A stretch of 64,000 nt of DNA from Sediminispirochaeta bajacaliforniensis DSM 16054 (GTDB taxonomy: Bacteria; Spirochaetota; Spirochaetia; DSM-16054; Sediminispirochaetaceae): positions 248,001 to 312,000 of the forward strand of contig NZ_KB899406.1 of NCBI RefSeq assembly GCF_000378205.1, given 5' to 3'. Positions 1 to 64,000 of this stretch are shown in pieces. Under the pieces are notes generated by a model. The model worked only from the letters and a program-made list of their open reading frames with translations, had not been told where the DNA came from and did no database searches. How positions within the stretch are numbered: the stretch's first letter is position 1; the number at the start of each line of letters is the position of its first letter. A program made the translations under genes and the position numbers.

Positions 1-959
1 AAACTGGAATCGTCGACAAGATAAGAGGAGTTTGCACTGAAATCTGATCCGCTGGCGGGAGTCATTCTCGGAAAGGAGATGGTGTGGGGTCCGATCCCGA
101 AATGATTTTCGAGGTCGATGGTGTGCTGTAAGAGTCCCATCACCTCGAAGCGCCAATCGTAGAGACCGAAGAGGGCCCCCATGGCAACATCGTCGATCCC
201 CGCATCCATGGCCCTGTGCAGTGCATAGAGGCGCCAGCGATAGTTTCCCTTGAGGGTTCCGGCCGGGTGGAGGGATGCATAGGTTGGTTTATGATAGGTC
301 TCCTGGAAGACCTGGTAGGTTCCTATTCCCACTTCCCACAGCTTGTGGAGATCCGCTATGGACATGGGAGCGGCATTTACGTTGATCCTTCGAATCTGTC
401 CGAAGCCCTTACCCCTGCGGGCAGGCTTTTTGACCTCGTAGGCGGCCCTGATGGTATCGCACATATAGTTGACATCGGAGAGGGGGTGCTCGCCGTAGAC
501 AATCATCATCCGCTTATGCCCTTCGGTCACCATTACCTCTGTCTCTTGCTTTACCTCTTCCATGGTCAGGCGCCGTCGCTTTTCGTGGCTGTTTTCCGCA
601 CGAAAGCCGCAGTAAAGGCAGCTATTTACACAATAGTTCGAACAATAGAGGGGGGCGAAGAACACGATACGATTATCGTAGACCTTTTGCTTGACCTTCA
701 GGCCGGTTTCGTACATCTCTTCCCAGAGATCATCATCTCTTACATTCAGAAGTACAGCGGTTTCTTCCGGTCCAAGTCGTTCAATCGCAAGCGATTTTGC
801 GAGGATATCCCGAATCCTCGTCTTATCTGACTTCCTGTTGTTCTGCAGTAAGCTCTTGATCTCTTCTTCATCGATGAAATCCCTTCCGTTTTTGAGGTAT
901 CTATCGATCTCATCCTGCTTGATAACCTGTGCCGTCCATTCTTTTACGCTCAGCGGCAT
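1..959 (-). CDS. hydG: HydG, [FeFe]-hydrogenase maturation radical SAM enzyme (partial, C-terminus beyond window)
   Basis: Reading the minus strand from an ATG at 957-959 gives an open frame running off the left edge, about 319 residues of a family that is usually about 470. The AAGGAGG at 966-972 sets the start. Residues 110, 114 and 117 form the CX3CX2C radical SAM motif inside the string SNYCVNSCLYCGF, which is characteristic of HydG/ThiH. The extended N-terminal part and flanking sequence fit HydG better than ThiH. HydG splits tyrosine to make the CO and CN ligands of the hydrogenase H-cluster in the cytoplasm. Its presence implies [FeFe]-hydrogenase and hydrogen production. ThiH is the main alternative; the C-terminal part that would separate them is not in the window. 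Confidence 0.85.
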   Translation of the reverse strand, partial: MPLSVKEWTAQVIKQDEIDRYLKNGRDFIDEEEIKSLLQNNRKSDKTRIRDILAKSLAIERLGPEETAVLLNVRDDDLWEEMYETGLKVKQKVYDNRIVFFAPLYCSNYCVNSCLYCGFRAENSHEKRRRLTMEEVKQETEVMVTEGHKRMMIVYGEHPLSDVNYMCDTIRAAYEVKKPARRGKGFGQIRRINVNAAPMSIADLHKLWEVGIGTYQVFQETYHKPTYASLHPAGTLKGNYRWRLYALHRAMDAGIDDVAMGALFGLYDWRFEVMGLLQHTIDLENHFGIGPHTISFPRMTPASGSDFSANSSYLVDDSS

Positions 960-1269
960 ACGCTCCCTCCTTGTTTCGCTTTTTTTCAGGGGAGCTTATG
1001 AGACAGCTACTACAATAATGTTTGGAAACAGATAATAATCGGCTGCTTTGGATCTTCATTCTCGTCCCCTGACGTCAGAACTTTTTTGCTCCTCCGCTTT
1101 AGGTCTAATTTTCACATTAGTATAATTATTCTGATTATAATAATCAATAGCGTCACATAAATAGTATGTACATGATGTTTCATGTGAACGATTTGTAAAC
1201 TATATATGCATCATGATTTATCTTCCATCCTCAAAAGCCATGTTACAATAACACTGGTGGTTTCCGGCG
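960..1269. promoter_or_regulatory. Divergent intergenic region between hydG and the sensor operon
   Basis: These 310 bases hold no convincing gene. The stretch from 1100 to 1200 is very AT-rich and contains a 15-base palindrome TGATTAT-A-ATAATCA at 1132-1146, the kind of AT-rich dyad used by Fur/PerR-type or other dimeric regulators; which regulator is unknown. A second 10-base palindrome, CTGACGTCAG, lies at 1069-1078, closer to hydG. Promoters for both flanking genes must lie here, but I cannot single out a clear -35/-10 pair. Confidence 0.4.
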
Positions 1270-2274
1270 ATGTTCACAGAAGGACGACTGTCAAAAAAGT
1301 TTCTCGTGTGGCTGGTTATTTTTGCAGCTGTTGCTCTCCTTATCTTTTATCTTTTCTTCGAGATCGCTCAGGATCCGAAGGAAAAACCTGACTGCCATCT
1401 TGCCTTCCTTGTGAAACGGACGGACATGCTCTGGTATCGTTGGGAAGTGGACGGATTCATTTCCGTCTGCAGGGAACTTGGTGCGGACCCGCTTATCCTC
1501 GACAATCAAATGGACCACAACAGAACTCTGTCGAATTTGAGTGCCGCGGTCAACAGAGAGGTGGATGGAATTGCCTTAAGCACTCCGGACTGCCGGCTCG
1601 GCCGCCTTTTGGTGGACCAGGCCTTTTCGGCAGATATCCCCCTGATCTCCGTCGACGAAAAGCTGACGGATATGAGTGGACGGCAGTTGGCACCTCATAT
1701 TGGCCCCGACAATCTTTCCCTGGGAACCCAGGGCGGGTACTGGATGAAACGGCAGCTGGAAGCCCGGGGATGGCTGCATGATTATCGCAGGAATGTTGGT
1801 TTTCTGCTTTTAGGCTCACAACGAGATGCCGGAATCGAACAGCGACTTCGGGCTGCCTGCCTCTTGACCGATCCCCTCTTTTTACCTTCAGGCTATTACA
1901 AGCGATGGTCGGAAGAGTTCGATAAGAGTGATCTTACCGGCGCGATATTGAAGATGCATGCCATGCTGGCCCTGCACCCCGAGATTACGAACTGGGTGGT
2001 CTTCGTCGGCAACAACGCTGGGGCTTTGGGCGTATATGCCGCCCTCTGTCAGCTTGATCTTGCCGAAGACTCCCTCGTCTGCGGGCTTTATCCCACTTCC
2101 GCTCCTACAGCGATACCGCGGGAGAATATGGTACTGGCCTATGGGGACGGTTTTGCCATGGGTGCAAAGGCAGCCAGGATACTCTATCGCCATGTGACGG
2201 AGGGTACCCCCATACCCCCGAACACGGAAATTCCCATGAATATAGGAGAGGCTTTGGAGGAAGAGCACGAATGA
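1270..2274 (+). CDS. Membrane-anchored periplasmic sugar-binding protein (sensor component)
   Basis: The 334-residue product has a short basic N-terminus, one hydrophobic segment at about residues 11-29 and then a periplasmic-binding-protein fold of the ribose/arabinose type (type I, Peripla_BP_4-like), with the opening beta-strand HLAFLVKRTDMLWYRWE. No lipobox cysteine is present, so it is probably held in the membrane by its uncleaved N-terminal helix. It overlaps the following histidine kinase by 4 bases. Binding proteins encoded next to LytS/YesM-type kinases, such as XylFII with LytS, act as the ligand-sensing partner of the kinase rather than feeding a transporter; that role is inferred here from position and anchoring. 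The start has only a weak ribosome binding site. Confidence 0.7.
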   Translation: MFTEGRLSKKFLVWLVIFAAVALLIFYLFFEIAQDPKEKPDCHLAFLVKRTDMLWYRWEVDGFISVCRELGADPLILDNQMDHNRTLSNLSAAVNREVDGIALSTPDCRLGRLLVDQAFSADIPLISVDEKLTDMSGRQLAPHIGPDNLSLGTQGGYWMKRQLEARGWLHDYRRNVGFLLLGSQRDAGIEQRLRAACLLTDPLFLPSGYYKRWSEEFDKSDLTGAILKMHAMLALHPEITNWVVFVGNNAGALGVYAALCQLDLAEDSLVCGLYPTSAPTAIPRENMVLAYGDGFAMGAKAARILYRHVTEGTPIPPNTEIPMNIGEALEEEHE

Positions 2275-4037
2275 AATCCCGTACCATTCTTCTTCGTCTG
2301 ACCCTGAGTTACTTTCTCACGATTCTGTTGATCATTCTGCTGATTTCAGCCGTAATTACCGCCATCTTTTCCTCTCAGATAAAAGAAAATGCCGTGAATC
2401 AGATGGATGTCCGCATTTCCCGAATATCCGGAGATATCGAAGAACAACTGCTGCAAATCATTCGGGGCTGCGATGAAGTCAAGAATAATCCTTATATTAT
2501 CAAACTTCTTACCGGAGTCGCTATGGAAGAAAAAAACGCGGATGCCCTTCTCAAGGATTATGCCGCGGGTATCTCCGGGACCGGGTTGGTCGGCCGGATG
2601 GTCCTTATCAATAGAAACATGGAAATTCTGGATGGTGTATACCGAAGGATCGTGTATAGTAAAGCCATTCTTCAAAGTGATGATTTCGCACGATTCCTTA
2701 CTGGCCATTATGTCTACTATTTTTCACCGCCCGAAACCTTTCCCGAAACCATGCCTCATGGCGACGGGGATCAGCCTCATCTGATCCTGTATCAGAGACT
2801 TCTTGACGATAACTATTTTTTGATGGGATATCTTGTTTCAGTTCTTCGCAAAGGGATTCTTTTCCAGACAATCTTCCAGCAAAACCGAGACCGTCTATTT
2901 ACCTCCCTCGGCATCGTTGACAACCATGGTACCGTCATATATCGTACCGGCAAGCTGCTCGATGATCCTCAGGTGGCGGAAAGGGTGGGGCGGATTTCCG
3001 GGGAGAGCCCTGTTTCCCTCAAAATTGGTTCGGAACGCTATTTGGCCTTTGTTCGCCCTGTCCAGCTGGTTCATTGGTCCGTCGTGGGCTTCGTTCCCTA
3101 TCAGCGCCTCAATCATAATCTCAGGCTGGCCCTTTTTTATATATCGATTATAGGCCTCGCGTTCATTGTCTTTGCCTTTCTTATCAGCTATTCCGTTGCC
3201 AGTGCCATCACCCGTCCTCTATCGGCCCTCACCTCCGCCATGCACGCCTACGACAGCGAACAGGTGCTGAAGCCCATAGATATCAAAGCCGAAGGTGAAA
3301 TTGCCTATTTGGTTTCTGTCTACAACCGGCTGGTTAACAGCGTCAATGAATCTATAAAAAACATCTACCACGAGCAGGAAGAAAAGAAAGAAGCCGAATT
3401 GCGTTCTATCCAGTATGAACTGGATTTCCTTCAGGCCCAGATCAACCCCCATTTCATTCACAACACCCTTAACGCCATAGGAAGCCAGGCTGAGGAGGCG
3501 GGGAACATGGAAATTTATGAAAGTCTTAAGTCTTTCAATGCCCTGCTGCGCGCTGTCCTTGGTGGCATGGAGGACCTTATCCCCCTTGAAGAGGAGTGCT
3601 ATCTGGTGGAGCGCTATAGCACTATTTTGCACTTGCGTTACGGAAACAGCTTCAGGCTGGAAACTGATCTTTCCGAAGAGTGCGGAAAGGCATTGGTTCC
3701 GAGGCTCATCTTGCAGCCTATCGTTGAAAATGCCCTCTTTCACGGGATCGGAGTGACCGCAGAGAGGGAAGGTGTCATTCTCCTCAGTTCCAGGAGGGAA
3801 GGGGACCATTTGCTTCTCTCGGTCTCCGATGATGGAAAGGGAATGAATCGGGAGGAATTGGAGCGATGCAAGAACAGCTCCGCCGACAAGGGACATTTCA
3901 ACAGGATCGGTATAGGAAACATACGGGAACGGCTTGCCATTTTGTACGGCGAAAACGGAACATTGGATATTCAAAGCCGGGAACATGAGGGTACAAGGGT
4001 CGTAATCGTAATCCCTTGGGAGTGTGAAGATGAATAA
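2271..4037 (+). CDS. YesM/LytS-type sensor histidine kinase
   Basis: This 588-residue protein has a membrane segment at about residues 8-30, a periplasmic sensor region of about 250 residues, a second membrane segment near residue 285, a HAMP linker and a His_kinase (LytS-type) domain. The phosphoacceptor region reads QINPHFIHNTLN, with His in place of the common Tyr two positions before TLN. The ATP-binding boxes VENALFHG, DDGKGM and GIGNIRERL are all present, so it should be active. It is translationally coupled to the binding protein upstream (4-base overlap) and to the response regulator downstream (8-base overlap). It probably senses a sugar with the help of the anchored binding protein and phosphorylates the adjacent AraC-type regulator. 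Confidence 0.88.
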   Translation: MKSRTILLRLTLSYFLTILLIILLISAVITAIFSSQIKENAVNQMDVRISRISGDIEEQLLQIIRGCDEVKNNPYIIKLLTGVAMEEKNADALLKDYAAGISGTGLVGRMVLINRNMEILDGVYRRIVYSKAILQSDDFARFLTGHYVYYFSPPETFPETMPHGDGDQPHLILYQRLLDDNYFLMGYLVSVLRKGILFQTIFQQNRDRLFTSLGIVDNHGTVIYRTGKLLDDPQVAERVGRISGESPVSLKIGSERYLAFVRPVQLVHWSVVGFVPYQRLNHNLRLALFYISIIGLAFIVFAFLISYSVASAITRPLSALTSAMHAYDSEQVLKPIDIKAEGEIAYLVSVYNRLVNSVNESIKNIYHEQEEKKEAELRSIQYELDFLQAQINPHFIHNTLNAIGSQAEEAGNMEIYESLKSFNALLRAVLGGMEDLIPLEEECYLVERYSTILHLRYGNSFRLETDLSEECGKALVPRLILQPIVENALFHGIGVTAEREGVILLSSRREGDHLLLSVSDDGKGMNREELERCKNSSADKGHFNRIGIGNIRERLAILYGENGTLDIQSREHEGTRVVIVIPWECEDE

Positions 4038-5559
4038 AGTATTAAAAGTATTAATTGTCGAGGATGAAAAAGCTGCAGTCGATCGAATCCTTCGGATGGA
4101 ACTTTGGAATGGCCCGGAGTTTACCGTGGGCGGAGTGGCTCCGGATGGGAAGAAGGGCCTTGAGATGTTCTTCTCCGTCTCTCCCGACCTGATTCTCACG
4201 GACATCGCCATGCCTGTTATGGACGGTCTTGAATTCATCGAGCAGGTGAGAAGAGAAGATCGCTATATTCCCATTGTCATACTCAGCTGCTATGAAAGTT
4301 TTTCCTATGCAAGACGGGCGATCCGACTGTGTGTCGCCGATTACCTTCTGAAGGATTTTCTGGATGAACAGCGTCTCTACCACGTACTGAAAGGAGCCCT
4401 CCCTGTTCCTCATCGCCGGGCCCCTTCCGGTCAGGAGTCTCCCGGACCATCGAGGAGCGATCTTTTTGGCCGGGCTCTTTTCGGAGAACAGGGGGATCCG
4501 CTTAGTTTTCATTCATGGTGCCGGTTCCGGAAAAATGATGCCCCTTTCAGACTCTTGTTGGTCGGTGGATATAGGCCCGAACGCGAGTCCGAATGCTTTA
4601 CCGAACGGCTTATGAATGTGGGGCATCCCGAAACTCTGGATTGGGTTTTCTTGGGTGATGAAAAGATCCTCATTCTTTTTACCGGAGATCTCTGGAATGA
4701 TCGTGTGGTGGAAGAGAGCGTCGTTGCGCTGCGGAATGAACTTGGCAATACAAAGGAAATTTCTTTGGTTCTCGGCAATTCCTTCGCGGAGCCGGAAATG
4801 TTGCCGGAAGAATATCGGAAGGTAAAGCATCTGGCTTCGTATCGGCTTTTTTTCGGCGCCAATTGTATCATCACTCCCGCCCTCGTGGAGCCTGTTGCCG
4901 ATCTTTCTCCTCAACAGATTGACAGAAGGATGAAAAATATCGAAGAGCTTTTGACACAGGAAAAGTATCAGGAGGCTGCGGAAAAAATCGGAAGACTCTA
5001 TCGCCGTGATCTTGCGGGAATGATGCAGTATCACTATGTCTCCGAGCTCAATAGACGCCTGTTGTCCTTGCTTCACCGGGAGCGGAAACGCATCGGCTTG
5101 GATGAGTCGGCAGAACTTCCCGTCGCCGAGCTGGAAGCCGCTGATACCCTCCAGGAGATTGCCGATTGGTTTCGTGCCCAATATACCCTCTTATCGGGCG
5201 AAGCAGGGAAGATTGTCTTTCCTCGGGTAGGCAACCGCAAAATTCGTCTTGTTCTGGACCTTATCCGGAAAGAGTATGCAAAGGAGCTTTCATTGGAACG
5301 CGTGGCCGAAAGGGTCGATATCCATAAGGTCTACCTCAGCAGGCTTTTTCGGCGGGAAACCGGCTACACCTTTTACGATTTCCTGCAGCGATACAGAATT
5401 TCCCTGGCTGCGGAAAGGCTGAGGCATTCCGATGTGAAAATTGGTGATCTTGCCGCCGAAGTCGGCTTTCACCATCCTGACCAGTTTGCTTCGGTTTTCA
5501 AGAAGATCACCGGGGTTACGCCCTCTTCCTTTCGTAATCATCCGATTTCTTTCAGGTAG
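4030..5559 (+). CDS. AraC-type response regulator (YesN family)
   Basis: The 509-residue protein starts with a receiver domain (residues 1-120; acidic pair in VEDE, phospho-acceptor Asp in LILTDIAMPVMDG, Lys in DYLLKDF), followed by a middle region of about 270 residues and a C-terminal AraC HTH pair (about 405-505, ending in VGFHHPDQFASVFKKITG). I chose ATG 4030 because GGGAG at 4018-4022 is well spaced for it; a GTG at 4024 is possible. It is the cognate partner of the kinase before it. The obvious target is the sugar importer that follows; a repeated 21-base sequence just before that operon's promoter (5609-5629) is a good candidate binding site. Confidence 0.9.
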   Translation: MNKVLKVLIVEDEKAAVDRILRMELWNGPEFTVGGVAPDGKKGLEMFFSVSPDLILTDIAMPVMDGLEFIEQVRREDRYIPIVILSCYESFSYARRAIRLCVADYLLKDFLDEQRLYHVLKGALPVPHRRAPSGQESPGPSRSDLFGRALFGEQGDPLSFHSWCRFRKNDAPFRLLLVGGYRPERESECFTERLMNVGHPETLDWVFLGDEKILILFTGDLWNDRVVEESVVALRNELGNTKEISLVLGNSFAEPEMLPEEYRKVKHLASYRLFFGANCIITPALVEPVADLSPQQIDRRMKNIEELLTQEKYQEAAEKIGRLYRRDLAGMMQYHYVSELNRRLLSLLHRERKRIGLDESAELPVAELEAADTLQEIADWFRAQYTLLSGEAGKIVFPRVGNRKIRLVLDLIRKEYAKELSLERVAERVDIHKVYLSRLFRRETGYTFYDFLQRYRISLAAERLRHSDVKIGDLAAEVGFHHPDQFASVFKKITGVTPSSFRNHPISFR

Positions 5560-5608
5560 TGGCTGGGAATTCCGGGAATGGAAAGCGTTGCCTGATGAAG
5601 GTCTGAAT

Positions 5609-5629
5609 AATCACCAATATTCGGAACAG
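5609..5629 (+). repeat. Copy 1 of a 21-base repeat flanking the sugar importer
   Basis: The sequence CACCAATATTCGGAACAG (5612-5629, preceded by AAT) recurs with one mismatch over 21 bases on the minus strand at 9168-9188 and with two mismatches over 18 bases at 9216-9233. This copy ends 10 bases before the -35 box of the importer promoter, where AraC-family activators normally bind. I infer it is a binding site for the response regulator encoded at 4030-5559. Confidence 0.6.
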
Positions 5630-5639
5630 TAATAAAAAT

Positions 5640-5668
5640 TTGACAGGCTCTTATGTCGGGAGTACAAT
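5640..5668 (+). promoter_or_regulatory. Sigma-70-type promoter of the sugar importer operon
   Basis: TTGACA at 5640-5645 and TACAAT at 5663-5668 are separated by exactly 17 bases. The start of transcription should fall near 5675, leaving a leader of about 105 bases before the ATG at 5782. The near-perfect boxes suggest substantial basal strength. Confidence 0.75.
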
Positions 5669-5708
5669 GCAATGAAATTAAATCTTTGTGGGGTAAGGAA
5701 ATAAGTTT

Positions 5709-5750
5709 CTTTTTCCGGGAAAAAGTTAATATTCCAGGGTTTCCCGGAAA
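5709..5750. promoter_or_regulatory. Paired TTTCC-N-GGAAA palindromes in the importer leader
   Basis: A 17-base palindrome CTTTTTCC-G-GGAAAAAG occupies 5709-5725 and a second, TTTCC-C-GGAAA, occupies 5740-5750. Their centres are 28 bases apart and both lie downstream of the promoter. Either a repressor uses them as two operators, or they shape the leader RNA; the sequence alone does not decide. Confidence 0.45.
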
Positions 5751-5781
5751 ACTCTTTCCCCCACGCTGAGAAGGAGTGCCT

Positions 5782-7095
5782 ATGAAAAAAAGCATTGGAT
5801 TACTGATTGTTCTGAGCCTGATGGTTTCCGCCGGCCTGTTTGCAGGCGGTCAGGAGGAAGAAAAGGCCCCTGCCTCTCCCATGGATGTAGAGCAGGTTGT
5901 TCTCACCGACAAGGCTCCATCGGGGGATTTGGAACTGTTCTCCTGGTGGGCCGGTGACGAGGCCCCTGCGTTGGAAGCGTTGATCAAGGTGTATGAGTCC
6001 AAATACCCAAATGTCAATGTCATTAATGCGACGGTGACCGGAGGTTCCGGTGTAAATGCCAAGGCCGTTCTGAAGACCAGAATGCTGGGCGGCGATCCTC
6101 CCGAAACGTTCCAGGTCCATGCAGGCCAGGAGCTTATCGGTACCTGGGTAGCGGCCAATCGTATGCTCGATCTGACTCCTCTCTTTGAAGAAGAAGGGTG
6201 GATGGATGTTTTTCCGAAGGACCTGATCAATCTGATTGGAACAGATAAAGGTATCTGGTCTGTACCCGTTAACATCCATCGTTCCAATGTCCTGTGGTAT
6301 ATTCCTGACAACTTGAAAAAGTGGGGTGTTGAGGCTCCGAAAACATGGGATGACTTCTTTACCGTCGCCGAAACGCTGAAAAGTAAGGGTGTTGTCCCCC
6401 TTGCCGTGGCTCAAACATGGACGGTAAACCATCTGTGGGAAAGTGTCGCCCTGGGCGTACTGGGGGCCGACGATTATGATGCACTCTGGAACGGAGAGAT
6501 TTCCTGGACAGATCCCAGGGTCGTTAAGGTGTGGGAGACGTTTGGAAAGATCCTGTCCTATACCAATACGGATGCCGCTTCCCTTTCCTGGCAGCAGGCA
6601 ACCGACATGGTGGTCATCGGCGATGCCGCTTTTAACGTAATGGGTGACTGGGCGGCTGGATATCTCTCCACCACCCTGAATATCGAACCCGGTTCCGGCT
6701 ACGGCTGGGCCCCATCTCCCGATACCAGCGGTGTTTTTATCTTTCTGGCCGATAGTTTCGGATGCCCGAAGGGCACGAACAATCCTGATGCAACACTTTC
6801 CTGGTTGAAGGTCTGTGGTTCTAAAGAGGGGTCCGATACCTTTAATCCTCTTAAGGGATCCATTTCCGCTCGTACCGACAGTGATCTCAGCCTGTATAAT
6901 GTCTATTCGCAGTCGGCGGCCAAGGATTTTGCCAAGGACCGGATTGTCGGATCTCTGGCCCACGGCGTGGTTGCCAACGAAGGTTTTATGAATGATTTCT
7001 CCACCGTCATGGAAATGTTCCTGACCAGCAGAAATGCCCAGCAGGCGGCAAATGCCTGTCAGGCGATTGCCATTCAGAACGGGATAGGTAAGTAG
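5782..7095 (+). CDS. CUT1-family sugar ABC transporter, substrate-binding protein
   Basis: The 437-residue product has a signal peptide (residues 1-20, ending LFAGG) followed by an acidic QEEE stretch and a solute-binding fold of the UgpB/MalE-like family, with the strand [18 protein letters not shown] after the signal. There is no lipobox cysteine, so it may be soluble or held by the permease. ATG 5782 is preceded by AAGGAG at 5771-5776; the GTG at 5776 overlaps that site and is not the start. It is the first gene of an importer operon with the two permeases downstream. The substrate is unknown, probably a mono- or oligosaccharide. Confidence 0.9.
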
Positions 7096-7129
7096 CGGAA
7101 ATTTTGCCGCACAGTCTATGTTGTAATAT

Positions 7130-7166
7130 CCGGTCCGCCGACCGATTATCTTGTCCGGCGGGCCGG
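7130..7166 (+). other. Intercistronic GC-rich hairpin
   Basis: CCGGTCCGCCG at 7130-7140 pairs with CGGCGGGCCGG at 7156-7166 (one G-U pair) around a 15-base loop. A short T-rich stretch (ATTTTTG) follows about 9 bases later. It sits between the binding-protein gene and its permeases, where such hairpins commonly protect the upstream mRNA or partly terminate transcription so that binding protein is made in excess. Confidence 0.55.
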
Positions 7167-7197
7167 CCTTCTTATTTTTGCAAAGCGGACGGATAAT

Positions 7198-8331
7198 ATG
7201 GCACACAGCAAAAAGCTCAAAAACCGGTCGGACATGGTTAAGGCAATTCTCGTACTATTGCCTTCGGTCGTTTTAGTGGCCGTCTTCGTTTACGGTTTTA
7301 TCTTTAATACAATATATGTTTCCCTGACGGACTGGGGACAAGGGGCCGGCCTTGCGGAACATCCTGTGAAACATTGGGTCGGTCTCGGCAATTATCGACA
7401 ACTTTTTTCGGGATTCATCTACGGCCGTTTCAGACAAGATCTGGTCAATACTTTTTTTTACTCTGTTATTCTGCTGGTCGGAACACTTTTTTTAGGTTTT
7501 TTGCTGGCGGTGCTGCTTGATAGAAAAATTCGGCATGAGGGCTTCTACCGAACGATTTTTCTTTATCCCATGGCCCTTTCTTTCATCGTTACAGGGACAA
7601 TATGGCGATGGCTTTTAGCACCCAACGGAGGACTTAACCTGCTGCCCACCTTCCTCGGTCTGAAAAAAGGGGAATTCCTCTGGATCAGCAGTCGTAAGGC
7701 TATTCTGACCTTCAATTGGCAGCATCTCCTTTCTATTCTCTTTTTTATTGCAGCTCTGGTTTTCCTTATGTTGCTTTTGCGGGCCGTTCGTAACAGAATC
7801 CACCGGAAGATGGTTATTCATTCGGCTCTTTTCTCGTCCTCACTTCTCCTTTGTGCTATAAGCAGATGGCTTCTCCCTCCGCTTCTTCCCTTCGAGGAGA
7901 TCCACGGCTTTAATCTGGCTACCCTGGGAATTCTCCTCGCCGCAATATGGCAATATTCCGGTTATACCATGGCGCTCTATCTAGCCGGGCTCAGGGGCTT
8001 GCCTGAGAGTATCCGTGAATCATCCCGTATGGATGGTGCTGGAGAGTTTACCTATTACTGGAAGATTGCCATCCCCAACATCAAGCCGATTACCCTCAGC
8101 GCCGTGATCATTCTCTCTCATATTTCCCTGAAGATGTTTGATCTCATCTATGCCATGGCGGGGGCGGACAACGCCAATACCGGTCATCCCTCGGTAAACA
8201 TGTATCTGACAACCTTCAGGGCCAATCAATTTGCCATGGGAGCTGCGATCGCCGTTATTCTGTTCATTATGGCGGCGCTCTTTGTCATTCCCTATCTGAT
8301 GCACTCACACAAACAAAGGAGAGAGGGATGA
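7198..8331 (+). CDS. Sugar ABC transporter permease (MalF/UgpA type)
   Basis: The 377-residue protein has about eight hydrophobic segments and the binding-protein-dependent permease loop in the form ESSRMDGAGEFTYYWKIAIP, which contacts the ATPase. It is longer than the usual 290-310 residues because of extra hydrophobic segments between about residues 160 and 230 (near 175-200 and 210-230). It overlaps the next permease by 4 bases. The ribosome binding site is weak, consistent with lower expression than the binding protein. No ATPase gene is in this operon. Confidence 0.88.
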   Translation: MAHSKKLKNRSDMVKAILVLLPSVVLVAVFVYGFIFNTIYVSLTDWGQGAGLAEHPVKHWVGLGNYRQLFSGFIYGRFRQDLVNTFFYSVILLVGTLFLGFLLAVLLDRKIRHEGFYRTIFLYPMALSFIVTGTIWRWLLAPNGGLNLLPTFLGLKKGEFLWISSRKAILTFNWQHLLSILFFIAALVFLMLLLRAVRNRIHRKMVIHSALFSSSLLLCAISRWLLPPLLPFEEIHGFNLATLGILLAAIWQYSGYTMALYLAGLRGLPESIRESSRMDGAGEFTYYWKIAIPNIKPITLSAVIILSHISLKMFDLIYAMAGADNANTGHPSVNMYLTTFRANQFAMGAAIAVILFIMAALFVIPYLMHSHKQRREG

Positions 8332-9158
8332 GACTTCGACATAAGCTCTCCAAGCAGAGGTTTTTTCTTTACTTTTTTCTCGTTCTTGGGGTTCTGCTTT
8401 TCCTTGTCCCCATGTATATGGCACTTATCACCTCGTTAAAAGATCCGGCTGAGATTAATTTGGCCCGGGCGTGGTCCCTGCCGAAACGGCTGAACTGGAA
8501 AAGCTATATCGATGCATTTGATCTTCTACGCCCCAATTTTTTGAACAGCGTCATTTTGTCGGTAACAGCGACCCTTATATCGGCACTGGTAGGAGCCGTC
8601 AACGGTTTCGTTTTTTCGAAGAATCGTTTCTCCGGAAGTGAGTTGATATTCTCCTTTCTTCTATTTGGGATGTTCATCCCTTATCAGATTATTCTTATTC
8701 CTCTCTTTCAGGTTTTACGAAGTATCGGCCTGTACGGTTCCCTCGGCGGCTTGATTCTTGCCCATGTGATTTACGGGATTCCCATCGTTACGCTTATTTT
8801 TCGAAATTTTTATGATCAGATCCCCAACTCCCTGGTCGAATCCGCAAGACTCGACGGCTGCGGGTTTTTTTCTCTTCTTATTCGCATGTTTATCCCTCTT
8901 TCCGCTCCTGCCTTTGTTGTCGTCGGGATCTGGCAGTTTACCCAGATATGGAACGAGTTCCTTTGGGGGATTACCCTGACAAGACCGGAGGCAAACCCTA
9001 TTACCGTCGGCCTCTCAAAGCTGGCAGGCGGCCAGGCTGTAAGTTGGAATCTGCCCATGGCCGGATCCTTCATTGCAGGATTACCGGTTTTGCTGATCTA
9101 CATCATCCTCGGTAAGTATTTTATTCGGGGGCTTCTTGCCGGTTCGGTAAAGGGGTAA
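8328..9158 (+). CDS. Sugar ABC transporter permease (MalG/UgpE type)
   Basis: This 276-residue inner-membrane protein has six predicted helices and the ATPase-contact loop VESARLDGCGFFSLLIRMFIP near residue 170, as expected for a MalG-like partner. Its C-terminus, GLLAGSVKG, is the standard ending of the family. It is translationally coupled to the preceding permease and completes the transmembrane pore. The operon ends after it, before an inverted repeat at 9168-9233. Confidence 0.9.
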   Translation: MRLRHKLSKQRFFLYFFLVLGVLLFLVPMYMALITSLKDPAEINLARAWSLPKRLNWKSYIDAFDLLRPNFLNSVILSVTATLISALVGAVNGFVFSKNRFSGSELIFSFLLFGMFIPYQIILIPLFQVLRSIGLYGSLGGLILAHVIYGIPIVTLIFRNFYDQIPNSLVESARLDGCGFFSLLIRMFIPLSAPAFVVVGIWQFTQIWNEFLWGITLTRPEANPITVGLSKLAGGQAVSWNLPMAGSFIAGLPVLLIYIILGKYFIRGLLAGSVKG

Positions 9159-9167
9159 CCCTCTTTT

Positions 9168-9233
9168 CTGTTGCGAATATTGGTGATTCCTTCTGCTTCC
9201 CGCGGCTTTGTTTGCCACCAATTTTCGCAACAG
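9168..9233. repeat. Inverted pair of the importer-flanking repeat
   Basis: Arms CTGTTGCGAATATTGGTG (9168-9185) and CACCAATTTTCGCAACAG (9216-9233) match at 17 of 18 positions around a 30-base loop. Each arm is a copy of the sequence at 5609-5629. It could fold as a long hairpin at the end of the importer operon, but no T-run follows on the plus strand, so a protein-binding role is as likely as termination. Confidence 0.6.
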
Positions 9234-9235
9234 TA

Positions 9236-9265
9236 GAAAAACCCCGGAGAGTGAGATCCCGGGGT
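9236..9265 (-). terminator. Intrinsic terminator of the XRE regulator gene
   Basis: ACCCCGG at 9241-9247 pairs with CCGGGGT at 9259-9265, and on the minus strand the stem is followed by TTTTT (9236-9240). It lies 25 bases beyond the stop codon of the regulator at 9290. Confidence 0.8.
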
Positions 9266-9289
9266 CGCATTACGTGCACTATACCTTGC

Positions 9290-9598
9290 CTAATCGAGCT
9301 CTTTTATAAGCTCCTCTAAACGTCGTTTGATATATTGTTTGACCACATATTGTGCGTTTCCGGCATCAATGGGCTGAAAGTCTTTCATGGGATCATAAAA
9401 CAGCTCGTAGGGGCGAATTTCCAGAGCAACACACAGTTTATCGATTGTTGCGGGAGAGGGGAACCTCCGACCGGATTCCAGACCTGCAATATAATTGGCC
9501 GAAAGGCCGCACTTTTCCGCTACGGAAGACTGTGATTGCCCCGTTGTATTTCTGATCCGGCGTAGGTTTTTGATAAAAATCTGCTGAGTTTCTGTCAT
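9290..9598 (-). CDS. XRE-family transcriptional regulator
   Basis: The 102-residue protein is almost entirely a Cro/C1-type helix-turn-helix (residues about 9-65: IKNLRRIRNTTGQSQSSVAEK, then LSANYIAGLESGRR). A short helical tail follows, rich in Lys and Glu. I placed the start at ATG 9596-9598, which has AAAGGAGAT five bases upstream; a longer frame to 9661 lacks a good site. Small stand-alone regulators of this kind control local operons or phage-like functions. Nothing nearby identifies its target; the divergent neighbour is a chemoreceptor gene. Confidence 0.8.
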   Translation of the reverse strand: MTETQQIFIKNLRRIRNTTGQSQSSVAEKCGLSANYIAGLESGRRFPSPATIDKLCVALEIRPYELFYDPMKDFQPIDAGNAQYVVKQYIKRRLEELIKELD

Positions 9599-9748
9599 AC
9601 TATCTCCTTTGGTTTGTACAGCTCTGTACTTCACCATAAGGGAAAATCCTTCCATTCTCATCTACTAACTGTATGCAAAATAATACTAGTACTTTTACAC
9701 TTCGGCACGCTTTTTCCCAAATAAAAAGATGCCTGCCTGGAAAATTCA

Positions 9749-9778
9749 TTGACAATATTCCTATTAGACACATACTAT
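9749..9778 (+). promoter_or_regulatory. Promoter of the MCP-CheW operon
   Basis: TTGACA at 9749-9754 and TACTAT at 9773-9778 are separated by 18 bases. The upstream in-frame ATG at 9777 overlaps the -10 box, which supports translation starting at 9816. Confidence 0.6.
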
Positions 9779-9815
9779 GACTAATGGTTATACGTTGTCA
9801 TTTCGGGAGGATATA

Positions 9816-11417
9816 ATGGGTATACGGGCTAGGCTTCTGGTTGGTTTTTTGCTTGTTGCATTCATGTCTTTGCTGGTTGGAATTGTCGGTCTGCGAAACA
9901 TGCGTGTTATTAATGATGCCGCCGATACCATGTATGAAAACGAACTATTGGGGCTTTCCTATATAAAGGAAGCAAATCTCAATACGCTTTATGCTGTACG
10001 TGCGGAAAAGAATCTTTTGTTGGCCGATTCTTTTGAACTGAAAAATCAGTATGCCTCAGCCTGGAAGAAAAGCGTGGAAACGGTAGATGAACTTCTTGCC
10101 GAGGCTGGAAAACGATTTGTCACCGAGGGGGGACAGGCTGCCGTTTCCAAGGCCCTTGACGGCTACAATAGCTGGCTCCCTCTCACAACGCAAGTCATTG
10201 AGCTCGGCTCTTCACATGATATGGAGAAGATCATTGCTGCCAAGAAGCTCTCCATGGAAGCCGCTCGAACACAATTTGATAGTATGGACAGTGCCTTAAC
10301 CGATGCTACGGACAGAAAGGAGAATAATGCCCATTCCATTGCCGAGCAAACAAGCGCACTTTATCGATCCAGTGTCATTCTTATGGCCTGTGTCATTGTT
10401 GCGGCTGTGCTTTTGGGCGGGATCATAGGATTTCTCCTTTCCAATTCTGTTCTGAGGACAGTTGGAGGTGAACCTGTTCTCGTTGAGCAAGTTGCCGATA
10501 AAGTGGCTGCGGGCGATCTCGAGATTGATATATCGGCGGTGGAAAAGGCCACGGGAATACGGCGTTCGCTTCTTTTGATGGTGGAAAATCTTAGATCGAT
10601 TGTCGCTGATATACAGAATGCTACCGCTCAAGTTGCGACGGGAAGTGAAGAGATCAGTTCTACCTCTGAGAATTTAAGCCAGGGATCTGCCGAACAGGCT
10701 TCGGGAGCCGAAGAGGTATCAAGCTCGATAGAGGAGATGGGGGCCACCATTAAACAGAATATGGATAATGCCGCCATGACCGAAAAGATTGCATTGCAGG
10801 CTGCAACAGATGCGGCAAAAGGGGGTACGGCAGTTGGCCAGGCCGTTCAGGCGATTCGTGAGATTTCCGGTAAGATCGGTATTATCGAGGAGATTGCCAG
10901 GCAGACAAATCTCCTGGCGTTGAATGCCGCCATTGAGGCTGCCCGGGCGGGCGATGCAGGTAAGGGATTTGCCGTTGTTGCAAGTGAGGTTCGGAAACTG
11001 GCAGAACGTAGCCAACATGCTTCCGCGGAAATCAGCAGTCTCTCCAAGACGACGGTTGATACGGCGACCCAGGCCGGAGAGCTCATTGATAAGATTGTTC
11101 CCGATATCCGTAAGACGGCGGATCTCGTTCAGGAGATATCCGCCGCTTCCAGGGAGCAGGGCACAGGGGCCGATCAGATTACCAATGCAATGGTACAACT
11201 TGATACCGTTATACAACAGAATGCATCATCGAGTGAGGAATTGGCATCCATGGCAGAGGAGCTTTCGGGGCAGGCCAGTGCATTATCCGAGACCATAGCC
11301 TTTTTTCGGCTCAAAAAATCTGAAGAGGCCAACGGCCCCTCTCAGGGAAATAAGAAAGGGGAGGAGCGCGTGACGGCCATTGTTCCGGCTGTTCCGGCGG
11401 ATTTCGAAGAGCTGTAG
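9816..11417 (+). CDS. Methyl-accepting chemotaxis protein
   Basis: This 533-residue receptor has a membrane helix at about residues 4-24, a four-helix-bundle ligand domain of about 155 residues, a second helix near 185-207, a HAMP-like linker and a long cytoplasmic coiled-coil. The signalling hairpin contains the conserved [20 protein letters not shown]. The start at ATG 9816 is set by GGGAGG at 9805-9810. There is no C-terminal pentapeptide tether for CheR. It is followed 9 bases later by cheW and then by a receiver-kinase-like protein, so the three probably act together in a receptor array. Confidence 0.93.
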
Positions 11418-11426
11418 GAGAGAATT

Positions 11427-11873
11427 ATGCCCATAGACAACAGCAGTCAGTATCTTACCTTTAGCATTGAGGAAAGTGTATATGCCATTCCCATTGCCTC
11501 AGTTCGAGAGGTTCTTGAACTGCAACCCATAACAAGGCTCCCCGGAAGCGATGATTCTGTTCTGGGTATCATAAACGTGAGAGGCAGAAGTGTTCCTGTT
11601 TCCGATGTACGGGTGCTTTTCGGCCTTCAGCCACGTAGGGTCTCGGGGGATAATGTCATCATCGTTCTTGAAACTATCTCGAAATCGGAGATGAAAACCG
11701 TTGGAATGCTCACAGATGCTGTCCATGAGGTGCTTGAGATTTCAGACTCTGTCATCGAGGAGCAGCCGGTAATGGGAGATGCAGCCGGTGAGAATTTCAT
11801 AAAGGGCATTGGGAAACAGCATGATCGGTTCATCGTGATAGTGGATATTGATCGGATGTTCGGTGAAACATAG
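11427..11873 (+). CDS. cheW: CheW chemotaxis coupling protein
   Basis: The 148-residue protein is a single CheW domain, including the typical stretches VREVLELQPITRLPG and GIINVRGRSVPVSDVR. CheW bridges receptors to the CheA kinase in the polar array. AGGAGA lies just before its ATG. It follows the receptor gene and precedes the degenerate kinase gene at 11893. Confidence 0.93.
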   Translation: MPIDNSSQYLTFSIEESVYAIPIASVREVLELQPITRLPGSDDSVLGIINVRGRSVPVSDVRVLFGLQPRRVSGDNVIIVLETISKSEMKTVGMLTDAVHEVLEISDSVIEEQPVMGDAAGENFIKGIGKQHDRFIVIVDIDRMFGET

Positions 11874-11892
11874 CGGCTATGGGAACGTAGCA

Positions 11893-14010
11893 ATGAAAGA
11901 AAGGAAAAAACGACTTCTTTTGGTGGAGGATGAGGCGATAACGGCCTTGGCAGAAACAAGATTTCTGGAATCCATCGGTTATGAAGTGCTTCATGTCTTT
12001 TCTGGTGAGGCAGCTCTTGAAGCGGTAACACCGGAAATTGATTTGATTTTGATGGATATCGACCTTGGGCCGGGAATATCCGGAACAGAGGCCGCATCCC
12101 GTATTCTAAAAAAACGTGAATTGCCGATTCTCTTTCTGAGTTCCCATTCCTCACAGGAGATGGTTCAAAAGGTCAGGAATATCACCAGATATGGTTATGT
12201 CGTTAAAAACTCAGGCTATTTTGTGCTCCAGGCCTCTATCGAGATGGCTTTTACCCTGTTCGAGGCGTGTGAACAACAGCGGCAAACACTCCGTTATTTT
12301 CGAAGGGCCGAAGAAGTTTCGGCCATGGGGCATTGGCGAATGTCCAGGGATAGAGAACACTTTCTCTTTTCCGAAGGGGCTGTGGCTATCTGCGGCTTAC
12401 CCGCTCCTCTTTTTTCCGTGACGAAGTTTCGCCTGCTTGTTTTGCCTGAGGATCGAATACTGCGGGAGCAGGCATTGGAGCGTGCAATTCGCGACAAAAC
12501 GACATACAAGGCCGAATATCGAATAGCCAGGCCCGACGATGGCCGGGTCATCTGGATACGCTCGATAGCGGATGTCGAGGCGAGCGGTGAAATCGTTTTT
12601 GGCGTTTTACGTGATATAACAGATCTAAAAAAGCTTGAAAATCCGACTTTGGTTCAGCCGTACGGAGTGAGTGAGAAAAATCACTACTACAATCTTTTTG
12701 ATGAGAGCTCCTTGCCTATGTTCATGCTCGATCCCGAGGATGGTTCGATTGTCGATGCAAACAGGGCGGCGTCGGAATTCTACGGATGGTCGATGGCTAG
12801 CCTGTGTCAGATGAAGATGGCCGATATCAATATTCTTCCCTTTGCCACGGCGAAAGCGGAAATGCGATCCGCCGTCAAACTGCGAAAGAACTTTTTTTTC
12901 TTCTGCCATCGAAAGGCGGATGGGAGTACATGCGAAGTCGTTGTCATCACCAATCCGGTAAGAATCGAGGGGAGATCCTATCTTCATTCGATTATCATGG
13001 ATCTCTACTCACCACAATCCGAGGAACTTGAAAAGGCCAGGCGCTATTGGTATCTCGCGGAGTTTTCCGGAGCCGTTGTCTGGACGATTGATCTTGAGCA
13101 TGAAACGCTATCCTATATCAGCCCTTCCGTTGAAAAAGTGTTCGGTTTTACGGTAGAAAGCGCAAAGAAGCTTGGAATGCGAGGGCTTCTGACTCCCGAT
13201 TCCTATGATGCTCTTATGGCGGATTCAAAACGGGAAGGACCGCAAATCGGGTTATATCAACACTATCGTTCGGACGGCTCAATAGCGGATATTGAGATAA
13301 CGGCAATCGCCGTTACAGGTAAGGCTTGCCGCTGCTGCGAAATTGTGGGGGTAAGCAGGGATATATCGGCAAGGCTTGCCGCCGAACGAGAGATTGAGAA
13401 GCTGAATGATACAAATAAACAACTCTTTCAGGAGGTCCAGTATCGGATACGGTATACGCTGCTGGTTATCGCAGATCTCCTAAAGATTGAGGAAAAAGCT
13501 CTGACGGTTGAGACTGCGTATGAGGCCCTTGAAGATGCGCGGAAGCGGGTTTCCTCATTGAGTGTTTTCTACGATAAGCTTTTTACATTTCCAGATTACC
13601 GGGTTGTTCCCGTTCGTCCCTATATCGAAGAACTTTTGCGATACTTCTCGTCTCAAAGTAAAAAGCGTCATATCGAGATCGAAGGTTATGTTGAAGATCT
13701 TACGATGAACATTCAGCAACTGTTTCTCGTCAGTATCCTGATTCAGGAACTTGTAAACAGTGCAGGCAAACATGCCTTTCAAAATATGGAAACGGGCCAT
13801 ATTAGCGTGACAATCATTAAGCTGGCTTCTTCTTCCCTTGAGGTGGTGGTAAGTGACGACGGGGTCGATACCGATGAAGAGCCTCACTATCCCTCGGCTA
13901 TCGGCCTGGGGATTATCACCGAGGTGGCAACCATGCTTTCCGCCACCGTGGAATCCCGGACCTCCTCCGGCACTACCTACAAAATTCGCATTCCCTTAAG
14001 CTCCCAGTAG
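11893..14010 (+). CDS. Receiver-PAS-kinase-like protein with degenerate HisKA_2 and ATPase motifs
   Basis: The 705-residue soluble protein has an N-terminal receiver (residues about 6-125, phospho-Asp in LILMDIDLG), two or three PAS domains (about 140-495), a HisKA_2-like dimerisation helix (about 510-585) and a HATPase-like region to the end. Where HisKA_2 kinases have E-V-H-H-R-V-K-N, this protein has EVQYRIRY, so the phosphoacceptor His is absent. The N-box is ELVNSAGKHAF rather than ELV.NALKHAF, and the G1 box is DDGVDTDEE rather than D.GxG. The GLGIITEV box remains. It may be a pseudokinase scaffold or an ATP sensor. I chose ATG 11893; the upstream in-frame ATG lies inside cheW. No strong ribosome binding site is visible. 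Confidence 0.82.
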   Translation: MKERKKRLLLVEDEAITALAETRFLESIGYEVLHVFSGEAALEAVTPEIDLILMDIDLGPGISGTEAASRILKKRELPILFLSSHSSQEMVQKVRNITRYGYVVKNSGYFVLQASIEMAFTLFEACEQQRQTLRYFRRAEEVSAMGHWRMSRDREHFLFSEGAVAICGLPAPLFSVTKFRLLVLPEDRILREQALERAIRDKTTYKAEYRIARPDDGRVIWIRSIADVEASGEIVFGVLRDITDLKKLENPTLVQPYGVSEKNHYYNLFDESSLPMFMLDPEDGSIVDANRAASEFYGWSMASLCQMKMADINILPFATAKAEMRSAVKLRKNFFFFCHRKADGSTCEVVVITNPVRIEGRSYLHSIIMDLYSPQSEELEKARRYWYLAEFSGAVVWTIDLEHETLSYISPSVEKVFGFTVESAKKLGMRGLLTPDSYDALMADSKREGPQIGLYQHYRSDGSIADIEITAIAVTGKACRCCEIVGVSRDISARLAAEREIEKLNDTNKQLFQEVQYRIRYTLLVIADLLKIEEKALTVETAYEALEDARKRVSSLSVFYDKLFTFPDYRVVPVRPYIEELLRYFSSQSKKRHIEIEGYVEDLTMNIQQLFLVSILIQELVNSAGKHAFQNMETGHISVTIIKLASSSLEVVVSDDGVDTDEEPHYPSAIGLGIITEVATMLSATVESRTSSGTTYKIRIPLSSQ

Positions 14011-14148
14011 GGCCATTGGCTCGGTATGTGACCCACTGCGAAGCATATGACAATTTTTTGCCTTTACGTATGGCGAAGAATGAATTGATTTTATCATCAT
14101 CAGAAATAAAAAAGATTATAAAGGTGCAGGTGGTATGTCTTTTTTCGA

Positions 14149-14177
14149 TTGATTAATAATACTATTAATAGTACTAT
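14149..14177 (+). promoter_or_regulatory. Promoter and operator of the toxin-antitoxin operon
   Basis: TTGATT at 14149-14154 and TACTAT at 14172-14177 have a 17-base spacer. The spacer carries a 14-base perfect palindrome, TACTATTAATAGTA, at 14160-14173. A dyad inside the promoter is the usual arrangement for autorepression by an antitoxin or the toxin-antitoxin complex. Confidence 0.65.
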
Positions 14178-14195
14178 GCAAACGAGGTGAATCGT

Positions 14196-14453
14196 ATGAA
14201 TAATACCATAACGGCAAACGAGCTGAAAACGAAGGGTGTTACCATAATAGATGAGGTTACATCGCGCAATAATGAAGCCATCATCACTGTCCGCGGAAAA
14301 AACAAATATGTGGTTCTATCCATAGAGGAATACAGCCAATTACGAGAATATGAACTAGAAGCCGCGATAAAAGAGTCAGAGGAAGATATAAAAAATGGGA
14401 GAATCTATGATGAATCAATTGATGATCACATGAAGAGAATAACAAGTGTATAA
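14196..14453 (+). CDS. PhD/YefM-type antitoxin
   Basis: The 85-residue protein has the PhD/YefM-type N-terminal fold, visible as ITANELKTKG, then AIITVRGKNKYVVLSIEEYSQL, and an acidic, helical C-terminus that would wrap the toxin. ATG 14196 has GAGG at 14184-14187 in front; a GTG at 14187 overlaps that site. Its stop overlaps the toxin start by 8 bases. The base composition is clearly more AT-rich than the flanking genes, suggesting recent acquisition. Confidence 0.85.
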   Translation: MNNTITANELKTKGVTIIDEVTSRNNEAIITVRGKNKYVVLSIEEYSQLREYELEAAIKESEEDIKNGRIYDESIDDHMKRITSV

Positions 14454-14718
14454 ACTAATTTTTACAGAAAGTTATGTACAAAGGACGAAGAAATTTGCAA
14501 AAAAGCATCCAGAAATTCTTAATCAATACAAAAAGACACTGAAACTATTAAAAATAAATCCGCTGCATCCATCATTACGCTTGCATAAGCTGGAAGGTAA
14601 GCTATCAGATTATTACAGTGTATCAATCAATATGCTATATCGAATAACAATAGATTTTATCATAAAGGAAAAAGAAATAATTCCAATCAATGTTGGAACA
14701 CATGATGAGCTATATTAG
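14446..14718 (+). CDS. RelE/ParE-superfamily toxin (YafQ-like)
   Basis: The 90-residue protein is basic and has the RelE/ParE pattern: YKLIFTESYVQRTKKFAKKHP at the start, a Leu-rich helix, the SLRLHKLEGKLSDYYSVSI segment and the core strand MLYRITIDF. Family members cut mRNA at the ribosome or poison gyrase; the HKLEG-DYYSV-RI pattern favours an mRNA interferase of the YafQ/RelE branch. The GTG start lies inside the last codons of the antitoxin gene. A pairing with a PhD-type antitoxin is common for this family. Confidence 0.83.
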   Translation: MYKLIFTESYVQRTKKFAKKHPEILNQYKKTLKLLKINPLHPSLRLHKLEGKLSDYYSVSINMLYRITIDFIIKEKEIIPINVGTHDELY

Positions 14719-14848
14719 GAGCGTAAGCGCTTCAGAAACACCATCTGTATAGGAAGGGGAAAATAACTGTCAACAACCAGCAATTGAAACACCAACTATT
14801 TCAGTTTCCCTGCTTTCCCCTCGTTTCCGCTTTCTATATACTGATATG

Positions 14849-14876
14849 TCACAACGCGCCGTTGTGAGATCACAAC
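14849..14876. promoter_or_regulatory. Alternating TCACAAC/GTTGTGA operator before the MATE gene
   Basis: Three half-sites alternate in orientation: TCACAACG (14849-14856), CGTTGTGA (14860-14867) and TCACAAC (14870-14876). They make two overlapping dyads, one with a 3-base centre and one with a 2-base centre. A possible -10 box, TATACT, lies just upstream at 14837-14842, so a bound repressor would block the start of transcription. The regulator is not identifiable; MarR or TetR types commonly control MATE genes. Confidence 0.55.
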
Positions 14877-14895
14877 ATGTATAAGAGGTGTTTGG

Positions 14896-16254
14896 GTGCG
14901 GGATCTTACACAGGGGAGTATTCCTAAGCATATACTATCCATGTCTTTGCCGACGATGTCGGGGCTCATGCTTCAAGGGCTCTACGATATCGTCGATATG
15001 ATATGGATTGGGCAGATATCATATCAGGCGGTTGCCGCAATTACGATATTCGCCTCTATTTTCTGGATTTTTGAAGTACTCAACGAGATCATAGGGATGA
15101 GCTCGGTTTCACTTATTTCCCAGAGCTACGGTGCAGGGGATATAAAGCGGACGGCGGTTGCCGCCGAGCAGACTATCACGTGTAAATTTCTCATTGCATC
15201 CCTTGCGGCTATTCTGCTTTGCATCTTCCTTAAGCCCATGTTGCACCTGTTTACCGATGATCGGCTTGTCACCGAATACGCAAAGGCTTACGGATACCTT
15301 CGGGCCGCAACCATCCCCATATTTTTCTCTTCCTTCAGCGTGAATACCATATTTCGTTGTACCGGTGATGCAAAAACTCCGATGTTTCTGCTTATCGGAT
15401 CTGCGGTGATCAATATCATTCTGGATCCCATCCTCATGTTCGATTCGATTCCCGGAACCTCGCTGCCCGGCGCCGGTTTGGGAATGTTCGGCGCCGCCCT
15501 TGCCACGGTTCTTGCAAATGTGGTGGCTCTTGGAATCGGTATGCTGCTTTTGCTCTCTGGGAAGAGTGGTGTCCACATATCACCGAAAAGGCTTTTTCGT
15601 CTTGTTCCTGTGATGGATAAGAAATTGCTTACCATCGGGCTTCCTTCCGGATTCGAAATGCTGTTCAGAAATACGGCAAACACCGTCTTCATCAAAATGG
15701 TCGGTGTATACGGCACCGCTGCTGTGGCGTTGATCGGGGTGGGCCTGCGTATCTACTCGTTTATCTTTATGCCGATTATGGGGATCGTGATGGGATCCGG
15801 CACCATCGCCGGACAAAACCTTGGTGCGAATCAGATCGACCGAAGCCGTGCGACGGCATGGTATTCTTCCTTGATTGGGTCCCTCCTCACCGCTGTTTTG
15901 ATTACCCTTGTACTGCTCCGCCCACAAGTGGTCCTGGGTTGGTTTCTCACCGACCTTGATGAAATCAGACAAGGCGTGATCATGCTTTCTGTTGTGCTCC
16001 CTTCTCTTGTTATTGCCGCTTTTTCTTTGGGATGGGCTTCTGTTTTTTCCGGTTCCGGCTATACCATTCCCTTTCTCCTTAGTAGTTTCGTTGCCAAATG
16101 GGCGGTGATGATTCCCTATTCTGCAGTGGTCATCTACCGTTTTCACACGCCGCTTACCTATGTCTGGATCAGCTTTATCTTAAGTGAGATTGCGGAGATG
16201 ATTGTGTTAGGAAGATTTTTTCATAAAGGGGCGTGGAAGTACCGGCGGGTATAG
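14896..16254 (+). CDS. MATE-family multidrug/cation exporter
   Basis: The 452-residue protein has twelve hydrophobic segments in two homologous halves and the DinF/NorM-like N-terminus (GSIPKHILSMSLPTMSGLML). MATE proteins expel drugs or metabolites in exchange for Na+ or H+. The GTG start has AAGAGG about 8 bases upstream. It is followed convergently by the DeoR gene at 16269 and is preceded by a distinctive operator (14849-14876), so it is probably induced by its own substrate. Confidence 0.92.
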   Translation: MRDLTQGSIPKHILSMSLPTMSGLMLQGLYDIVDMIWIGQISYQAVAAITIFASIFWIFEVLNEIIGMSSVSLISQSYGAGDIKRTAVAAEQTITCKFLIASLAAILLCIFLKPMLHLFTDDRLVTEYAKAYGYLRAATIPIFFSSFSVNTIFRCTGDAKTPMFLLIGSAVINIILDPILMFDSIPGTSLPGAGLGMFGAALATVLANVVALGIGMLLLLSGKSGVHISPKRLFRLVPVMDKKLLTIGLPSGFEMLFRNTANTVFIKMVGVYGTAAVALIGVGLRIYSFIFMPIMGIVMGSGTIAGQNLGANQIDRSRATAWYSSLIGSLLTAVLITLVLLRPQVVLGWFLTDLDEIRQGVIMLSVVLPSLVIAAFSLGWASVFSGSGYTIPFLLSSFVAKWAVMIPYSAVVIYRFHTPLTYVWISFILSEIAEMIVLGRFFHKGAWKYRRV

Positions 16255-16268
16255 CTACCTGAATATCA

Positions 16269-17045
16269 TCATACGATATGGAGGAGAATGTTCTCTTCTT
16301 TTATGGCTTTTGCTTCGGCTGAGGTGATTCTTTCGTCGGTTATTACCACCTTGACTCGTGAGAGATCACTAATAAGGAAATCGGTGCTTGTTCCGAATTT
16401 GGAGTGATCGGCCAGGATCATTACCTCTTTTGCACAATCGAGCATGATTCGCTTCGTCGCCGCTTCTCGTTCGTTGGAAGCGAAAATGCCCAGGGCCGGA
16501 TCGATCCCGCAGACGCCCATCACTACTCTGTTCGTTTTTACTTTTTTCAGGACTTCGATGGCGGGAGAGCCGTATGTCGAATACGTGTTTCGTGAAGCAT
16601 ATCCGCCTATCAGGAGAATTTGGTTTTTTGCTTTTTTTTCTTTGGACAGGATGTTGCCGACACGCAAGGCATTCGTAATGACCAAAAGATTGTTTTTGTT
16701 CAGCAGGTACGACGCAAAAACAAAGGTGGTGCTTCCCCCATCGATTAATAGACTCTCTCCATTTGATATCATGGTGGAGGCGAAGCGCCCAATCCTTTTT
16801 TTTTCTTCCAGAAACTCTTTTTCTACTTGGGAGAGATCCGTTTGATTTTTTTCCGTCTCAATATTCCGCAGTATGATCCCCTCTTTTGTCCTATAAATCA
16901 TCTTCAATTTTTCGAGTACGGCAAGATCTTTGTAGAGGGCCAAATCGGTATTACCCGTGAGTTTCTTTATCTTATCAAATTCGATAATCTGATTCTCTTT
17001 GATGAGCGATAATAATTGTTTTTGCCTATCGTTGATGTTTTCCAT
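16269..17045 (-). CDS. DeoR/GlpR-family repressor (first of two)
   Basis: The 258-residue protein has an N-terminal winged HTH (residues 1-60, variant of the DeoR signature) and the DeoR C-terminal sugar-phosphate sensor domain, seen as IDGGSTTFVFASYL and ILADHSKFG near the end. It is the last gene of a minus-strand operon: second DeoR regulator, sugar kinase, this gene. The start lies only 4 bases from the kinase stop. DeoR proteins sense phosphorylated sugars, so a product of the adjacent kinase or aldolase is the likely effector. Confidence 0.88.
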   Translation of the reverse strand: MENINDRQKQLLSLIKENQIIEFDKIKKLTGNTDLALYKDLAVLEKLKMIYRTKEGIILRNIETEKNQTDLSQVEKEFLEEKKRIGRFASTMISNGESLLIDGGSTTFVFASYLLNKNNLLVITNALRVGNILSKEKKAKNQILLIGGYASRNTYSTYGSPAIEVLKKVKTNRVVMGVCGIDPALGIFASNEREAATKRIMLDCAKEVMILADHSKFGTSTDFLISDLSRVKVVITDERITSAEAKAIKEENILLHIV

Positions 17046-17049
17046 ACTA

Positions 17050-18252
17050 CTACATCTCGCTTAGCTGAGGTATGAAGCCGCCGACAAAGGCGTCTCCCAA
17101 TCCAATGGTTGTCACGTTCTGTTCTTCCACCATAACGGAAGGTATACAACATCCTCTATCGCCAACAATTGATGCAAAGGCGTCGGCAAATTTCTTTCCC
17201 GCTTCATCATCCGGAAGTGCGTAGGTTTCTTCGTATTGTGCAGGTTCGTTGAAAGAATCGCCGAAACGGAAACGTGTTGTTGCCATCGTTATACCGCCTT
17301 TGAGACAGGCTGCATAATCTTTTGCATGTTCCCCGTATGCCAGGGCCCAGTATTTGGAATGAATCACCACCAGCGGTATGGCAAACCTCTCTTTGAGGGT
17401 TTTCGCGGCCGCGGCCACTTGTGATGCGTCGAGAAGATCTATATCCTGTTGCAGGTAATCTTTCATTTCATCTTCGTTCAGACTAAAGATATCAATATGT
17501 TCAAAGAGATACTCTTTACAAAGCCGATTTGATGTTTCATCGGCAAAACAGGCATCTTCGTAATAGATCGTTGTTCCCTGTTTTTTTAGTTTGATAAGCT
17601 GCCCTTTCATATAGGAAAGACGCTTTTTGAGAAGCTCATGGTCTTGCATAACATTAAAACCGCTAAGCAAAAATACCCTGGCTTGCGAGAGACAGTTGTC
17701 GAAAAAATCTTCGGAGAGGTTCATGATGCTGTTGTTATAATCATCATCGATGATTATTCTGTTGGCACGCACGGTATGTATGCGAATATCGTTTGCGATA
17801 ATATCCGCATCTGCAGGGTATTGGATGATGAGATGGATATCGAAACTTTCATCTTTATTGCTGCAAACATACGAACAATCCGGCGGCAGCAGTTTCTTTA
17901 TGTGCTCATTCATAGTAACAAGATGCATGCAACTCGTGTAGCCGAGCTTTCTCATCGCAATGGCAGAGCGTGGGCAGGTCCCTCCGATGGTTATCTCATA
18001 GTCGAAGCGTTTGGAAAATTGTAAGGCAGTTTCCGTATCTTCCAGAATACATTCGCCGCCGATTTCAGATTTGATGAAGCGAAGCACATTGATAAGAAGG
18101 TCCTTCTCGTTGAGTATCGGCCTCCTTTCCTCCTTGAGATCCTTTTCATGCACATCATATTCTCTGATGCACTGCTCTAATGCCTCTGGATTCCAGGCCA
18201 ATTCAAAATCGGTATTATTACCTAAACCAAGTCCAATCTTGTGCTGCTGCAA
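17050..18252 (-). CDS. ADP-dependent sugar kinase (ADP-glucokinase/phosphofructokinase family)
   Basis: The 400-residue protein matches the ADP_PFK_GK family: an N-terminal N-D-pair region (GLGNNTDFELAW), a GG-T-xR-AI-AMRKLGY segment near residue 90 where the sugar binds, and a C-terminal GLGDAFVGG whose Asp is the catalytic base of the ribokinase superfamily. Family members use ADP rather than ATP to phosphorylate glucose or fructose 6-phosphate. The family is common in archaea and animals and patchy in bacteria. It sits between two DeoR regulators and opposite an importer and an aldolase, so it probably phosphorylates the imported sugar. The exact substrate and ADP use are inferred. Confidence 0.72.
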   Translation of the reverse strand: MQQHKIGLGLGNNTDFELAWNPEALEQCIREYDVHEKDLKEERRPILNEKDLLINVLRFIKSEIGGECILEDTETALQFSKRFDYEITIGGTCPRSAIAMRKLGYTSCMHLVTMNEHIKKLLPPDCSYVCSNKDESFDIHLIIQYPADADIIANDIRIHTVRANRIIIDDDYNNSIMNLSEDFFDNCLSQARVFLLSGFNVMQDHELLKKRLSYMKGQLIKLKKQGTTIYYEDACFADETSNRLCKEYLFEHIDIFSLNEDEMKDYLQQDIDLLDASQVAAAAKTLKERFAIPLVVIHSKYWALAYGEHAKDYAACLKGGITMATTRFRFGDSFNEPAQYEETYALPDDEAGKKFADAFASIVGDRGCCIPSVMVEEQNVTTIGLGDAFVGGFIPQLSEM

Positions 18253-18279
18253 TTGTCTACCTCCGGTGTTACGCTATCG

Positions 18280-19089
18280 TTAATAGGCTAATCGTACGTC
18301 GATCTGTTTTTGATGAAAGGTTTCCAGATCACGTTTACGGATCTTAGCATCGGTAATGACCGCATCGATGTCGTTGAGATCACTAAACTGGTACAAGGCA
18401 TATTTCCCGATCTTTGAGCTGTCGACGACAATATAGACCTCATTGGCATTTAGTATCATTTGTTTCTTGATCTCGCCCTCCTGAGGATTTGCCGAAAAAC
18501 AACCCTGATCAGGCATGATGCTTGTCGTACTGATGATGGCTTTATCAAGCCTGAAATTCTTGATCATATTGACGGCGATCGGACCGACGGTATTCTGGGT
18601 CTGATACATAAGCTCACCACCGATGATGATGGCCTGGTTTTCTCCAATCCCATTCATGATGATTTCACCGATATGTTGCGAGTTTGTGACCACCATGAGG
18701 TTGTGCCGTGTTTTTGCCAGTTCTTCGGCAATAGCGGTATTGGTACTTCCTCCATCGATCATTAAACTGTCGTGATCATTGACGATCGAGACAACATAGC
18801 GTGCAATCCGCTTTTTTTCTTCGGGATGCTCTTTTGCCCGATGTTCTATTGTGGTGGTTTGCCAAAAGATGGGCTCTTCTCTGTAGATGGCCCCGCCGTG
18901 AGTTCTGTAGAGCTTTTCTTTTGATTCAAGGTATTTTAAATCCCGTCGTATGGTGGCGTCCGTTACATTGAGAAGTTTTGCCAATGCAGATACTTCGATG
19001 CTGGTTTCCTGCATCAGGATTTCCATGATTCGCTCATGACGTTCTTCAGCAAAATTTTTGGAATCTTGCACCGTTATCTCCTTGCGCAC
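18280..19089 (-). CDS. DeoR/GlpR-family repressor (second)
   Basis: The 269-residue protein has a classic DeoR HTH at about residues 12-67 (ERHERIMEILMQE, then NVTDATIRRDLKYLE) and the sensor domain with IDGGSTNTAIAEEL and VVDSSKIGKYALY. It is first in the operon with the ADP-dependent kinase and lies divergent from the importer at 19357. The shared 267-base intergenic region carries an inverted repeat that may be its operator. It is only distantly similar to the DeoR gene at 16269, so the two are not a recent duplication. Confidence 0.9.
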   Translation of the reverse strand: MRKEITVQDSKNFAEERHERIMEILMQETSIEVSALAKLLNVTDATIRRDLKYLESKEKLYRTHGGAIYREEPIFWQTTTIEHRAKEHPEEKKRIARYVVSIVNDHDSLMIDGGSTNTAIAEELAKTRHNLMVVTNSQHIGEIIMNGIGENQAIIIGGELMYQTQNTVGPIAVNMIKNFRLDKAIISTTSIMPDQGCFSANPQEGEIKKQMILNANEVYIVVDSSKIGKYALYQFSDLNDIDAVITDAKIRKRDLETFHQKQIDVRLAY

Positions 19090-19233
19090 TATGGTTAAAC
19101 TGCGAATAAGTGACTCGAATGGTCTTAAGGTTTCACGTATTATAGCAGCATATTTCGAGAAACTTTCAACTAAAAGATAAAGATCCTGATGAAAAGAGTA
19201 TATGAGGCGTTGTCTGATAAGTCAATATAAAAA

Positions 19234-19267
19234 AACACATAACGAAAATAATCTGTTTATATGTGTT
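19234..19267. promoter_or_regulatory. Inverted repeat in the divergent DeoR/importer region
   Basis: AACACATA at 19234-19241 is repeated inverted as TATGTGTT at 19260-19267 around an AT-rich 18-base centre. It lies immediately upstream of the importer promoter (19277-19304), between two divergent units, which suits an operator for one of the adjacent DeoR regulators. Confidence 0.45.
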
Positions 19268-19276
19268 CGTTTTTTC

Positions 19277-19304
19277 TTGACAACTCAAGGTGATAGGGTA
19301 TAAT
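19277..19304 (+). promoter_or_regulatory. Promoter of the second importer operon
   Basis: TTGACA at 19277-19282 and TATAAT at 19299-19304 are both perfect consensus boxes with a 16-base spacer. Transcription should begin near 19311. Confidence 0.75.
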
Positions 19305-19356
19305 TGTCACCAACACTTGCTCTATGGGAGTGAAAAACGGTTTTGAGGAGAAGGAA

Positions 19357-20616
19357 ATGAAAAAAATTCTACTTACGACATTTTTGTTTCTGCTTACTTT
19401 TTCTTTTGTGTTCGCAAACGGAGCACAGGAAAAAAGTGGGGCCGGCGATCAGGAGATCGTTCTGGAATTTATGCAGTGGTGGGAACCTGAAATGCTTCCG
19501 GGCGCAATGGAGAAGATTTGCAGTGATTATGAAGCATCCCATCCCGGAATCAAGATAAAAAGAATTTCCAAGCCCTATGCCGAGGTTCAAAGTCAGGTAA
19601 CAATCGGTGCTGCTGCAGGGACTTTGAGTGACGTTTTGGGTTGTGATCCTACCTGGATTTACAATTTGGTCAAGCAAAATGCGGTACTGCCCCTTGATGA
19701 ATTTATCCAGGGTGATAACTACGATGAATCCCAATTGGCCAGTATCAGTGTATTGGACGGCAAAAAGTACCTCATCAACGTCGAAAACTTTGTATACCCC
19801 ATGTTCTACAATGTTGATATGTTTAAAGAAGCCGGAATAGAGAGCTTCCCCGAAACACACAGCGAATTCATTGAGGTGTGCAAGAAGTTGACCGATCCTT
19901 CTAAAAACCAGTATGGTTGGGACATGTCGCTGTCGTTACAGAATCCGACCGGTATTCAGAATGACATCATGGCATTGGTTTGGGCGAGTGGCGATACCGG
20001 ACTGCCGAACCCAAACAACGAGGGTGTCAAGACGGTTTTTAATCTTGTGAATACCTTGTATCAGCAGGGGCTTATTGTACCGGGATCCATGACTGCCCAG
20101 GAACAAGATAAAGTTGAGCATTTTGTTAACGGCAGGACCGCAACCATGATCGATTCGCTTGCGCATATCAACATGATTCGTTCCAGAAACTCCGGATTCA
20201 ATTTCGACATTGCCTTGCCTCCCGCAAAGGACGGTTATACCGGAAAGCATATTCTGGATTGTGCCGCTTGGGGTGTAACCATTTCAAAAACTTCCAAACA
20301 TCCCAAAGAAGCCTGGGAATTTGTTAAGTATCTTATGAGCCCTGAGGTCAACTCTTTCATTGCCGACAGCGTCAATGCCTTCCCGGGAAACATTAATGGT
20401 GATCCGAGCTGGGTCAAGGAAGATGCGATGAATGAGAAGGCTTTCAAGCTGTATCAGGAAAATGGGGTACGGAACGAATTCCAGGGTGCTCCCGAGGCGA
20501 ACAACCTTATGCGGCTTATGTCGGAACAACTCCAGGCGCTTCTCAATGGAAAGAAGTCCGTCGATGAGGCTCTTGCCGCGACGAGTGCTGCTTGGGAAAA
20601 GGTTTATTCGAAATAA
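19357..20616 (+). CDS. CUT1-family sugar ABC transporter, substrate-binding protein
   Basis: The 419-residue protein has a signal peptide (residues 1-20, ending FVFANG) followed by AQEKSG and a UgpB/MalE-like solute-binding fold beginning VLEFMQWWEPEMLPGAMEKI. It carries no lipobox cysteine. ATG 19357 is preceded by GAGGAGAAGG; an upstream frame from 19324 lacks a signal peptide at its start. It is the first gene of an operon with two permeases and a class II aldolase, divergent from a sugar kinase. The substrate is presumably a sugar or sugar alcohol that yields an aldolase substrate after phosphorylation. Confidence 0.9.
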   Translation: MKKILLTTFLFLLTFSFVFANGAQEKSGAGDQEIVLEFMQWWEPEMLPGAMEKICSDYEASHPGIKIKRISKPYAEVQSQVTIGAAAGTLSDVLGCDPTWIYNLVKQNAVLPLDEFIQGDNYDESQLASISVLDGKKYLINVENFVYPMFYNVDMFKEAGIESFPETHSEFIEVCKKLTDPSKNQYGWDMSLSLQNPTGIQNDIMALVWASGDTGLPNPNNEGVKTVFNLVNTLYQQGLIVPGSMTAQEQDKVEHFVNGRTATMIDSLAHINMIRSRNSGFNFDIALPPAKDGYTGKHILDCAAWGVTISKTSKHPKEAWEFVKYLMSPEVNSFIADSVNAFPGNINGDPSWVKEDAMNEKAFKLYQENGVRNEFQGAPEANNLMRLMSEQLQALLNGKKSVDEALAATSAAWEKVYSK

Positions 20617-20688
20617 AACCGATAATGGTTTACGACAGGAGAAGGGGAGACCTTTCTCCTGCCTTATGTTAAGGATGCGGAAATAGTA

Positions 20689-21582
20689 ATGCTTAATCGA
20701 ACACTATTGCTTGACAGACGAAAGAAATTAATCGAGCCCTATCTCTTTATCATCCCTGCGCTCCTTTTTTTATTCCTTCTGATGTTTTTTCCAATTTCTC
20801 AAGTTTTGCGATACAGCCTGATGGATAATGTCATCACCAATCCTGATCCCCAATTCGTGGGGCTGGCGCATTACAAAGAGGTTCTATCTGATGCCATTTT
20901 TAGATCCAGCGTTTTGCATACACTCTTTTTTGCTTTTTTTAGTGTTCTGTTTCACTTGATATTGGGCATGCTGTTTGCAAATCTGCTGAATGCTGATATT
21001 AATCCCTCCCTGCGAGCGGTATTACGTGTTATCTTCATTTTCCCCTGGCTGTTCACGCCGGCAATTATCGCCATTATCTGGCGACTTATTCTCGATCCTC
21101 TTGGAATCGTAAATTACATATTGGCAAGCATCGGCGCCATTAGTGGTGTTGTTGAATGGCTGAGCAACGAAAAAACAGCACTTCTTGTTTTAACCTTTAT
21201 CAATATATGGAACGGTTACCCTTTTTATATGGTCAGCCTTTTGGCGGGGCTTCAAGGCGTCCCCAACCAGCAATACGAAGCTGCTTTGATCGACGGTGCC
21301 AACGGACGGCAGCGTTTCCTGTTTATCACAATTCCTCATTTGATGCCCATCATATTGAGTCTTAGTATTCTTGATTTCATATGGACGATGCAGGTCTTCC
21401 CGCTTATTTGGATGACAACAGGCGGTGGTCCCGGTCATGCGACGGAAGTGATGGCGACATACACGTATAAGCTGACATTCCTGCAGTTTGAATTCTCGAA
21501 AGCATCAGCATCGGCGATGGTGATATTGTTGCTGTCGATGCTTATGTCGATCTTCTATGTGCGGCAACAAAGGATACGGTGA
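20689..21582 (+). CDS. Sugar ABC transporter permease (UgpA type)
   Basis: The 297-residue protein has six predicted membrane helices and the ATPase-contact loop EAALIDGANGRQRFLFITIP near residue 200. It follows the binding-protein gene after a 72-base gap and overlaps the next permease by 4 bases. It forms half of the inner-membrane pore of the importer. Confidence 0.9.
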   Translation: MLNRTLLLDRRKKLIEPYLFIIPALLFLFLLMFFPISQVLRYSLMDNVITNPDPQFVGLAHYKEVLSDAIFRSSVLHTLFFAFFSVLFHLILGMLFANLLNADINPSLRAVLRVIFIFPWLFTPAIIAIIWRLILDPLGIVNYILASIGAISGVVEWLSNEKTALLVLTFINIWNGYPFYMVSLLAGLQGVPNQQYEAALIDGANGRQRFLFITIPHLMPIILSLSILDFIWTMQVFPLIWMTTGGGPGHATEVMATYTYKLTFLQFEFSKASASAMVILLLSMLMSIFYVRQQRIR

Positions 21583-22430
21583 GTATGACACATTCGATAA
21601 AAAAGCAAAGCATGGGCAGAAAGATCGTCACCTATTTTTTCTTATTGCTTGGGGTCGTCTTCGCGGCATTTCCGGTTGTTTGGCTGATCTCCATGTCGAT
21701 GCGGCCGAATGGAGAGGTCTTTGCTACTCCACCGAGTGTAATCCCTAAAGTACTTACCTTGGGTGCCTACGCAAAGATTTTTGCAAGCCCGGAGAAGATT
21801 CGATTTTTTATAAACAGCTATGTGGTGGCCCTTATTGTTACCGCGTGTACGTTGTTTATCGCAATGTTGACGGCTTATTCATTTTCCCGTTTTACCTTTA
21901 AAGGGAAAAAGCTTATCAATATGCTGATCATTGGAACACAAACAGTTCCTCCTATATCATTGATGATTCCCTATTTCGGTATGATGGTAGCCTATAGGCT
22001 CTACGATACCTACTTTGCATTAATTTTTACCTATTTGGCTTTGACCTTGCCCTATGCAATTTTAATGATGACAGGTTTTTTTAATACATTGCCGAAGGCT
22101 CTTGATGAGGCGGTATTAATCGATGGAGGTTCCCGGCTTTTGACCCTGTTTCGGGTTATCGTTCCGATATCCCTGCCTGGAATCGTCTCCACGGGATTGT
22201 ATACATTTTTGTTATCATGGAATGAGTTTCTATTTGCATTGACATTGACGAAAAGCAATGAAATGGCGACTGTCCCAATTGGTATACAGCTGCTTATGGG
22301 ACAGCATACATATGAGTGGAACGAGATGATGGCTATGAGCTTTTTGGGCAGTTTGCCTATTATGATATTGTTTTTGATTTTTCAGAGATACTTTTTGGCA
22401 GGTATGTCTGCCGGTTCTGTGAAAAGCTAG
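21579..22430 (+). CDS. Sugar ABC transporter permease (UgpE type)
   Basis: The 283-residue protein has six membrane helices and the contact loop DEAVLIDGGSRLLTLFRVIVP. Its C-terminal MSAGSVKS is the usual ending of the MalG-like branch. It is translationally coupled to the preceding permease. No ATPase gene follows; the next gene encodes an aldolase. Confidence 0.9.
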   Translation: MSMTHSIKKQSMGRKIVTYFFLLLGVVFAAFPVVWLISMSMRPNGEVFATPPSVIPKVLTLGAYAKIFASPEKIRFFINSYVVALIVTACTLFIAMLTAYSFSRFTFKGKKLINMLIIGTQTVPPISLMIPYFGMMVAYRLYDTYFALIFTYLALTLPYAILMMTGFFNTLPKALDEAVLIDGGSRLLTLFRVIVPISLPGIVSTGLYTFLLSWNEFLFALTLTKSNEMATVPIGIQLLMGQHTYEWNEMMAMSFLGSLPIMILFLIFQRYFLAGMSAGSVKS

Positions 22431-22468
22431 TCGTAAGAAATAATATAATTTTTTTAAGGAGTACATCG

Positions 22469-23332
22469 ATGTTGATGACGATGAAAGAGCTGCTGGGTAT
22501 TGCAAAAAAGCACAATTTTGCGGTTCCCGCTTTTAACACAAGCAGCAGTATGATTTTAAATGGATTACTTGAGGCATGCGAAGAAAAGCAGGCTCCGGTA
22601 ATTGTTGCTATCCATCCAGATGAGCTGGAGTTTGTTCGTGATAGTTTCCTGAAGTTTGTCATTGACGAAGCACATAAGGCTTCCTTTCCCGTTTGTATCC
22701 ATCTTGATCATGGAGCTTCCTTTTCTCAGGTCATGCGGGCAATTCAGTCGGGCTTTACCTCTGTCATGATAGACTCTTCCGCCTTACCTTTCGAAAAGAA
22801 TGTTGAGGTGACCCAAAAGGTTGTCGAGGCCGCCCATGCGGTAAACGTCAGTGTCGAAGCAGAACTCGGTACCATCGGAGGAACGGGAGAAGGCGGTATC
22901 GCCAGTACCGACAATATCATTTTCACTCAGCCTGAAGATGTGAAAGCCTTTGTCGAGGCTACCGATGTCGACACCCTGGCAATTGCAATTGGGACAGGAC
23001 ACGGACTTTATCCCAAAGATGTTAAGCCGAAATTACGGATAGATCTTCTTAAGGAGATACGAGCGGTAACCGATGTGCCACTGGTTTTACATGGTGGTTC
23101 CGATAATCCCGATAGTGAAATCGCCGAGGCCGTTAAAAACGGCGTGCAGAAGATCAATATCTCCAGCGATATAAAAACGGCCTTCTATAAGAAATGCCGT
23201 GAAGTATTGCAGGATCAGGCCCTGCGGGAACCGGGAGATATCTATCCTCCCTGTATCGCGGCGATGAAGCAGGTCATGTATCATAAGATTGATTTGTTTA
23301 ATGATGCCGATAAGGTGAAATACTATAAATAA
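22469..23332 (+). CDS. Class II ketose-bisphosphate aldolase (FbaA/GatY/KbaY type)
   Basis: The 287-residue protein has the family landmarks: VPAFNTSSS near the start, the zinc ligand region HLDHGASF near residue 80, EAELGTIGG, the GTGHGLYP zinc/phosphate region and the LHGGSDNP loop. Such enzymes split fructose-, tagatose- or related 1,6-bisphosphates into dihydroxyacetone phosphate and an aldehyde. ATG 22469 has AAGGAG seven bases upstream. It closes the importer operon and is followed by a strong terminator. Together with the kinase at 17050 it outlines an import, phosphorylate and cleave pathway; the precise sugar is unknown. Confidence 0.92.
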   Translation: MLMTMKELLGIAKKHNFAVPAFNTSSSMILNGLLEACEEKQAPVIVAIHPDELEFVRDSFLKFVIDEAHKASFPVCIHLDHGASFSQVMRAIQSGFTSVMIDSSALPFEKNVEVTQKVVEAAHAVNVSVEAELGTIGGTGEGGIASTDNIIFTQPEDVKAFVEATDVDTLAIAIGTGHGLYPKDVKPKLRIDLLKEIRAVTDVPLVLHGGSDNPDSEIAEAVKNGVQKINISSDIKTAFYKKCREVLQDQALREPGDIYPPCIAAMKQVMYHKIDLFNDADKVKYYK

Positions 23333-23357
23333 GATCATCCGTTTGATTCTTATCATG

Positions 23358-23389
23358 AGGCTGTTGCACTTCGCTGCAACAGCCTTTTT
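23358..23389 (+). terminator. Intrinsic terminator of the importer-aldolase operon
   Basis: AGGCTGTTGCA (23358-23368) pairs perfectly with TGCAACAGCCT (23375-23385) around the six-base loop CTTCGC, followed by TTTTT. It lies 25 bases after the aldolase stop. Confidence 0.92.
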
Positions 23390-23392
23390 GTG

Positions 23393-23755
23393 TTACCGAT
23401 AAGCCTTCATGAACGGTAATCGCTCTGATGAGGCAGCTATGACAGAGCGAAACATTTTTGGGGACATTCCCGGCCAGCTTTTATAAGCCCGCTGAAAAGA
23501 GGAAACATCACTATAGGCCAGCAGATAGGACACTTCTGCAATGGTTATTTCAGATGTGTCGAGATAATAATCAGCAAGTTCCCGTCGTGTTTTGCTAAAA
23601 ATTGATTGAAAGCTGGAACCCTCTTCCTGTAGTTTTCTCTGTAACGATCGTTTGCTCATCGCAAGCCGTTTTGAAGCCTCTTCCACAAAGGCCTCTCCGT
23701 TCGGCAACATTTCCAGCAAAATAATCCCGAACATAGGATCAGCAGCGTTTTTCAA
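23393..23755 (-). pseudogene. AraC-family regulator remnant (DNA-binding domain only)
   Basis: The 120-residue frame covers only an AraC HTH pair (SKRSLQRKLQEEGSSFQSIF, then IAEVSYLLAYSDVSSFQRAYKSW) with a few residues before it. Regulators with this kind of HTH are usually about 320-340 residues, so the ligand-binding part is missing. The only candidate starts are a TTG at 23753-23755 or an internal ATG, neither with a good ribosome binding site. I read it as a truncated remnant; a functional stand-alone HTH is possible. Confidence 0.6.
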
Positions 23756-23843
23756 GGAGAAATGAATTGTCCTAAATTTTTATAAAAGTGGATACCAGGG
23801 AGGTATGCTACCGAGGTCTGGTATCCGCTCTTGCTCGTTCATT

Positions 23844-25025
23844 TTACGGTAAATAATATTTTCGTAAAACCTTTCTAAGATTAATAGATTTGTTTTTTAT
23901 GCATAGTTTCATGCGAATGGCCTGGCGATAATTTTCTACGGTGCGTTCCGAGAGATTCATAATACTGCCGATTTCTTTTGAAGTGTATCCTTGTGTAATA
24001 AGATGCGAGATTTTGAGCTCGTTGGGAGAGAGCTTTTCTAAAAGTTCGATCGGAACGACTTGCATCGACTCAAAGCACTGTTTAATGATATCCACGGTCT
24101 TGATCTGATTTGCCGCATTGAGTTCATTTAATTGCTTAATCATGGGAAGTATCACCTTATACATTGTATTGGAAACAGTGTACTTTTGATCATCATACTT
24201 GGAATGTGTTTTATTCATGAAAGTCGATAAGGTTTGATTAAGCGATTCAAGATTTTTTGATGTATGCCTCAACTCTTCGGAAAGCTGTTCGTGCTGAGTG
24301 ACATTGCGAATAAAGCCGATAAACTGGTTGCGTGATTTCCAGTACATGCATCTTACATCGACATCTATTAACTCACCTTCCTTTGTCCTATGCCTTGTTT
24401 TTAGATTTCTTGTTTCTTGGCTTACCATTCCCTGCAGGAAAAAATCCATTATTTTCTGTCCTTCTATGGCATCTATTTCGGCAATTCTTTTATGAAGCAG
24501 CTCTTCTCTTGAATAGTGAAGCATCCTACACGCGTTCATATTACAATCAACTATTTCTCCCTCAAAATTTATAAGCCAATATGCATCATGAATCGCTTCT
24601 GTTAAAAAATGGTAATGCTCTTGTCTCTTTGAAAGATGGTACAGGGTTTCTTGCTGTTCATTAATGTCGACTATCGTCCCCAAGGCATAACGTATTCTTT
24701 TTTGATTATCCCGAATGATTGATACGCTTGCGAAAACCTCGAAAACAGAATTGTCGTTATCGACTGCAGTTAGCTTTCCCGACCAATTACTACCTTCCTT
24801 GATTACTGTTTTTATTTCTTCATCTGTTTGTTTTTCTTTTAGAAGAAAAGAAGCATGCCTGCCTATTACATCACATGGATTATTGAACTTCCATAACTGC
24901 AAAAAAGAATTATTTACGTCCATCACACAGCCTTTTGCATCAACTAAGATGAGGGCATAGGCAGTCGTCCTGAAAACTTTTTTGTAAACATCAAGGTCGA
25001 CAGTATCCTTTTCATTGCTTCCCAT
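23844..25025 (-). CDS. PAS-PAS-LuxR transcriptional regulator
   Basis: The 393-residue soluble protein has two PAS domains (about residues 14-125 and 138-250), a coiled linker and a C-terminal LuxR HTH (about 325-385, with LSPNELKISHLITQGYTSKEIGSIMNLSERTVENYR; shown in two parts because the second begins at YTSKEIG). It lacks a receiver domain, so its input is probably a small molecule or redox signal bound by PAS. It lies upstream of, and in the same orientation as, no gene it obviously controls; the MCP and HD-GYP genes follow it at higher coordinates on the same strand. Confidence 0.85.
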   Translation of the reverse strand: MGSNEKDTVDLDVYKKVFRTTAYALILVDAKGCVMDVNNSFLQLWKFNNPCDVIGRHASFLLKEKQTDEEIKTVIKEGSNWSGKLTAVDNDNSVFEVFASVSIIRDNQKRIRYALGTIVDINEQQETLYHLSKRQEHYHFLTEAIHDAYWLINFEGEIVDCNMNACRMLHYSREELLHKRIAEIDAIEGQKIMDFFLQGMVSQETRNLKTRHRTKEGELIDVDVRCMYWKSRNQFIGFIRNVTQHEQLSEELRHTSKNLESLNQTLSTFMNKTHSKYDDQKYTVSNTMYKVILPMIKQLNELNAANQIKTVDIIKQCFESMQVVPIELLEKLSPNELKISHLITQGYTSKEIGSIMNLSERTVENYRQAIRMKLCIKNKSINLRKVLRKYYLP

Positions 25026-25187
25026 AGTAATACTCCTTGGGATAGTTAAACCGATTTAGGTTCGCACATGTATAGGATGAGGCCTTATCCTGAGGATGTG
25101 TTAAGGTAACTTGTATGGGATGAGAAGAGCTGTCAATAGTATTGGGAATTTAGATGAACGGAAGATCGATTCCTTTTCCCGGTACAA

Positions 25188-27359
25188 TTACACATAACCC
25201 CCTTCCGTTTTGAAATTGCTAACCCTTTCCGAAAGCTCGCGTGTCGTTTCGCCCAAATTCTGAACATCATCGGTTATATTGTTCATTGCAGTAAGGATTT
25301 CTCTGCTTCCCACGGAAATTTCTTCAACTGCTAAATTGCTGGATTGTGTTAGCTGAAGCACCGAGCTGATATCTTCAGATACTACTGCCGTCTGACTCTG
25401 CATGTTTTCCGCGGCTTCGGTTAATTTTACGGAGGTATCGGAAAGCGACGCCATTGCCTGCAGAATTTGATCGCTTCCGGACGACATCTCGACGGTACTG
25501 GTATTAATTTCGGAAAAGGCATCTGCAGTACTTTTTATATCTTTTACAATTTCATCGATTGATTGCTTGAGTGAAGCAAAGTTGTGTGCGGCGAGTTGAA
25601 TTTGTTCGATAATCGTTTTAACTTCCAACGTTATTCTGCTGGATGATATACTGGAATGCTCTGCGAGCTTTCGAATCTCATCTGCGACAACGGCAAAGCC
25701 CTTTCCCGACTCGCCGGCGTGTGCAGCTTCTATGGCGGCATTCATTGCCAGAAGGTTTGTCTGACTCGATATGTCGTCAATAACACTGGTCATTTCCATT
25801 ATCGAATCGATATTAGTGTTTACCTTTATGATTGAATTGTAGGTCTCTTCAAGTACCTCGTTACTTTCTTCCGCACCTTTCATGAGATTATCTGCCATCG
25901 TTTTCTGTCGTGTTGTTATCTTGGCTGTATTTTTCAGGGCGCTTATCATTTCCTCAACCGCCGCAGTGGATTGCTGTACCGCAGAGGATTGTGTTCCTGC
26001 TAGGCCTGTCAGGCCGGCAATCGTATCGTTGATTGTCTTGGTGGAGCTGCTTGCCTCACTTGATTGGCGGAGCAGTTTGTCCATCATCGTTTTTATGGAA
26101 TTAATATTGCTCATGATCTGGTTGACCGATGCCGATGTTTCTTCGGTCGAGGCTGCAAGGCGATCGCGCATTGTACTGTGTACCGATACCGAATGCTTTA
26201 TTTTGTTTATCATTTCGAGAAGGGTATCGGTGAAAGCATTAAAGGCAGATGCAATTTCACCTATCTCATTATTCTTGTCGATTTGTACTTTTGCAGTAAG
26301 ATCACCGCCGCCTTTCGAAATTTCCTCAAGATCTTTTTTGATTGTGGTTAAGGGATTGAGGATTATGTGTTTGGTTGTGGTGATTATGACGCCGGAAATT
26401 ATCAGTATGGATGCAAATAGTATAAGAAGAGAGGAGGTTATGAATTTTTTTATCGAGGCCATCATGATGTGCTCGGGTTCTCGATAAAATAGATACCACA
26501 CTGTGTGATTATCTGAGTTGAGATTCACCTGGCTTCCAAAATAGTAATTTAGGGACTCTTCGTCCCTTTCTTTGAATTGGAAGATTTTATTTTCGGCTTT
26601 TTCTGATATTTGCTCTATGGCTTCTCGCCCTTTTTCGGTTAAGACCAAAGAGTTTTCCGGGTGTGATAAAAGATAGCCTTCGTTATCAAACATAAAGATA
26701 TATTCATCTTTTGCGAAACCTTCTTGCCTGATAAATTGATCGGTAATGAATGAAAGTCTGGTTGCAAGCCCCACCGCTCCTATCACCTCTCCCTCTGCCT
26801 TGACAGGTACGGTAAGGACGAAGACGGGGACACCACTTACCAAGCTGCGATAGGGCTTGCCGATGCAGAAATCGCTTCCTCTTTTTATTTCAGTCGACCA
26901 ATCCTTATCGGCACCTGCTCCGAGATCCTTATTCCCCGCAGAGCTTATGAGAATCCCTCCATTGGGAATAGAATATTCTTTATCCAAGTGGAGCGTGATG
27001 GATTCGCTTCCGTATCTGACAATAAAGACATTTTCATATCCGTCAGACTTGTCGTATGTATTCTTGAAATTCCTTAGGACCTTTTCATAGAGATTTTGAT
27101 TATCCGGGTTTTGGCAAAGATCAACGATGGTCGGCTGCGAAGAGAGCATATTCGCAATCATTATTTGATTCTTGAAAACTGTTTCAATCGATCGAGCGAT
27201 GTCGGTTGTAACTGTTGCTCCCAGCGTCAATTTACTCCGGATTATCTCATTTCGGAACGAGACCTGAATCCACTGAATCATTCCCATTAGGAGAACGACA
27301 AGGACCGTCAATGTTAATGCTAAGAACGGCAATAGTACGCTGGTTTTTTTCTTTTTCAT
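25188..27359 (-). CDS. Methyl-accepting chemotaxis protein with Cache sensor
   Basis: This receptor has about 723 residues: a membrane helix near residues 8-30, a large periplasmic double-Cache-type region (about 35-290), a second helix near 300, HAMP, and an MCP signalling domain with [21 protein letters not shown]. Double-Cache receptors bind amino acids or organic acids. I started it at ATG 27359; a second ATG at 27374 is equally possible and would add five residues. The HD-GYP gene ends just 21 bases upstream, so the two are probably co-transcribed, linking chemotaxis and c-di-GMP turnover. Confidence 0.92.
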
Positions 27360-27380
27360 GTTTCTTTCTCTCATGGATAT

Positions 27381-29105
27381 TTAATCCTTTAGTGTGTTAA
27401 AAACGGTATTGAAACAGCTCCGGTTGGCAAGTAACAGCTTTACCAGAACGGGATCGAAGTGTGTTCCCGATCCCTTTGCAATTATTTCAAGCGTCTTCTC
27501 TTCGGAAAATGCTTCTTTATACGGCCTTTTGCTGCGGAGAGCATCGTACACATCGACTATGCTGCATATTCTGGCGGAAAGGGGAATTCCTTTCCCCGAA
27601 ATACCTTTTGGATATCCTGTGCCGTCATATTTTTCATGATGATTCTCTGCAATCTCGGCTGCCATCTCCAGCTTTGAGCGTCCTTTTAAAATGTCATAGC
27701 CTATGGTAGTGTGTGTTTTCATGATTTCGAATTCTTCCTCTGTCAATAGACGGGGCGCCCTGAGAATTTCATCAGCTATTCCAACTTTACCGATATCATG
27801 CATTGGCGCAAAAATTTTAATATCATCAGAAAAGCGTCTCGATTTTCCCAACTTTTTTGCGATTAGATATGAGAATTCTCCGATACGCTTCATATGTTTT
27901 CCGGTTTCGTTGTCACGGTGTTCCGCTACACTTGCTATCGCATCATAAATCTCGATTCTTACATGTTCTTCTTGTTTGCGCTCTTCGGTGATATCAAAGC
28001 TGGTGAGAACAAAGGCTTCTATTTTCCCTTTTTTATCCCGTAGTGTATGAATAAGTGAACGAACCCATCGTATTTTTCCATCTCTTGTTTTGTTTATTAA
28101 TTCCCCTTCCCAGCAGCCTATTTGAGGAAGAAGCAGATCTTTTTTTATCTCTGCAAAAAGCTTGTCATATTGGGTTTCCGAATATCCGTTATCAAGGTAT
28201 ACTTCTTTTTCACTATTCAGAATCCATATCGATTGTTCTTGTAGCTCTGATAAATCATATCCGTAGACTTTTTCACACTGTTGGTTCACAAAAGTTATTC
28301 GCCCCTTTTTGTCTGCAATAATAAAGGGATTTCTCGCAAATTTAACGGCGTGATAAAATTTCGCATATTCTTTTAGTAACGTCTCACTCTCTGTAACATC
28401 CTGGATAATCCCGGTTAGCATGTTGGTATAGGCTTTCTTTTTATTACCAATATACCAATGCTTCTGGTATACCCAGCGCTCCTGCCCTGTGATTCCGTGG
28501 ATAATCCTGTATTTGAGTTCAGTGGGGGACGCTGGTTCGGTTAAGCTCTTTTCGACCAAGCGTCTATCATCGGGATGCACACACTCAATGACATTCGTAT
28601 GGTTTGGAATAAATTGTGACGGTTCTTTTCCGAAAATTCGATATGCTTCCTCAGACCAATCAAAACTCCGGGCCTTCCTGTCATAGTCCCAGGAACCGAG
28701 CCGGGCGGAAAGCTGAACCTTTTGTTGATCATAAAGGCGATTGACACGATTTACCTTTTTCCTAAAGATCAGGATCTTATCTTTTCCGCTTTGCATTACC
28801 GTACATTCCGCCGGATAAAGAGACTTGTCGCTAGTTCTGATAGTGAGCTCTTCCGTTATTGATCCAATGCCGCTATCCTTGTTCAGCACAGGTCCTATGT
28901 TCTCAATTACCGTCTCTAAGGGTGTACCGGTCATTTCGTTGAGGCCGTACCCAAGTTCTTCAGATGCCTTGATGTTGATGGCAAGAATTTTTCCGGCGGA
29001 AGAGAGTAGTACACATGCTAAAGGATTATGCAGAAATAAATTATACAGTAAATCTGATTCGCATAAATTACGTTTCATATTAGGAAAGTGCATGTGTATA
29101 TCCAT
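27381..29105 (-). CDS. PAS/HD-GYP domain protein (predicted c-di-GMP phosphodiesterase)
   Basis: The 574-residue soluble protein has three PAS-type domains (about residues 15-120, 130-245 and 250-370) and a C-terminal HD-GYP domain (about 390-560). The HD pair is in MHDIGKVGI and the later metal and GYP motif reads HHEKYDGTGYPKG. HD-GYP enzymes hydrolyse cyclic di-GMP. It precedes the chemoreceptor gene on the same strand. The start is uncertain because no clear ribosome binding site is visible; a later Met in the first ten residues could be used. Confidence 0.88.
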   Translation of the reverse strand: MDIHMHFPNMKRNLCESDLLYNLFLHNPLACVLLSSAGKILAINIKASEELGYGLNEMTGTPLETVIENIGPVLNKDSGIGSITEELTIRTSDKSLYPAECTVMQSGKDKILIFRKKVNRVNRLYDQQKVQLSARLGSWDYDRKARSFDWSEEAYRIFGKEPSQFIPNHTNVIECVHPDDRRLVEKSLTEPASPTELKYRIIHGITGQERWVYQKHWYIGNKKKAYTNMLTGIIQDVTESETLLKEYAKFYHAVKFARNPFIIADKKGRITFVNQQCEKVYGYDLSELQEQSIWILNSEKEVYLDNGYSETQYDKLFAEIKKDLLLPQIGCWEGELINKTRDGKIRWVRSLIHTLRDKKGKIEAFVLTSFDITEERKQEEHVRIEIYDAIASVAEHRDNETGKHMKRIGEFSYLIAKKLGKSRRFSDDIKIFAPMHDIGKVGIADEILRAPRLLTEEEFEIMKTHTTIGYDILKGRSKLEMAAEIAENHHEKYDGTGYPKGISGKGIPLSARICSIVDVYDALRSKRPYKEAFSEEKTLEIIAKGSGTHFDPVLVKLLLANRSCFNTVFNTLKD

Positions 29106-29145
29106 AAAAAATTATCTAAATCAATGTTGGTTAGAAAATACCGCT

Positions 29146-29388
29146 ATGAAAAAGAAAATGGAACCCAAGGGAAATCCGAAAACTACCTGGAAACTACACG
29201 GAAAATACCTGAAAACCACATACTGTGATCCCGGCACTTACGTAGGTCCCGGATCGGGGAGAAAAGTTGTAGGAATGGTTCAAGAAAACACAATAACAGA
29301 GTGGGGAATGAAGGATGGTGATGGAATCATCATTGTAGGTGTAAACCAGTATATCTTCCTTGTTAATGTGCCGGGAGAAGTAACCTGA
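29146..29388 (+). CDS. Small hypothetical protein next to the IS66 element
   Basis: An 80-residue open frame begins at ATG 29146 (or ATG 29158). It is basic at the start (KKKMEPKGNPKTTWKLHG) and ends in a beta-rich, hydrophobic stretch (GDGIIIVGVNQYIFLVNVPG). I do not recognise a family. It ends 50 bases before the left end of the IS66 element and is divergent from the HD-GYP gene. There is no strong ribosome binding site, but the Gly/Val/Ile pattern looks like a real small beta-domain rather than random frame. Confidence 0.4.
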   Translation: MKKKMEPKGNPKTTWKLHGKYLKTTYCDPGTYVGPGSGRKVVGMVQENTITEWGMKDGDGIIIVGVNQYIFLVNVPGEVT

Positions 29389-29510
29389 AAGGTCTCCCTT
29401 TAAGGACTTGGCCCCTTCTTCCTTTCAAGATCCTTGTGTAAGCGTCAAAACTACAGGCCCTACAAAAATCCCGATATTCCTTGCACAATTTCCACAAGGA
29501 GAATTAAAGC

Positions 29511-29723
29511 ATGGAAAGAAAAGATATCTGGGTAGAAAGATTCAGGGAATGTGAAAAGGTAAACAGAAACAGCCTTGTAAAGCTTCCGGAGGTTTTAAAA
29601 CCATCTCAGCCCTTTTCGATCTCTATCGAATATCCTTCAGGACATAAAATCAACATTCCAGCAAACTACAACTCAGATACGCTTTGGCGCCTGGTTGCCG
29701 ACCTTGACGGGGTGTTACCATGA
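29511..29723 (+). CDS. IS66 accessory protein TnpA
   Basis: The 70-residue frame corresponds to the IS66 first open reading frame. The C-terminal part ISIEYPSGHKINIPANYNSD followed by TLWRLVADL matches the usual IEIPPGF..TLRRLL-type ending. It is shorter than most relatives (90-120 residues), so an N-terminal HTH may have been lost or is encoded differently. It overlaps tnpB by 4 bases. Its function in transposition is not defined biochemically. Confidence 0.75.
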   Translation: MERKDIWVERFRECEKVNRNSLVKLPEVLKPSQPFSISIEYPSGHKINIPANYNSDTLWRLVADLDGVLP

Positions 29724-30067
29724 TCCCAGATCTTTCCATCCTCCAGATTTATGTTCGTCCCGGCGTCACCGATATGCGGAAGCAGGTAAACGGCCTATCC
29801 ATCATCACAGAGGAGGAGATGGAGCTTGCTCCCGGTTCCGGCAGCCTGTTCCTGTTCTGCAGCAGAGATAGGAAGCTGATTAAATGCATCTATTGGGACC
29901 GGAATGGCTTCTGTCTTTGGCAGAAGCGTCTTGAGAAGGGAAAGTACCCCTGGCCCTATACCGAAGTTCAGGCCAGAGAAATATCTCAAGAACAGCTGAA
30001 GATGCTTCTTGATGGGATCGACTTCTGGCATGCCCACCAGAGGCTCAGCTATGAAGAGATTGCTTAA
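29720..30067 (+). CDS. IS66 accessory protein TnpB (Orf2)
   Basis: The 115-residue protein is a full-length IS66 Orf2 homologue: IYVRPGVTDMRKQVNGLSII near the start, then LFLFCSRDRKLIKCIYWDRNG and GFCLWQKRLEKGKYPWP, all hallmark stretches. It is intact, overlaps tnpA by 4 bases and is followed by tnpC after 41 bases. Confidence 0.9.
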   Translation: MIPDLSILQIYVRPGVTDMRKQVNGLSIITEEEMELAPGSGSLFLFCSRDRKLIKCIYWDRNGFCLWQKRLEKGKYPWPYTEVQAREISQEQLKMLLDGIDFWHAHQRLSYEEIA

Positions 30068-30108
30068 ACCATCTTCCCACTGAAATTCAAAGATGATAGA
30101 ATTCCAAC

Positions 30109-31561
30109 ATGGACTTGGCGGAGATTCAGAAATCACCGGAGAAAGCACTTGAGCTCATACAGAGTATGTCCGGTCAAATCGAGCATCTTACAGAAGAGCT
30201 CCGCCTTGCCCTTCACCGTAAATATGGCCGTTCCAGTGAGAGGATTGCTCCCTGTCAGAAAGAGCTGTTCGAAGAGGATGCCCTGCTGAAGATGAGTCCG
30301 GTATAGAAGATCAGATAACCGTACCGGCTCATAGAAGAACCAAAGCAGGCCGTAAGCCCTTAGATCCCAGCATCCCCCGGGAAGACATCATCCATGATAT
30401 CCCCGAGGAAGAAAAGCTCTGTGGCTGCGGTTACAAGCTTGTAAAGGTAGATGAGGTCATCAGCGAAAGGCTAAAACATATACCCGAACAGATTTATGTG
30501 GAACGTCATATCCGTCTCAAGTATGCCTGTAAGAACTGTGAAGGTTCCGGAGATGAAGAGAAACCTGTTTTTCGTATTGCCCCGGCTCCTCCTTCTATTC
30601 TCCCTGGCAGCATCGTTACTTCAGGTCTTCTGGCCTTTATCCTGGTGAATAAGTTCTGTGATCATTTGCCGTTTTACAGGCAGGAGAAACGCTTTGAACG
30701 TATCGGCGCCCATATCAGCCGGCAAGATATGTCGAATTGGACGAACAAGGTCTACGACGTCCTTCAGTTCCTGATGGAAATGTTCAAGGAAAAAATCAAA
30801 GAAGGATCAGTTATCCAGATGGATGAAACAACGGTCCAGGTCCTGGGAGAAGAGAACCGGCCCGACACCTCAAAATCCTATATGTGGCTGGCCCGGGGAG
30901 GACCGCCGGAATCGCCTCTTGTGATCTACGAATACCACGAAACCAGAAGTTCTCGGCATGCCAAGGCATGTTTGGAAGGCTATTCAGGCTATCTCCAGAC
31001 TGACGGCTACCAGGCCTATGAAACGGCGATAGACGGCAATGAAGATATCGTTCATGTTGGCTGTCTGGCTCATGCCCGCCGGAAGTTTGTAGAAGCCGCT
31101 AAGGCATCGAAGAAGGCTGGAAGCGCCCAGATTGCGGTTAAGAAGATCAAGGACATCTATCGGGTTGAAAGTAACCTGAGAGATCAGGATCTGGATGAGG
31201 ATGAGTTCTTGAACCAGAGAAAGCTGTTGCCTATACCCTGGGACAGTGGAACAAGATCATTCGCTTTTTGGAATCTCCCTATCTGACACCGGATAACAAT
31301 GCTGCTGAACAATCCATCAAGCCTTTCGTTGTGGGTCGGAAGAACTGGCTGTTCTCAGGATCGCCCAACGGAGCCAAAGCCAGCAGTCTCTTCTACTCGC
31401 TGATCGAGACTGCGAAAGCCAATGACCTGAATCCATATGGCTACTTGTATTGGATTTTCGATCAATACGCCGAAAAGGCTGTAGACTTCGACTACGAAAC
31501 GCTGCTCCCCTGGAACTGTGACCGGGAGGCAATCAGGAACGTGGCGTTCAAGGGCCTGTAG
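30109..31561 (+). pseudogene. IS66 transposase TnpC, broken by a frameshift and an internal deletion
   Basis: Three frames together spell an IS66 transposase. The N-terminal part (30109-30306) ends early; the natural continuation (DESGIEDQITVPAHRR, zinc-finger-like CGCGYKL and the DDE core MDETTVQVLGE, then LQTDGYQAY) is in another frame from about 30288 on, consistent with one lost base. A second break near 31225 joins EFLNQRK to AVAYTLGQW in a third frame. IS66 transposases normally have roughly 35-45 residues between these segments, so a deletion of about 100 or more bases is implied. The C-terminal catalytic Glu region (TPDNNAAEQSIKPFVVGRKN) survives. The product should be inactive. Confidence 0.9.
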
Positions 31562-31655
31562 TTTTGACGGTTACCACCAATCCAACAGATTTGTGAGGCG
31601 TACCCGCTTGTCATCTTACATCAGGGAGGCCGGAAGGGTTTCTGCGATGCAAATA

Positions 31656-31715
31656 AAAAAGCCGGTTGCTCATATCAAATCCTGTTACAGGAGATTGATA
31701 AAAACACCGGCCCTT
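31656..31715 (-). terminator. Nested hairpin downstream of the initiator tRNA
   Basis: GCCGGT (31666-31671) pairs with ACCGGC at 31710-31715, and inside it TCAAATCCTG pairs imperfectly with CAGGAGATTGA around a TTA loop. On the minus strand the outer stem is followed by a run of six T, as expected for an intrinsic terminator of the tRNA transcript, though the stem is longer and more complex than usual. Confidence 0.6.
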
Positions 31716-31757
31716 CGGTAGCTTTTAGCTACTTCGTACCAATAAATATGGAACGTT

Positions 31758-31830
<73 letters not shown>

Positions 31831-31875
31831 TCGTTAATAAAGATAAGATACCGAAATAAACGAAAAGGGTCAAGA

Positions 31876-31918
31876 GGCTCTTCCCCGAAAAGGTTGATGA
31901 CCGTTCGGGGAAGATGCC
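31876..31918 (-). terminator. Hairpin after the repeat lipoprotein gene
   Basis: CTTCCCCGAA (31880-31889) pairs perfectly with TTCGGGGAAG (31904-31913), extended by GGC/GCC outside a one-base bulge. It starts 8 bases after the stop codon at 31926. There is no T-run right after it, so termination may be partial or factor-assisted. Confidence 0.6.
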
Positions 31919-31925
31919 TGTAGGG

Positions 31926-33512
31926 CTACTGCTTTGCATAACCTCCGTTGTTGACCTTGCTGCTGTTGCTCACAAGATCACCAATGGACAAATAGCCATC
32001 CGAGGAGAGCAGGACGTACTTCGTATAACCTACAGTACTTCCTATTGTCAGTGTAAGGACACCGTTTGAGACTGAGTAAGTGCCACTCATAGTGTTCGTT
32101 GGTTCGGTACTCCCGCCATCATGGGCGTCGTGAGTGAAGCTACCATTGCTTTGTATGGTAAGGACCTCATAGTCTCCATCATCTTCGGCAAGGCTTTTCC
32201 AGGTCCCGATGATTCCACTTGTCTCACTACTGGTCCGTTTACAGGCATAGGGATAGAAGCTGCCGTCTTCAAACAGATCGTAGAGGTCGCCGAAATCGCT
32301 CAATGTCAGAACGCCGTTTGATGCCGAATAGGTACCCGAGTCTGTGTCATCGTTTTCAGTCCCTTCCGCATCGTAAGTATACGTGTATGAACCGTTAGTA
32401 AACACATATGTCTCGGTGTAATCTCCTTCATCTTCATCATAGCCGCTGCATTTGTAGATTCCGTTGCGATCGTCGGCTTCTCGGGTGACGGTAATGGTGT
32501 AGTCATCATCGTTTCCAGATTCGGCTTCTACCGTGACCATAATTTCTGTTGCCGATCCCACGGATAGGGCTACGGTTTTGCTGGGAGTATAGGAGATACT
32601 CGCCTTACTGCTGCTTGCTGTTGGGTTTACGGTGACACTTGTCCCTTCATCGAAACCTACCGTGGCTGTATATTCATCCTCATCTGAGCTGAAAGAGGGA
32701 GAGAGGGGGATGGATCTGCCGTCGGCATCTGTCAAAGTCAGGGAGGCCAGGCGTATATCATCGTCCTGCAGGGTAATAATGTTGCTAAATGTAGCATCAC
32801 TTGAGCCTACCGAAATAGTATTGGTTCCCCCGCTGCCTATGTACAGCATGGTGCTGTTTGGATCATTTTCATCCAGGACCGCCGCGCCCACATAATAGGT
32901 TCCCGCGCCAACGCTTTCGATAGCTACTGATTTTGGCCATGATGTGGCAGAAGCAATGTTTAACCCGTCGGAAAGGTAGGCCGGCTCACCATTTTCGCTT
33001 TCACTCAAATAGGCGTAGAGATATCCTGATGTGATACCGCTTCCGCTGATAGTGGAAATGGTAACGGTATATCCGATAGGAGCACCGCTGTAGGCGTAAT
33101 TAATCAGGACACTTGCCGTCTCGATATCGTCATCAGCGCTGTCGTAGGAAGTCGCAGAGATCAGCTTATTTCCCTGGGTTATTGAAGTGCCGGCAGTTAT
33201 GCTTACCGTCCAGGTTTTTGCAGTTGTATTGAGGCTTGCCGATTTCTCGCTCTGGCCTGCGAAGGAAACACCAATTGAAGCGGGCGTTGTGCCGCTCCAG
33301 GTTCCGCTTATCGTGAAGGTTTGCGTGGTAACCACTGCTCCGGCCGCGGGGTTGGTTATGGTGATTAACTCGGATGATCCCCCACCGTTTCCACCTCCCC
33401 CATCATCATCGTTATCACTACTCCCAAAAAGATTGCAGGACATCGTGAAGCCGACTAACAGAAACACGACCAGCAGTGCCGTGATATTCTTAAAAAGTCT
33501 CCAGCACATCAT
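31926..33512 (-). CDS. Surface lipoprotein with Ig-like, cadherin-like and repeat domains
   Basis: The 528-residue protein has a lipoprotein signal peptide (lipobox GFTMSC, Cys near residue 26), an acidic Gly/Asp-rich linker, an Ig-like domain (about 45-140), a region of unknown fold, a cadherin-like beta-sandwich (about 255-350, ending DDYTITVTREA) and two tandem lipocalin-like repeats, each with a GTYS.SNGVLTL motif. ATG 33512 follows AAGGAGG at the right distance. It is probably exported and lipid-anchored, exposed in the periplasm or at the surface. The gene is monocistronic. Ligand and role are unknown; a cell-envelope or polysaccharide-binding role is a guess. Confidence 0.8.
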   Translation of the reverse strand: MMCWRLFKNITALLVVFLLVGFTMSCNLFGSSDNDDDGGGGNGGGSSELITITNPAAGAVVTTQTFTISGTWSGTTPASIGVSFAGQSEKSASLNTTAKTWTVSITAGTSITQGNKLISATSYDSADDDIETASVLINYAYSGAPIGYTVTISTISGSGITSGYLYAYLSESENGEPAYLSDGLNIASATSWPKSVAIESVGAGTYYVGAAVLDENDPNSTMLYIGSGGTNTISVGSSDATFSNIITLQDDDIRLASLTLTDADGRSIPLSPSFSSDEDEYTATVGFDEGTSVTVNPTASSSKASISYTPSKTVALSVGSATEIMVTVEAESGNDDDYTITVTREADDRNGIYKCSGYDEDEGDYTETYVFTNGSYTYTYDAEGTENDDTDSGTYSASNGVLTLSDFGDLYDLFEDGSFYPYACKRTSSETSGIIGTWKSLAEDDGDYEVLTIQSNGSFTHDAHDGGSTEPTNTMSGTYSVSNGVLTLTIGSTVGYTKYVLLSSDGYLSIGDLVSNSSKVNNGGYAKQ

Positions 33513-33762
33513 CAATCCTCCTTCCAAAGAGTTTAGATACCCTGCACCACTTTCTGCTTATGCAAAAGCTGCGGTAAAGTGATGAGTGGGTTGCAAATGT
33601 TAAGAGAGTTTTTTTCGGTGTATTAGAGGTAACCGAATTGGGAAAAACTCAGTTTATTAATATATTTTTTAAGCATACTGGAGTGTATCGTATGCCTTTT
33701 GGTAAACGGCGTCAACATGTTTGTGTTTTGCTTTTCCGCACCTTCTGTTAGAGCATCGTATG

Positions 33763-34221
33763 CTACAGCGGTATATCGGTTCGGTCGACAATGCTGGCCA
33801 GGACAATGCTCGAACTGGTCTTGTCGATTCCGGGAATCGTGGTGAGACGGGTGCGGGTAAAGAGTTCGAAATCCTCGATATTATCGACGACGACCTTGAG
33901 GATGTAATCCTTCTCGCCGGCAAGGCGGCAGCACTCGAGTACCTCCGGGAGATCTTTAATCCGCTTATTGAATTCGATGAGGCTCTGATTGCTATGTTCT
34001 TTCATGGTGATGAATATGTAGGCCTTTATGTGTTTGTTCAGCTTTTTCTCATCAACAAGTGCTGCGTATTTTCGGATGATCCCGGCTTGTTCGAGTTTCT
34101 TGACTCGTTCAAGGGTTGTTGCAGGAGAAAGGCCGATTCGGGTGGAAAGTTCCTGATTTGTCAGTGATGCATCATCCTGAAGGATTCTGAGAATTTTTAG
34201 GTTTGTATCGTCCAGTTGCAT
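33763..34221 (-). CDS. Lrp/AsnC-family transcriptional regulator
   Basis: The 152-residue protein has the AsnC HTH (LDDTNLKILRILQDDASLTN, then LSTRIGLSPATTLERVKKLE) and the RAM effector domain (about residues 65-145). These regulators bind amino acids and control amino-acid metabolism as octamers. It lies divergent from the iorAB-ptb-buk operon, which ferments amino-acid-derived 2-oxoacids, so it is the natural regulator of that operon. ATG 34221 was preferred; a GTG at 34230 would add three residues. Confidence 0.92.
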   Translation of the reverse strand: MQLDDTNLKILRILQDDASLTNQELSTRIGLSPATTLERVKKLEQAGIIRKYAALVDEKKLNKHIKAYIFITMKEHSNQSLIEFNKRIKDLPEVLECCRLAGEKDYILKVVVDNIEDFELFTRTRLTTIPGIDKTSSSIVLASIVDRTDIPL

Positions 34222-34271
34222 GTTCTTCACTATAGCCTCATAACTTTGCTTTGTATAGTCTTCCTATTAGC

Positions 34272-34299
34272 TTGTTGTTCGTATATAATTCGGTATAAT
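34272..34299 (+). promoter_or_regulatory. Promoter of the iorA operon
   Basis: TTGTTG at 34272-34277 and a perfect TATAAT at 34294-34299 have a 16-base spacer. Transcription should start near 34306, upstream of the dyad at 34321-34352. Confidence 0.6.
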
Positions 34300-34320
34300 A
34301 AGTAATACATCGAATATTAT

Positions 34321-34352
34321 TAGAATATATTGTTGAAAAACAGTATATTCTA
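34321..34352. promoter_or_regulatory. Candidate operator between the Lrp regulator and iorA
   Basis: TAGAATATATTGTT (34321-34334) and AACAGTATATTCTA (34339-34352) form a dyad with 13 of 14 matching pairs and a 4-base centre, GAAA. It lies just downstream of the predicted iorA promoter. AT-rich, imperfect dyads of this size suit Lrp/AsnC proteins, so the divergent regulator probably binds here. Confidence 0.6.
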
Positions 34353-34401
34353 TGGTAGAAAGGTGATATAGACCGGTGGGAACCATATGAGGGAGATCTA
34401 T

Positions 34402-36021
34402 ATGGATGGATATGTCTTGTTGGGGAATGAGGCGGTTGCTCTTGGGGCCTTGCACGCAGGCGTGAGCCTTGCCTATGGCTATCCCGGCACCCCTTCGACG
34501 GAAATCATCGAATATATGCAGCAGGTCATCGAACCGAAAAGCGGGGTCAGGGCCCAGTGGTGCTCGAATGAAAAGACCGCGTACGAGGCTGCCGTGGGAG
34601 CTTCGGCGATGAATCGTCGGGTCCTTGTGACCATGAAACACGTAGGCCTCAATGTCGCCGCCGACCCTTTTATGAATTCGGCGATCATGAATATCAAAGG
34701 GGGGGTGGTTCTGGCAGTAGCAGATGATCCTGGAATGCACAGCTCCCAGAATGAACAGGACAGCCGCTTTTATGCTGATTTTGCCAAGCTCCCCTGCTTT
34801 GAGCCCCACAATCAGCAGGAGGCTTATGAGATGACTCGTGCCGCCTTTGATCTTTCGGAGCGTTTTCATGTACCGGTGTTGCTTCGCCTGGTGACACGTC
34901 TTTCCCACTCCAGGGCAATCGTCAGACCGAATCCTTCCCGCGACGCCAATCCCATGGTGAAATTTACCGGAAAGGATGATTTTATCACCTTGCCTGCCAC
35001 CAGCAGAAAGCGCTATGCCGAGCATCTCGAGCTGTATAAGCGGCTGCGGGCCTACGCCGAGTCGGAAACGGTAAACCCTTTGAAGCCGGGGGATACGGAT
35101 GCCCCCTTTTCGGTGATCACCAGTGGGCTTGGCCACAACTATTTTGAAGAGAATGCTGAGGACCTCGGTTTTTCGCCTTCAGTCCTGCATGTCAATTTTT
35201 ATCCCCTGCCCGAGGAGAAAATCAGAACTCTTGCCGCTGGCAGCAAACGCATTCTTTGCATAGAGGAAGGCTATCCCTTCATAGAACGTTTGTTACGAGG
35301 TATTCTTCCCGTTTCTGTCACCGTTAGCGGCAAATTGGATGGCAGCCTTCCTCCTTCAGGAGAATTAAACCCGGATATCGTCCGCACCGCCCTAAAGCTT
35401 CCGGAACCATCTTCCAAGGTGGAAGATGGCCACAGGAACCTTGCCCCGCTTCCCGGCAGGCCTCCTCAGTTATGTAAGGGCTGCCCTCACCGGGATACCT
35501 TCAAGGCCCTGAATACGGCCCTCGAAACTTATGAGAATCATCTCGTCACCGGAGATATCGGCTGTTACACCCTCGGCTATCTACCCCCTTTTGAAGCAAT
35601 TGAGACAGGACTATGCATGGGAGCGAGTATCACCATGGCGCGAGGAGCCGCCCAGGCTGGTATGTATCCTGTGGTTGCGGTCATCGGCGACAGTACCTTC
35701 ATGCATTCCGGCCTTACCGGTCTTGCGGATGCCGTGAGCTCATCGGTCCCGATCACGATTCTTATTCTGGATAACTCCACCACCGCTATGACTGGTGGCC
35801 AGGATACGATTTTCGAATCGAAGGGCATACGCAAGGTTGTTCTCGGCCTGGGGGTTGAGCCGGAACATTGTGTGGAGATGGTACCCCTTCCGACAAAGCA
35901 CGAGGAAAACAGCGATCTGCTTCGCAGGGAGATCGAATACAAAGGGGTTTCGGTTGTTTTTGCATTTCGCGAGTGTATCCAGACCGCAAAGCGGAAGCAT
36001 ACAAAGGAGGCAAAGGCATGA
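34402..36021 (+). CDS. iorA: Indolepyruvate/2-oxoacid oxidoreductase alpha subunit lacking the ferredoxin domain
   Basis: The 539-residue protein matches the IorA alpha subunit: an N-terminal pyrimidine domain (NEAVALGALHAGVSLAYGYP then GTPSTEI), a middle domain, the Cys-rich CKGCPHRDTFKAL, GDIGCYTLG and the thiamine-diphosphate motif GDSTFMHSGLTGL...LDNSTTAMTGGQ. Such enzymes oxidise aryl- or branched 2-oxoacids to acyl-CoA and CO2, passing electrons to ferredoxin. Related enzymes normally end in a ferredoxin-like domain with two CxxCxxCxxxCP motifs and run to about 600-650 residues; this one stops at FAFRECIQTAKRKHTKEAKA with no such domain. ATG 34402 has AGGGAG 6 bases upstream. It overlaps iorB by 4 bases. 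Confidence 0.87.
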   Translation: MDGYVLLGNEAVALGALHAGVSLAYGYPGTPSTEIIEYMQQVIEPKSGVRAQWCSNEKTAYEAAVGASAMNRRVLVTMKHVGLNVAADPFMNSAIMNIKGGVVLAVADDPGMHSSQNEQDSRFYADFAKLPCFEPHNQQEAYEMTRAAFDLSERFHVPVLLRLVTRLSHSRAIVRPNPSRDANPMVKFTGKDDFITLPATSRKRYAEHLELYKRLRAYAESETVNPLKPGDTDAPFSVITSGLGHNYFEENAEDLGFSPSVLHVNFYPLPEEKIRTLAAGSKRILCIEEGYPFIERLLRGILPVSVTVSGKLDGSLPPSGELNPDIVRTALKLPEPSSKVEDGHRNLAPLPGRPPQLCKGCPHRDTFKALNTALETYENHLVTGDIGCYTLGYLPPFEAIETGLCMGASITMARGAAQAGMYPVVAVIGDSTFMHSGLTGLADAVSSSVPITILILDNSTTAMTGGQDTIFESKGIRKVVLGLGVEPEHCVEMVPLPTKHEENSDLLRREIEYKGVSVVFAFRECIQTAKRKHTKEAKA

Positions 36022-36614
36022 AGTATGATATTATTCTCTGTGGAGTAGGGGGGCAGGGGGTTCTTTCCGTTGCCGCTATTATTGCCCGGGCGGCAATGAT
36101 GTCGGGCTTGGAAGTTCGTCAGTCCGAGGTCCACGGCATGGCCCAGCGTGGTGGTGCGGTGGAGGCCGATCTGCGTATTTCCGATGGCCCGATTCCCGGG
36201 GACCTTATTGCGAAAGGGCGGGCGGATATGATCCTCAGCATGGAACCCCTGGAAAGTCTTCGCTACGTTGATTTCCTTTCCGAAAAGGGGAGTGTCGTTA
36301 CTTCCGACCACTGCGAGATCAATATACCTGACTATCCGGAAAAGCAAGCCATCTTTTCATCTATTTCATCCTTCGGACGGGCCCTGACGATTCCGGCAGA
36401 TGCATTGGCGCTTACCGCAGGGAGTGCGCGAAGTGCAAACATGGTCCTTGTTGGTGCGGCATCATTTCATTTACCAATTGAATTTTCTACAATGGAAGAA
36501 GCGGTCCGGGAACGCTTTGCAAGCAAAGGGGAGCTTATTATCGAAACCAATCTAAAGGCCCTTTCCCTTGGCAGGAATTTTGCCGAGGCCGGTAGTAGAA
36601 GGAGGAGTGGATGA
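36018..36614 (+). CDS. iorB: Indolepyruvate/2-oxoacid oxidoreductase beta subunit (gamma-type domain)
   Basis: The 198-residue protein is the small partner subunit, a POR gamma-type domain with DIILCGVGGQGVLSVAAIIA at the start and QSEVHGMAQRGGAVEADLRI after it. It binds the CoA-side chemistry of the complex with IorA. AAGGAGG at 36004-36010 precedes ATG 36018, which overlaps the iorA stop by 4 bases. It also overlaps ptb by 4 bases, so the whole set is made as one unit. No separate ferredoxin gene lies in the operon. Confidence 0.9.
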   Translation: MKYDIILCGVGGQGVLSVAAIIARAAMMSGLEVRQSEVHGMAQRGGAVEADLRISDGPIPGDLIAKGRADMILSMEPLESLRYVDFLSEKGSVVTSDHCEINIPDYPEKQAIFSSISSFGRALTIPADALALTAGSARSANMVLVGAASFHLPIEFSTMEEAVRERFASKGELIIETNLKALSLGRNFAEAGSRRRSG

Positions 36615-37507
36615 GCTTTGCCCAACTCGAGGCGCAGTTGAAGGGTGGGCTGCCGCAAACGATCGCCGTAGCGGGGGCCGAGGGAGATGAGCTGTTCCAG
36701 GCCCTTGAAAGGGTAGAACAAAAGGGGCTGGCCCGGTTCGTCCTTGTGGGAGAATTAGAGACGGCAACGGTCTTGGCAGAACGCTACGGAATCGATCCTG
36801 TAGCGGTCATTTCGGCTGGAAGCGAAGAAGATGTCGCCGCACGGTCCGTTGCTGCCATCAAAGAGGGAAAGGCTGCGCTTTTGATGAAGGGCAAAGTTTC
36901 CACCCCAACCCTGTTACACGCCGTTGTTACGGAAAAAAGCTTGTTCCCCAAAGGACAGCTTCTTTCTCATGCCTTAGTGGTGGAAAGTCCCGAAGGCCGG
37001 ATGCTTGGCATCACCGACGGCGGTATGAATATCCGCCCCGACATTGAGGCAAAACAGACGATTCTCAACTCGGTCGTGGAGCTTTTCCACCGCCTTGGGC
37101 TAGCAAACCCAAAAGTTGCGGTGTTGGCTGCCAATGAAAAGGTCAATTCCAAGATGCCTGAAACCCTTGATGCTGTCCAGCTCAAGGAGCGATACCAGGC
37201 TGGGGCTATAAGCGGTTGTATCGTAGATGGTCCCATGGCCCTCGATCTGGCGGTTGTCCCCCGGGCTGCCGCATTAAAGGGGTATCAGGGGGCGATACAA
37301 GGGGATGCCGATATCCTCCTTACCCACGATATTGCGGCTGGAAACCATCTCGGGAAGAGCCTTCTTTACCTTGGCGGATTTCAGGGCGGCGGGATCATTC
37401 TGGGTGCAAGCTATCCCATTGTCCTGCTTTCCCGAAGCGATACGGTCAGAGAAAAATTTCTTTCGATGATACTGGCCCTTTCCTGCGGTAAGGGGACGCG
37501 TGCATGA
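36611..37507 (+). CDS. ptb: Phosphate butyryltransferase (phosphotransacylase)
   Basis: The 298-residue protein matches Ptb in length and motifs: LMKGKVSTPTLLHAV, SHALVVESP, LTHDIAAGNHLGKSL and the C-terminal SRSD catalytic motif. It converts acyl-CoA and phosphate to acyl phosphate plus CoA. It sits between iorB and buk with 4-base overlaps on both sides. With IorAB upstream its substrates should be acyl-CoAs made from 2-oxoacids, such as isobutyryl-, isovaleryl- or arylacetyl-CoA, rather than only butyryl-CoA. Confidence 0.9.
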   Translation: MSFAQLEAQLKGGLPQTIAVAGAEGDELFQALERVEQKGLARFVLVGELETATVLAERYGIDPVAVISAGSEEDVAARSVAAIKEGKAALLMKGKVSTPTLLHAVVTEKSLFPKGQLLSHALVVESPEGRMLGITDGGMNIRPDIEAKQTILNSVVELFHRLGLANPKVAVLAANEKVNSKMPETLDAVQLKERYQAGAISGCIVDGPMALDLAVVPRAAALKGYQGAIQGDADILLTHDIAAGNHLGKSLLYLGGFQGGGIILGASYPIVLLSRSDTVREKFLSMILALSCGKGTRA

Positions 37508-38574
37508 GTCGCTTTCTTATCATCAATCCCGGTTCGACGAGTACGAAAATTGCTCTTTTTCAGGGTGAAAATTCCTGGCAGTTAGAGGAACTTGCATCCA
37601 AAAGCCTTCCTGTGGAGGACGACGTTGTCAGGCGTTTTTCCGATCCCATGGAGCAATTACAGCTGCGTGAGGATGCCATCGCCGGTGTATTGAGCTCCGC
37701 TGCCATAGAGCATGTCGATGCTGTGGCCGGAAGAGGAGGGCTGACCCGTCCCCTGGAGGCGGGGAGCTATGCGGTTTCCGATACACTGATCGATGATCTT
37801 TCCCACCATCGTTTTGGAATCCATGCATCAAATCTCGGTGCCGTCCTTGCCCGTCGTTTCGGCGAGCGTTTTGGCGTGCCTTCGCTCATTGCCGATCCCG
37901 TTGGTGTCGATCAATTTGAAGAGGAAGCCCGCTATTCCGGCTGGCCTTCCATTCCCCGAAAGAGCATGATTCACGCCCTTAATATCCGCTCTGTTGCCCG
38001 AGAGTCCGCCAGAGAGCTGGGGGGGAGCGCTGGTGATTTTAATTTTATCATAGCCCATCTCGGCGGCGGGATTTCGGTTACCCCGATGAGAAAGGGGAGA
38101 ATGATCGATGTAAACAATGCCAACGAGGAAGGGCCTTTTTCTCCGCAAAGAACCGGAACCCTTCCCCTTTGCGGGGTAATCGACCTTGCCTTCAGCAGTG
38201 AATTTTCATCTGCCGATGAGATGAAGCGGGCGATGGTTCAGCGCGGCGGCCTTTTCGCCTACCTCGGGACCCCCGACGGACGTGAGGTGTGTAAGCGTAT
38301 TGCGGCCGGAGATCAGAGGGCCGAAAGTGTATACAAGGCCATGGCATACCAGATTTCCAAGGAGATCGGGGCGATGGCTACGGCCCTGAAGGGAAAGGTC
38401 GATGCGGTTGTCCTCACCGGGGGGCTTCCCCATCCGCCCCTGTCCGATTGGATCACGGAGCGTTGCAGCTGGATCGCCCCGGTGAAGATTATTGAGGGAG
38501 AACGGGAGATGCTTGCCCTTGCCCAGGCTGCAGCCAGGCATGTCTGTGAAGGAGAACCCCTTTTGACTTATTGA
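37504..38574 (+). CDS. buk: Butyrate kinase
   Basis: The 356-residue protein matches the Buk/acetate-kinase (ASKHA) family: the start LIINPGSTSTKIALF is the phosphate-binding loop, HLGGGISVTPMRKGRMIDVN the ATP site, and VVLTGGLPHPP the second phosphate motif. It transfers phosphate from acyl phosphate to ADP, giving ATP and a short-chain acid. With ptb and iorAB it completes a chain from amino-acid-derived 2-oxoacid to ATP. It overlaps ptb by 4 bases and is followed by a regulator-enzyme fusion gene. Confidence 0.93.
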   Translation: MSRFLIINPGSTSTKIALFQGENSWQLEELASKSLPVEDDVVRRFSDPMEQLQLREDAIAGVLSSAAIEHVDAVAGRGGLTRPLEAGSYAVSDTLIDDLSHHRFGIHASNLGAVLARRFGERFGVPSLIADPVGVDQFEEEARYSGWPSIPRKSMIHALNIRSVARESARELGGSAGDFNFIIAHLGGGISVTPMRKGRMIDVNNANEEGPFSPQRTGTLPLCGVIDLAFSSEFSSADEMKRAMVQRGGLFAYLGTPDGREVCKRIAAGDQRAESVYKAMAYQISKEIGAMATALKGKVDAVVLTGGLPHPPLSDWITERCSWIAPVKIIEGEREMLALAQAAARHVCEGEPLLTY

Positions 38575-38626
38575 CATGGGAGCCGGATACAAGGCTATCA
38601 TGGAGAAAAGTATAAGGAGGATGTGT

Positions 38627-40135
38627 GTGTATACGGGAAAACATCTCCGTTCTCTTCGGGAGAAGGCGGATATCAGTCGAGAGGAGCTGGCCGATAGCAT
38701 CGAAGAGCCTCTGGCGCTGATCGAACGGATGGAGGATGAGGCGTATGAGCCGTCGGTTTCCATCCTTCTCAAGATTGCATCGGCCCTGGAAACAGATATT
38801 TCTACCCTGATATACGGCAAGGCCTTTGATGCACGGTCGGTGATGGTCACCAGCCGTGAGGAACGGGTCAAGGTGGAACGGCGGAGGCAGTTTGATTATG
38901 AAAGTCTTGCTCCTTCCTATGCCGGTAAGCACATTGAACCCTTTCTTGTAGATGTCTACCCCAATGAACCCGATACGCTTGAATATTCCTCACACGAGGG
39001 GGAGGAGTTCCACTATGTCATGGAGGGAAAGCTGAAGATCATTGTCGACGGCAGAGAGCACCTTCTCAATGTCGGGGACTCGATCTATTTTGATTCTTCC
39101 CTTCCGCATGCCCTCTCCTCTGTGGGAGATCGGGCCAAGGTGATGGTGGCTGTCTACAATGCCGCCAGCATGCGGCATCTTACACGAAGCCGAAAGATGA
39201 CGGAATTAATTGAAGCCGCCCGCCACCTCGGAGGCCGGAGTGTTGTCGTTGTTCTTCCCAATGATACCGCCATTGAAGCGGTGAACCGGGCCATGGAGGA
39301 GCGTGTCGTGGAGGATGCCCTCCTGGTAGGGGATCCCGGTACCTTCCCTGAGGCATACCGGCGCTATGCAAATCGCTATGAGATCGTTCCGGTGGAGAAG
39401 GAGGCAGGGGATGATGCGGACCCGGCCCAAACCGCCTATCAGCGCCGTTGTGCCGATCGTGGTGTGGCCCTGATCCGCGAAGGACGTGGCCATATGCTGA
39501 TGAAGGGGAATATCAACACCGCCATCTTCATGAAAGGGGTACTTGATAAGCAGTCGGGAATCGGAAGCGGCAGAAGGCTTTCCCTGGTAAGTATTTTCGA
39601 GCTTCCAAAACTGAATCGGCTTATCTTCCTCACGGATCCGGGGATCAATACCGCCCTCACCACCGGCGACGACCTCGTCACAAGCCGTGACATCATCTTG
39701 AACGGCATCGATGTGGCCCGGGCCCTTGGGGTTGCAAAACCGAAGGTGGCCATTCTCGATGCAAATGAACTTCCCAGCAAGAAGCTACCCACCACCATGT
39801 TTGCCCAGGAGCTTTCGGCAATGGAATGGCCGAACGCAACGGTCTACGGCCCGCTTTCCTATGATCTTGCCCTCTATGAGGATTCGGCGCGTCACAAGGG
39901 AATAGAGGATAATCCGGTTGCAGGAAAGGCCGATATCCTGATCGTACCGCACATCTCCGGAGGAAACTTCCTGTATAAGGCATGGGCCATGACCATGTCG
40001 GCGGATGTTGCCAACATCGTACTTGGTGCCACCGTTCCCCTGATCATCACCAGCCGAAGCGACGGCGACATGACGAAATTCCTTACCCTCTGTGCCTCTG
40101 CGGTCTACTCCGGCTACGAGGAAGACGGAAAATAG
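38627..40135 (+). CDS. HTH-cupin-phosphotransacylase fusion protein
   Basis: The 502-residue protein joins three domains: an XRE HTH (about residues 4-58, GKHLRSLREKADISREELAD), a cupin (about 95-165, EGEEFHYVMEGKLKIIVDGR then LNVGDSIYFDSSLPHALSS) and a full phosphate acetyl/butyryltransferase domain (about 185-500) that keeps MKGNINTAIF and the SRSD catalytic motif of Ptb. XRE-cupin regulators are common; fusion to a phosphotransacylase is not a standard architecture. I chose GTG 38627 because AAGGAGG (38614-38620) is six bases upstream, whereas ATG 38621 abuts it. It follows buk closely and probably adjusts the operon to acyl-phosphate or acyl-CoA levels; it may also be an active enzyme. 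Confidence 0.85.
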   Translation: MYTGKHLRSLREKADISREELADSIEEPLALIERMEDEAYEPSVSILLKIASALETDISTLIYGKAFDARSVMVTSREERVKVERRRQFDYESLAPSYAGKHIEPFLVDVYPNEPDTLEYSSHEGEEFHYVMEGKLKIIVDGREHLLNVGDSIYFDSSLPHALSSVGDRAKVMVAVYNAASMRHLTRSRKMTELIEAARHLGGRSVVVVLPNDTAIEAVNRAMEERVVEDALLVGDPGTFPEAYRRYANRYEIVPVEKEAGDDADPAQTAYQRRCADRGVALIREGRGHMLMKGNINTAIFMKGVLDKQSGIGSGRRLSLVSIFELPKLNRLIFLTDPGINTALTTGDDLVTSRDIILNGIDVARALGVAKPKVAILDANELPSKKLPTTMFAQELSAMEWPNATVYGPLSYDLALYEDSARHKGIEDNPVAGKADILIVPHISGGNFLYKAWAMTMSADVANIVLGATVPLIITSRSDGDMTKFLTLCASAVYSGYEEDGK

Positions 40136-40160
40136 AAGAGCCTCGTGCTATCTTTGGACT

Positions 40161-40658
40161 ATGGGACGAAAAGAAAACGGGCGGCGTGAGCACCTCATCG
40201 AAGAGATAGATGGCCTTCTCGGAGAGCTTTCGGAAGAGAACCTTTCCTTCCTTCTGCGGCAGGCTGCGGTCCTGGTTCATAATGAAAAGGTCGACGAGCT
40301 TAATGAACGAATGGCTCTTGCCGAGGCAGAAAGCCCTGAGGCTGCATCCCCGAACGGGGAGGGAAAGAATCGGCCTAAGCGGGCTCATCGGGTTTTTTTC
40401 GATCGTGCGGGGAAAAGGGGCCATTTGTTCCTTCAGGTTGGTAATGCACGCTCGATCATGGATGAGGCCGAGGTGATGGCCCTGGTTCGGATTGCCGCAA
40501 AAGCCCCGACGCAAAGGGCTGCAGCCGATCGCTTGTACCGTTGGTTCGAGGCGAACCGCGATGATATACTCATGGAAAGCGGACTAGAAAAGGAAGGGGC
40601 GGACATGGAGGCCCTTTGCCGTTGCCTTAAAAATGATTTTGCGATCAGGGAAGGATGA
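40161..40658 (+). CDS. Conserved-looking hypothetical protein
   Basis: The 165-residue protein is acidic at the N-terminus, with long predicted helices (LIEEIDGLLGELSEENLSFL and a Glu/Ala-rich stretch), then a basic linker and a C-terminal helical half. I do not recognise a family. It starts 26 bases after the fusion gene with no strong ribosome binding site and overlaps the convergent PGPGW gene by 14 bases at its end. The frame and codon use look genuinely coding. Confidence 0.6.
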   Translation: MGRKENGRREHLIEEIDGLLGELSEENLSFLLRQAAVLVHNEKVDELNERMALAEAESPEAASPNGEGKNRPKRAHRVFFDRAGKRGHLFLQVGNARSIMDEAEVMALVRIAAKAPTQRAAADRLYRWFEANRDDILMESGLEKEGADMEALCRCLKNDFAIREG

Positions 40659-41085
40659 TCGGCTTTTTCCCCTTCTTCTTTCGTATCCATCCCACGCCCT
40701 TTGCGATCTTAGGCTTTTTCATCAGCCGTAATTCGAGATTCCTCTTACCGGGAAAGTTAAGCAGGGTAATGGCGATGAGAATGGTCAGCAGGCCCTGACC
40801 GGGAATAAAAAGCATGATGAATCCGGCCATAAAAAGAACGATCCCGATAATATTCTTTCCGATCACAAGCAAAGTCCTCAGCAAAGGGTGCCGTAAGCCG
40901 AAGCCCCAGACGCTCTGTTGTTCCTTCACAAAGTAGTCTTCGGGAATGGCAAGAATAACAAGCGGCAAAATTGCAAGCGTTACGATAAACATGAATGCCG
41001 AAACAGCCCCGATGATGGCCAGGACTTCCGCATGTCCTGCCGTCCAGTCGGCAAGCTCTTTCGCAATATGCTCAAACTGGATCAT
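40645..41085 (-). CDS. PGPGW-family integral membrane protein
   Basis: The 146-residue protein has three or four hydrophobic helices and the motif FIPGQGLLTILIAITLLNFP, followed by a basic C-terminal tail, which marks the PGPGW family of small inner-membrane proteins of unknown function. It is a single-gene unit, convergent with the hypothetical gene at 40161 and divergent from the ABC ATPase gene at 41223. Confidence 0.75.
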   Translation of the reverse strand: MIQFEHIAKELADWTAGHAEVLAIIGAVSAFMFIVTLAILPLVILAIPEDYFVKEQQSVWGFGLRHPLLRTLLVIGKNIIGIVLFMAGFIMLFIPGQGLLTILIAITLLNFPGKRNLELRLMKKPKIAKGVGWIRKKKGKKPIILP

Positions 41086-41222
41086 ACTCTTTCTGCACTA
41101 TAGTGGGCCCTCTCTTTACATGCAAGAATAATGTCGCAGAAGAGGGAAATTCCGCTGCGGCTGATGCTTTTGTAAACATTCCTTCTTCGCTACACTAAAG
41201 AGATACTAATGAGGAGGCGTTT

Positions 41223-42026
41223 GTGGCAATACCCTTTTTTGAACTTGAGAATGCGACCGTATACCGGGGGGAGCGAATCGTCTTCGACCGTATAAATCTT
41301 CGGCTTGAGGCTGGGACCCATACCGCGGTTCTCGGTCCCAATGGTTCGGGTAAATCAACCCTCATCAAACTAATCTTTCGGGATATCTATCCTGCGGCCC
41401 TTCCGGGTAGCGTGATGCGGACCTTCGGCAACGAGCTGATGAATGCCTGGGATCTGCGGAAACGTATTGGCCTGGTCAGTGCCGATCTTCAGCACCGCTA
41501 TATGGCTTCGGTCACGGGGCGGAGTGTCGTTCTCTCGGGGTTCTATTCAAGTATTGCAACGGGGGGAACGCAGGAGTTCAGTGACGAAGACCAGTCTGCT
41601 GCGGATCGGGCCCTTGAGCGAAGCGGTGCCCTGTCCCTTGCAGATAGGAGGTTCGGGACGCTCTCGACCGGGGAACAGCGGAGGCTGCTGCTGGCCCGTG
41701 CCATGGTTCACAATCCGGAAATTCTCCTTTTGGACGAACCGACCGCCGGCCTCGATATGAACGGCCGCTTTGTCTTTTTTGATCTGCTCGACGGCTTTCT
41801 TGATGAGGGAAAGAGTGTCCTTCTTATCACCCATCACATTGAGGAAATCCCTCCTGGGATTCAGCGGGTTATCCTTCTGAAATCGGGGCAGGTCTTTGCC
41901 GACGGCCGCCCCTCCGATGTCCTGAAGCCCGACGACCTCGGCCGGCTTTTCGGCAGGAGCATTGAGCTTATCGAACGTGGGGGCTTTCGATATGCCGTTC
42001 CCGAATCTCGAGCCACTCCTGCCTGA
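41223..42026 (+). CDS. Stand-alone ABC transporter ATP-binding protein
   Basis: The 267-residue protein has a Walker A motif (GPNGSGKST, near residue 45), the signature LSTGEQRRLLLARAM, Walker B LLLDEPTAGLD and a switch His in LLITHHIEEIP. The arrangement resembles the ModF/YlmA type of cytoplasmic or import ATPases rather than CUT1 ATPases, which carry a C-terminal regulatory domain. No permease lies nearby. The GTG start follows AGGAGG (41212-41217) at five bases. Its partner and substrate are unknown. Confidence 0.85.
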   Translation: MAIPFFELENATVYRGERIVFDRINLRLEAGTHTAVLGPNGSGKSTLIKLIFRDIYPAALPGSVMRTFGNELMNAWDLRKRIGLVSADLQHRYMASVTGRSVVLSGFYSSIATGGTQEFSDEDQSAADRALERSGALSLADRRFGTLSTGEQRRLLLARAMVHNPEILLLDEPTAGLDMNGRFVFFDLLDGFLDEGKSVLLITHHIEEIPPGIQRVILLKSGQVFADGRPSDVLKPDDLGRLFGRSIELIERGGFRYAVPESRATPA

Positions 42027-42528
42027 GTATACCGAAGAATATCTCGTCTTCGGGTTTCCCATTGATGAGAAAATGGCTGCGAAGACAGCCTTCCCTTGTG
42101 AAGCCGAGGGCCTGCAACAGGCGAATCGAGGGAAGGTTCCGGCTGCATACAATGGCGCAGAGTTTTCGTAAGTCGGTGGATGAGAAGAGCATCTCCACGA
42201 GGGCTGCCACCGCGGCTTTACCGACCCCTCGGCCCCGCATCGCCGGGGCGACCTGATAGCTGATCTCTGCTGTTTTCATCATCGAGTTGATCTCCTGAAT
42301 CCCAACAAGGGCGGCCGGTTCTTCGTCTATTACTGCCTCCCATTTGAGTTCGCGAAAATCGTAGATCGAGGAGAGCTCGCCGCTTGCGCCGGCCATTCTT
42401 TCGGCGAAGCGCTTTTCGTCGATGGGCATGAGAGGATTGTAGGCCACATCATCCCGATCGCTTCGCCAGGCGTAGAGGGTGGCATAGTGGTCGGGGTGCA
42501 CGGGTAAAAGATGTAGTCGTCGTACCAT
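41968..42528 (-). CDS. GNAT-family N-acetyltransferase
   Basis: The 186-residue protein has the RimJ/RimL-like GNAT fold: ISYQVAPAMRGRGVGKAAVA carries the acetyl-CoA-binding Q/R-x-x-G-x-G/A loop, and CSRNLPSIRLLQALGFTREG the C-terminal half. Such enzymes acetylate a protein N-terminus or a small amine. It is convergent with the ABC ATPase gene and overlaps it by 59 bases. I chose ATG 42528; an upstream in-frame ATG at 42546 lacks a better site. Confidence 0.85.
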   Translation of the reverse strand: MVRRLHLLPVHPDHYATLYAWRSDRDDVAYNPLMPIDEKRFAERMAGASGELSSIYDFRELKWEAVIDEEPAALVGIQEINSMMKTAEISYQVAPAMRGRGVGKAAVAALVEMLFSSTDLRKLCAIVCSRNLPSIRLLQALGFTREGCLRSHFLINGKPEDEIFFGILRQEWLEIRERHIESPHVR

Positions 42529-42628
42529 AATGAAGAAAACATACACGGAACTGATTTGTTATACAATGATAGAGAAAGGAGAATGATAGCTTGTCTCTGT
42601 TCATTTTGGAAGAGTATATTTGTCTCCT

Positions 42629-44470
42629 ATGATAAAGCCCAAAATTTGCGGAAATACGCCTCTTTGGTTGCAGCTATCCTTGCGCTTTGCTTTTTTCGGT
42701 CTTTTGATCGCTTATATAACCTTTATTGTTCTTACCATGGGATGGAGCCGAAAACTCATCTCCTACTACCATGGTCAGATTGGCCGTCTTGTGGAGTCGA
42801 CGGGATCTATCGAGGAGCTGTTGCAGGAGCTGCAATCCAACGGACCGGCTCTGCGTCTTTTTCAGTCTCCCCTTGCGGGCTTACCCGATCCCTTTCGGCC
42901 CACCTTGTCCGTCAGACTCTTCAGCTTCAATGGCTTGGGATGGGAACAGATCGGGGGGCCGCCACTGACTTCCGAAGTTTCCAGGGAAAAACTACGACAA
43001 CAGCTTGATCGTGCCCTTGAGAAAGGGATCTCCAGAGATCATCCTCCCTTTTGGGGCAGAGAAAACGACTTCTCTTTTGCCGCCGATGTTACCTCGCCTA
43101 CCTTTACGGATCCGGTAGTGATCCATTTTTCGGGGATACATTCCGGCCTCATTCCGGTCGTTTCGTTTTTTCTGCAAGAGATTCTCTTCTTTTCTCTGCT
43201 GTTTCTCCTCTTTTCCTTTCTTCTGAGTCAACTTTTTGTGAAAAGGATTATTCGTCCCATACACTGGCTCAGCGAGGAGGCCCGTAAGGTTGCCTCCGGA
43301 GCCCGGGAAACCAGCTTAAACCTTCATGGGCGGGATGAGATCGCCCGTCTGAGTCAGACCATCGATTTTATGAAGGATGAGCTTTCGCATCAGATTTCCC
43401 TGGCTCAGCACCAGGCCGACGTATTGGAAACCATGAACCGCATCGATAAGGCCGTTCTTTCTTCCGCCAACAGGGAGCATCTGCTTGGTAATGTCGCAGA
43501 TATTGTCTCATCCCTCTATCCGAAAAACGGACTTTTCCTGCTGTTGGTAAATAGAAAGGGTAACGGTCTTGATTTGCTTGTCGAGCGGCAGGGGATAGAC
43601 AGCGCCCAAAGGGTTGAACGATTCTTTGCCTCTAATCAGGAACTTTCTTCCCAGATGCGTGCCAGCCTCGAAAATTCTCGACTTTTCCACTCTTCTGAGC
43701 TGGGAATCAGTGACCATCTTCGTCGGGAAATGCCGGCGGAACGTTCATGGGTCCTCAATATGCCGATCGTTCTTGAAGATTCCTATTATGGTTCTCTTCT
43801 CGTTACTTCCGATTCCAAGGAAACCTTTGGTGATGAAGATATCGGCATCATTAAAAAACTAACCGATCAGGTAGGCGTGGCTTTACAAAACATCCTCTAT
43901 GCAGAAGAACGGGAGCAGCTACTTTTCGGCTCGTTAAAGGCCCTTTCCGCAGCCGTCGATGCAAAAAGCAGCTGGACGGCAGGTCATTCCGAACGGGTCA
44001 GGCTTCTCTCTCTTCGAATAGGTGAAGAGCTGGAGCTCAGTGAATCCGATCTGCAGCAGCTTTCCATTTCGGCCCTGCTGCACGATATCGGGAAATTGGC
44101 GATTAGTGAAGCGATTCTTGACAAGCCGGGTAAGCTTACCGATGATGAGTATGAGATCATCAAAAAGCATCCCCGGAAGGGCGCCGAGATCTGCGATAAC
44201 ATTCCGGGATTCCCCGATGTTGTAAAGGGTATCCTATATCACCATGAACACTGGGATGGATCGGGATATCCTTGCGGACTGGCGGGAGACGAAATCCCTC
44301 GCATCGCACGAATCATTTGTATTGCCGATGTATATGATGCCATAACGGCCAAGAGACCTTATCGTAATGAGATGAGCCCCGAGGCGGCAAAGTCTTTCCT
44401 TCTGCTGCAACGTGGTGTGATGTTTGAGCCGCAGCTTGTTGATCTCTTTATTAATCTTCGCGATCAGTAA
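42629..44470 (+). CDS. Membrane HAMP-GAF-HD-GYP protein (predicted c-di-GMP phosphodiesterase)
   Basis: The 613-residue protein has a membrane helix at about residues 15-37, a periplasmic region of about 130 residues, a second helix near 175-200, HAMP, a GAF-like domain (about 270-420) and an HD-GYP domain at the end. The HD pair is in HDIGKLAI and the GYP motif reads HHEHWDGSGYPCG. It should sense an external signal and hydrolyse c-di-GMP. I chose ATG 42629; an upstream TTG at 42620 is less likely. Its end overlaps the convergent NYN gene by 20 bases. Confidence 0.88.
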   Translation: MIKPKICGNTPLWLQLSLRFAFFGLLIAYITFIVLTMGWSRKLISYYHGQIGRLVESTGSIEELLQELQSNGPALRLFQSPLAGLPDPFRPTLSVRLFSFNGLGWEQIGGPPLTSEVSREKLRQQLDRALEKGISRDHPPFWGRENDFSFAADVTSPTFTDPVVIHFSGIHSGLIPVVSFFLQEILFFSLLFLLFSFLLSQLFVKRIIRPIHWLSEEARKVASGARETSLNLHGRDEIARLSQTIDFMKDELSHQISLAQHQADVLETMNRIDKAVLSSANREHLLGNVADIVSSLYPKNGLFLLLVNRKGNGLDLLVERQGIDSAQRVERFFASNQELSSQMRASLENSRLFHSSELGISDHLRREMPAERSWVLNMPIVLEDSYYGSLLVTSDSKETFGDEDIGIIKKLTDQVGVALQNILYAEEREQLLFGSLKALSAAVDAKSSWTAGHSERVRLLSLRIGEELELSESDLQQLSISALLHDIGKLAISEAILDKPGKLTDDEYEIIKKHPRKGAEICDNIPGFPDVVKGILYHHEHWDGSGYPCGLAGDEIPRIARIICIADVYDAITAKRPYRNEMSPEAAKSFLLLQRGVMFEPQLVDLFINLRDQ

Positions 44471-45449
44471 GTAGTTCGTTCCCCTTCAACGTCAGATCAA
44501 GAAAATAGTTACTTTCATCCAGTGTCACCAGCACCAAGCCCCGTTTCGCAGCTGCATCGGCTACCTTTTTCAGCGTGGAATAGCCATGGCTCCGATAATC
44601 CAGGCCCCATTGACTCAATTGCTTTCCTATATCGGGGAGCTTTGCCTTTCTTCCCTCGCTTGTTCTGATTTTGCTTGATGATTCCAGAGCCTTTAAAAAC
44701 GAAAGAATAATTTCAGGGACGGGGGAACGAGGTGTCGTCAAGATAAGATCGTTATCCTTAAATCGTGCATGGATTGCTTTTCGCTTCTGCGCTTCGGTAA
44801 GAAAACCGTTCCATGACTCAAATCCCAGCGCTTTTTCGGCAAAGCCTTCATTCATTAATTTCAGCCGGGCCCTTACCAGATCCGAAGTCGGTCGTTGGCC
44901 GCTTTCCGCAATGGTGGAGATGGCCTCCTGAAGCAGGATGATCGATTGATCCATACTGATGGTCGGCCGACTATCTTTGCTGCTTTCTTCTTCTTCCATC
45001 GGAACGATGGTGAGGTCCCGAAAGTCTCCAAAATCATCGGCGAGCAGCAGTAACTGCTCATCCGCCCTCCGTGCATCACAGAAAACCATCGTTTCGAGAT
45101 CGAGGGTACGAAGTTGCCTGAGAAGCGGGGTAAAGGCCTTTCTGCCGCTGATGAGCAGGAGCTGATCAATATGGGGATGGAGCGCCAAAAGAGCGATGAC
45201 ACCTCCCGTTATCGTATCGGGGTACTCTTCTTTTGCCGAATCCGGAATATGAACCATCTCGAAGGATTCCCGATGCAGTTCCGCCGCTGCACGGGCAAAG
45301 CGGCTTTTTGTAAAATCACCATAAACCCGGGCGATAGAAATGCGTCCGTAACTACGAACATAGTCAAGGAGCCCCTTTACAAAGGTTGAACTTATGCTCG
45401 GGGTAACATCTTCCAAATCCCATATGATTGCAACGGCCTTTTTCCTCAT
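44451..45449 (-). CDS. NYN-domain protein with LOTUS/OST-HTH domains
   Basis: The 332-residue protein begins with a NYN (PIN-like nuclease) domain at about residues 5-150: IIWDLEDVTPS at the start, TGGVIALLALHPHIDQLLLI with an acidic partner, then LETMVFCDARRADEQLLLLAD. The C-terminal half (about 165-330) looks like two LOTUS/OST-HTH modules, RNA-binding winged helices. NYN-LOTUS proteins process or regulate RNA, and the domain pair recurs in bacteria. The start lies divergent from the small gene at 45589. LOTUS assignment is by pattern and would need profile confirmation. Confidence 0.7.
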   Translation of the reverse strand: MRKKAVAIIWDLEDVTPSISSTFVKGLLDYVRSYGRISIARVYGDFTKSRFARAAAELHRESFEMVHIPDSAKEEYPDTITGGVIALLALHPHIDQLLLISGRKAFTPLLRQLRTLDLETMVFCDARRADEQLLLLADDFGDFRDLTIVPMEEEESSKDSRPTISMDQSIILLQEAISTIAESGQRPTSDLVRARLKLMNEGFAEKALGFESWNGFLTEAQKRKAIHARFKDNDLILTTPRSPVPEIILSFLKALESSSKIRTSEGRKAKLPDIGKQLSQWGLDYRSHGYSTLKKVADAAAKRGLVLVTLDESNYFLDLTLKGNELLTDRED

Positions 45450-45588
45450 ACTTCCTCACCTTCTGTGTTCGTTCATCAGTATACAAGTTGGTAGCAACAA
45501 AATGCAACAATTTTATTCCCGCCGCGGCACAATTGCAAGGAAAGGGATTTTTTACTATTATTATAAGAAGAAACAAAAAGGAGATGTT

Positions 45589-45795
45589 ATGCTAAAAAGA
45601 ATGGTCGATATCAAGGATAGGCTTCCCGCCCAGGACCAGGAGTGCTTTTGTAAGCTTGATTCGGGACTCTACCGAGTCTACTGGTATGATACCGAGTATC
45701 GCGCATTCATTTCCAATGGTGCATTGATCAATAATGTGGTTGCATGGATGCCGGTGACGGATCTGATCAACTTAATTGAGAAGATTGAAGAGTAA
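45589..45795 (+). CDS. Small DUF551-like protein
   Basis: The 68-residue protein opens MLKRMVDIKDRLPAQDQECF and ends VVAWMPVTDLINLIE. The D-x-K-D-R-L-P start and W-M-P end resemble the small DUF551 family, often found in phages and mobile regions. AAAAGGAG at 45576-45583 precedes the ATG. It lies divergent from the NYN-LOTUS gene, with a 139-base intergenic region between them. Function unknown. Confidence 0.6.
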   Translation: MLKRMVDIKDRLPAQDQECFCKLDSGLYRVYWYDTEYRAFISNGALINNVVAWMPVTDLINLIEKIEE

Positions 45796-45918
45796 AAGAA
45801 AATCGATTCTCGCTCAGAGCCGTTTTTATCACGCAATTGCTCATCAAACTCTGACAGGATCATGGTACAATTCCCTCACGGTTGGCAATGGCCGTGAAAT
45901 AGTTAAGGGAATTAACGT

Positions 45919-48513
45919 GTGAAACCTCTGTCGTATGGAGCCTTTGCTCTTGTCTTTTTTTATGCCTACCTTGCTTACCTGATACTTCGGCACAACCCTG
46001 CTTCCCTTCTTAATCGGCTTGTTGCCCTGCTTTTGACCGATTTTGCGTTTTGGGCCCTCTACACGACATTCAGCACTGCGGTTGAAGATTATGCCTTCGC
46101 TCTGAGCCTGTATAAGGTTTTCTCTCCCCTCTGGCATATGTTCCCCGGAATTGCCCTCCATATCGCCCTCCATGTGCATGGATTTGATCGAAAAATTCCG
46201 GGGCCCCTGCGTTATCTCCTGCTTTATGTTCCCGGTTGTATAACGGCCTGGGGCTATTACCGCTTTGTTTTCGTCGGTTTGGAGATGAACCGCTGGTATC
46301 TCATGGGCATCATAGATACCTCATCTGCCTGGTTTTACCTCTATAATGCATATCTTTTGCTTTATGTAGGGGCCTCAATTACCCTCTTGCTTCTTCGGGG
46401 ATATAGAAGTGGAATCCACCGAATCAAGATTCAGTCCCGCTACCTCGGCTGGTCGATGACGATTAGCCTTCTGTTGGGGCTCTGCTCCAATGCTTTGCTC
46501 CCCTCTCTTGGCATTGAGTTTCCCTTTATGGCAATTTACTGGAATACGATCTGGGCCGTCGGGCTCTCTGTGGCCGTCACCCGGTACGGTTTTTCCCGTA
46601 TTACTGCCAGCCTTGCTGTTTCCCAGCTCCTTGCCCAAGTTCGGGATTTCCTTCTTATTCTGGATACAGAGGGGGATATTTTTACTGCCAGCGATTTTTT
46701 GTGCCACCGGCTTCGGCTTTCCGAAGCTGAGCTGAAGGGGCGTTCCGTTGCCGTTGTCATTGAAGATGCCTCTTTCTTCTCTCGCGTCCGCAAGCGTTTT
46801 TCGGCAGGAGCCGGCCTGTTTCAGGAAGAGATTGTGATCCGGTCCGTTCCCGTTCTCATGAACATATCGCCGATGTATTCCCGGGAGGGAGAACTTCTGG
46901 GATACCTTTGCGTCGGTCATGATGTACGGCATCTTCGCAAGTTGCGTGAGACCCTCCGGAAATTCGAGGGATTTATCCAGAACGCCCTGGACGGGATTGT
47001 TCTTACCGATGAGCAGGGGCTTATCAGCCACTGGAATCGTGGCATGGAGCTGGTAACGGGAAGTATGCACAGGGAGATGGTGGGGAAGCCCCTGTGGGAA
47101 GCTGCAGATCGGGTGGTAGCGGGAGAGAATGATCGGCAGCCTGTATTTGAAGGGGCCATTCGTTCCGTGCTCAGGGAGGGATCGGCCCCCTGGCTCGGCG
47201 TCCTGCACGATTTGACCATCCAGAGGAGCGATGGCGGAATGCGTCTCGTCCAGGTAAAGCCTTTTCTTGTTTCAACCAATAGGGGTTATATCCTTTCCTT
47301 CATTATTCGTGACGTGACGGAGTATCAACAGATGCAGGATGAGCGGGTCCGTCTGATCCAGCAGCTTGCCGATGCCCAACGCCTTAAGGCAATCGGAACC
47401 CTTGCCGGCGGATTGGCCCACAACTTCAATAATATCCTTGGCGGTCTCTACGGTTCTCTTAGTCTTCTTCGAAGTGTCGTTGAAAACTGGCCCGTGGACA
47501 GAGCCGAGGTTCTTGATCGAATAGACGATATGGAAATCCTTTCCCGGAGGGGGGCAGAGGTCGTACGCCACCTTCTCTCCATTTCCGGTGGCCGCCGGAG
47601 GGAGTATCAGCGGATCGATCTTGTCCCTGTGGTGGAGGCAGTACTTCTTATGTGTCGAAATAGTTTTGACAAAAGTGTGACCATCAAAAAAGAGCTTCCC
47701 GACCATGCAGAGGTCCTGGGTGAGCCTTCCGAACTCGAACAGCTGTTACTTAATCTTGCCATCAACGGCTTGCACGCCATGACGATTATGCGACAAGAAC
47801 GGTCGCAGTGGGGCGGAAAACTATTGATTGCCTTACGAAAAACGGACCAGGGTTGCCTGCTTGTTGTTGAGGATCAGGGAGTAGGGATAGACGATGAAAC
47901 GATTAAACAGATGTTCGATCCCTTTTTTACCACCAAAGAGGAGGGGTTCGGTACCGGGTTCGGCCTTTCGATGGTACAACGGATCGTCCGGGATCTTGGT
48001 GCAAAGATTGATGTCACATCGACTGTTGGCGTCGGAACACGTTTCGCCATCCTTTTTCCCCAAATTGAAGAGGCCAGACTGCTATCCATCGATGCCTCGG
48101 AAGGTTCTTCTTCCGATGAACCCCTTGTTTCTCCCCATGCCTGTCCCGGCAAGATGATACTGCTTGTGGATGATGAGGCTCCTGTTCGGATTACAACCGG
48201 CAAGATCCTCGAACGGGCGGGATACCGGATTCTGACGGCAGAGAACGGCAAAGAGGCGATTGCCTTGCACCAACGGATGGGGCATCACATTGCTCTTACG
48301 ATTCTTGATCTCACTATGCCGGGGCTTTCAGGTCTCGAGACCATGAGACAACTGAAGGAGATCGATCCTGAGGTCATGATTCTTTTGACCAGCGGCGGTT
48401 ATACCGCTATATTGTCGCATCCGATTATTGCAAAGCCATACACGCCGGAAGAGTTGCTATCGCGTGTGGCCGATATGATACGAATCGGGACGATCGAGGA
48501 AGAAAAGAGGTAG
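45919..48513 (+). CDS. 7TM-PAS hybrid histidine kinase with C-terminal receiver
   Basis: The 864-residue protein has seven predicted membrane helices (residues about 1-230; histidine-kinase N-terminal 7TM type), two PAS domains (about 240-345 and 350-480), a HisKA helix with phospho-His in LAGGLAHNFNNILGG, the ATPase boxes LAINGLHAM, VEDQGVGID and FDPFFTTKEEGFGTGFG, and a receiver (about 745-860, Asp in LTILDLTMPG). It senses a ligand or state in the membrane and relays phosphate internally. The GTG start follows AAGGGA at 8 bases. The TetR gene begins 41 bases later. Confidence 0.9.
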   Translation: MKPLSYGAFALVFFYAYLAYLILRHNPASLLNRLVALLLTDFAFWALYTTFSTAVEDYAFALSLYKVFSPLWHMFPGIALHIALHVHGFDRKIPGPLRYLLLYVPGCITAWGYYRFVFVGLEMNRWYLMGIIDTSSAWFYLYNAYLLLYVGASITLLLLRGYRSGIHRIKIQSRYLGWSMTISLLLGLCSNALLPSLGIEFPFMAIYWNTIWAVGLSVAVTRYGFSRITASLAVSQLLAQVRDFLLILDTEGDIFTASDFLCHRLRLSEAELKGRSVAVVIEDASFFSRVRKRFSAGAGLFQEEIVIRSVPVLMNISPMYSREGELLGYLCVGHDVRHLRKLRETLRKFEGFIQNALDGIVLTDEQGLISHWNRGMELVTGSMHREMVGKPLWEAADRVVAGENDRQPVFEGAIRSVLREGSAPWLGVLHDLTIQRSDGGMRLVQVKPFLVSTNRGYILSFIIRDVTEYQQMQDERVRLIQQLADAQRLKAIGTLAGGLAHNFNNILGGLYGSLSLLRSVVENWPVDRAEVLDRIDDMEILSRRGAEVVRHLLSISGGRRREYQRIDLVPVVEAVLLMCRNSFDKSVTIKKELPDHAEVLGEPSELEQLLLNLAINGLHAMTIMRQERSQWGGKLLIALRKTDQGCLLVVEDQGVGIDDETIKQMFDPFFTTKEEGFGTGFGLSMVQRIVRDLGAKIDVTSTVGVGTRFAILFPQIEEARLLSIDASEGSSSDEPLVSPHACPGKMILLVDDEAPVRITTGKILERAGYRILTAENGKEAIALHQRMGHHIALTILDLTMPGLSGLETMRQLKEIDPEVMILLTSGGYTAILSHPIIAKPYTPEELLSRVADMIRIGTIEEEKR

Positions 48514-48519
48514 AGACTA

Positions 48520-48550
48520 TTGACTTTTATGTTACCACTTGGTAACATAA
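48520..48550 (+). promoter_or_regulatory. TetR autoregulatory promoter/operator
   Basis: TTATGTTACC (48527-48536) and GGTAACATAA (48541-48550) form a perfect 10-base dyad with the centre ACTT. It overlaps a promoter-like TTGACT (48520-48525) and TAACAT (48543-48548) with a 17-base spacer. The dyad recurs before the gene at 49184. Transcription from these boxes would begin at about the ATG (48555), so the mRNA may be leaderless or nearly so. Confidence 0.75.
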
Positions 48551-48554
48551 GTGT

Positions 48555-49139
48555 ATGAAGGATCGAAAGCAGACGGAAGAGCAAATTCTTACCGCCTTGG
48601 ATCGGCTTTTTCTCTCTAAAGGTTTTACCGGATTGGGGGTGAATGCGGTTGCCAAGGAAGCAGGTGTATCAAAGGTTCTCATCTATCGTTATTTTGGGGG
48701 CATTGATGAGCTGTTGGAGACATGGGCACTGCGAAACAGCTATTGGATCGGGGGAATGAAGCGTCCCGTTCCGCTTGACGATCCCAAACAGACGGCTCAG
48801 TATATCTTTCGTGAGTATATTGCCGATCTTCGGGAACACCCGGTGAAGCGTGAAATTTTACGCTGGTTTTTGGCGGAGAGAACCGAGCTTGGGATCAAGG
48901 TGATGCGGAAGATCGAACAGGAAGGGCTTGCCTTTACCCGTTGGCTTGTGGATCAGTTTCCCCATAATCATACCGCGGATCTTGAGGCCCTTGTCGCTCT
49001 TCTCACTACCGGTATTTCCTACCTTGTACTCCTTTCCGATCGGGCCGATGTCTATAACGGCGTTGATCTGAAGAGTCAGGAGGGATGGGATCGGATATTC
49101 TCCGTCCTCGAACGTATCATTGAGGATAGCTTTACATAA
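48555..49139 (+). CDS. TetR-family transcriptional repressor
   Basis: The 194-residue protein has the TetR HTH (about residues 10-55, TALDRLFLSKGFTGLGVNAV and AKEAGVSKVLIYRYFGG) and a helical ligand-binding domain. There is no clear ribosome binding site before ATG 48555. Its own promoter carries a dyad, GTTACC-N4-GGTAAC, that is repeated before the next operon (49151-49174), so it very probably represses itself and that operon. The inducer is unknown. Confidence 0.92.
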   Translation: MKDRKQTEEQILTALDRLFLSKGFTGLGVNAVAKEAGVSKVLIYRYFGGIDELLETWALRNSYWIGGMKRPVPLDDPKQTAQYIFREYIADLREHPVKREILRWFLAERTELGIKVMRKIEQEGLAFTRWLVDQFPHNHTADLEALVALLTTGISYLVLLSDRADVYNGVDLKSQEGWDRIFSVLERIIEDSFT

Positions 49140-49150
49140 TTTTTTTATAG

Positions 49151-49174
49151 ACATGTAACCAAACGGTAACATGT
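49151..49174 (+). promoter_or_regulatory. Second TetR operator, before the lipoprotein operon
   Basis: ACATGTAACC (49151-49160) and GGTAACATGT (49165-49174) form a near-perfect dyad with one mismatch and a 4-base centre. The core GTAACC-N4-GGTAAC matches the operator at 48527-48550. It lies directly before the ribosome binding site of the gene at 49184, where bound repressor would block transcription. Confidence 0.8.
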
Positions 49175-49183
49175 GGAGGTGTT

Positions 49184-49894
49184 ATGAAACATTGGTTTTA
49201 CATCACGGTTACGCTCCTCGCTTTTACACTCGTTTCCTGCAGCAGTGCGGGGGAGACTGCTCAACAAGGGGATTACCTGCTTACCGTTAATCCGGGAGAA
49301 GAATGGCTGCACCAGTACAGTACCTTCATCAAAAATCCGCCGCAATATGCGATTTGGATGGAAGATGCTTCGGGTACCTATCTCGGCTCACTGTTTGTTA
49401 CCCGTAAAATTGCCACCGAGGGGTGGATCTTTAACGGGGAAAATCGAAGGGTAGAGGCGCTTCCTGTCTGGTCACACCGTCGAAATATCACCGACGGTGC
49501 AGGCTTTCTTGTACCAAGCAAGGAAAAACCCCTGGCGGACGGAATCACCGGGGCAACACCCAAAAGGGAACAGGAGCTTCTGCTCAGGCCGACGGACAAG
49601 GATGGAAGCTTCTGGCTCTACCTTGAGATCAACCATTCTACGGATTTCAATGGTTCCTGGCCCGAGGACGCTTCGCCGGAAGATGAGAACTGGAGCGGCG
49701 GCGAGGGGGGCAGCGGGCAGCCGTCGCTGGTTTATCGCTGTTTCGTCGACCCTGCCTCAGCCGGCAGCTGGAGCATGACGCTGATCGGCCACGGAAGTCC
49801 CGATGGCTCGGATGGTGGAATCTATCCCGATATCAGTTCTCTCACTACGGCTCTTCGAATATTGGAATCGGCAGAGGTTGAACGCCTGCCATGA
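49184..49894 (+). CDS. Exported lipoprotein of the TetR regulon (DUF2271-like)
   Basis: The 236-residue protein has a lipoprotein signal peptide (lipobox LVSCSS, Cys at about residue 19) and an all-beta body, with YAIWMEDASGTYLGSLFVTR and FWLYLEINHSTDFNGSWPED as clear strands. The pattern resembles DUF2271-type periplasmic proteins that accompany flavin or redox systems, but that match is tentative. GGAGG at 49175-49179 gives the start. It overlaps the next gene by 4 bases and is under the TetR operator. Confidence 0.7.
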   Translation: MKHWFYITVTLLAFTLVSCSSAGETAQQGDYLLTVNPGEEWLHQYSTFIKNPPQYAIWMEDASGTYLGSLFVTRKIATEGWIFNGENRRVEALPVWSHRRNITDGAGFLVPSKEKPLADGITGATPKREQELLLRPTDKDGSFWLYLEINHSTDFNGSWPEDASPEDENWSGGEGGSGQPSLVYRCFVDPASAGSWSMTLIGHGSPDGSDGGIYPDISSLTTALRILESAEVERLP

Positions 49895-50412
49895 AGTATT
49901 CCATCGTCATTGTCACTCTCGTACTGTTTTTTTCTCCCTCCGTGCTTCCTTGTGAGGACTGGAGGGGCGGAGTATCCCTTTCTTCCGACGCGCTTTTGAT
50001 TTCGACGGAAAGAGAAGTGCTTGATAACCTTTTCATGGGGATTGAGCTGGGGCCGGCCTGGGAGCGGGAAGCGGATTTTCGTATTGATGATTTTCTTGTG
50101 CGGACAACGGTGCGCTGGTTTCCGCCGCTTTTCGCAGGGCTGTACCCCTATTTTCTGACCTTTGCTGAACTTTGGTGTGTGGATACCGGCTATGCGCAAT
50201 TCGCCGCCCCGGGCATCTGCCTGGGGGCCGGCTGGAGTCTCCCTGTCGGCCGCAGTCACGCACTGTTTATTGAGGGAGGATGGCAGTTTGCGAGACGACA
50301 TATTAATACCAGCTATGAGACGACATCCTACGCCGTCTTTTACAACGAAATGTGGTCTGCTCCGTCCTTATTGATTACTATCGGATGGAGACAGGCTTGG
50401 GGAGGAACATAG
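49891..50412 (+). CDS. Hypothetical exported protein
   Basis: The 173-residue protein has a signal peptide (residues 1-20, VIVTLVLFFSPSVLPC) and a beta-rich body with many aromatic residues and turns (YPYFLTFAELWCVDTGYAQF), as in small outer-membrane or periplasmic beta-barrels. I do not recognise a family. ATG 49891 overlaps the lipoprotein stop. Its last base is shared with the next start, so the three genes are made together. Confidence 0.55.
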   Translation: MKYSIVIVTLVLFFSPSVLPCEDWRGGVSLSSDALLISTEREVLDNLFMGIELGPAWEREADFRIDDFLVRTTVRWFPPLFAGLYPYFLTFAELWCVDTGYAQFAAPGICLGAGWSLPVGRSHALFIEGGWQFARRHINTSYETTSYAVFYNEMWSAPSLLITIGWRQAWGGT

Positions 50413-50978
50413 TGGAAGCACTCATGTTGTACGGGAGCCCTCGGAGAAACGGGGTAAGCTCTCAAATTCTTGATTACCTTGGAAGATTGCTGCAGGAACA
50501 GGATGTTGCTGTTCGTACGGCGTTTCTGTACAAGGAAGAAATTAAGCCTTGCGTCGGGTGCCTTTGTTGTCGGCCCGACAAGAGCTGTGTTCTTCCCCGG
50601 GACGGCGGCCATACTATTGCCGAATGGATAGAGGTTGCCGATATCTTGATTGTCGGTACGCCTACCTACTGGGGTAATATGAGCGGGCCGATGAAAACGC
50701 TTTTTGACCGTTGTGTTCCCGTATTTGAGTACATCGACGGAGTGACGATCAAACGGCGTCAGAAGGGAAAAAAGGCGGTGATTGTCACCGCTTCCGCTGC
50801 CCCCTTTCCGGTAAACCTCCTTCGTTCCCAGGGCCGGGGAACAATCTCTTCCCTCAGAACCATTCTATCTGCCGGGGGATACCGGATCATCGGAACAATA
50901 CATGTGGCCGCTTCCGCAAGCTTTGACAAGCGGAAAAAAAGGATTTTCAAGAGACTTCATCGCCTGTTTCCTCTATAG
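50412..50978 (+). CDS. Flavodoxin-like NAD(P)H-dependent FMN reductase
   Basis: The 188-residue protein has the flavodoxin fold with the FMN-phosphate loop GSPRRNGVSS at residues 8-17, a Cys-rich C-V-G-C-L-C-C segment and the FMN ring loop TPTYWGNMSGPMKTLFDR. Such enzymes reduce FMN, quinones, nitro compounds or act in iron-sulphur flavoproteins. The GTG start has GGAGGA 5 bases upstream and overlaps the previous stop by one base. As part of the TetR regulon it suggests a response to a redox-active compound. Confidence 0.8.
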   Translation: MEALMLYGSPRRNGVSSQILDYLGRLLQEQDVAVRTAFLYKEEIKPCVGCLCCRPDKSCVLPRDGGHTIAEWIEVADILIVGTPTYWGNMSGPMKTLFDRCVPVFEYIDGVTIKRRQKGKKAVIVTASAAPFPVNLLRSQGRGTISSLRTILSAGGYRIIGTIHVAASASFDKRKKRIFKRLHRLFPL

Positions 50979-51067
50979 GCGGGCGACCTGACAGTGATTG
51001 CTGCTCCACCCTCAACCTGTGTTTTCGTTTCCGGCCAAGGGCAATCCCAAATAAAAAAGATTTTAAC

Positions 51068-51098
51068 TTGACTTGGAGCTAACTCCAGACCCTATGTT
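51068..51098 (+). promoter_or_regulatory. MerR-type promoter with a 19-base spacer
   Basis: TTGACT at 51068-51073 and TATGTT at 51093-51098 are 19 bases apart, the overlong spacing typical of MerR-controlled promoters. The spacer holds the dyad TGGAG-CTAA-CTCCA (51074-51087), where a MerR dimer would bind and twist the DNA. It lies upstream of the MerR gene at 51179, so it is probably autoregulated. Confidence 0.75.
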
Positions 51099-51178
51099 TA
51101 TGAAGAATATATCTGTGCGGTCCGTGCAAAGGCATGCATTGCCCGGGCCGCAATGCAATCCAAGGAGAACAATGAGAA

Positions 51179-51580
51179 GTGCGGATTTCTGAAATAAGCG
51201 AAAAACATCACATTTCCCAGGATACGCTCAGATACTATGAACGCATCGGTTTGCTTCCTCCTGTAAACAGAAAACGCGGAGGAATTCGCGATTATACCGA
51301 GGAAGATGAGCGATGGGTCGAGTTTGTAACCTGTATGCGGGGGGCGGGACTTTCCATTGAGGCATTGATCGAATACGTCAGCTTGTGCCAGCAAGGGGAC
51401 AAAACCAGTACCGAACGCAAGGCCCTTCTCGTCGGGCAACGGGATGTTCTCATTTCGAAGATTGAGGAATTAAAAAAGACTCTGGCACGCCTAGAGAAGA
51501 AAATAGACAGCTATGAACGAGTTTTGCTTAAGAAAGAGCGCTCGATGGGCGGCTTCGGTGAGGAGATCCAGGATGCATGA
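51179..51580 (+). CDS. MerR-family transcriptional regulator
   Basis: The 133-residue protein has the MerR HTH (ISEISEKHHISQDTLRYYER then IGLLPPVNRKRGG) and a long dimerisation helix; there are no metal-binding cysteines, so it is of the aldehyde/multidrug (YraB/AdhR-like) type. The GTG start is imperfectly spaced from AAGGAG at 51163-51168, which leaves a small doubt about the exact start. Its promoter has the MerR 19-base spacer. Downstream lies a degenerate aldo/keto reductase, the kind of gene this regulator type normally controls. Confidence 0.85.
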   Translation: MRISEISEKHHISQDTLRYYERIGLLPPVNRKRGGIRDYTEEDERWVEFVTCMRGAGLSIEALIEYVSLCQQGDKTSTERKALLVGQRDVLISKIEELKKTLARLEKKIDSYERVLLKKERSMGGFGEEIQDA

Positions 51581-52352
51581 TGATACGCAGAAGAGATTCC
51601 GCAGAAAAAACGCCGCCGACCATGCTTTTGAAAGAAAAGGGAGATCAGAAGCGAATCTTCAACGAGCAACTCGAGAAATGTGGTGTGGATTATTTTGATT
51701 ATTATCTTTTACATAACCTCACAATCTCTCATTACGAGATAGCGAAGATATTCGACAGCTTTTCGTTTGTCCGAAAGATGCAGGCGGAGGGAAAAATCGG
51801 GGAGGTCGGCTTTTCTTTCCATGACCGGACCCAATTGCTGGATAAAATTCTCATGGATCATCCCGAGATGGATTTCGTACAGTTGCAGATTAATTACGTC
51901 GACTGGGAGAATGAGAGCATCCAGTCTGGATGGCGTATTCATGGTGCTAAGCGGCATGTCGAGTATGGAGCAACTGCTCGACAATACCGCATACATGGAT
52001 GCCTTCAGAAAGATCTCGCCGGAAGAACGAAAAGGTATAGAAGGTGTGGTCGGATCTGATCAATGCACCACTTGCGGTTCCCTGCGCCGCCTGCCGTTAT
52101 TGTGAGGATGGCTGTCTGCAGAACATCGCGATACCGGAGTATTTTGCCCTTCTTAACGAGGAAAAGCGGGCGGGAACGAAGGGCTTTTCCATTCAGCGGG
52201 TGTATTACGGAAATTACGCGCAGACCTTTGGAAAGGCTTCGGACTGTATTGCTTGCGGAAACTGTGAAGAGAGCTGCCCCCAGCACATTCCCATCATGAA
52301 CGTGCTGAAGGAGGTTGCCTCGAATTTCGAGGAGAAGCCTTCCCGGGCCTAA
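51577..52352 (+). pseudogene. Iron-sulphur aldo/keto reductase, degenerate
   Basis: Three frames hold parts of one aldo/keto reductase with a C-terminal ferredoxin-like domain. The first part (51577-51930) starts within KEKGDQKRIFNEQLEKCGVD and FDYYLLHNL and lacks the N-terminal 90 or so residues; the second frame carries VLSGMSSMEQLLDNTAYMDA directly after DWENESIQS, so roughly 100 residues are missing between; the third (52044-52352) holds CAACRYCEDGC and CIACGNCEESCPQHIPIM, the Fe-S ligand clusters. The several deletions and frame changes rule out a working enzyme. It starts by overlapping the MerR stop, a once-coupled operon. Confidence 0.88.
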
Positions 52353-52466
52353 TCTCTCTCTTCTTTGTTTATGGATGAACAAAGAACCCTTGGGCCGGTA
52401 TCGATCCGATACTGCTCAGGGTGCTTTCTTTTCGCTCTTTTCTGCGGATACGTGATGATGTTTTAT

Positions 52467-52495
52467 TTGCCGTACAGATGGTTCCATGCTATAAT
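52467..52495 (+). promoter_or_regulatory. Promoter of the LacI-regulated nine-gene unit
   Basis: TTGCCG at 52467-52472 and a perfect TATAAT at 52490-52495 have a 17-base spacer. The predicted start near 52502 falls on the first GGGAACGTTCCC operator, so repressor would block initiation directly. Confidence 0.8.
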
Positions 52496-52501
52496 GTTTT
52501 C

Positions 52502-52556
52502 GGGAACGTTCCCAAAGGCGTTTCTATTTTCTTTCCCTTTTTTAGGGAACGTTCCC
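52502..52556. promoter_or_regulatory. Two identical LacI-type operators
   Basis: The perfect 12-base palindrome GGGAACGTTCCC occurs at 52502-52513 and again at 52545-52556. The centres are 43 bases apart, about four helical turns, so two dimers would lie on the same face of the DNA. The CG centre is typical of LacI-family operators. Both lie between the promoter and the lacI-type gene at 52569. Confidence 0.85.
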
Positions 52557-52568
52557 TATGGAGCTATC

Positions 52569-53579
52569 ATGTCACAGGATGTAACAATTCTTGATGTTGC
52601 AAGGGCGGCGAGACTTTCGAAAAGTACTGTTAGCCGGGTTCTTTCCGGCAACAGCTATGGCGTCAGTTCCGATGCGATAGAACGAGTGGAAGAGGCTGTT
52701 AGGCGTCTGGGATATGTCCGGAACACCCTTGCATCCAGTATGCGGACCAATAGGTCGAAAACTATTCTCCTGATTATTCCGGATATCACCAACAGCTTTT
52801 GGGCTGAGGTTGCCCGGGGCGTGCAGGATCGCTTCGACAGCGAGGGCTACAGTGTCGTCATGGCCAACAGCGATTGGGAGGCGGATCGCGAACGACGCTA
52901 TATCCAGCTCGCACGGATGAACAGGGTTGATGCGGTTTTAATCAACGCACCGGACATTGATATGATCGAACTCTCCGGGGTGAAGTGCCCTGTTGTTCTC
53001 CTCGGTGAACGAAAGGGAAGGGGAGGCTTTCCCGTGGTTGGGACCGATACCTTTGGAGCTGTAACCGAGGCATTGGAGTATCTGTATCGCCTTGGGCACC
53101 GGGACATCGCCCTTGTTCATCACGATCGTCTGGATAGCGAGGGGTACGGCAGCAGCCGCTTAAAGGCCTTTCGGGCTTTTTTGAACGGAAAGGGACTTGA
53201 AGACCGGGATGATCGAATTTTCACCGTCCCCCTTGTCAGGGAAAGCGGGGTCGAGATCGCTCGAACCCTTTCGACCATGGACAAGCGGCCAAGCGCCATG
53301 ATAGCGGGAAACGATTTGGTTGCCGTGGGGTTCCTTCAGGAGGCGCGGCGTAACGGAATCACGGTTCCCCGCGATATATCCGTCATCGGTATCGACGATA
53401 TTCCATCGGCGACGATGATCAGCCCGGCCTTGACTACCATTGGAAAGCCGAAGCTCGAAATCGGAAGGATGGCTGCGGAGATTGTTTTGAAGATGCTTGC
53501 CGGTGTGCAGGTCGATCCCGTCACCCTTCTTCCTGCGCAGCTGATTATACGTGAAACAACAAGGCAAAGAGAGGCTTAG
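52569..53579 (+). CDS. LacI-family transcriptional repressor
   Basis: The 336-residue protein has the LacI HTH and hinge at residues 4-60 (VTILDVARAARLSKSTVSRV, then LSGNSYGVSSDAIERVEEAV) and the sugar-binding core (from about 60, ILLIIPDITNSFWAEVARGV). ATG 52569 follows GGAG at 52560-52563; the longer upstream frame would read through the operators. It is followed 4 bases later by the first catabolic gene, so it heads and represses its own operon. The inducer is presumably the imported substrate. Confidence 0.93.
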   Translation: MSQDVTILDVARAARLSKSTVSRVLSGNSYGVSSDAIERVEEAVRRLGYVRNTLASSMRTNRSKTILLIIPDITNSFWAEVARGVQDRFDSEGYSVVMANSDWEADRERRYIQLARMNRVDAVLINAPDIDMIELSGVKCPVVLLGERKGRGGFPVVGTDTFGAVTEALEYLYRLGHRDIALVHHDRLDSEGYGSSRLKAFRAFLNGKGLEDRDDRIFTVPLVRESGVEIARTLSTMDKRPSAMIAGNDLVAVGFLQEARRNGITVPRDISVIGIDDIPSATMISPALTTIGKPKLEIGRMAAEIVLKMLAGVQVDPVTLLPAQLIIRETTRQREA

Positions 53580-53583
53580 TATT

Positions 53584-54585
53584 ATGAATCGAAGAGAACT
53601 ACTCGCAGACAGGCAGCTCTATCTTTCCAGAGCCGCAGGGGCCCTGATCGGATTGGCTGTCGGAGACGCTGTCGGAGATATTGGCCGGGATCAGGAATAT
53701 CGAAAGCAGTACGGGATGATCGTCTCCCTCTACCCGGGGGCAAAGAGCACCGACGATACCGAATTCGGTTTTCTCACCGCCCGTACCCTCATAGATTGCG
53801 GAGGAGATATCACTCCCGATGCGGTATGGAACTCCTGGAAGCGTAACATCGTCGATCGGGGCGGCATGAAAAAACGGGGCGGCAGGCCCCTCTACGGTGC
53901 CGTCCGTAACATCGAGCGGGGAATCCGTCCCCCTCAGTCGGGGATCGACAACACCATGAACGATGACGACGGCGCTGCCATGCGTATGGCTCCCATCGGA
54001 ATCTTTGCAGCCGGCGATGTGCAGGAGGCCGGCCGCCTCGCGGAGATCGATGCCTGCGTTAGCCATCATCGCGACGGTATCTGGGCGGCAAAGGCCGTTG
54101 CCGCAGCCATCGCCGCGGCCATGGTCGGCATGGATCCCGTGGAGGTCGTCGAGACGGCACGGAAAATGGTTCCCGATGACAGCTGGCTGGGGCGTTCCCT
54201 CGACCGTGCATTGAACCTGTGCCGCAGTGCAGGGGAGATGCTTGATATCTGGGAAGAGCTTCATACCGAATTTTGGGCTGCCGAGCATGCATCCAGTGCG
54301 GAGGCCATTCCTCAGGCCCTTGCCATCTATTATATGGCCGGGAAGAATATGCGCCGTGCCCTTTTCTGGGCTGCAAACTTCGGCAGGGATGCCGATACCA
54401 TTGCTGCGGTGGTTTGTGCACTGGTAGGCGCCTCCCATGGGGTGGAGGCCTTTCCCGAAACCTGGGTGGAGCAGGTCCGCCGGGCCGACGGGGTTTGCCT
54501 CGGCTTTGTCGAAGACGAAGATGCCCTGAGCCTTGCCGAAGAACTTGTGGATCTTGCAATTTCCCGGGAGGCATCCGGAAGATGA
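53584..54585 (+). CDS. ADP-ribosylglycohydrolase-family protein, first copy
   Basis: The 333-residue protein has the DraG/ARH family landmarks: GALIGLAVGDAVGD near residue 20, the metal ligand motif STDDTEF, SHHRDGIWAA and the C-terminal GRDADTIAAVVCALVGA, which together bind two Mg2+ or Mn2+ ions. Family enzymes cleave an ADP-ribosyl or other N- or O-glycosidic bond. It is the first catabolic gene after the LacI gene. A second, longer family member is at 60599. An N-glycosidic substrate carried by the importer is an inference. Confidence 0.85.
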   Translation: MNRRELLADRQLYLSRAAGALIGLAVGDAVGDIGRDQEYRKQYGMIVSLYPGAKSTDDTEFGFLTARTLIDCGGDITPDAVWNSWKRNIVDRGGMKKRGGRPLYGAVRNIERGIRPPQSGIDNTMNDDDGAAMRMAPIGIFAAGDVQEAGRLAEIDACVSHHRDGIWAAKAVAAAIAAAMVGMDPVEVVETARKMVPDDSWLGRSLDRALNLCRSAGEMLDIWEELHTEFWAAEHASSAEAIPQALAIYYMAGKNMRRALFWAANFGRDADTIAAVVCALVGASHGVEAFPETWVEQVRRADGVCLGFVEDEDALSLAEELVDLAISREASGR

Positions 54586-55985
54586 GTGTGTACAGATCCC
54601 TATCCCCTCTGTTTTCGCCCGCCTCCCTCGCCCATGTGGGAGCCAGCGAGCGGGGAACTTATCCCGCGGAAATTTTTCAGAATCTGCTCGAATGGAAGGG
54701 CAGGCTGTATCCCGTTAATCCGTCCAGGAGCGAAATCTTTTCCGTTCCTGCATATCCCTCGGTTTCGGCCCTGCCCGAGGTGCCGGAACTTGCCCTTGTC
54801 ACCGTCGCACGTCAGCGGGTAATCCCTGTGGTGGAAGAGTGCATCGCCTGCGGTGTGAAGGCTGTGGTCCTTATATCGGCAGGCTTTGCCGAGGCCGACG
54901 ATTACGGCCGCTCCCTTCAAAGGCGGCTGAAGGAGCTTTCCTCCCGGATTCGCATCATAGGGCCCAACTGTGCGGGCCTTGCAGATGTCAAAAACAGTTT
55001 TATCATGACCCGGCTCTTTGCTAAACCGCGCAGGGGCGGGGTGAGTTTTGTGTCCTCCAGCGGGGCGCTGATGATGGCGCTCTTCGGCAGTTTCACCGGA
55101 CGGGGAATCGGTCTGCGCTATCTGGCCAGTCTTGGTAATCAGGTCGACGTCTGTATGGAGGAGGTGATGGATTATTACCTGGACGATCCTGAAACCACGG
55201 TACTGACCGCCTTTATCGAGGGGGTCGGCTCGGGCGATTCCTTTGTTCGCCTCCTGCAAAAGGCTGGACGGAAGCGGATACCCCTGGTTGCGGTAAAATC
55301 GGGAAGAAGTGAGCTCGGCAGCAGGATCGCCGCCACCCATACCGCATCCCTTGCCTCTTCCGGGCGGGTCTTCGAAGAGGTTTTCAGGCAGTACGGAGCA
55401 ATCTTGGTCGATTCTCCTGCACAGATGCTGGATGTTGCCCTTCTCGCGGATACCATCGGCCCGCCTGCCGGTGGGCGGATCGGTGTCATCAGCCAGTCGG
55501 GGGGAGCCGCCAGTCTCACCGCGGACCTGTTTTCCCGCTATGGTTGTTTTTCCCTGCCTCCCATTCCTAAATCCCTGGAGCTGCGGCTGCGCAGGATAGA
55601 GGGTATTCCCGACTACGCCCGGCTTCTCAACCCCTTAGATGCCAGGGGAGATGCCATGAGGGGTGAGGAGATCGCTTCGCTTATCACCGCCATGGGAGAA
55701 GGCGGGAGTTGGGATCTGCTCATGCTTCTTTTCGCCAAGAATCCCAATCGGGAGGTAGAGGCCCAGACGGTTCAGGGAATTCTTGCGGCAAGAAAGCAAA
55801 TGAAGCTTCCTATCGTCGTTGTCTGGATCGGCGAGGGGGACGGCGGTCCAGACGCTTCGCAGGCTTTTTCCATGCTGAAAGATTCGGGCATCCCTCTTTT
55901 TCATGATCCCCAGCCGGCGGTCGCTGCTCTTGCAGCCCTCCTTCGTTGGTCGCAGATGCACAAAGACGGGGAGGATGGTGCATGA
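54582..55985 (+). CDS. NDP-forming acyl-CoA synthetase, alpha subunit
   Basis: The 467-residue protein has a CoA-binding Rossmann domain (residues about 5-135, SLAHVGASERGTYPAEIF and IRIIGPNCAGLA) and two CoA-ligase domains. The phospho-His lies in RIAATHTASLAS at residue 253, the position used by ADP-forming acetyl-CoA synthetases for transfer of phosphate. Domain order matches the Pyrococcus-type alpha subunit, which joins CoA and the acyl group using a phosphohistidine. It overlaps both neighbours by 4 bases and the beta subunit is next. The acyl substrate is unknown. Confidence 0.85.
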   Translation: MSVYRSLSPLFSPASLAHVGASERGTYPAEIFQNLLEWKGRLYPVNPSRSEIFSVPAYPSVSALPEVPELALVTVARQRVIPVVEECIACGVKAVVLISAGFAEADDYGRSLQRRLKELSSRIRIIGPNCAGLADVKNSFIMTRLFAKPRRGGVSFVSSSGALMMALFGSFTGRGIGLRYLASLGNQVDVCMEEVMDYYLDDPETTVLTAFIEGVGSGDSFVRLLQKAGRKRIPLVAVKSGRSELGSRIAATHTASLASSGRVFEEVFRQYGAILVDSPAQMLDVALLADTIGPPAGGRIGVISQSGGAASLTADLFSRYGCFSLPPIPKSLELRLRRIEGIPDYARLLNPLDARGDAMRGEEIASLITAMGEGGSWDLLMLLFAKNPNREVEAQTVQGILAARKQMKLPIVVVWIGEGDGGPDASQAFSMLKDSGIPLFHDPQPAVAALAALLRWSQMHKDGEDGA

Positions 55986-56638
55986 ACAACATACTTGACT
56001 GGAAAAGTAGCGAAGGACTTCTTTCTTCCTGGTCTCTTCCCTTTATTCCCACGATATCGGCAAACGGGCCGGACGAGGCGGCGAAGGCTGCGCAGGACAT
56101 CGGCTTTCCGGTGGCGCTAAAGGCTATCTCTCCCCTCATGACCCACAAAAGCGACCACGGCCTGGTCCATCTCAATCTGGCCGGGGCGAATGAAGTACGC
56201 AATACCTGTCGGAAGATGGCGGGAATCGAAGGCCTCGAAACCTTCCTGGTTCAGAAAATGGCGGACAGGGGCTTGGAAATGATCGCCGGTATTATTCGTG
56301 ATCCCCTTTTCGGGCCCGTGGTGCTTTTCGGACCAGGGGGAATCCTTGTCGACCTCCTTGACGACAGCCGCATGCTTCGGCCCCCTTTTCGGGAGATTGA
56401 TGTGCGCACATGTCTGAGGGAGATGAAAAGCCATCCGCTTTTGAATGGGTATCGGGGAGGTAAGCCTCTCGATATCCAGGCATTGGTAGGAACCCTTATG
56501 AGATTGGGGGAACTTGCCCTTTCCCTGCCGAAGCATATCGGCTCCGTGGACTTTAACCCTGTGATTGTGCACGACAAGGGGCTTTCTATGGTCGACCTTC
56601 GTATATCGGTTACCGATGGAGGTGCAGAGAATGAGTGA
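55982..56638 (+). CDS. NDP-forming acyl-CoA synthetase, beta subunit (ATP-grasp)
   Basis: The 218-residue protein is the short ATP-grasp subunit of ADP-forming acyl-CoA synthetases: IGFPVALKAISPLMTHKSDH, then VQKMADRGLEMIAGIIRDPL and VVLFGPGGILVDLLDD. It binds ATP or ADP and moves phosphate through the alpha-subunit His. HKSDHGLVHLNL differs from the common HKS-DxGGV form in having G-L instead of G-G, which may affect the loop. It overlaps the alpha subunit by 4 bases and the lyase gene by 8. Confidence 0.85.
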   Translation: MNNILDWKSSEGLLSSWSLPFIPTISANGPDEAAKAAQDIGFPVALKAISPLMTHKSDHGLVHLNLAGANEVRNTCRKMAGIEGLETFLVQKMADRGLEMIAGIIRDPLFGPVVLFGPGGILVDLLDDSRMLRPPFREIDVRTCLREMKSHPLLNGYRGGKPLDIQALVGTLMRLGELALSLPKHIGSVDFNPVIVHDKGLSMVDLRISVTDGGAENE

Positions 56639-57368
56639 ATGTGAATACAAGTGCGGTATTCCAGACATCACCGAGATCGGAGATGAAGGAATTCGATACC
56701 GCGGTACCAGGATGGATGATCTTATCGGCCCTTTCGGCTTTGCCCGAAGCCTTGGATTATTGATTACGGGAAAGCGTCCCACCGAAATCCAGGCCAGGAT
56801 GATAGACGCGCTTCTTGTGAGTGCCGCCGATCATGGTGAGAAGGCCCCCTCGGCCTGTATCACCACCTCCGCTGCCTCTGCCCGGGCCTCTTTGGGGGCT
56901 TCGGTCGCCGCAGGGCTTCTTGCCATAGGCGATGTTCACGGCGGAGCGGCCAGACAGTGTGCTGCCATGCTGCTGGAAGCGGAGAAAGAAAAAGATCTCC
57001 GGAAGCTGCTTCGCCGGCGTCTGGAGTCCGGGAAGCGTATCCCGGGTTTTGGTCACCGCATCTACAGAGAGAAAGATCCCCGGGCCACGCTCCTTTTGCA
57101 GCTGGCCGCTGAACTGGGGCTTGCCGGGCGCTGCTGCGGACTATTGCAGGAAACAGAGAGGCTCCTGCCCGAGCTTATAGGCAAAACCCTGGTAATTAAT
57201 ATCGATGGTGCCCATGGTGCGATCCTTGCCGATCTCGGCTGGGAGCCTTCGATGTGTGAAGCTCTCTTTATCATTGCCCGAAGTGCCGGGCTTTGCGCCC
57301 ATGCCCTCGCAGACTTTTCATCAAGACGCCCCCTCCAATTTATCTCGGAACTCCAGGGAGGCAGGTGA
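56631..57368 (+). CDS. Citryl-CoA-lyase/citrate-synthase-like protein
   Basis: The 245-residue protein corresponds to the citrate synthase fold without its large extra domains, as in citryl-CoA lyase and the C-terminal domain of ATP-citrate lyase. The catalytic triad positions are visible: His103 in GDVHGGAARQ, His142 in IPGFGHRIYREKDPR and Asp192 in INIDGAHGAIL. Enzymes of this group cleave or form a C-C bond between an acetyl-CoA unit and a 2-oxoacid. Next to a two-subunit CoA synthetase, it forms what looks like a split ATP-citrate-lyase-type system. ATG 56631 overlaps the beta subunit by 8 bases. Confidence 0.85.
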   Translation: MSECEYKCGIPDITEIGDEGIRYRGTRMDDLIGPFGFARSLGLLITGKRPTEIQARMIDALLVSAADHGEKAPSACITTSAASARASLGASVAAGLLAIGDVHGGAARQCAAMLLEAEKEKDLRKLLRRRLESGKRIPGFGHRIYREKDPRATLLLQLAAELGLAGRCCGLLQETERLLPELIGKTLVINIDGAHGAILADLGWEPSMCEALFIIARSAGLCAHALADFSSRRPLQFISELQGGR

Positions 57369-58267
57369 TGGCCCTGAGTGTCGGAAAACGAATTCGCCGG
57401 GACAGGATGCTCTATCTCATGTTTCTGTTCCCAGCACTCTATTTTATCATATTCCACTATATCCCCATCTGGGGAGCCCGGCTTGCCTTTCAGAAGTTCA
57501 ACTTCTTCGGCTCAAATCGTTGGGTGGGGCTTGAAAATTTTCGCATACTCTTCAGCTCTCCGGTATTCGGCCGAGTGTTCCTCAATACCGTGATCATCAG
57601 TTTCATGAAATTGATCTTCAATTTTCCCGCTCCCATCATCCTGGCCTTGCTGCTGTTGGAGATCCGCAACGGACGCTTTCGGAAGATCGTCCAGTCTCTG
57701 GTCTACCTTCCCCACTTTCTCTCCTGGGTTGTCATCGCCGGAATTTTCATCTCTATGCTTTCCCTCAAGGACGGCCTGGTAAACCAGCTGCTCGAACGAT
57801 TCGGTGTGGCCCCTGTCGCCTTTCTGACGAGTCACCGTCATATTCGCTGGGTCCTTGTTTTTTCCGAGATGTGGAGGAGTGTCGGCTGGGACTCGATCCT
57901 CTATGTCGCCGCCATCCTGGAGATCCCCGAGGATCTCTACGATGCTGCAGCCATCGACGGCTGCGGCAGGTTCCAAAAGATGACCAAGATAACCTTACCG
58001 GCGATTTTTCCCACCATGATCACCGTCTTTATCCTGAACCTTGGCTTCTTTATGAATGCCGGCTTCGACCAGGTCTTCAACCTCATGAACGATTCGGTGA
58101 TCAGCGTGGTGGATATCATCGATACCTACGTTTACCGCGTCGGTCTTATACAGGGGGAGTTTTCCCTGGGAACCGCAGCCGGCTTGTTCAAGGGTGTCAT
58201 CGGCCTTGCCCTGATATACGGAACCCACCGGACCAGTAAGAAACTGACAGGGGAGGGCTTATGGTAG
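57368..58267 (+). CDS. LplB-type ABC transporter permease
   Basis: The 299-residue protein has six membrane helices and the LplB signature around YLMFLFPALYFIIFHYIPIW then GARLAFQKFNFF, with the ATPase-contact loop YDAAAIDGCGRFQKMTKITLP near residue 200 (written in two parts: YDAAAIDGCG and RFQKMTKITLP). GGGAGG precedes its ATG. It shares one base with the lyase stop. With YtcP- and YtcQ-like neighbours it forms a carbohydrate importer of the subtype found widely in Firmicutes and spirochaetes. Confidence 0.88.
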   Translation: MALSVGKRIRRDRMLYLMFLFPALYFIIFHYIPIWGARLAFQKFNFFGSNRWVGLENFRILFSSPVFGRVFLNTVIISFMKLIFNFPAPIILALLLLEIRNGRFRKIVQSLVYLPHFLSWVVIAGIFISMLSLKDGLVNQLLERFGVAPVAFLTSHRHIRWVLVFSEMWRSVGWDSILYVAAILEIPEDLYDAAAIDGCGRFQKMTKITLPAIFPTMITVFILNLGFFMNAGFDQVFNLMNDSVISVVDIIDTYVYRVGLIQGEFSLGTAAGLFKGVIGLALIYGTHRTSKKLTGEGLW

Positions 58268-59148
58268 AAAACAGGCTTAGCCCCTTTCGCCTCTTCAATG
58301 CTCTTTTGATGTTGCTTCTCGCCTTGGTTATGGTTTACCCACTCATCAACCTGTTGGCCATCAGTTTTACCGGTCCTGCCGCCATAGCCCGTGCGAACGG
58401 CCTTACCCTCTTTCCGAGGGATGCCACCACAGCCACCTACAAGGCGCTTTTGACCAACCAGAAGGTCTACCGGGGGCTTTTCAACAGCCTCTTCATTACC
58501 TTTGTCGGTACGGCGATCAACATTTTTCTTACCAGTATTGCAGCCTATGTGCTGACTCGGAAATATCTTTTCGGCAGGCGATTGTTTCTCGTCTTGATCA
58601 TAATCACCATGATCTTTGAAGGCGGGCTCATCCCCGATTATTTTCTCGTAAAAGGGCTCGGACTGATCGATTCCTACTGGTCGGTCATTCTCTACAAAGC
58701 TATTAATCCCTATTACCTCATTATCCTGATGAGATTTTTTGAAAAGGTGCCTCTTTCCCTCGAAGAGTCCGCACGGCTCGAAGGAGCCGGAGAGTGGCAG
58801 ATTTTTTCCCGGATCATCCTGCCGATAAACAAGGGCGGACTTGCAACCATTGGACTTTTTTATGGAGTCTTTCATTGGAATGAGTATTTCCGTGCCCTCA
58901 TCTATTTGAACAGCGAGGCAAAGTGGCCTCTTCAGGTGGTACTGCGGGAATTAATCGTCGGCCTGGATAAAGCGGCCTTTCTCGGCAGTCTGAGTTTTCT
59001 GAAATATTCCGACGCCTCGATGATGATCGATATCAAGGCACTCAAATCAGGAATGATTATCTTGGCAATTTTACCGGTCCTGGTGCTCTATCCCTTTATA
59101 CTCCGCTATTTTACCAAGGGCACCATGAGCGGAAGTGTAAAGGAGTAG
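58261..59148 (+). CDS. YtcP-type ABC transporter permease
   Basis: The 295-residue protein has six helices and the loop EESARLEGAGEWQIFSRIIL, and ends in TKGTMSGSVKE as expected for a MalG/YtcP-like permease. It overlaps the preceding permease by 7 bases. It is the second half of the importer pore; the binding-protein gene follows after 10 bases. Confidence 0.88.
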   Translation: MVENRLSPFRLFNALLMLLLALVMVYPLINLLAISFTGPAAIARANGLTLFPRDATTATYKALLTNQKVYRGLFNSLFITFVGTAINIFLTSIAAYVLTRKYLFGRRLFLVLIIITMIFEGGLIPDYFLVKGLGLIDSYWSVILYKAINPYYLIILMRFFEKVPLSLEESARLEGAGEWQIFSRIILPINKGGLATIGLFYGVFHWNEYFRALIYLNSEAKWPLQVVLRELIVGLDKAAFLGSLSFLKYSDASMMIDIKALKSGMIILAILPVLVLYPFILRYFTKGTMSGSVKE

Positions 59149-59158
59149 GAGGATGAAT

Positions 59159-60562
59159 ATGAAACGAATTTGTGTTTCGCTTCTTGTGGTGATGCTCTCT
59201 GCGATTCCGCTCTTTGCGGGAGGAAATCAGGAATCCTCGGATGTCGCAGCCGACGGAGTGATCAAGCTGCGGCTGGTAGGGAAGGATAACTCCCCGACGG
59301 AACAGATCAATGTCGATCACATCAATCGGATCGAAAAGGCGATCTACGAGAAAGAGGGGTTGAAGCTGGACATTGAACTTGTGAGGGTACCCGAAGGCAG
59401 CTACGCGGAAAAACTCAACCTCATGATCATGAGCGGAGATATCCCCGACATCATCTATTTTCAGGGAAACGATCAGGCCATTGCAAATCAGGGAATCCTT
59501 GAGAACCTTCGACCCTGGATTGCAACATCAGAGATCATGCAAAAAGCTATGCTTGATTTCAATAAAAAAAGGATCGAGAGCTATCCCTACCTTTTATGGC
59601 TCGCTCCACCCCGAATACGGGTCCCCATGGTACGCAGCGACTGGTACGAGGCCTACGGCAAGGATGTCGAATCCCTGGATGATTACTACGATATGCTCAC
59701 CTTTTTTACGGAACAGGGTGGAATCGGCCTTACCGATACCGGGAATACCGATCGTATCGACTACGTCTTCAACCGGGCCTTCGGTATCACCTCGACCTGG
59801 ATGAAGCAGGAGGGCAGCTGGGTCTATTCCAGGGTAACCGATGAGGAAAAGGCGAAACTTGCCTTCTATCGCAAGCTCTATGCCGAGGGGATTCTCGATC
59901 CCGAATATATCACCACTAAGTGGGATACCATGGAAGATAAGCTGTATACAGGACAGGTGGGTATGATCGCCAGTTCCGCCGGCACGGTTGTCGATATCTA
60001 CGAGAGTAAGATGACGAAAAGTGCTGCCGACAGTGGTTTGACGATTCTTCCTCCGGCTAAGGGCGTGGATCAAGGCTTTACCGTGGATGTTACCAAGGAG
60101 TCCCGGGGATGGGCAATCTCGGCTGGAAGCAAGCACAAGGAAGCTGCCTGGGCTTTTCTTGAGTTCATGGCAAGCGATGATGGCCAAATGCTGGACCGTC
60201 TCGGCTTTGAAGGAATCCACTACACCGTCGAGGACGGTACGATCAAGCTCACCGACCGTTTTAACGAATGGTGGCCCCGCTACCACGAGGTAGTCGGCTG
60301 GAAATCTCCGGTACCCCTGCTTGGCGAGAGCGCGCAAAAGAGTCTTGATATTGCGGTCGAATATACCAAAGAGGACATCAACTTTCTGATCCCCAAGGAG
60401 CTTGCTCCCAGTTGGGATGCCCTTCAAAATCTCTACCGCGAGTATGCTTTCAAGCTGATCAGCGGGGAGTATCCCATGGATAGGTTCGACGATTTTGTGA
60501 AAGAGTGGTACCGCTTGGGGGGCGACCGCCTTACCGAATATGCCCAGACGGTTCTTCAATAG
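59159..60562 (+). CDS. YtcQ-type ABC transporter substrate-binding protein
   Basis: The 467-residue protein has a signal peptide (residues about 1-20, ending PLFAGG), an NQES tail and a large solute-binding fold of the YtcQ/LipO group, with long helical segments and HINRIEKAIYEKEGLKLDIE early on. Unlike Firmicute members it lacks a lipobox cysteine, as do the other two binding proteins in the window. I chose ATG 59159 because AGGAGG (59147-59152) is six bases away; ATG 59153 abuts it. It delivers the substrate to the permeases. Confidence 0.88.
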   Translation: MKRICVSLLVVMLSAIPLFAGGNQESSDVAADGVIKLRLVGKDNSPTEQINVDHINRIEKAIYEKEGLKLDIELVRVPEGSYAEKLNLMIMSGDIPDIIYFQGNDQAIANQGILENLRPWIATSEIMQKAMLDFNKKRIESYPYLLWLAPPRIRVPMVRSDWYEAYGKDVESLDDYYDMLTFFTEQGGIGLTDTGNTDRIDYVFNRAFGITSTWMKQEGSWVYSRVTDEEKAKLAFYRKLYAEGILDPEYITTKWDTMEDKLYTGQVGMIASSAGTVVDIYESKMTKSAADSGLTILPPAKGVDQGFTVDVTKESRGWAISAGSKHKEAAWAFLEFMASDDGQMLDRLGFEGIHYTVEDGTIKLTDRFNEWWPRYHEVVGWKSPVPLLGESAQKSLDIAVEYTKEDINFLIPKELAPSWDALQNLYREYAFKLISGEYPMDRFDDFVKEWYRLGGDRLTEYAQTVLQ

Positions 60563-60598
60563 ACTTTGTTTTACCGGCAAGGGTGAATAGAGAGGGAA

Positions 60599-62707
60599 AT
60601 GATGATTCAGTCCGATTACCCGGAACGGGTATATGCAGGTCTACTTGGAAAGTGCATCGGTGTTCGCCTTGGCGCCCCGGTGGAGCCGACGGTGTGGAGC
60701 TATGAACGAATCCGGGAGACCTACGGGGATATTACCGGTTATGTGAAGGATTACAAGAACTTTGCCGCCGACGACGATGTAAACGGCCCGCTCTTTTTCA
60801 TTCGGGCCCTCTACGACTACGGGGAGAAACGGGAGATTACTGCCGAAGATATCGGTAACTGCTGGCTCAACTATACCCGGGAAGGGAGAGGTTTTTACTG
60901 GTGGGGGGGCTACGGCCGCAGTACCGAACACACGGCATACCTGAATTTGAAACATGGTATCCCGGCCCCTTCTTCCGGCTCGCTGGAGCGCAACGGCGCC
61001 ACTGTTGCCGAACAGATAGGTGGTCAAATCTTCATCGACTCATGGGGACTGATTTTTCCCGATAATCCGGAGGCTGCCGCCCGCTATGGAGAGATGGCGG
61101 CCAGTGTTTCCCACGACCGGAACGGCATCTACGGCGGCCGTTTTATCGCATCCGCTATTGCCGCCGCTTTTTCGTTACGGGAACCCGAAGCCATCATCGA
61201 GAAAGCCCTGTCCTTTATTCCGCAAGAGAGCGAATATGCCCGAGTCACCAGGGCGGTGATGGATTTTTATCACAAAAACAGCGACGATTTTCGGGCCTGT
61301 CGTGCCTTTCTCGAGGAGAACTTCGGCTACGATCGATATCCCGGTGTTTGCCATATCATTCCCAATGCCGGTGTCTGCATCCTCTCCCTGCTCTATGGAA
61401 AGGGCTCTCTTTCCCGTTCCGTGGAGATTGCGACGATGTGCGGATGGGATACCGACTGCAATGCAGGAAATGTAGGGACTATTATGGGGGTCGCCTGCGG
61501 CCTTGACGGGGTTGAGGAAAAATACCGAGGCCCTATAAACGACTTTCATGCCGCCAGCAGTATTGCAGGAAGCCTTAACATCCTGGATCTGCCCACCGAG
61601 GCAAAGCGACTGGCCCTTCTTGGCTACCGCATGGCGGGAGAGAGGTCCCCTGAATCCCTTGCCTCCTCGACGCCGGAGCGACAGCTGCTCTTCGACTTTC
61701 CCTTCCCCGGCGCTACTCACGGATTCCGCTCCTCCGACAGCCGCTATCTGACCCTCTCCCCGGGAAGGGACGGTACGCACTACGTCCTTTCTGCCCTGGT
61801 CGACCGGCTGCCCCGGTACCAGAAAAAGCGGCTTTTTTACAAGAGCTTTTATCGTCGGGAGGACTTTTCCGACGAACGCTATCTTCCCGCTTTCACTCCC
61901 CTGGTTTATTCCGGTCAGAGCCTTTGCTGTCGTTTCCGATGGGATGCCTATTCCGAGGTGCTGCCGGCCATCAGCCTCTACGTGAGGACGACCGGCGACA
62001 AGTCATATCTGGAAAGCAGGCCCTTTTTTCCGAAGCGGGGAGCCGACGGCGTTCTCGAGACCGAAGATCTCTGCTGGACGATTCCCGATACCGGAGGCAG
62101 GGCCATAGATGAAATCGGTATCACCGTCGAAGGCCGCGAAAAGGAGCTCTGTTTTGGTAAACTGTTGCTTCACCGTTTTTCCACCGAGGGCAGGGGAACT
62201 CAAACCCTTGATTTCTCGAAGGAGTGTGTGGAATTCGATACCATCACCCAAACCACCTATGACGGCGGGGCATGGATGCTCGAGGAAAGCCACGTTCAGG
62301 CCATCTGTCCGGAGAGAAACGAACTCTATACCGGAAACTTTTATACCCGTGATCTCCTGCTCCGGACGACGATCACACCGGAACACGGTGAAAGTCACAT
62401 GCTGATCCTCCGGGCGAAGGGACGGCGTCACGGTTATTTCGTCGGCTTCGACGGGAAAGACAGGGTCCGCCTTATGAAGAATGACAACGGCCTGGAAGAG
62501 TGTGCGAGTGTTGCCTTTCCCTGGCGCCATGGCAGGTGCTATGAGGTTGAGTCATCGATCCGGGGAGATACCATCATCTTTTCTGTAGAGGGACAGAAGG
62601 TTCTGGAATATTGTGATCCTGCTCCCTATCGATATGGTATGTACGGGCTGGCTCAGCTTTCGGCGTCCCGGACTCTGTTTGGCTCCGTGGTGGGAGAAGA
62701 GCTATAG
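60599..62707 (+). CDS. ADP-ribosylglycohydrolase-family protein with C-terminal beta domain
   Basis: The 702-residue protein has a complete DraG-type domain (residues 1-345): YAGLLGKCIGVRLGAPVEPT, the metal site AADDDVNG (the usual TDDT is altered), SHDRNGIYGG and CGWDTDCNAGNVGTIMG, which keeps the W-D-T-D metal motif. About 350 further residues form a C-terminal beta-rich region of the concanavalin/glycoside-binding type. Family proteins cleave ADP-ribosyl or other glycosidic bonds; the extra domain may grip a carbohydrate. No signal peptide is present, so it acts in the cytoplasm. It ends the nine-gene unit and is followed by a terminator. Confidence 0.85.
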   Translation: MMIQSDYPERVYAGLLGKCIGVRLGAPVEPTVWSYERIRETYGDITGYVKDYKNFAADDDVNGPLFFIRALYDYGEKREITAEDIGNCWLNYTREGRGFYWWGGYGRSTEHTAYLNLKHGIPAPSSGSLERNGATVAEQIGGQIFIDSWGLIFPDNPEAAARYGEMAASVSHDRNGIYGGRFIASAIAAAFSLREPEAIIEKALSFIPQESEYARVTRAVMDFYHKNSDDFRACRAFLEENFGYDRYPGVCHIIPNAGVCILSLLYGKGSLSRSVEIATMCGWDTDCNAGNVGTIMGVACGLDGVEEKYRGPINDFHAASSIAGSLNILDLPTEAKRLALLGYRMAGERSPESLASSTPERQLLFDFPFPGATHGFRSSDSRYLTLSPGRDGTHYVLSALVDRLPRYQKKRLFYKSFYRREDFSDERYLPAFTPLVYSGQSLCCRFRWDAYSEVLPAISLYVRTTGDKSYLESRPFFPKRGADGVLETEDLCWTIPDTGGRAIDEIGITVEGREKELCFGKLLLHRFSTEGRGTQTLDFSKECVEFDTITQTTYDGGAWMLEESHVQAICPERNELYTGNFYTRDLLLRTTITPEHGESHMLILRAKGRRHGYFVGFDGKDRVRLMKNDNGLEECASVAFPWRHGRCYEVESSIRGDTIIFSVEGQKVLEYCDPAPYRYGMYGLAQLSASRTLFGSVVGEEL

Positions 62708-62744
62708 GAACGTTTGTTTTGGTGGGTATTGAAGGTTTGTTCCG

Positions 62745-62789
62745 GAAAAAAGATGGCTGCCGGCCATGCCGACAGCCATCCCTGTTTTT
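62745..62789. terminator. Bidirectional terminator between the nine-gene unit and the flavoprotein gene
   Basis: GATGGCTG (62752-62759) pairs with CAGCCATC (62773-62780), with an inner C/G-rich stem. On the plus strand TTTTTT follows at 62784-62789, and on the minus strand TTTTTT follows the stem, so it can end both convergent transcripts. Confidence 0.9.
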
Positions 62790-64000
62790 TATTCCTGATT
62801 GCTTTCTGCCGCGGCGTTTTCCCCGGCAATCTTACCGAAGACATTGATATCAACCAGGGCGTTTCCGCCCAAACGGTTGGATCCGTGAATTCCTCCCGTG
62901 GTTTCTCCTGCAGCATAAAGCCCCGGAATCACATTACCATCTTTATCGATGACCTGGGTCTTTTCATTAATCTTGATGCCGCCCATGGTGTGATGGACCG
63001 TCGGCTTCCTCGCACCTGCGTAATACGGGGGCTGATCAATCTTGTCGGCGAAAAGGGTTCGTCCGAATGCATCCGGTCCGCCTGTTTCAACGGCCTTGTT
63101 GAATTCGGCAACCGAAGCCTTCAGGTTATCTGCATCAACACCGATTTCATCGGCCAGCTCTTCCAGGCTATCCGCTTTATACGCCCGACCCTGATCAAGA
63201 AGCTCCTGCATCGTTTCGTTGAAGTTGTTCTTGATGTCGGTGGTGGGGTAACAGTGACCATCGAGGATGACCCACATAAAGGCGTCTTCCTGGTCGAAGA
63301 GGGCTTTTGTCATTACATCACGACGGGCTCCTTCGTCGACAAAACGCTTGCCATCCTTATTAACGAAGATGCGGTTTTCAACCCCCAACTCGATATTTCC
63401 CGAAAGGCTGCCGGTATCCGGGTCCCCCATGGGAAGCAGCTGAATATACTCCATGCCGACAAGATCGGCACCAACCTTCTCGGCCAGGGCCAAGCCGTCA
63501 CCTGTAGCACCGGGATGGTTTGTTGTCTTGATAGTGGTAAGGGTAGGCCATATCTTGTTGTACTTGTCCCGAAGTTCTATATTTGCACCGAAACCGCCGG
63601 TGGTGAGGATGACCGCCTTATGCGCCTGGGCAACTATCGTGGCATCGGGTCCTGTCGCTTTTACGACGCTGACGCGACCATCTTCCTTGTAGAGATCGAC
63701 GGCCCTTGTATCGGTAAGGAGGGTGATTCCGTCATGTTGCTTGATGTAATTCATGTAGGTTTCGATGTAGCCCGTACCAAGCGGCTTTACCGGCTTATGG
63801 GCCCTGGGCCACAGTCCGCCCAAAACGGTGAAGATCTGACCCTTGAATTCCATGCCCAGACTTTCCAGCCACTGGAGCGTGGGGTAGGCGTTTTCCACCA
63901 TGGTGTGGATGAGAACCGGATTACCTAATTCATCTCCCCCTTCATAGGTCTGGGTATAATGCTTTTCGATTGAATCTTCGATACCTGCCGGTTTCTGGCG
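62789..64000 (-). CDS. Fumarate-reductase-like flavoprotein (flavocytochrome c/urocanate reductase type, partial)
   Basis: The minus-strand frame is open from the right window edge to the stop at 62789, so at least 400 residues of the C-terminal part are seen and the N-terminus is outside. Family features: TGYIETYMNYIKQHDG, the FAD-side ILTTGGFGANIELRDKYN, NRIFVNKDGKRFVDEGARRD with a catalytic Arg, TVHHTMGGIKIN with a His, and the terminal GLYAAGETTGGIHGSNRLGG. These are the marks of FAD-dependent reductases of fumarate, urocanate or other unsaturated acids. It may allow anaerobic respiration or electron disposal. Covalent FMN domains, if any, would be in the missing part. Confidence 0.88.
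   Translation of the reverse strand, partial: RQKPAGIEDSIEKHYTQTYEGGDELGNPVLIHTMVENAYPTLQWLESLGMEFKGQIFTVLGGLWPRAHKPVKPLGTGYIETYMNYIKQHDGITLLTDTRAVDLYKEDGRVSVVKATGPDATIVAQAHKAVILTTGGFGANIELRDKYNKIWPTLTTIKTTNHPGATGDGLALAEKVGADLVGMEYIQLLPMGDPDTGSLSGNIELGVENRIFVNKDGKRFVDEGARRDVMTKALFDQEDAFMWVILDGHCYPTTDIKNNFNETMQELLDQGRAYKADSLEELADEIGVDADNLKASVAEFNKAVETGGPDAFGRTLFADKIDQPPYYAGARKPTVHHTMGGIKINEKTQVIDKDGNVIPGLYAAGETTGGIHGSNRLGGNALVDINVFGKIAGENAAAESNQE

Follow-up and report, generated by a model that had tools for sequence, protein, structure and literature searches.

The 64,000-nt window analysed here, from Sediminispirochaeta bajacaliforniensis, encodes a TetR-family regulator that probably represses both its own gene and an adjacent envelope flavoprotein operon through one type of operator. 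The regulator gene, tetR (48555..49139, + strand), begins with ATG and specifies 194 amino acids, with Ser39 immediately preceding the recognition helix KVLIYRYF. Its product is assigned to the TetR family by an N-terminal TetR_N domain (PF00440, residues 11-55, E = 1e-12) and by putative dyad operators at its own and its target promoter. No NCBIfam equivalog reaches its cut-off for this protein, and a sequence search against solved structures returned 49 weak matches (best E = 2.3e-6), most of them over the DNA-binding end. Among the matches listed, no description of this TetR subfamily was found in the open-licence literature.

AcrR, QacR and TetR are local autorepressors of the TetR family. 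The window system is similar to them in its TetR_N domain, in having dyads both at its own promoter and at that of its neighbour, and in its predicted local regulon. It differs in that the operon lacks an efflux pump, in the association between residue 39 and the operator, and in the leaderless-type promoter of the repressor gene.

Operators and their conservation

The sequence-only reading had described one dyad repeated before tetR and before the operon, and both cores were read in the sequence at the places claimed: GTTACC-ACTT-GGTAAC at 48531-48546 and GTAACC-AAAC-GGTAAC at 49155-49170. Both are part of 22-bp dyads (9-4-9) that are longer than first noted. Operator O1 (48528..48549, no strand assigned; TATGTTACC-ACTT-GGTAACATA, arms 9/9) lies mostly within the spacer of the tetR promoter, overlaps the -10 element with its right half and is conserved in relatives. 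Operator O2 (49152..49173, no strand assigned; CATGTAACC-AAAC-GGTAACATG, arms 8/9) precedes the lipoprotein gene, with GGAGG just 3' of it at 49175-49179, and is found in the same place in the same-genus relative G001 and in G052. The TetR and lipoprotein pair with a dyad is present in G001, G052 and G046; in the last of these the two genes overlap and a single dyad stands before tetR.

Throughout the 4.57-Mb genome, the core GTWACCN4GGTWAC occurs exactly twice, as O1 and O2, which are 624 nt apart; the reversed pattern occurs once. A search of this genome for further regulon members, with up to two mismatches in the 20-bp operator form, returned two more sites, both poor, and no wider regulon was found at that threshold. 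The proposal that one TetR and one operator type make up a local regulon of tetR and the neighbouring operon is thus well supported, as both exact core sites of the genome lie at this predicted regulon and are kept in relatives.

For the comparison across the subfamily, 107 loci were collected, and five (L115, L116, L117, L128 and L155) were dropped as lying on the same contigs as others, leaving 102; L104 has a TetR truncated at the contig end and was excluded wherever residue 39 was needed, leaving 101. Eighty loci were the best 80 of 517 confirmed; the search for them used K[VI]LIYRYF as its seed, which leaves position 39 free but almost fixes positions 40-47. A dyad, called when at least 8 of 10 fixed positions agreed, lies near tetR in 49 of the 53 loci with Ser, Asn or Ala39 and in 43 of the 48 with Asp39, versus 166 of 2,020 control pieces. 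Base 3 of the half-site is A or T in 91/98 cases in the former class and C in 83/86 in the latter. Two of the 49 dyads of the former class, at L089 and L156, are located inside the gene, have G and C at base 3 and appear chance-like.

To measure the residue-39 association, the 101 loci were reduced by 8 whose operators are mixed and 9 that lack a dyad. By operator base 3, the 84 unmixed loci fall into two sets that residue 39 tells apart without exception, and no other TetR column is as strongly associated (0.998 bit, vs 0.758 for the next). Changes at this residue number three on the best tree, only one of them forced by supported branches, and a sign test is not significant; the match between residue 39 and base 3 rests on few independent events. 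A Bacteroidota sample added in search of further independent changes at residue 39 (16/395 genomes matched, with 25 matches, of which the helix pattern scored 13 and missed 12) supplied 13 distant members that were kept out of the main counts. Ten of these 13 have no good dyad, eight of the ten carrying Ser or Asn39: the dyad is missing from seven (L196, L203, L204, L214, L216, L218 and L219) and poor or mixed in three (L199, L212 and L217), so the association is not seen there. L197 (Ser39) and L211 (Asn39) have A/T dyads, as expected, and L195 is the same gene as L154.

The tetR promoter

The tetR promoter (48520..48548, + strand) is composed of a -35 element TTGACT (48520-48525), a 17-nt spacer and a -10 element TAACAT (48543-48548), with a predicted start at or next to 48555. 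These elements stand where they had been described, with the first dyad inside a promoter whose predicted start meets the tetR ATG. The end of the -10 element is 6 nt from the ATG (48555), which no Shine-Dalgarno motif precedes. A promoter-plus-ATG pattern modelled on this very site has one match in the window and is found in 0 of 100 shuffles. In a general promoter scan of the window, the tetR promoter is an ordinary 9/12 match among 4 matches, with 2.6 expected, and its weight therefore comes from recurrence in relatives.

Such recurrence is found in 10 of 21 spirochaete loci, where the start codon follows the dyad by 8-9 nt with no Shine-Dalgarno motif. The motif is present in 0/10 of these leaderless-like loci vs 3/3 loci in which dyad and start are 18-21 nt apart. 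The remaining eight, with other spacings, were all counted as not leaderless-like; a Shine-Dalgarno-like motif occurs in L084 and L095 and is absent from the other six. This count used the best-scoring dyad of each locus, and at L094 a weaker dyad 8 nt before an ATG was passed over. A -10-like hexamer stands 5-6 nt before the start in the 10 spirochaete loci without a Shine-Dalgarno motif, with the spacing judged by eye. Together, the layout, the missing motif and the recurrence support the earlier suggestion that the promoter may give a leaderless or near-leaderless message, if the -10 element is correct, while the start point that had been part of that suggestion stands as a prediction.

Two other explanations bear on this regulatory region. 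The dyads could be chance palindromes or the sites of another regulator, and within the window alone, with two mismatches allowed, the pattern is indeed not above chance (6 matches vs 3.5 expected from shuffles). That explanation is nonetheless highly improbable given only two exact sites genome-wide at such close spacing, a conservation next to related tetR genes that greatly exceeds the control, and the link between the dyads and residue 39 of TetR. It is also rather unlikely that tetR is translated from a message starting upstream, by read-through from the histidine-kinase gene, with the leaderless layout incidental. The kinase gene lies on the same strand and ends at 48513, which leaves 41 nt to the tetR ATG; a search of that strand between the two genes showed no terminator-like site, and the 9/12 promoter match is modest. 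However, the frames that precede tetR in G052 and G046 differ by eye from this kinase, and the -10-like hexamer without a Shine-Dalgarno motif nonetheless recurs in the 10 spirochaete loci. Leaderless messages are moreover common in the spirochaete Leptospira interrogans, according to excerpts of the source (PMC5243855).

The operon and its predicted flavoproteins

The gene following O2 encodes a DUF2271-like lipoprotein (49184..49894, + strand, 236 aa). By eye, its N terminus has a hydrophobic stretch and then the lipobox Cys19; the protein is predicted to be exported and contains DGITGAT (residues 119-125), an instance of the ApbE-substrate motif D-x-x-[S/T]-G-A-[S/T]. Its DUF2271 (PF10029) match (E = 0.0077, 16.4 bits) is below the Pfam gathering cut-off of 27.3 and spans profile positions 18-73 of 136. 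In the lipoprotein alignment A4, each of the 15 members, the window protein among them, has a DUF2271 match at E <= 0.1, the best being 9.6e-7. By these profile matches the protein is a remote DUF2271 relative and is not filed as a member. A fold search with its model matched no solved fold at E <= 0.001.

The core D/E-x-x-S/T-x-A-S/T is kept in 46 of the 49 lipoprotein family members counted. The motif glycine is kept in 22/49 rows and missing in 27/49, so that the flavinylation motif holds as a family constant only in part. It is present in 12/12 copies directly before a barrel gene vs 10/37 others (Fisher p = 7e-6, a value that ignores relatedness and uses a barrel model built from 7 of these loci). 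In this count, L079, where the barrel gene is damaged, and L156, where the barrel frame overlaps, were placed among the others, and L049 (same gene as L109) and the second domain match of L159 were omitted. At the two-copy loci L098 and L102, the barrel-adjacent copy keeps the glycine and the other copy lacks it. The genome has a single ApbE gene (G000:C8:113565-114401), on another contig than the tetR operon, with no operator on that contig at up to two mismatches. Since 7 of 14 control genomes likewise contain ApbE, its presence is a weak test for an ApbE substrate.

Excerpts of PMC8238504 describe DUF2271 as a demonstrated ApbE substrate at [S/T]GA[S/T] and report that ApbE-flavinylated periplasmic DUF2271 proteins often have PepSY-like and DUF4198 partners. 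The window lipoprotein resembles these proteins in its remote similarity, predicted export and D-x-x-[ST]-G-A-T motif. Unlike in the systems excerpted there, its partners are a TetR, a small barrel and FMN_red, in an operon without an ApbE gene. Another example is the Caulobacter DUF2271/PepSY operon, which excerpts of PMC11870441 link to periplasmic Fe(III) reduction and describe as up in strains whose intracellular iron is reduced. Both operons combine a DUF2271-type protein with a flavin-dependent reductase; in contrast to the Caulobacter operon as excerpted, the window operon adjoins a TetR with a predicted operator and has no PepSY match among its proteins.

The second gene (49891..50412, + strand) encodes a 173-aa protein predicted from its structure model to be a small outer-membrane beta-barrel. 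It has no Pfam match at E <= 0.1 and no NCBIfam match at E <= 0.01. The model has ten strands (pLDDT 77), and Foldseek returned weak matches to the CarO, OmpW and OmpA barrels (best E = 2.5e-3, none <= 0.001).

The third gene (50412..50978, + strand, GTG start) specifies a 188-aa FMN_red/flavodoxin-fold protein (FMN_red E = 3.6e-19), with CxxCxxCx5C in 6/6 sequences of alignment A6, window included. It is decayed in G001 and absent from the G052 and G046 loci, but turns up again in G104 and at four loci of Bacteroidota (L154, L162, L178 and L186). By this distribution, FMN_red is an accessory member of the predicted operon and not a constant part. The redox idea had originally been drawn from this flavodoxin: targets that look flavin-related speak for it, whereas the case from the flavodoxin-like gene alone is weakened by that decay and absence. 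The lipoprotein is the stronger redox clue.

Partner genes and the redox reading

The TetR subfamily occurs in ten named phyla, in eight of which it has a neighbour of flavoprotein type. At 76 of the 102 loci (50/53 in the Ser/Asn/Ala class), a gene for a lipoprotein, nitroreductase or FMN_red lies within 2.5 kb, and an Acg-like nitroreductase, by our own model, adjoins the TetR in 46 of the 102; the nitroreductase, FMN_red and barrel models were built from 6, 5 and 7 proteins of the loci themselves, and the counts obtained with them therefore depend on the seeds. No recognised partner was found at 26/102 loci, including 12/12 cyanobacteria and 3/3 Synergistota, and the DUF2271-like lipoprotein and the Acg-like nitroreductase occur together at 0/102. 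Three nitroreductases were compared with the NCBIfam model for Acg family FMN-binding oxidoreductases (NF047509): two pass its cut-off, and the spirochaete one (170.7 bits) is below the cut-off of 199. By eye, the spirochaete copies are lipoprotein-like; a Desulfobacteraceae copy has a Tat signal. Acg-like nitroreductases are neighbours of the same TetR subfamily elsewhere and are absent from the window operon. Their presence beside this TetR subfamily is consistent with a role in dealing with a reducible compound.

The operon targets look like envelope flavoproteins, and a redox role of the local regulon appears likely. Alternatively, TetR could be a real autorepressor acting on the dyads of a non-redox operon, with the lipoprotein and barrel as structural or transport parts of the envelope and DxxTGAT as a structural element of a DUF2271-like fold. 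The motif glycine missing from over half of the family, the sub-threshold DUF2271 match and the decay or absence of FMN_red in G001, G052 and G046 would all be consistent with such an operon. It is unlikely, however, in view of the near-constant motif core, of the glycine in every barrel-adjacent copy and of the Acg-like nitroreductases and FMN_red genes that adjoin the subfamily elsewhere.

Under the preferred redox reading, a TetR dimer, or a pair of dimers, would bind O1 across the spacer and -10 element and shut its own leaderless promoter, while its binding to O2, immediately 5' of the Shine-Dalgarno sequence, would silence the lipoprotein-barrel-FMN_red operon. TetR would be released by a small molecule that is redox-active or electrophilic. 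The induced lipoprotein would carry covalent FMN, attached by the single ApbE of the genome. Induced along with it would be the adjacent small outer-membrane barrel and an FMN-dependent reductase in the cytosol, and the three proteins may jointly reduce a compound at the envelope or pass electrons to it.

More tentatively, and with somewhat less than even confidence, one TetR subfamily may control interchangeable flavoproteins, either a DUF2271-like flavinylated lipoprotein with a barrel and an FMN reductase or an Acg-like nitroreductase, for one class of reducible compound. Its DNA recognition would have shifted, through one residue, between GTWACC half-sites with Ser/Asn39 and GTCACC half-sites with Asp39, and the spirochaete operator would lie within a leaderless repressor promoter. 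Two little-studied groups of flavoproteins, the DUF2271-like lipoprotein and the Acg-like nitroreductases, would thereby be tied to one sensor, so that screening a single repressor for inducers could point to the substrates of both. The association of residue 39 with the half-site would allow a direct single-mutation test of TetR operator change, and the spirochaete promoters may serve as a natural collection in which to study how an autoregulated repressor is translated from a leaderless message.

One operator type at an apparently local regulon

The sequence-only reading held that the same operator type stands before tetR and before the lipoprotein operon, and both dyads were found as claimed. 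The tetR gene (48555-49139) lies upstream of the lipoprotein gene (start 49184), which is followed by a gene whose product is small and exported, the putative barrel (start 49891), and lastly by a gene of the FMN_red/flavodoxin fold (50412-50978). The dyad before tetR, O1, is TATGTTACC-ACTT-GGTAACATA; that before the lipoprotein gene, O2, is CATGTAACC-AAAC-GGTAACATG. Judged by sequence, the regulon looks local, in line with a further claim of that reading, because the exact dyad core occurs only at O1 and O2 in the 4.57-Mb genome (a reversed control pattern has one match) and the 20-bp operator form with up to two mismatches adds just two poor sites.

TetR and the lipoprotein are paired in the same-genus relative G001 (91 and 93% identity, respectively) and in two other genomes counted in the class, G052 (49 and 57%) and G046 (43 and 47%). 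Each gene is preceded by its own dyad in G001 and G052; in G046 the two genes overlap and a single dyad precedes tetR. Among 297 genomes of the class, the TetR subfamily is present in 27 (E<=1e-15) and the lipoprotein family in 56 (E<=0.001), the latter partly through weak partial matches. The best 80 of 517 confirmed TetR relatives from a scan of named genomes fall in Bacteroidota, Cyanobacteriota, Thermodesulfobacteriota, Pseudomonadota, Myxococcota, Acidobacteriota, Synergistota, Ignavibacteriota and others.

On the target side, seven loci (L085, L086, L094, L095, L096, L097 and L099) have a tandem pair of dyads spaced 27-33 nt, which suggests two TetR dimers per promoter there. At three further loci (L106, L107 and L109, from genomes G008, G033 and G118), the lipoprotein gene is preceded by another regulator-like gene, whose product by eye resembles TetR and in one case weakly matches the TetR model; an operator was sought at these lipoprotein genes and not found. 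The lipoprotein may have become linked to TetR-type regulators more than once.

Downstream in the window, at 51068-51098, TTGACT and TATGTT, separated by a 19-nt spacer that holds the dyad TGGAG-CTAA-CTCCA, precede a merR-type gene at 51179. MerR-type activators use a long promoter spacer containing a dyad. Two overlapping short frames at 51577-52352 hold aldo/keto reductase and 4Fe-4S parts; this reductase gene looks broken because its first frame covers only profile positions 82-168 of 291.

Residue 39 and the tetR promoter

Dyads were counted from -200 to +40 nt around the predicted start, requiring a match at 8 or more of the 10 fixed positions and leaving half-site base 3 free. Of the 53 loci whose residue 39, the position just before the recognition helix (Ser in the window), is Ser, Asn or Ala, 49 have such a dyad near tetR, as do 43 of the 48 with Asp; random 240-nt pieces of the same loci served as control (166/2,020). 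The Ser/Asn/Ala class has A or T at base 3 in 91 of 98 half-sites, the Asp class C in 83 of 86. Residue 39 predicts operator class without error in 84 unmixed-operator loci (44 Ser/Asn/Ala with A/T, 40 Asp with C), a count that leaves out eight mixed-operator loci and nine lacking a dyad, and its association with operator class is 0.998 bit, the next-best column reaching 0.758. Both residue kinds exist within Bacteroidota, each agreeing with its operator type: among loci with a dyad, both halves have A/T in 24 of 26 Ser/Asn loci and C in three of four Asp loci, the fourth being mixed. A good dyad is absent from 10 of 13 scored loci of more distant Bacteroidota members. The best tree (101 rows) has three D/S label changes, only one of them forced by supported branches, and the independent-pairs test finds one pair on such branches. 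Within this subfamily the association between residue 39 and base 3 is strong, though it falls short of proving that the residue acts alone.

In the window, the -10 element of tetR, TAACAT, is part of the right half of O1 and is separated by 6 nt from the ATG, which no Shine-Dalgarno motif precedes. The G001 gene starts with GTG at the same spacing from its dyad. Among the 26 spirochaete loci whose residue 39 is readable, a dyad and an in-frame start allowed 21 to be scored. The start codon lies 8 nt (eight loci) or 9 nt (two loci) past the dyad in 10 of them, none with a Shine-Dalgarno-like motif; such a motif is found in all three loci with an 18-21 nt spacing (L080, L085 and L086), and six of the remaining eight, which have other spacings, lack one. 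We infer the 5' end of the window transcript, whose first base is predicted to be the A of the ATG, and consider a leaderless tetR message likely.

Products of the operon and partner genes

The window lipoprotein matches DUF2271 below threshold, yet all 15 aligned family members, itself included, match at E<=0.1, and by sequence it is a remote relative of DUF2271. ApbE flavinylates DUF2271 proteins at [S/T]GA[S/T] (PMC8238504). D-x-x-[S/T]-G-A-[S/T] serves as the minimal motif, with less flavinylation when its glycine is changed (PMC12052999). The window protein has DGITGAT. Glycine disregarded, 46 of the 49 family members counted retain the motif core; the glycine is present in 12/12 copies with the barrel gene directly next, compared with 10/37 other copies. 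ApbE is encoded once in the genome, away from the tetR locus, and this common gene is present in eight of nine genomes tested around the wider TetR loci, the exception being a cyanobacterium. The chances that the window lipoprotein carries a covalent flavin seem evenly balanced.

The model of the 173-residue putative barrel protein has ten strands and weakly resembles the CarO, OmpW and OmpA barrels, and four cysteines are common to all six aligned FMN_red sequences. An internal deletion in G001 (locus L079, 4622-5020) fuses the two genes and the end is truncated. The FMN_red, lipoprotein and barrel genes also occur together in two Bacteroidota loci (L154 and L186), in an order different from that of the window.

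A recognised partner gene lies within 2.5 kb at 76 of 102 loci: an Acg-like nitroreductase (46), the lipoprotein (28) or FMN_red alone (2), with nitroreductase and lipoprotein together in none of the 102. All six spirochaete nitroreductases that were compared with PF00881 gave weak matches (E 7e-6 to 4e-3); two of three nitroreductases tested pass the NCBIfam Acg cut-off, the spirochaete one falling below it (170.7 vs 199 bits). Since the other 26 loci, all 12 cyanobacterial ones among them, have no recognised partner within this distance, the link between TetR and flavoproteins is not universal. In a Synergistaceae bacterium (L131, 5689-6870), the gene after a D-type tetR looks by eye like a FadL-type outer-membrane protein.

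Proposed mechanism and role

Autorepressors of the TetR family that control a local operon are a known kind. Open-licence literature, sampled in part, yielded no description of this subfamily or its target set, nor of the residue-39 association or a leaderless-type own promoter. Repression very probably acts through these dyads. Most likely, TetR on O1 would span the spacer and -10 element and shut its own promoter, TetR on O2 would shut the lipoprotein-barrel-FMN_red operon, and a redox-active or electrophilic compound would release it. Iron is one candidate for what the operon acts on, by analogy with Caulobacter, because transposon insertions in a DUF2271 operon reportedly lower fitness there under EDTA (PMC11870441). 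On balance, we lean towards an envelope redox role for the operon.
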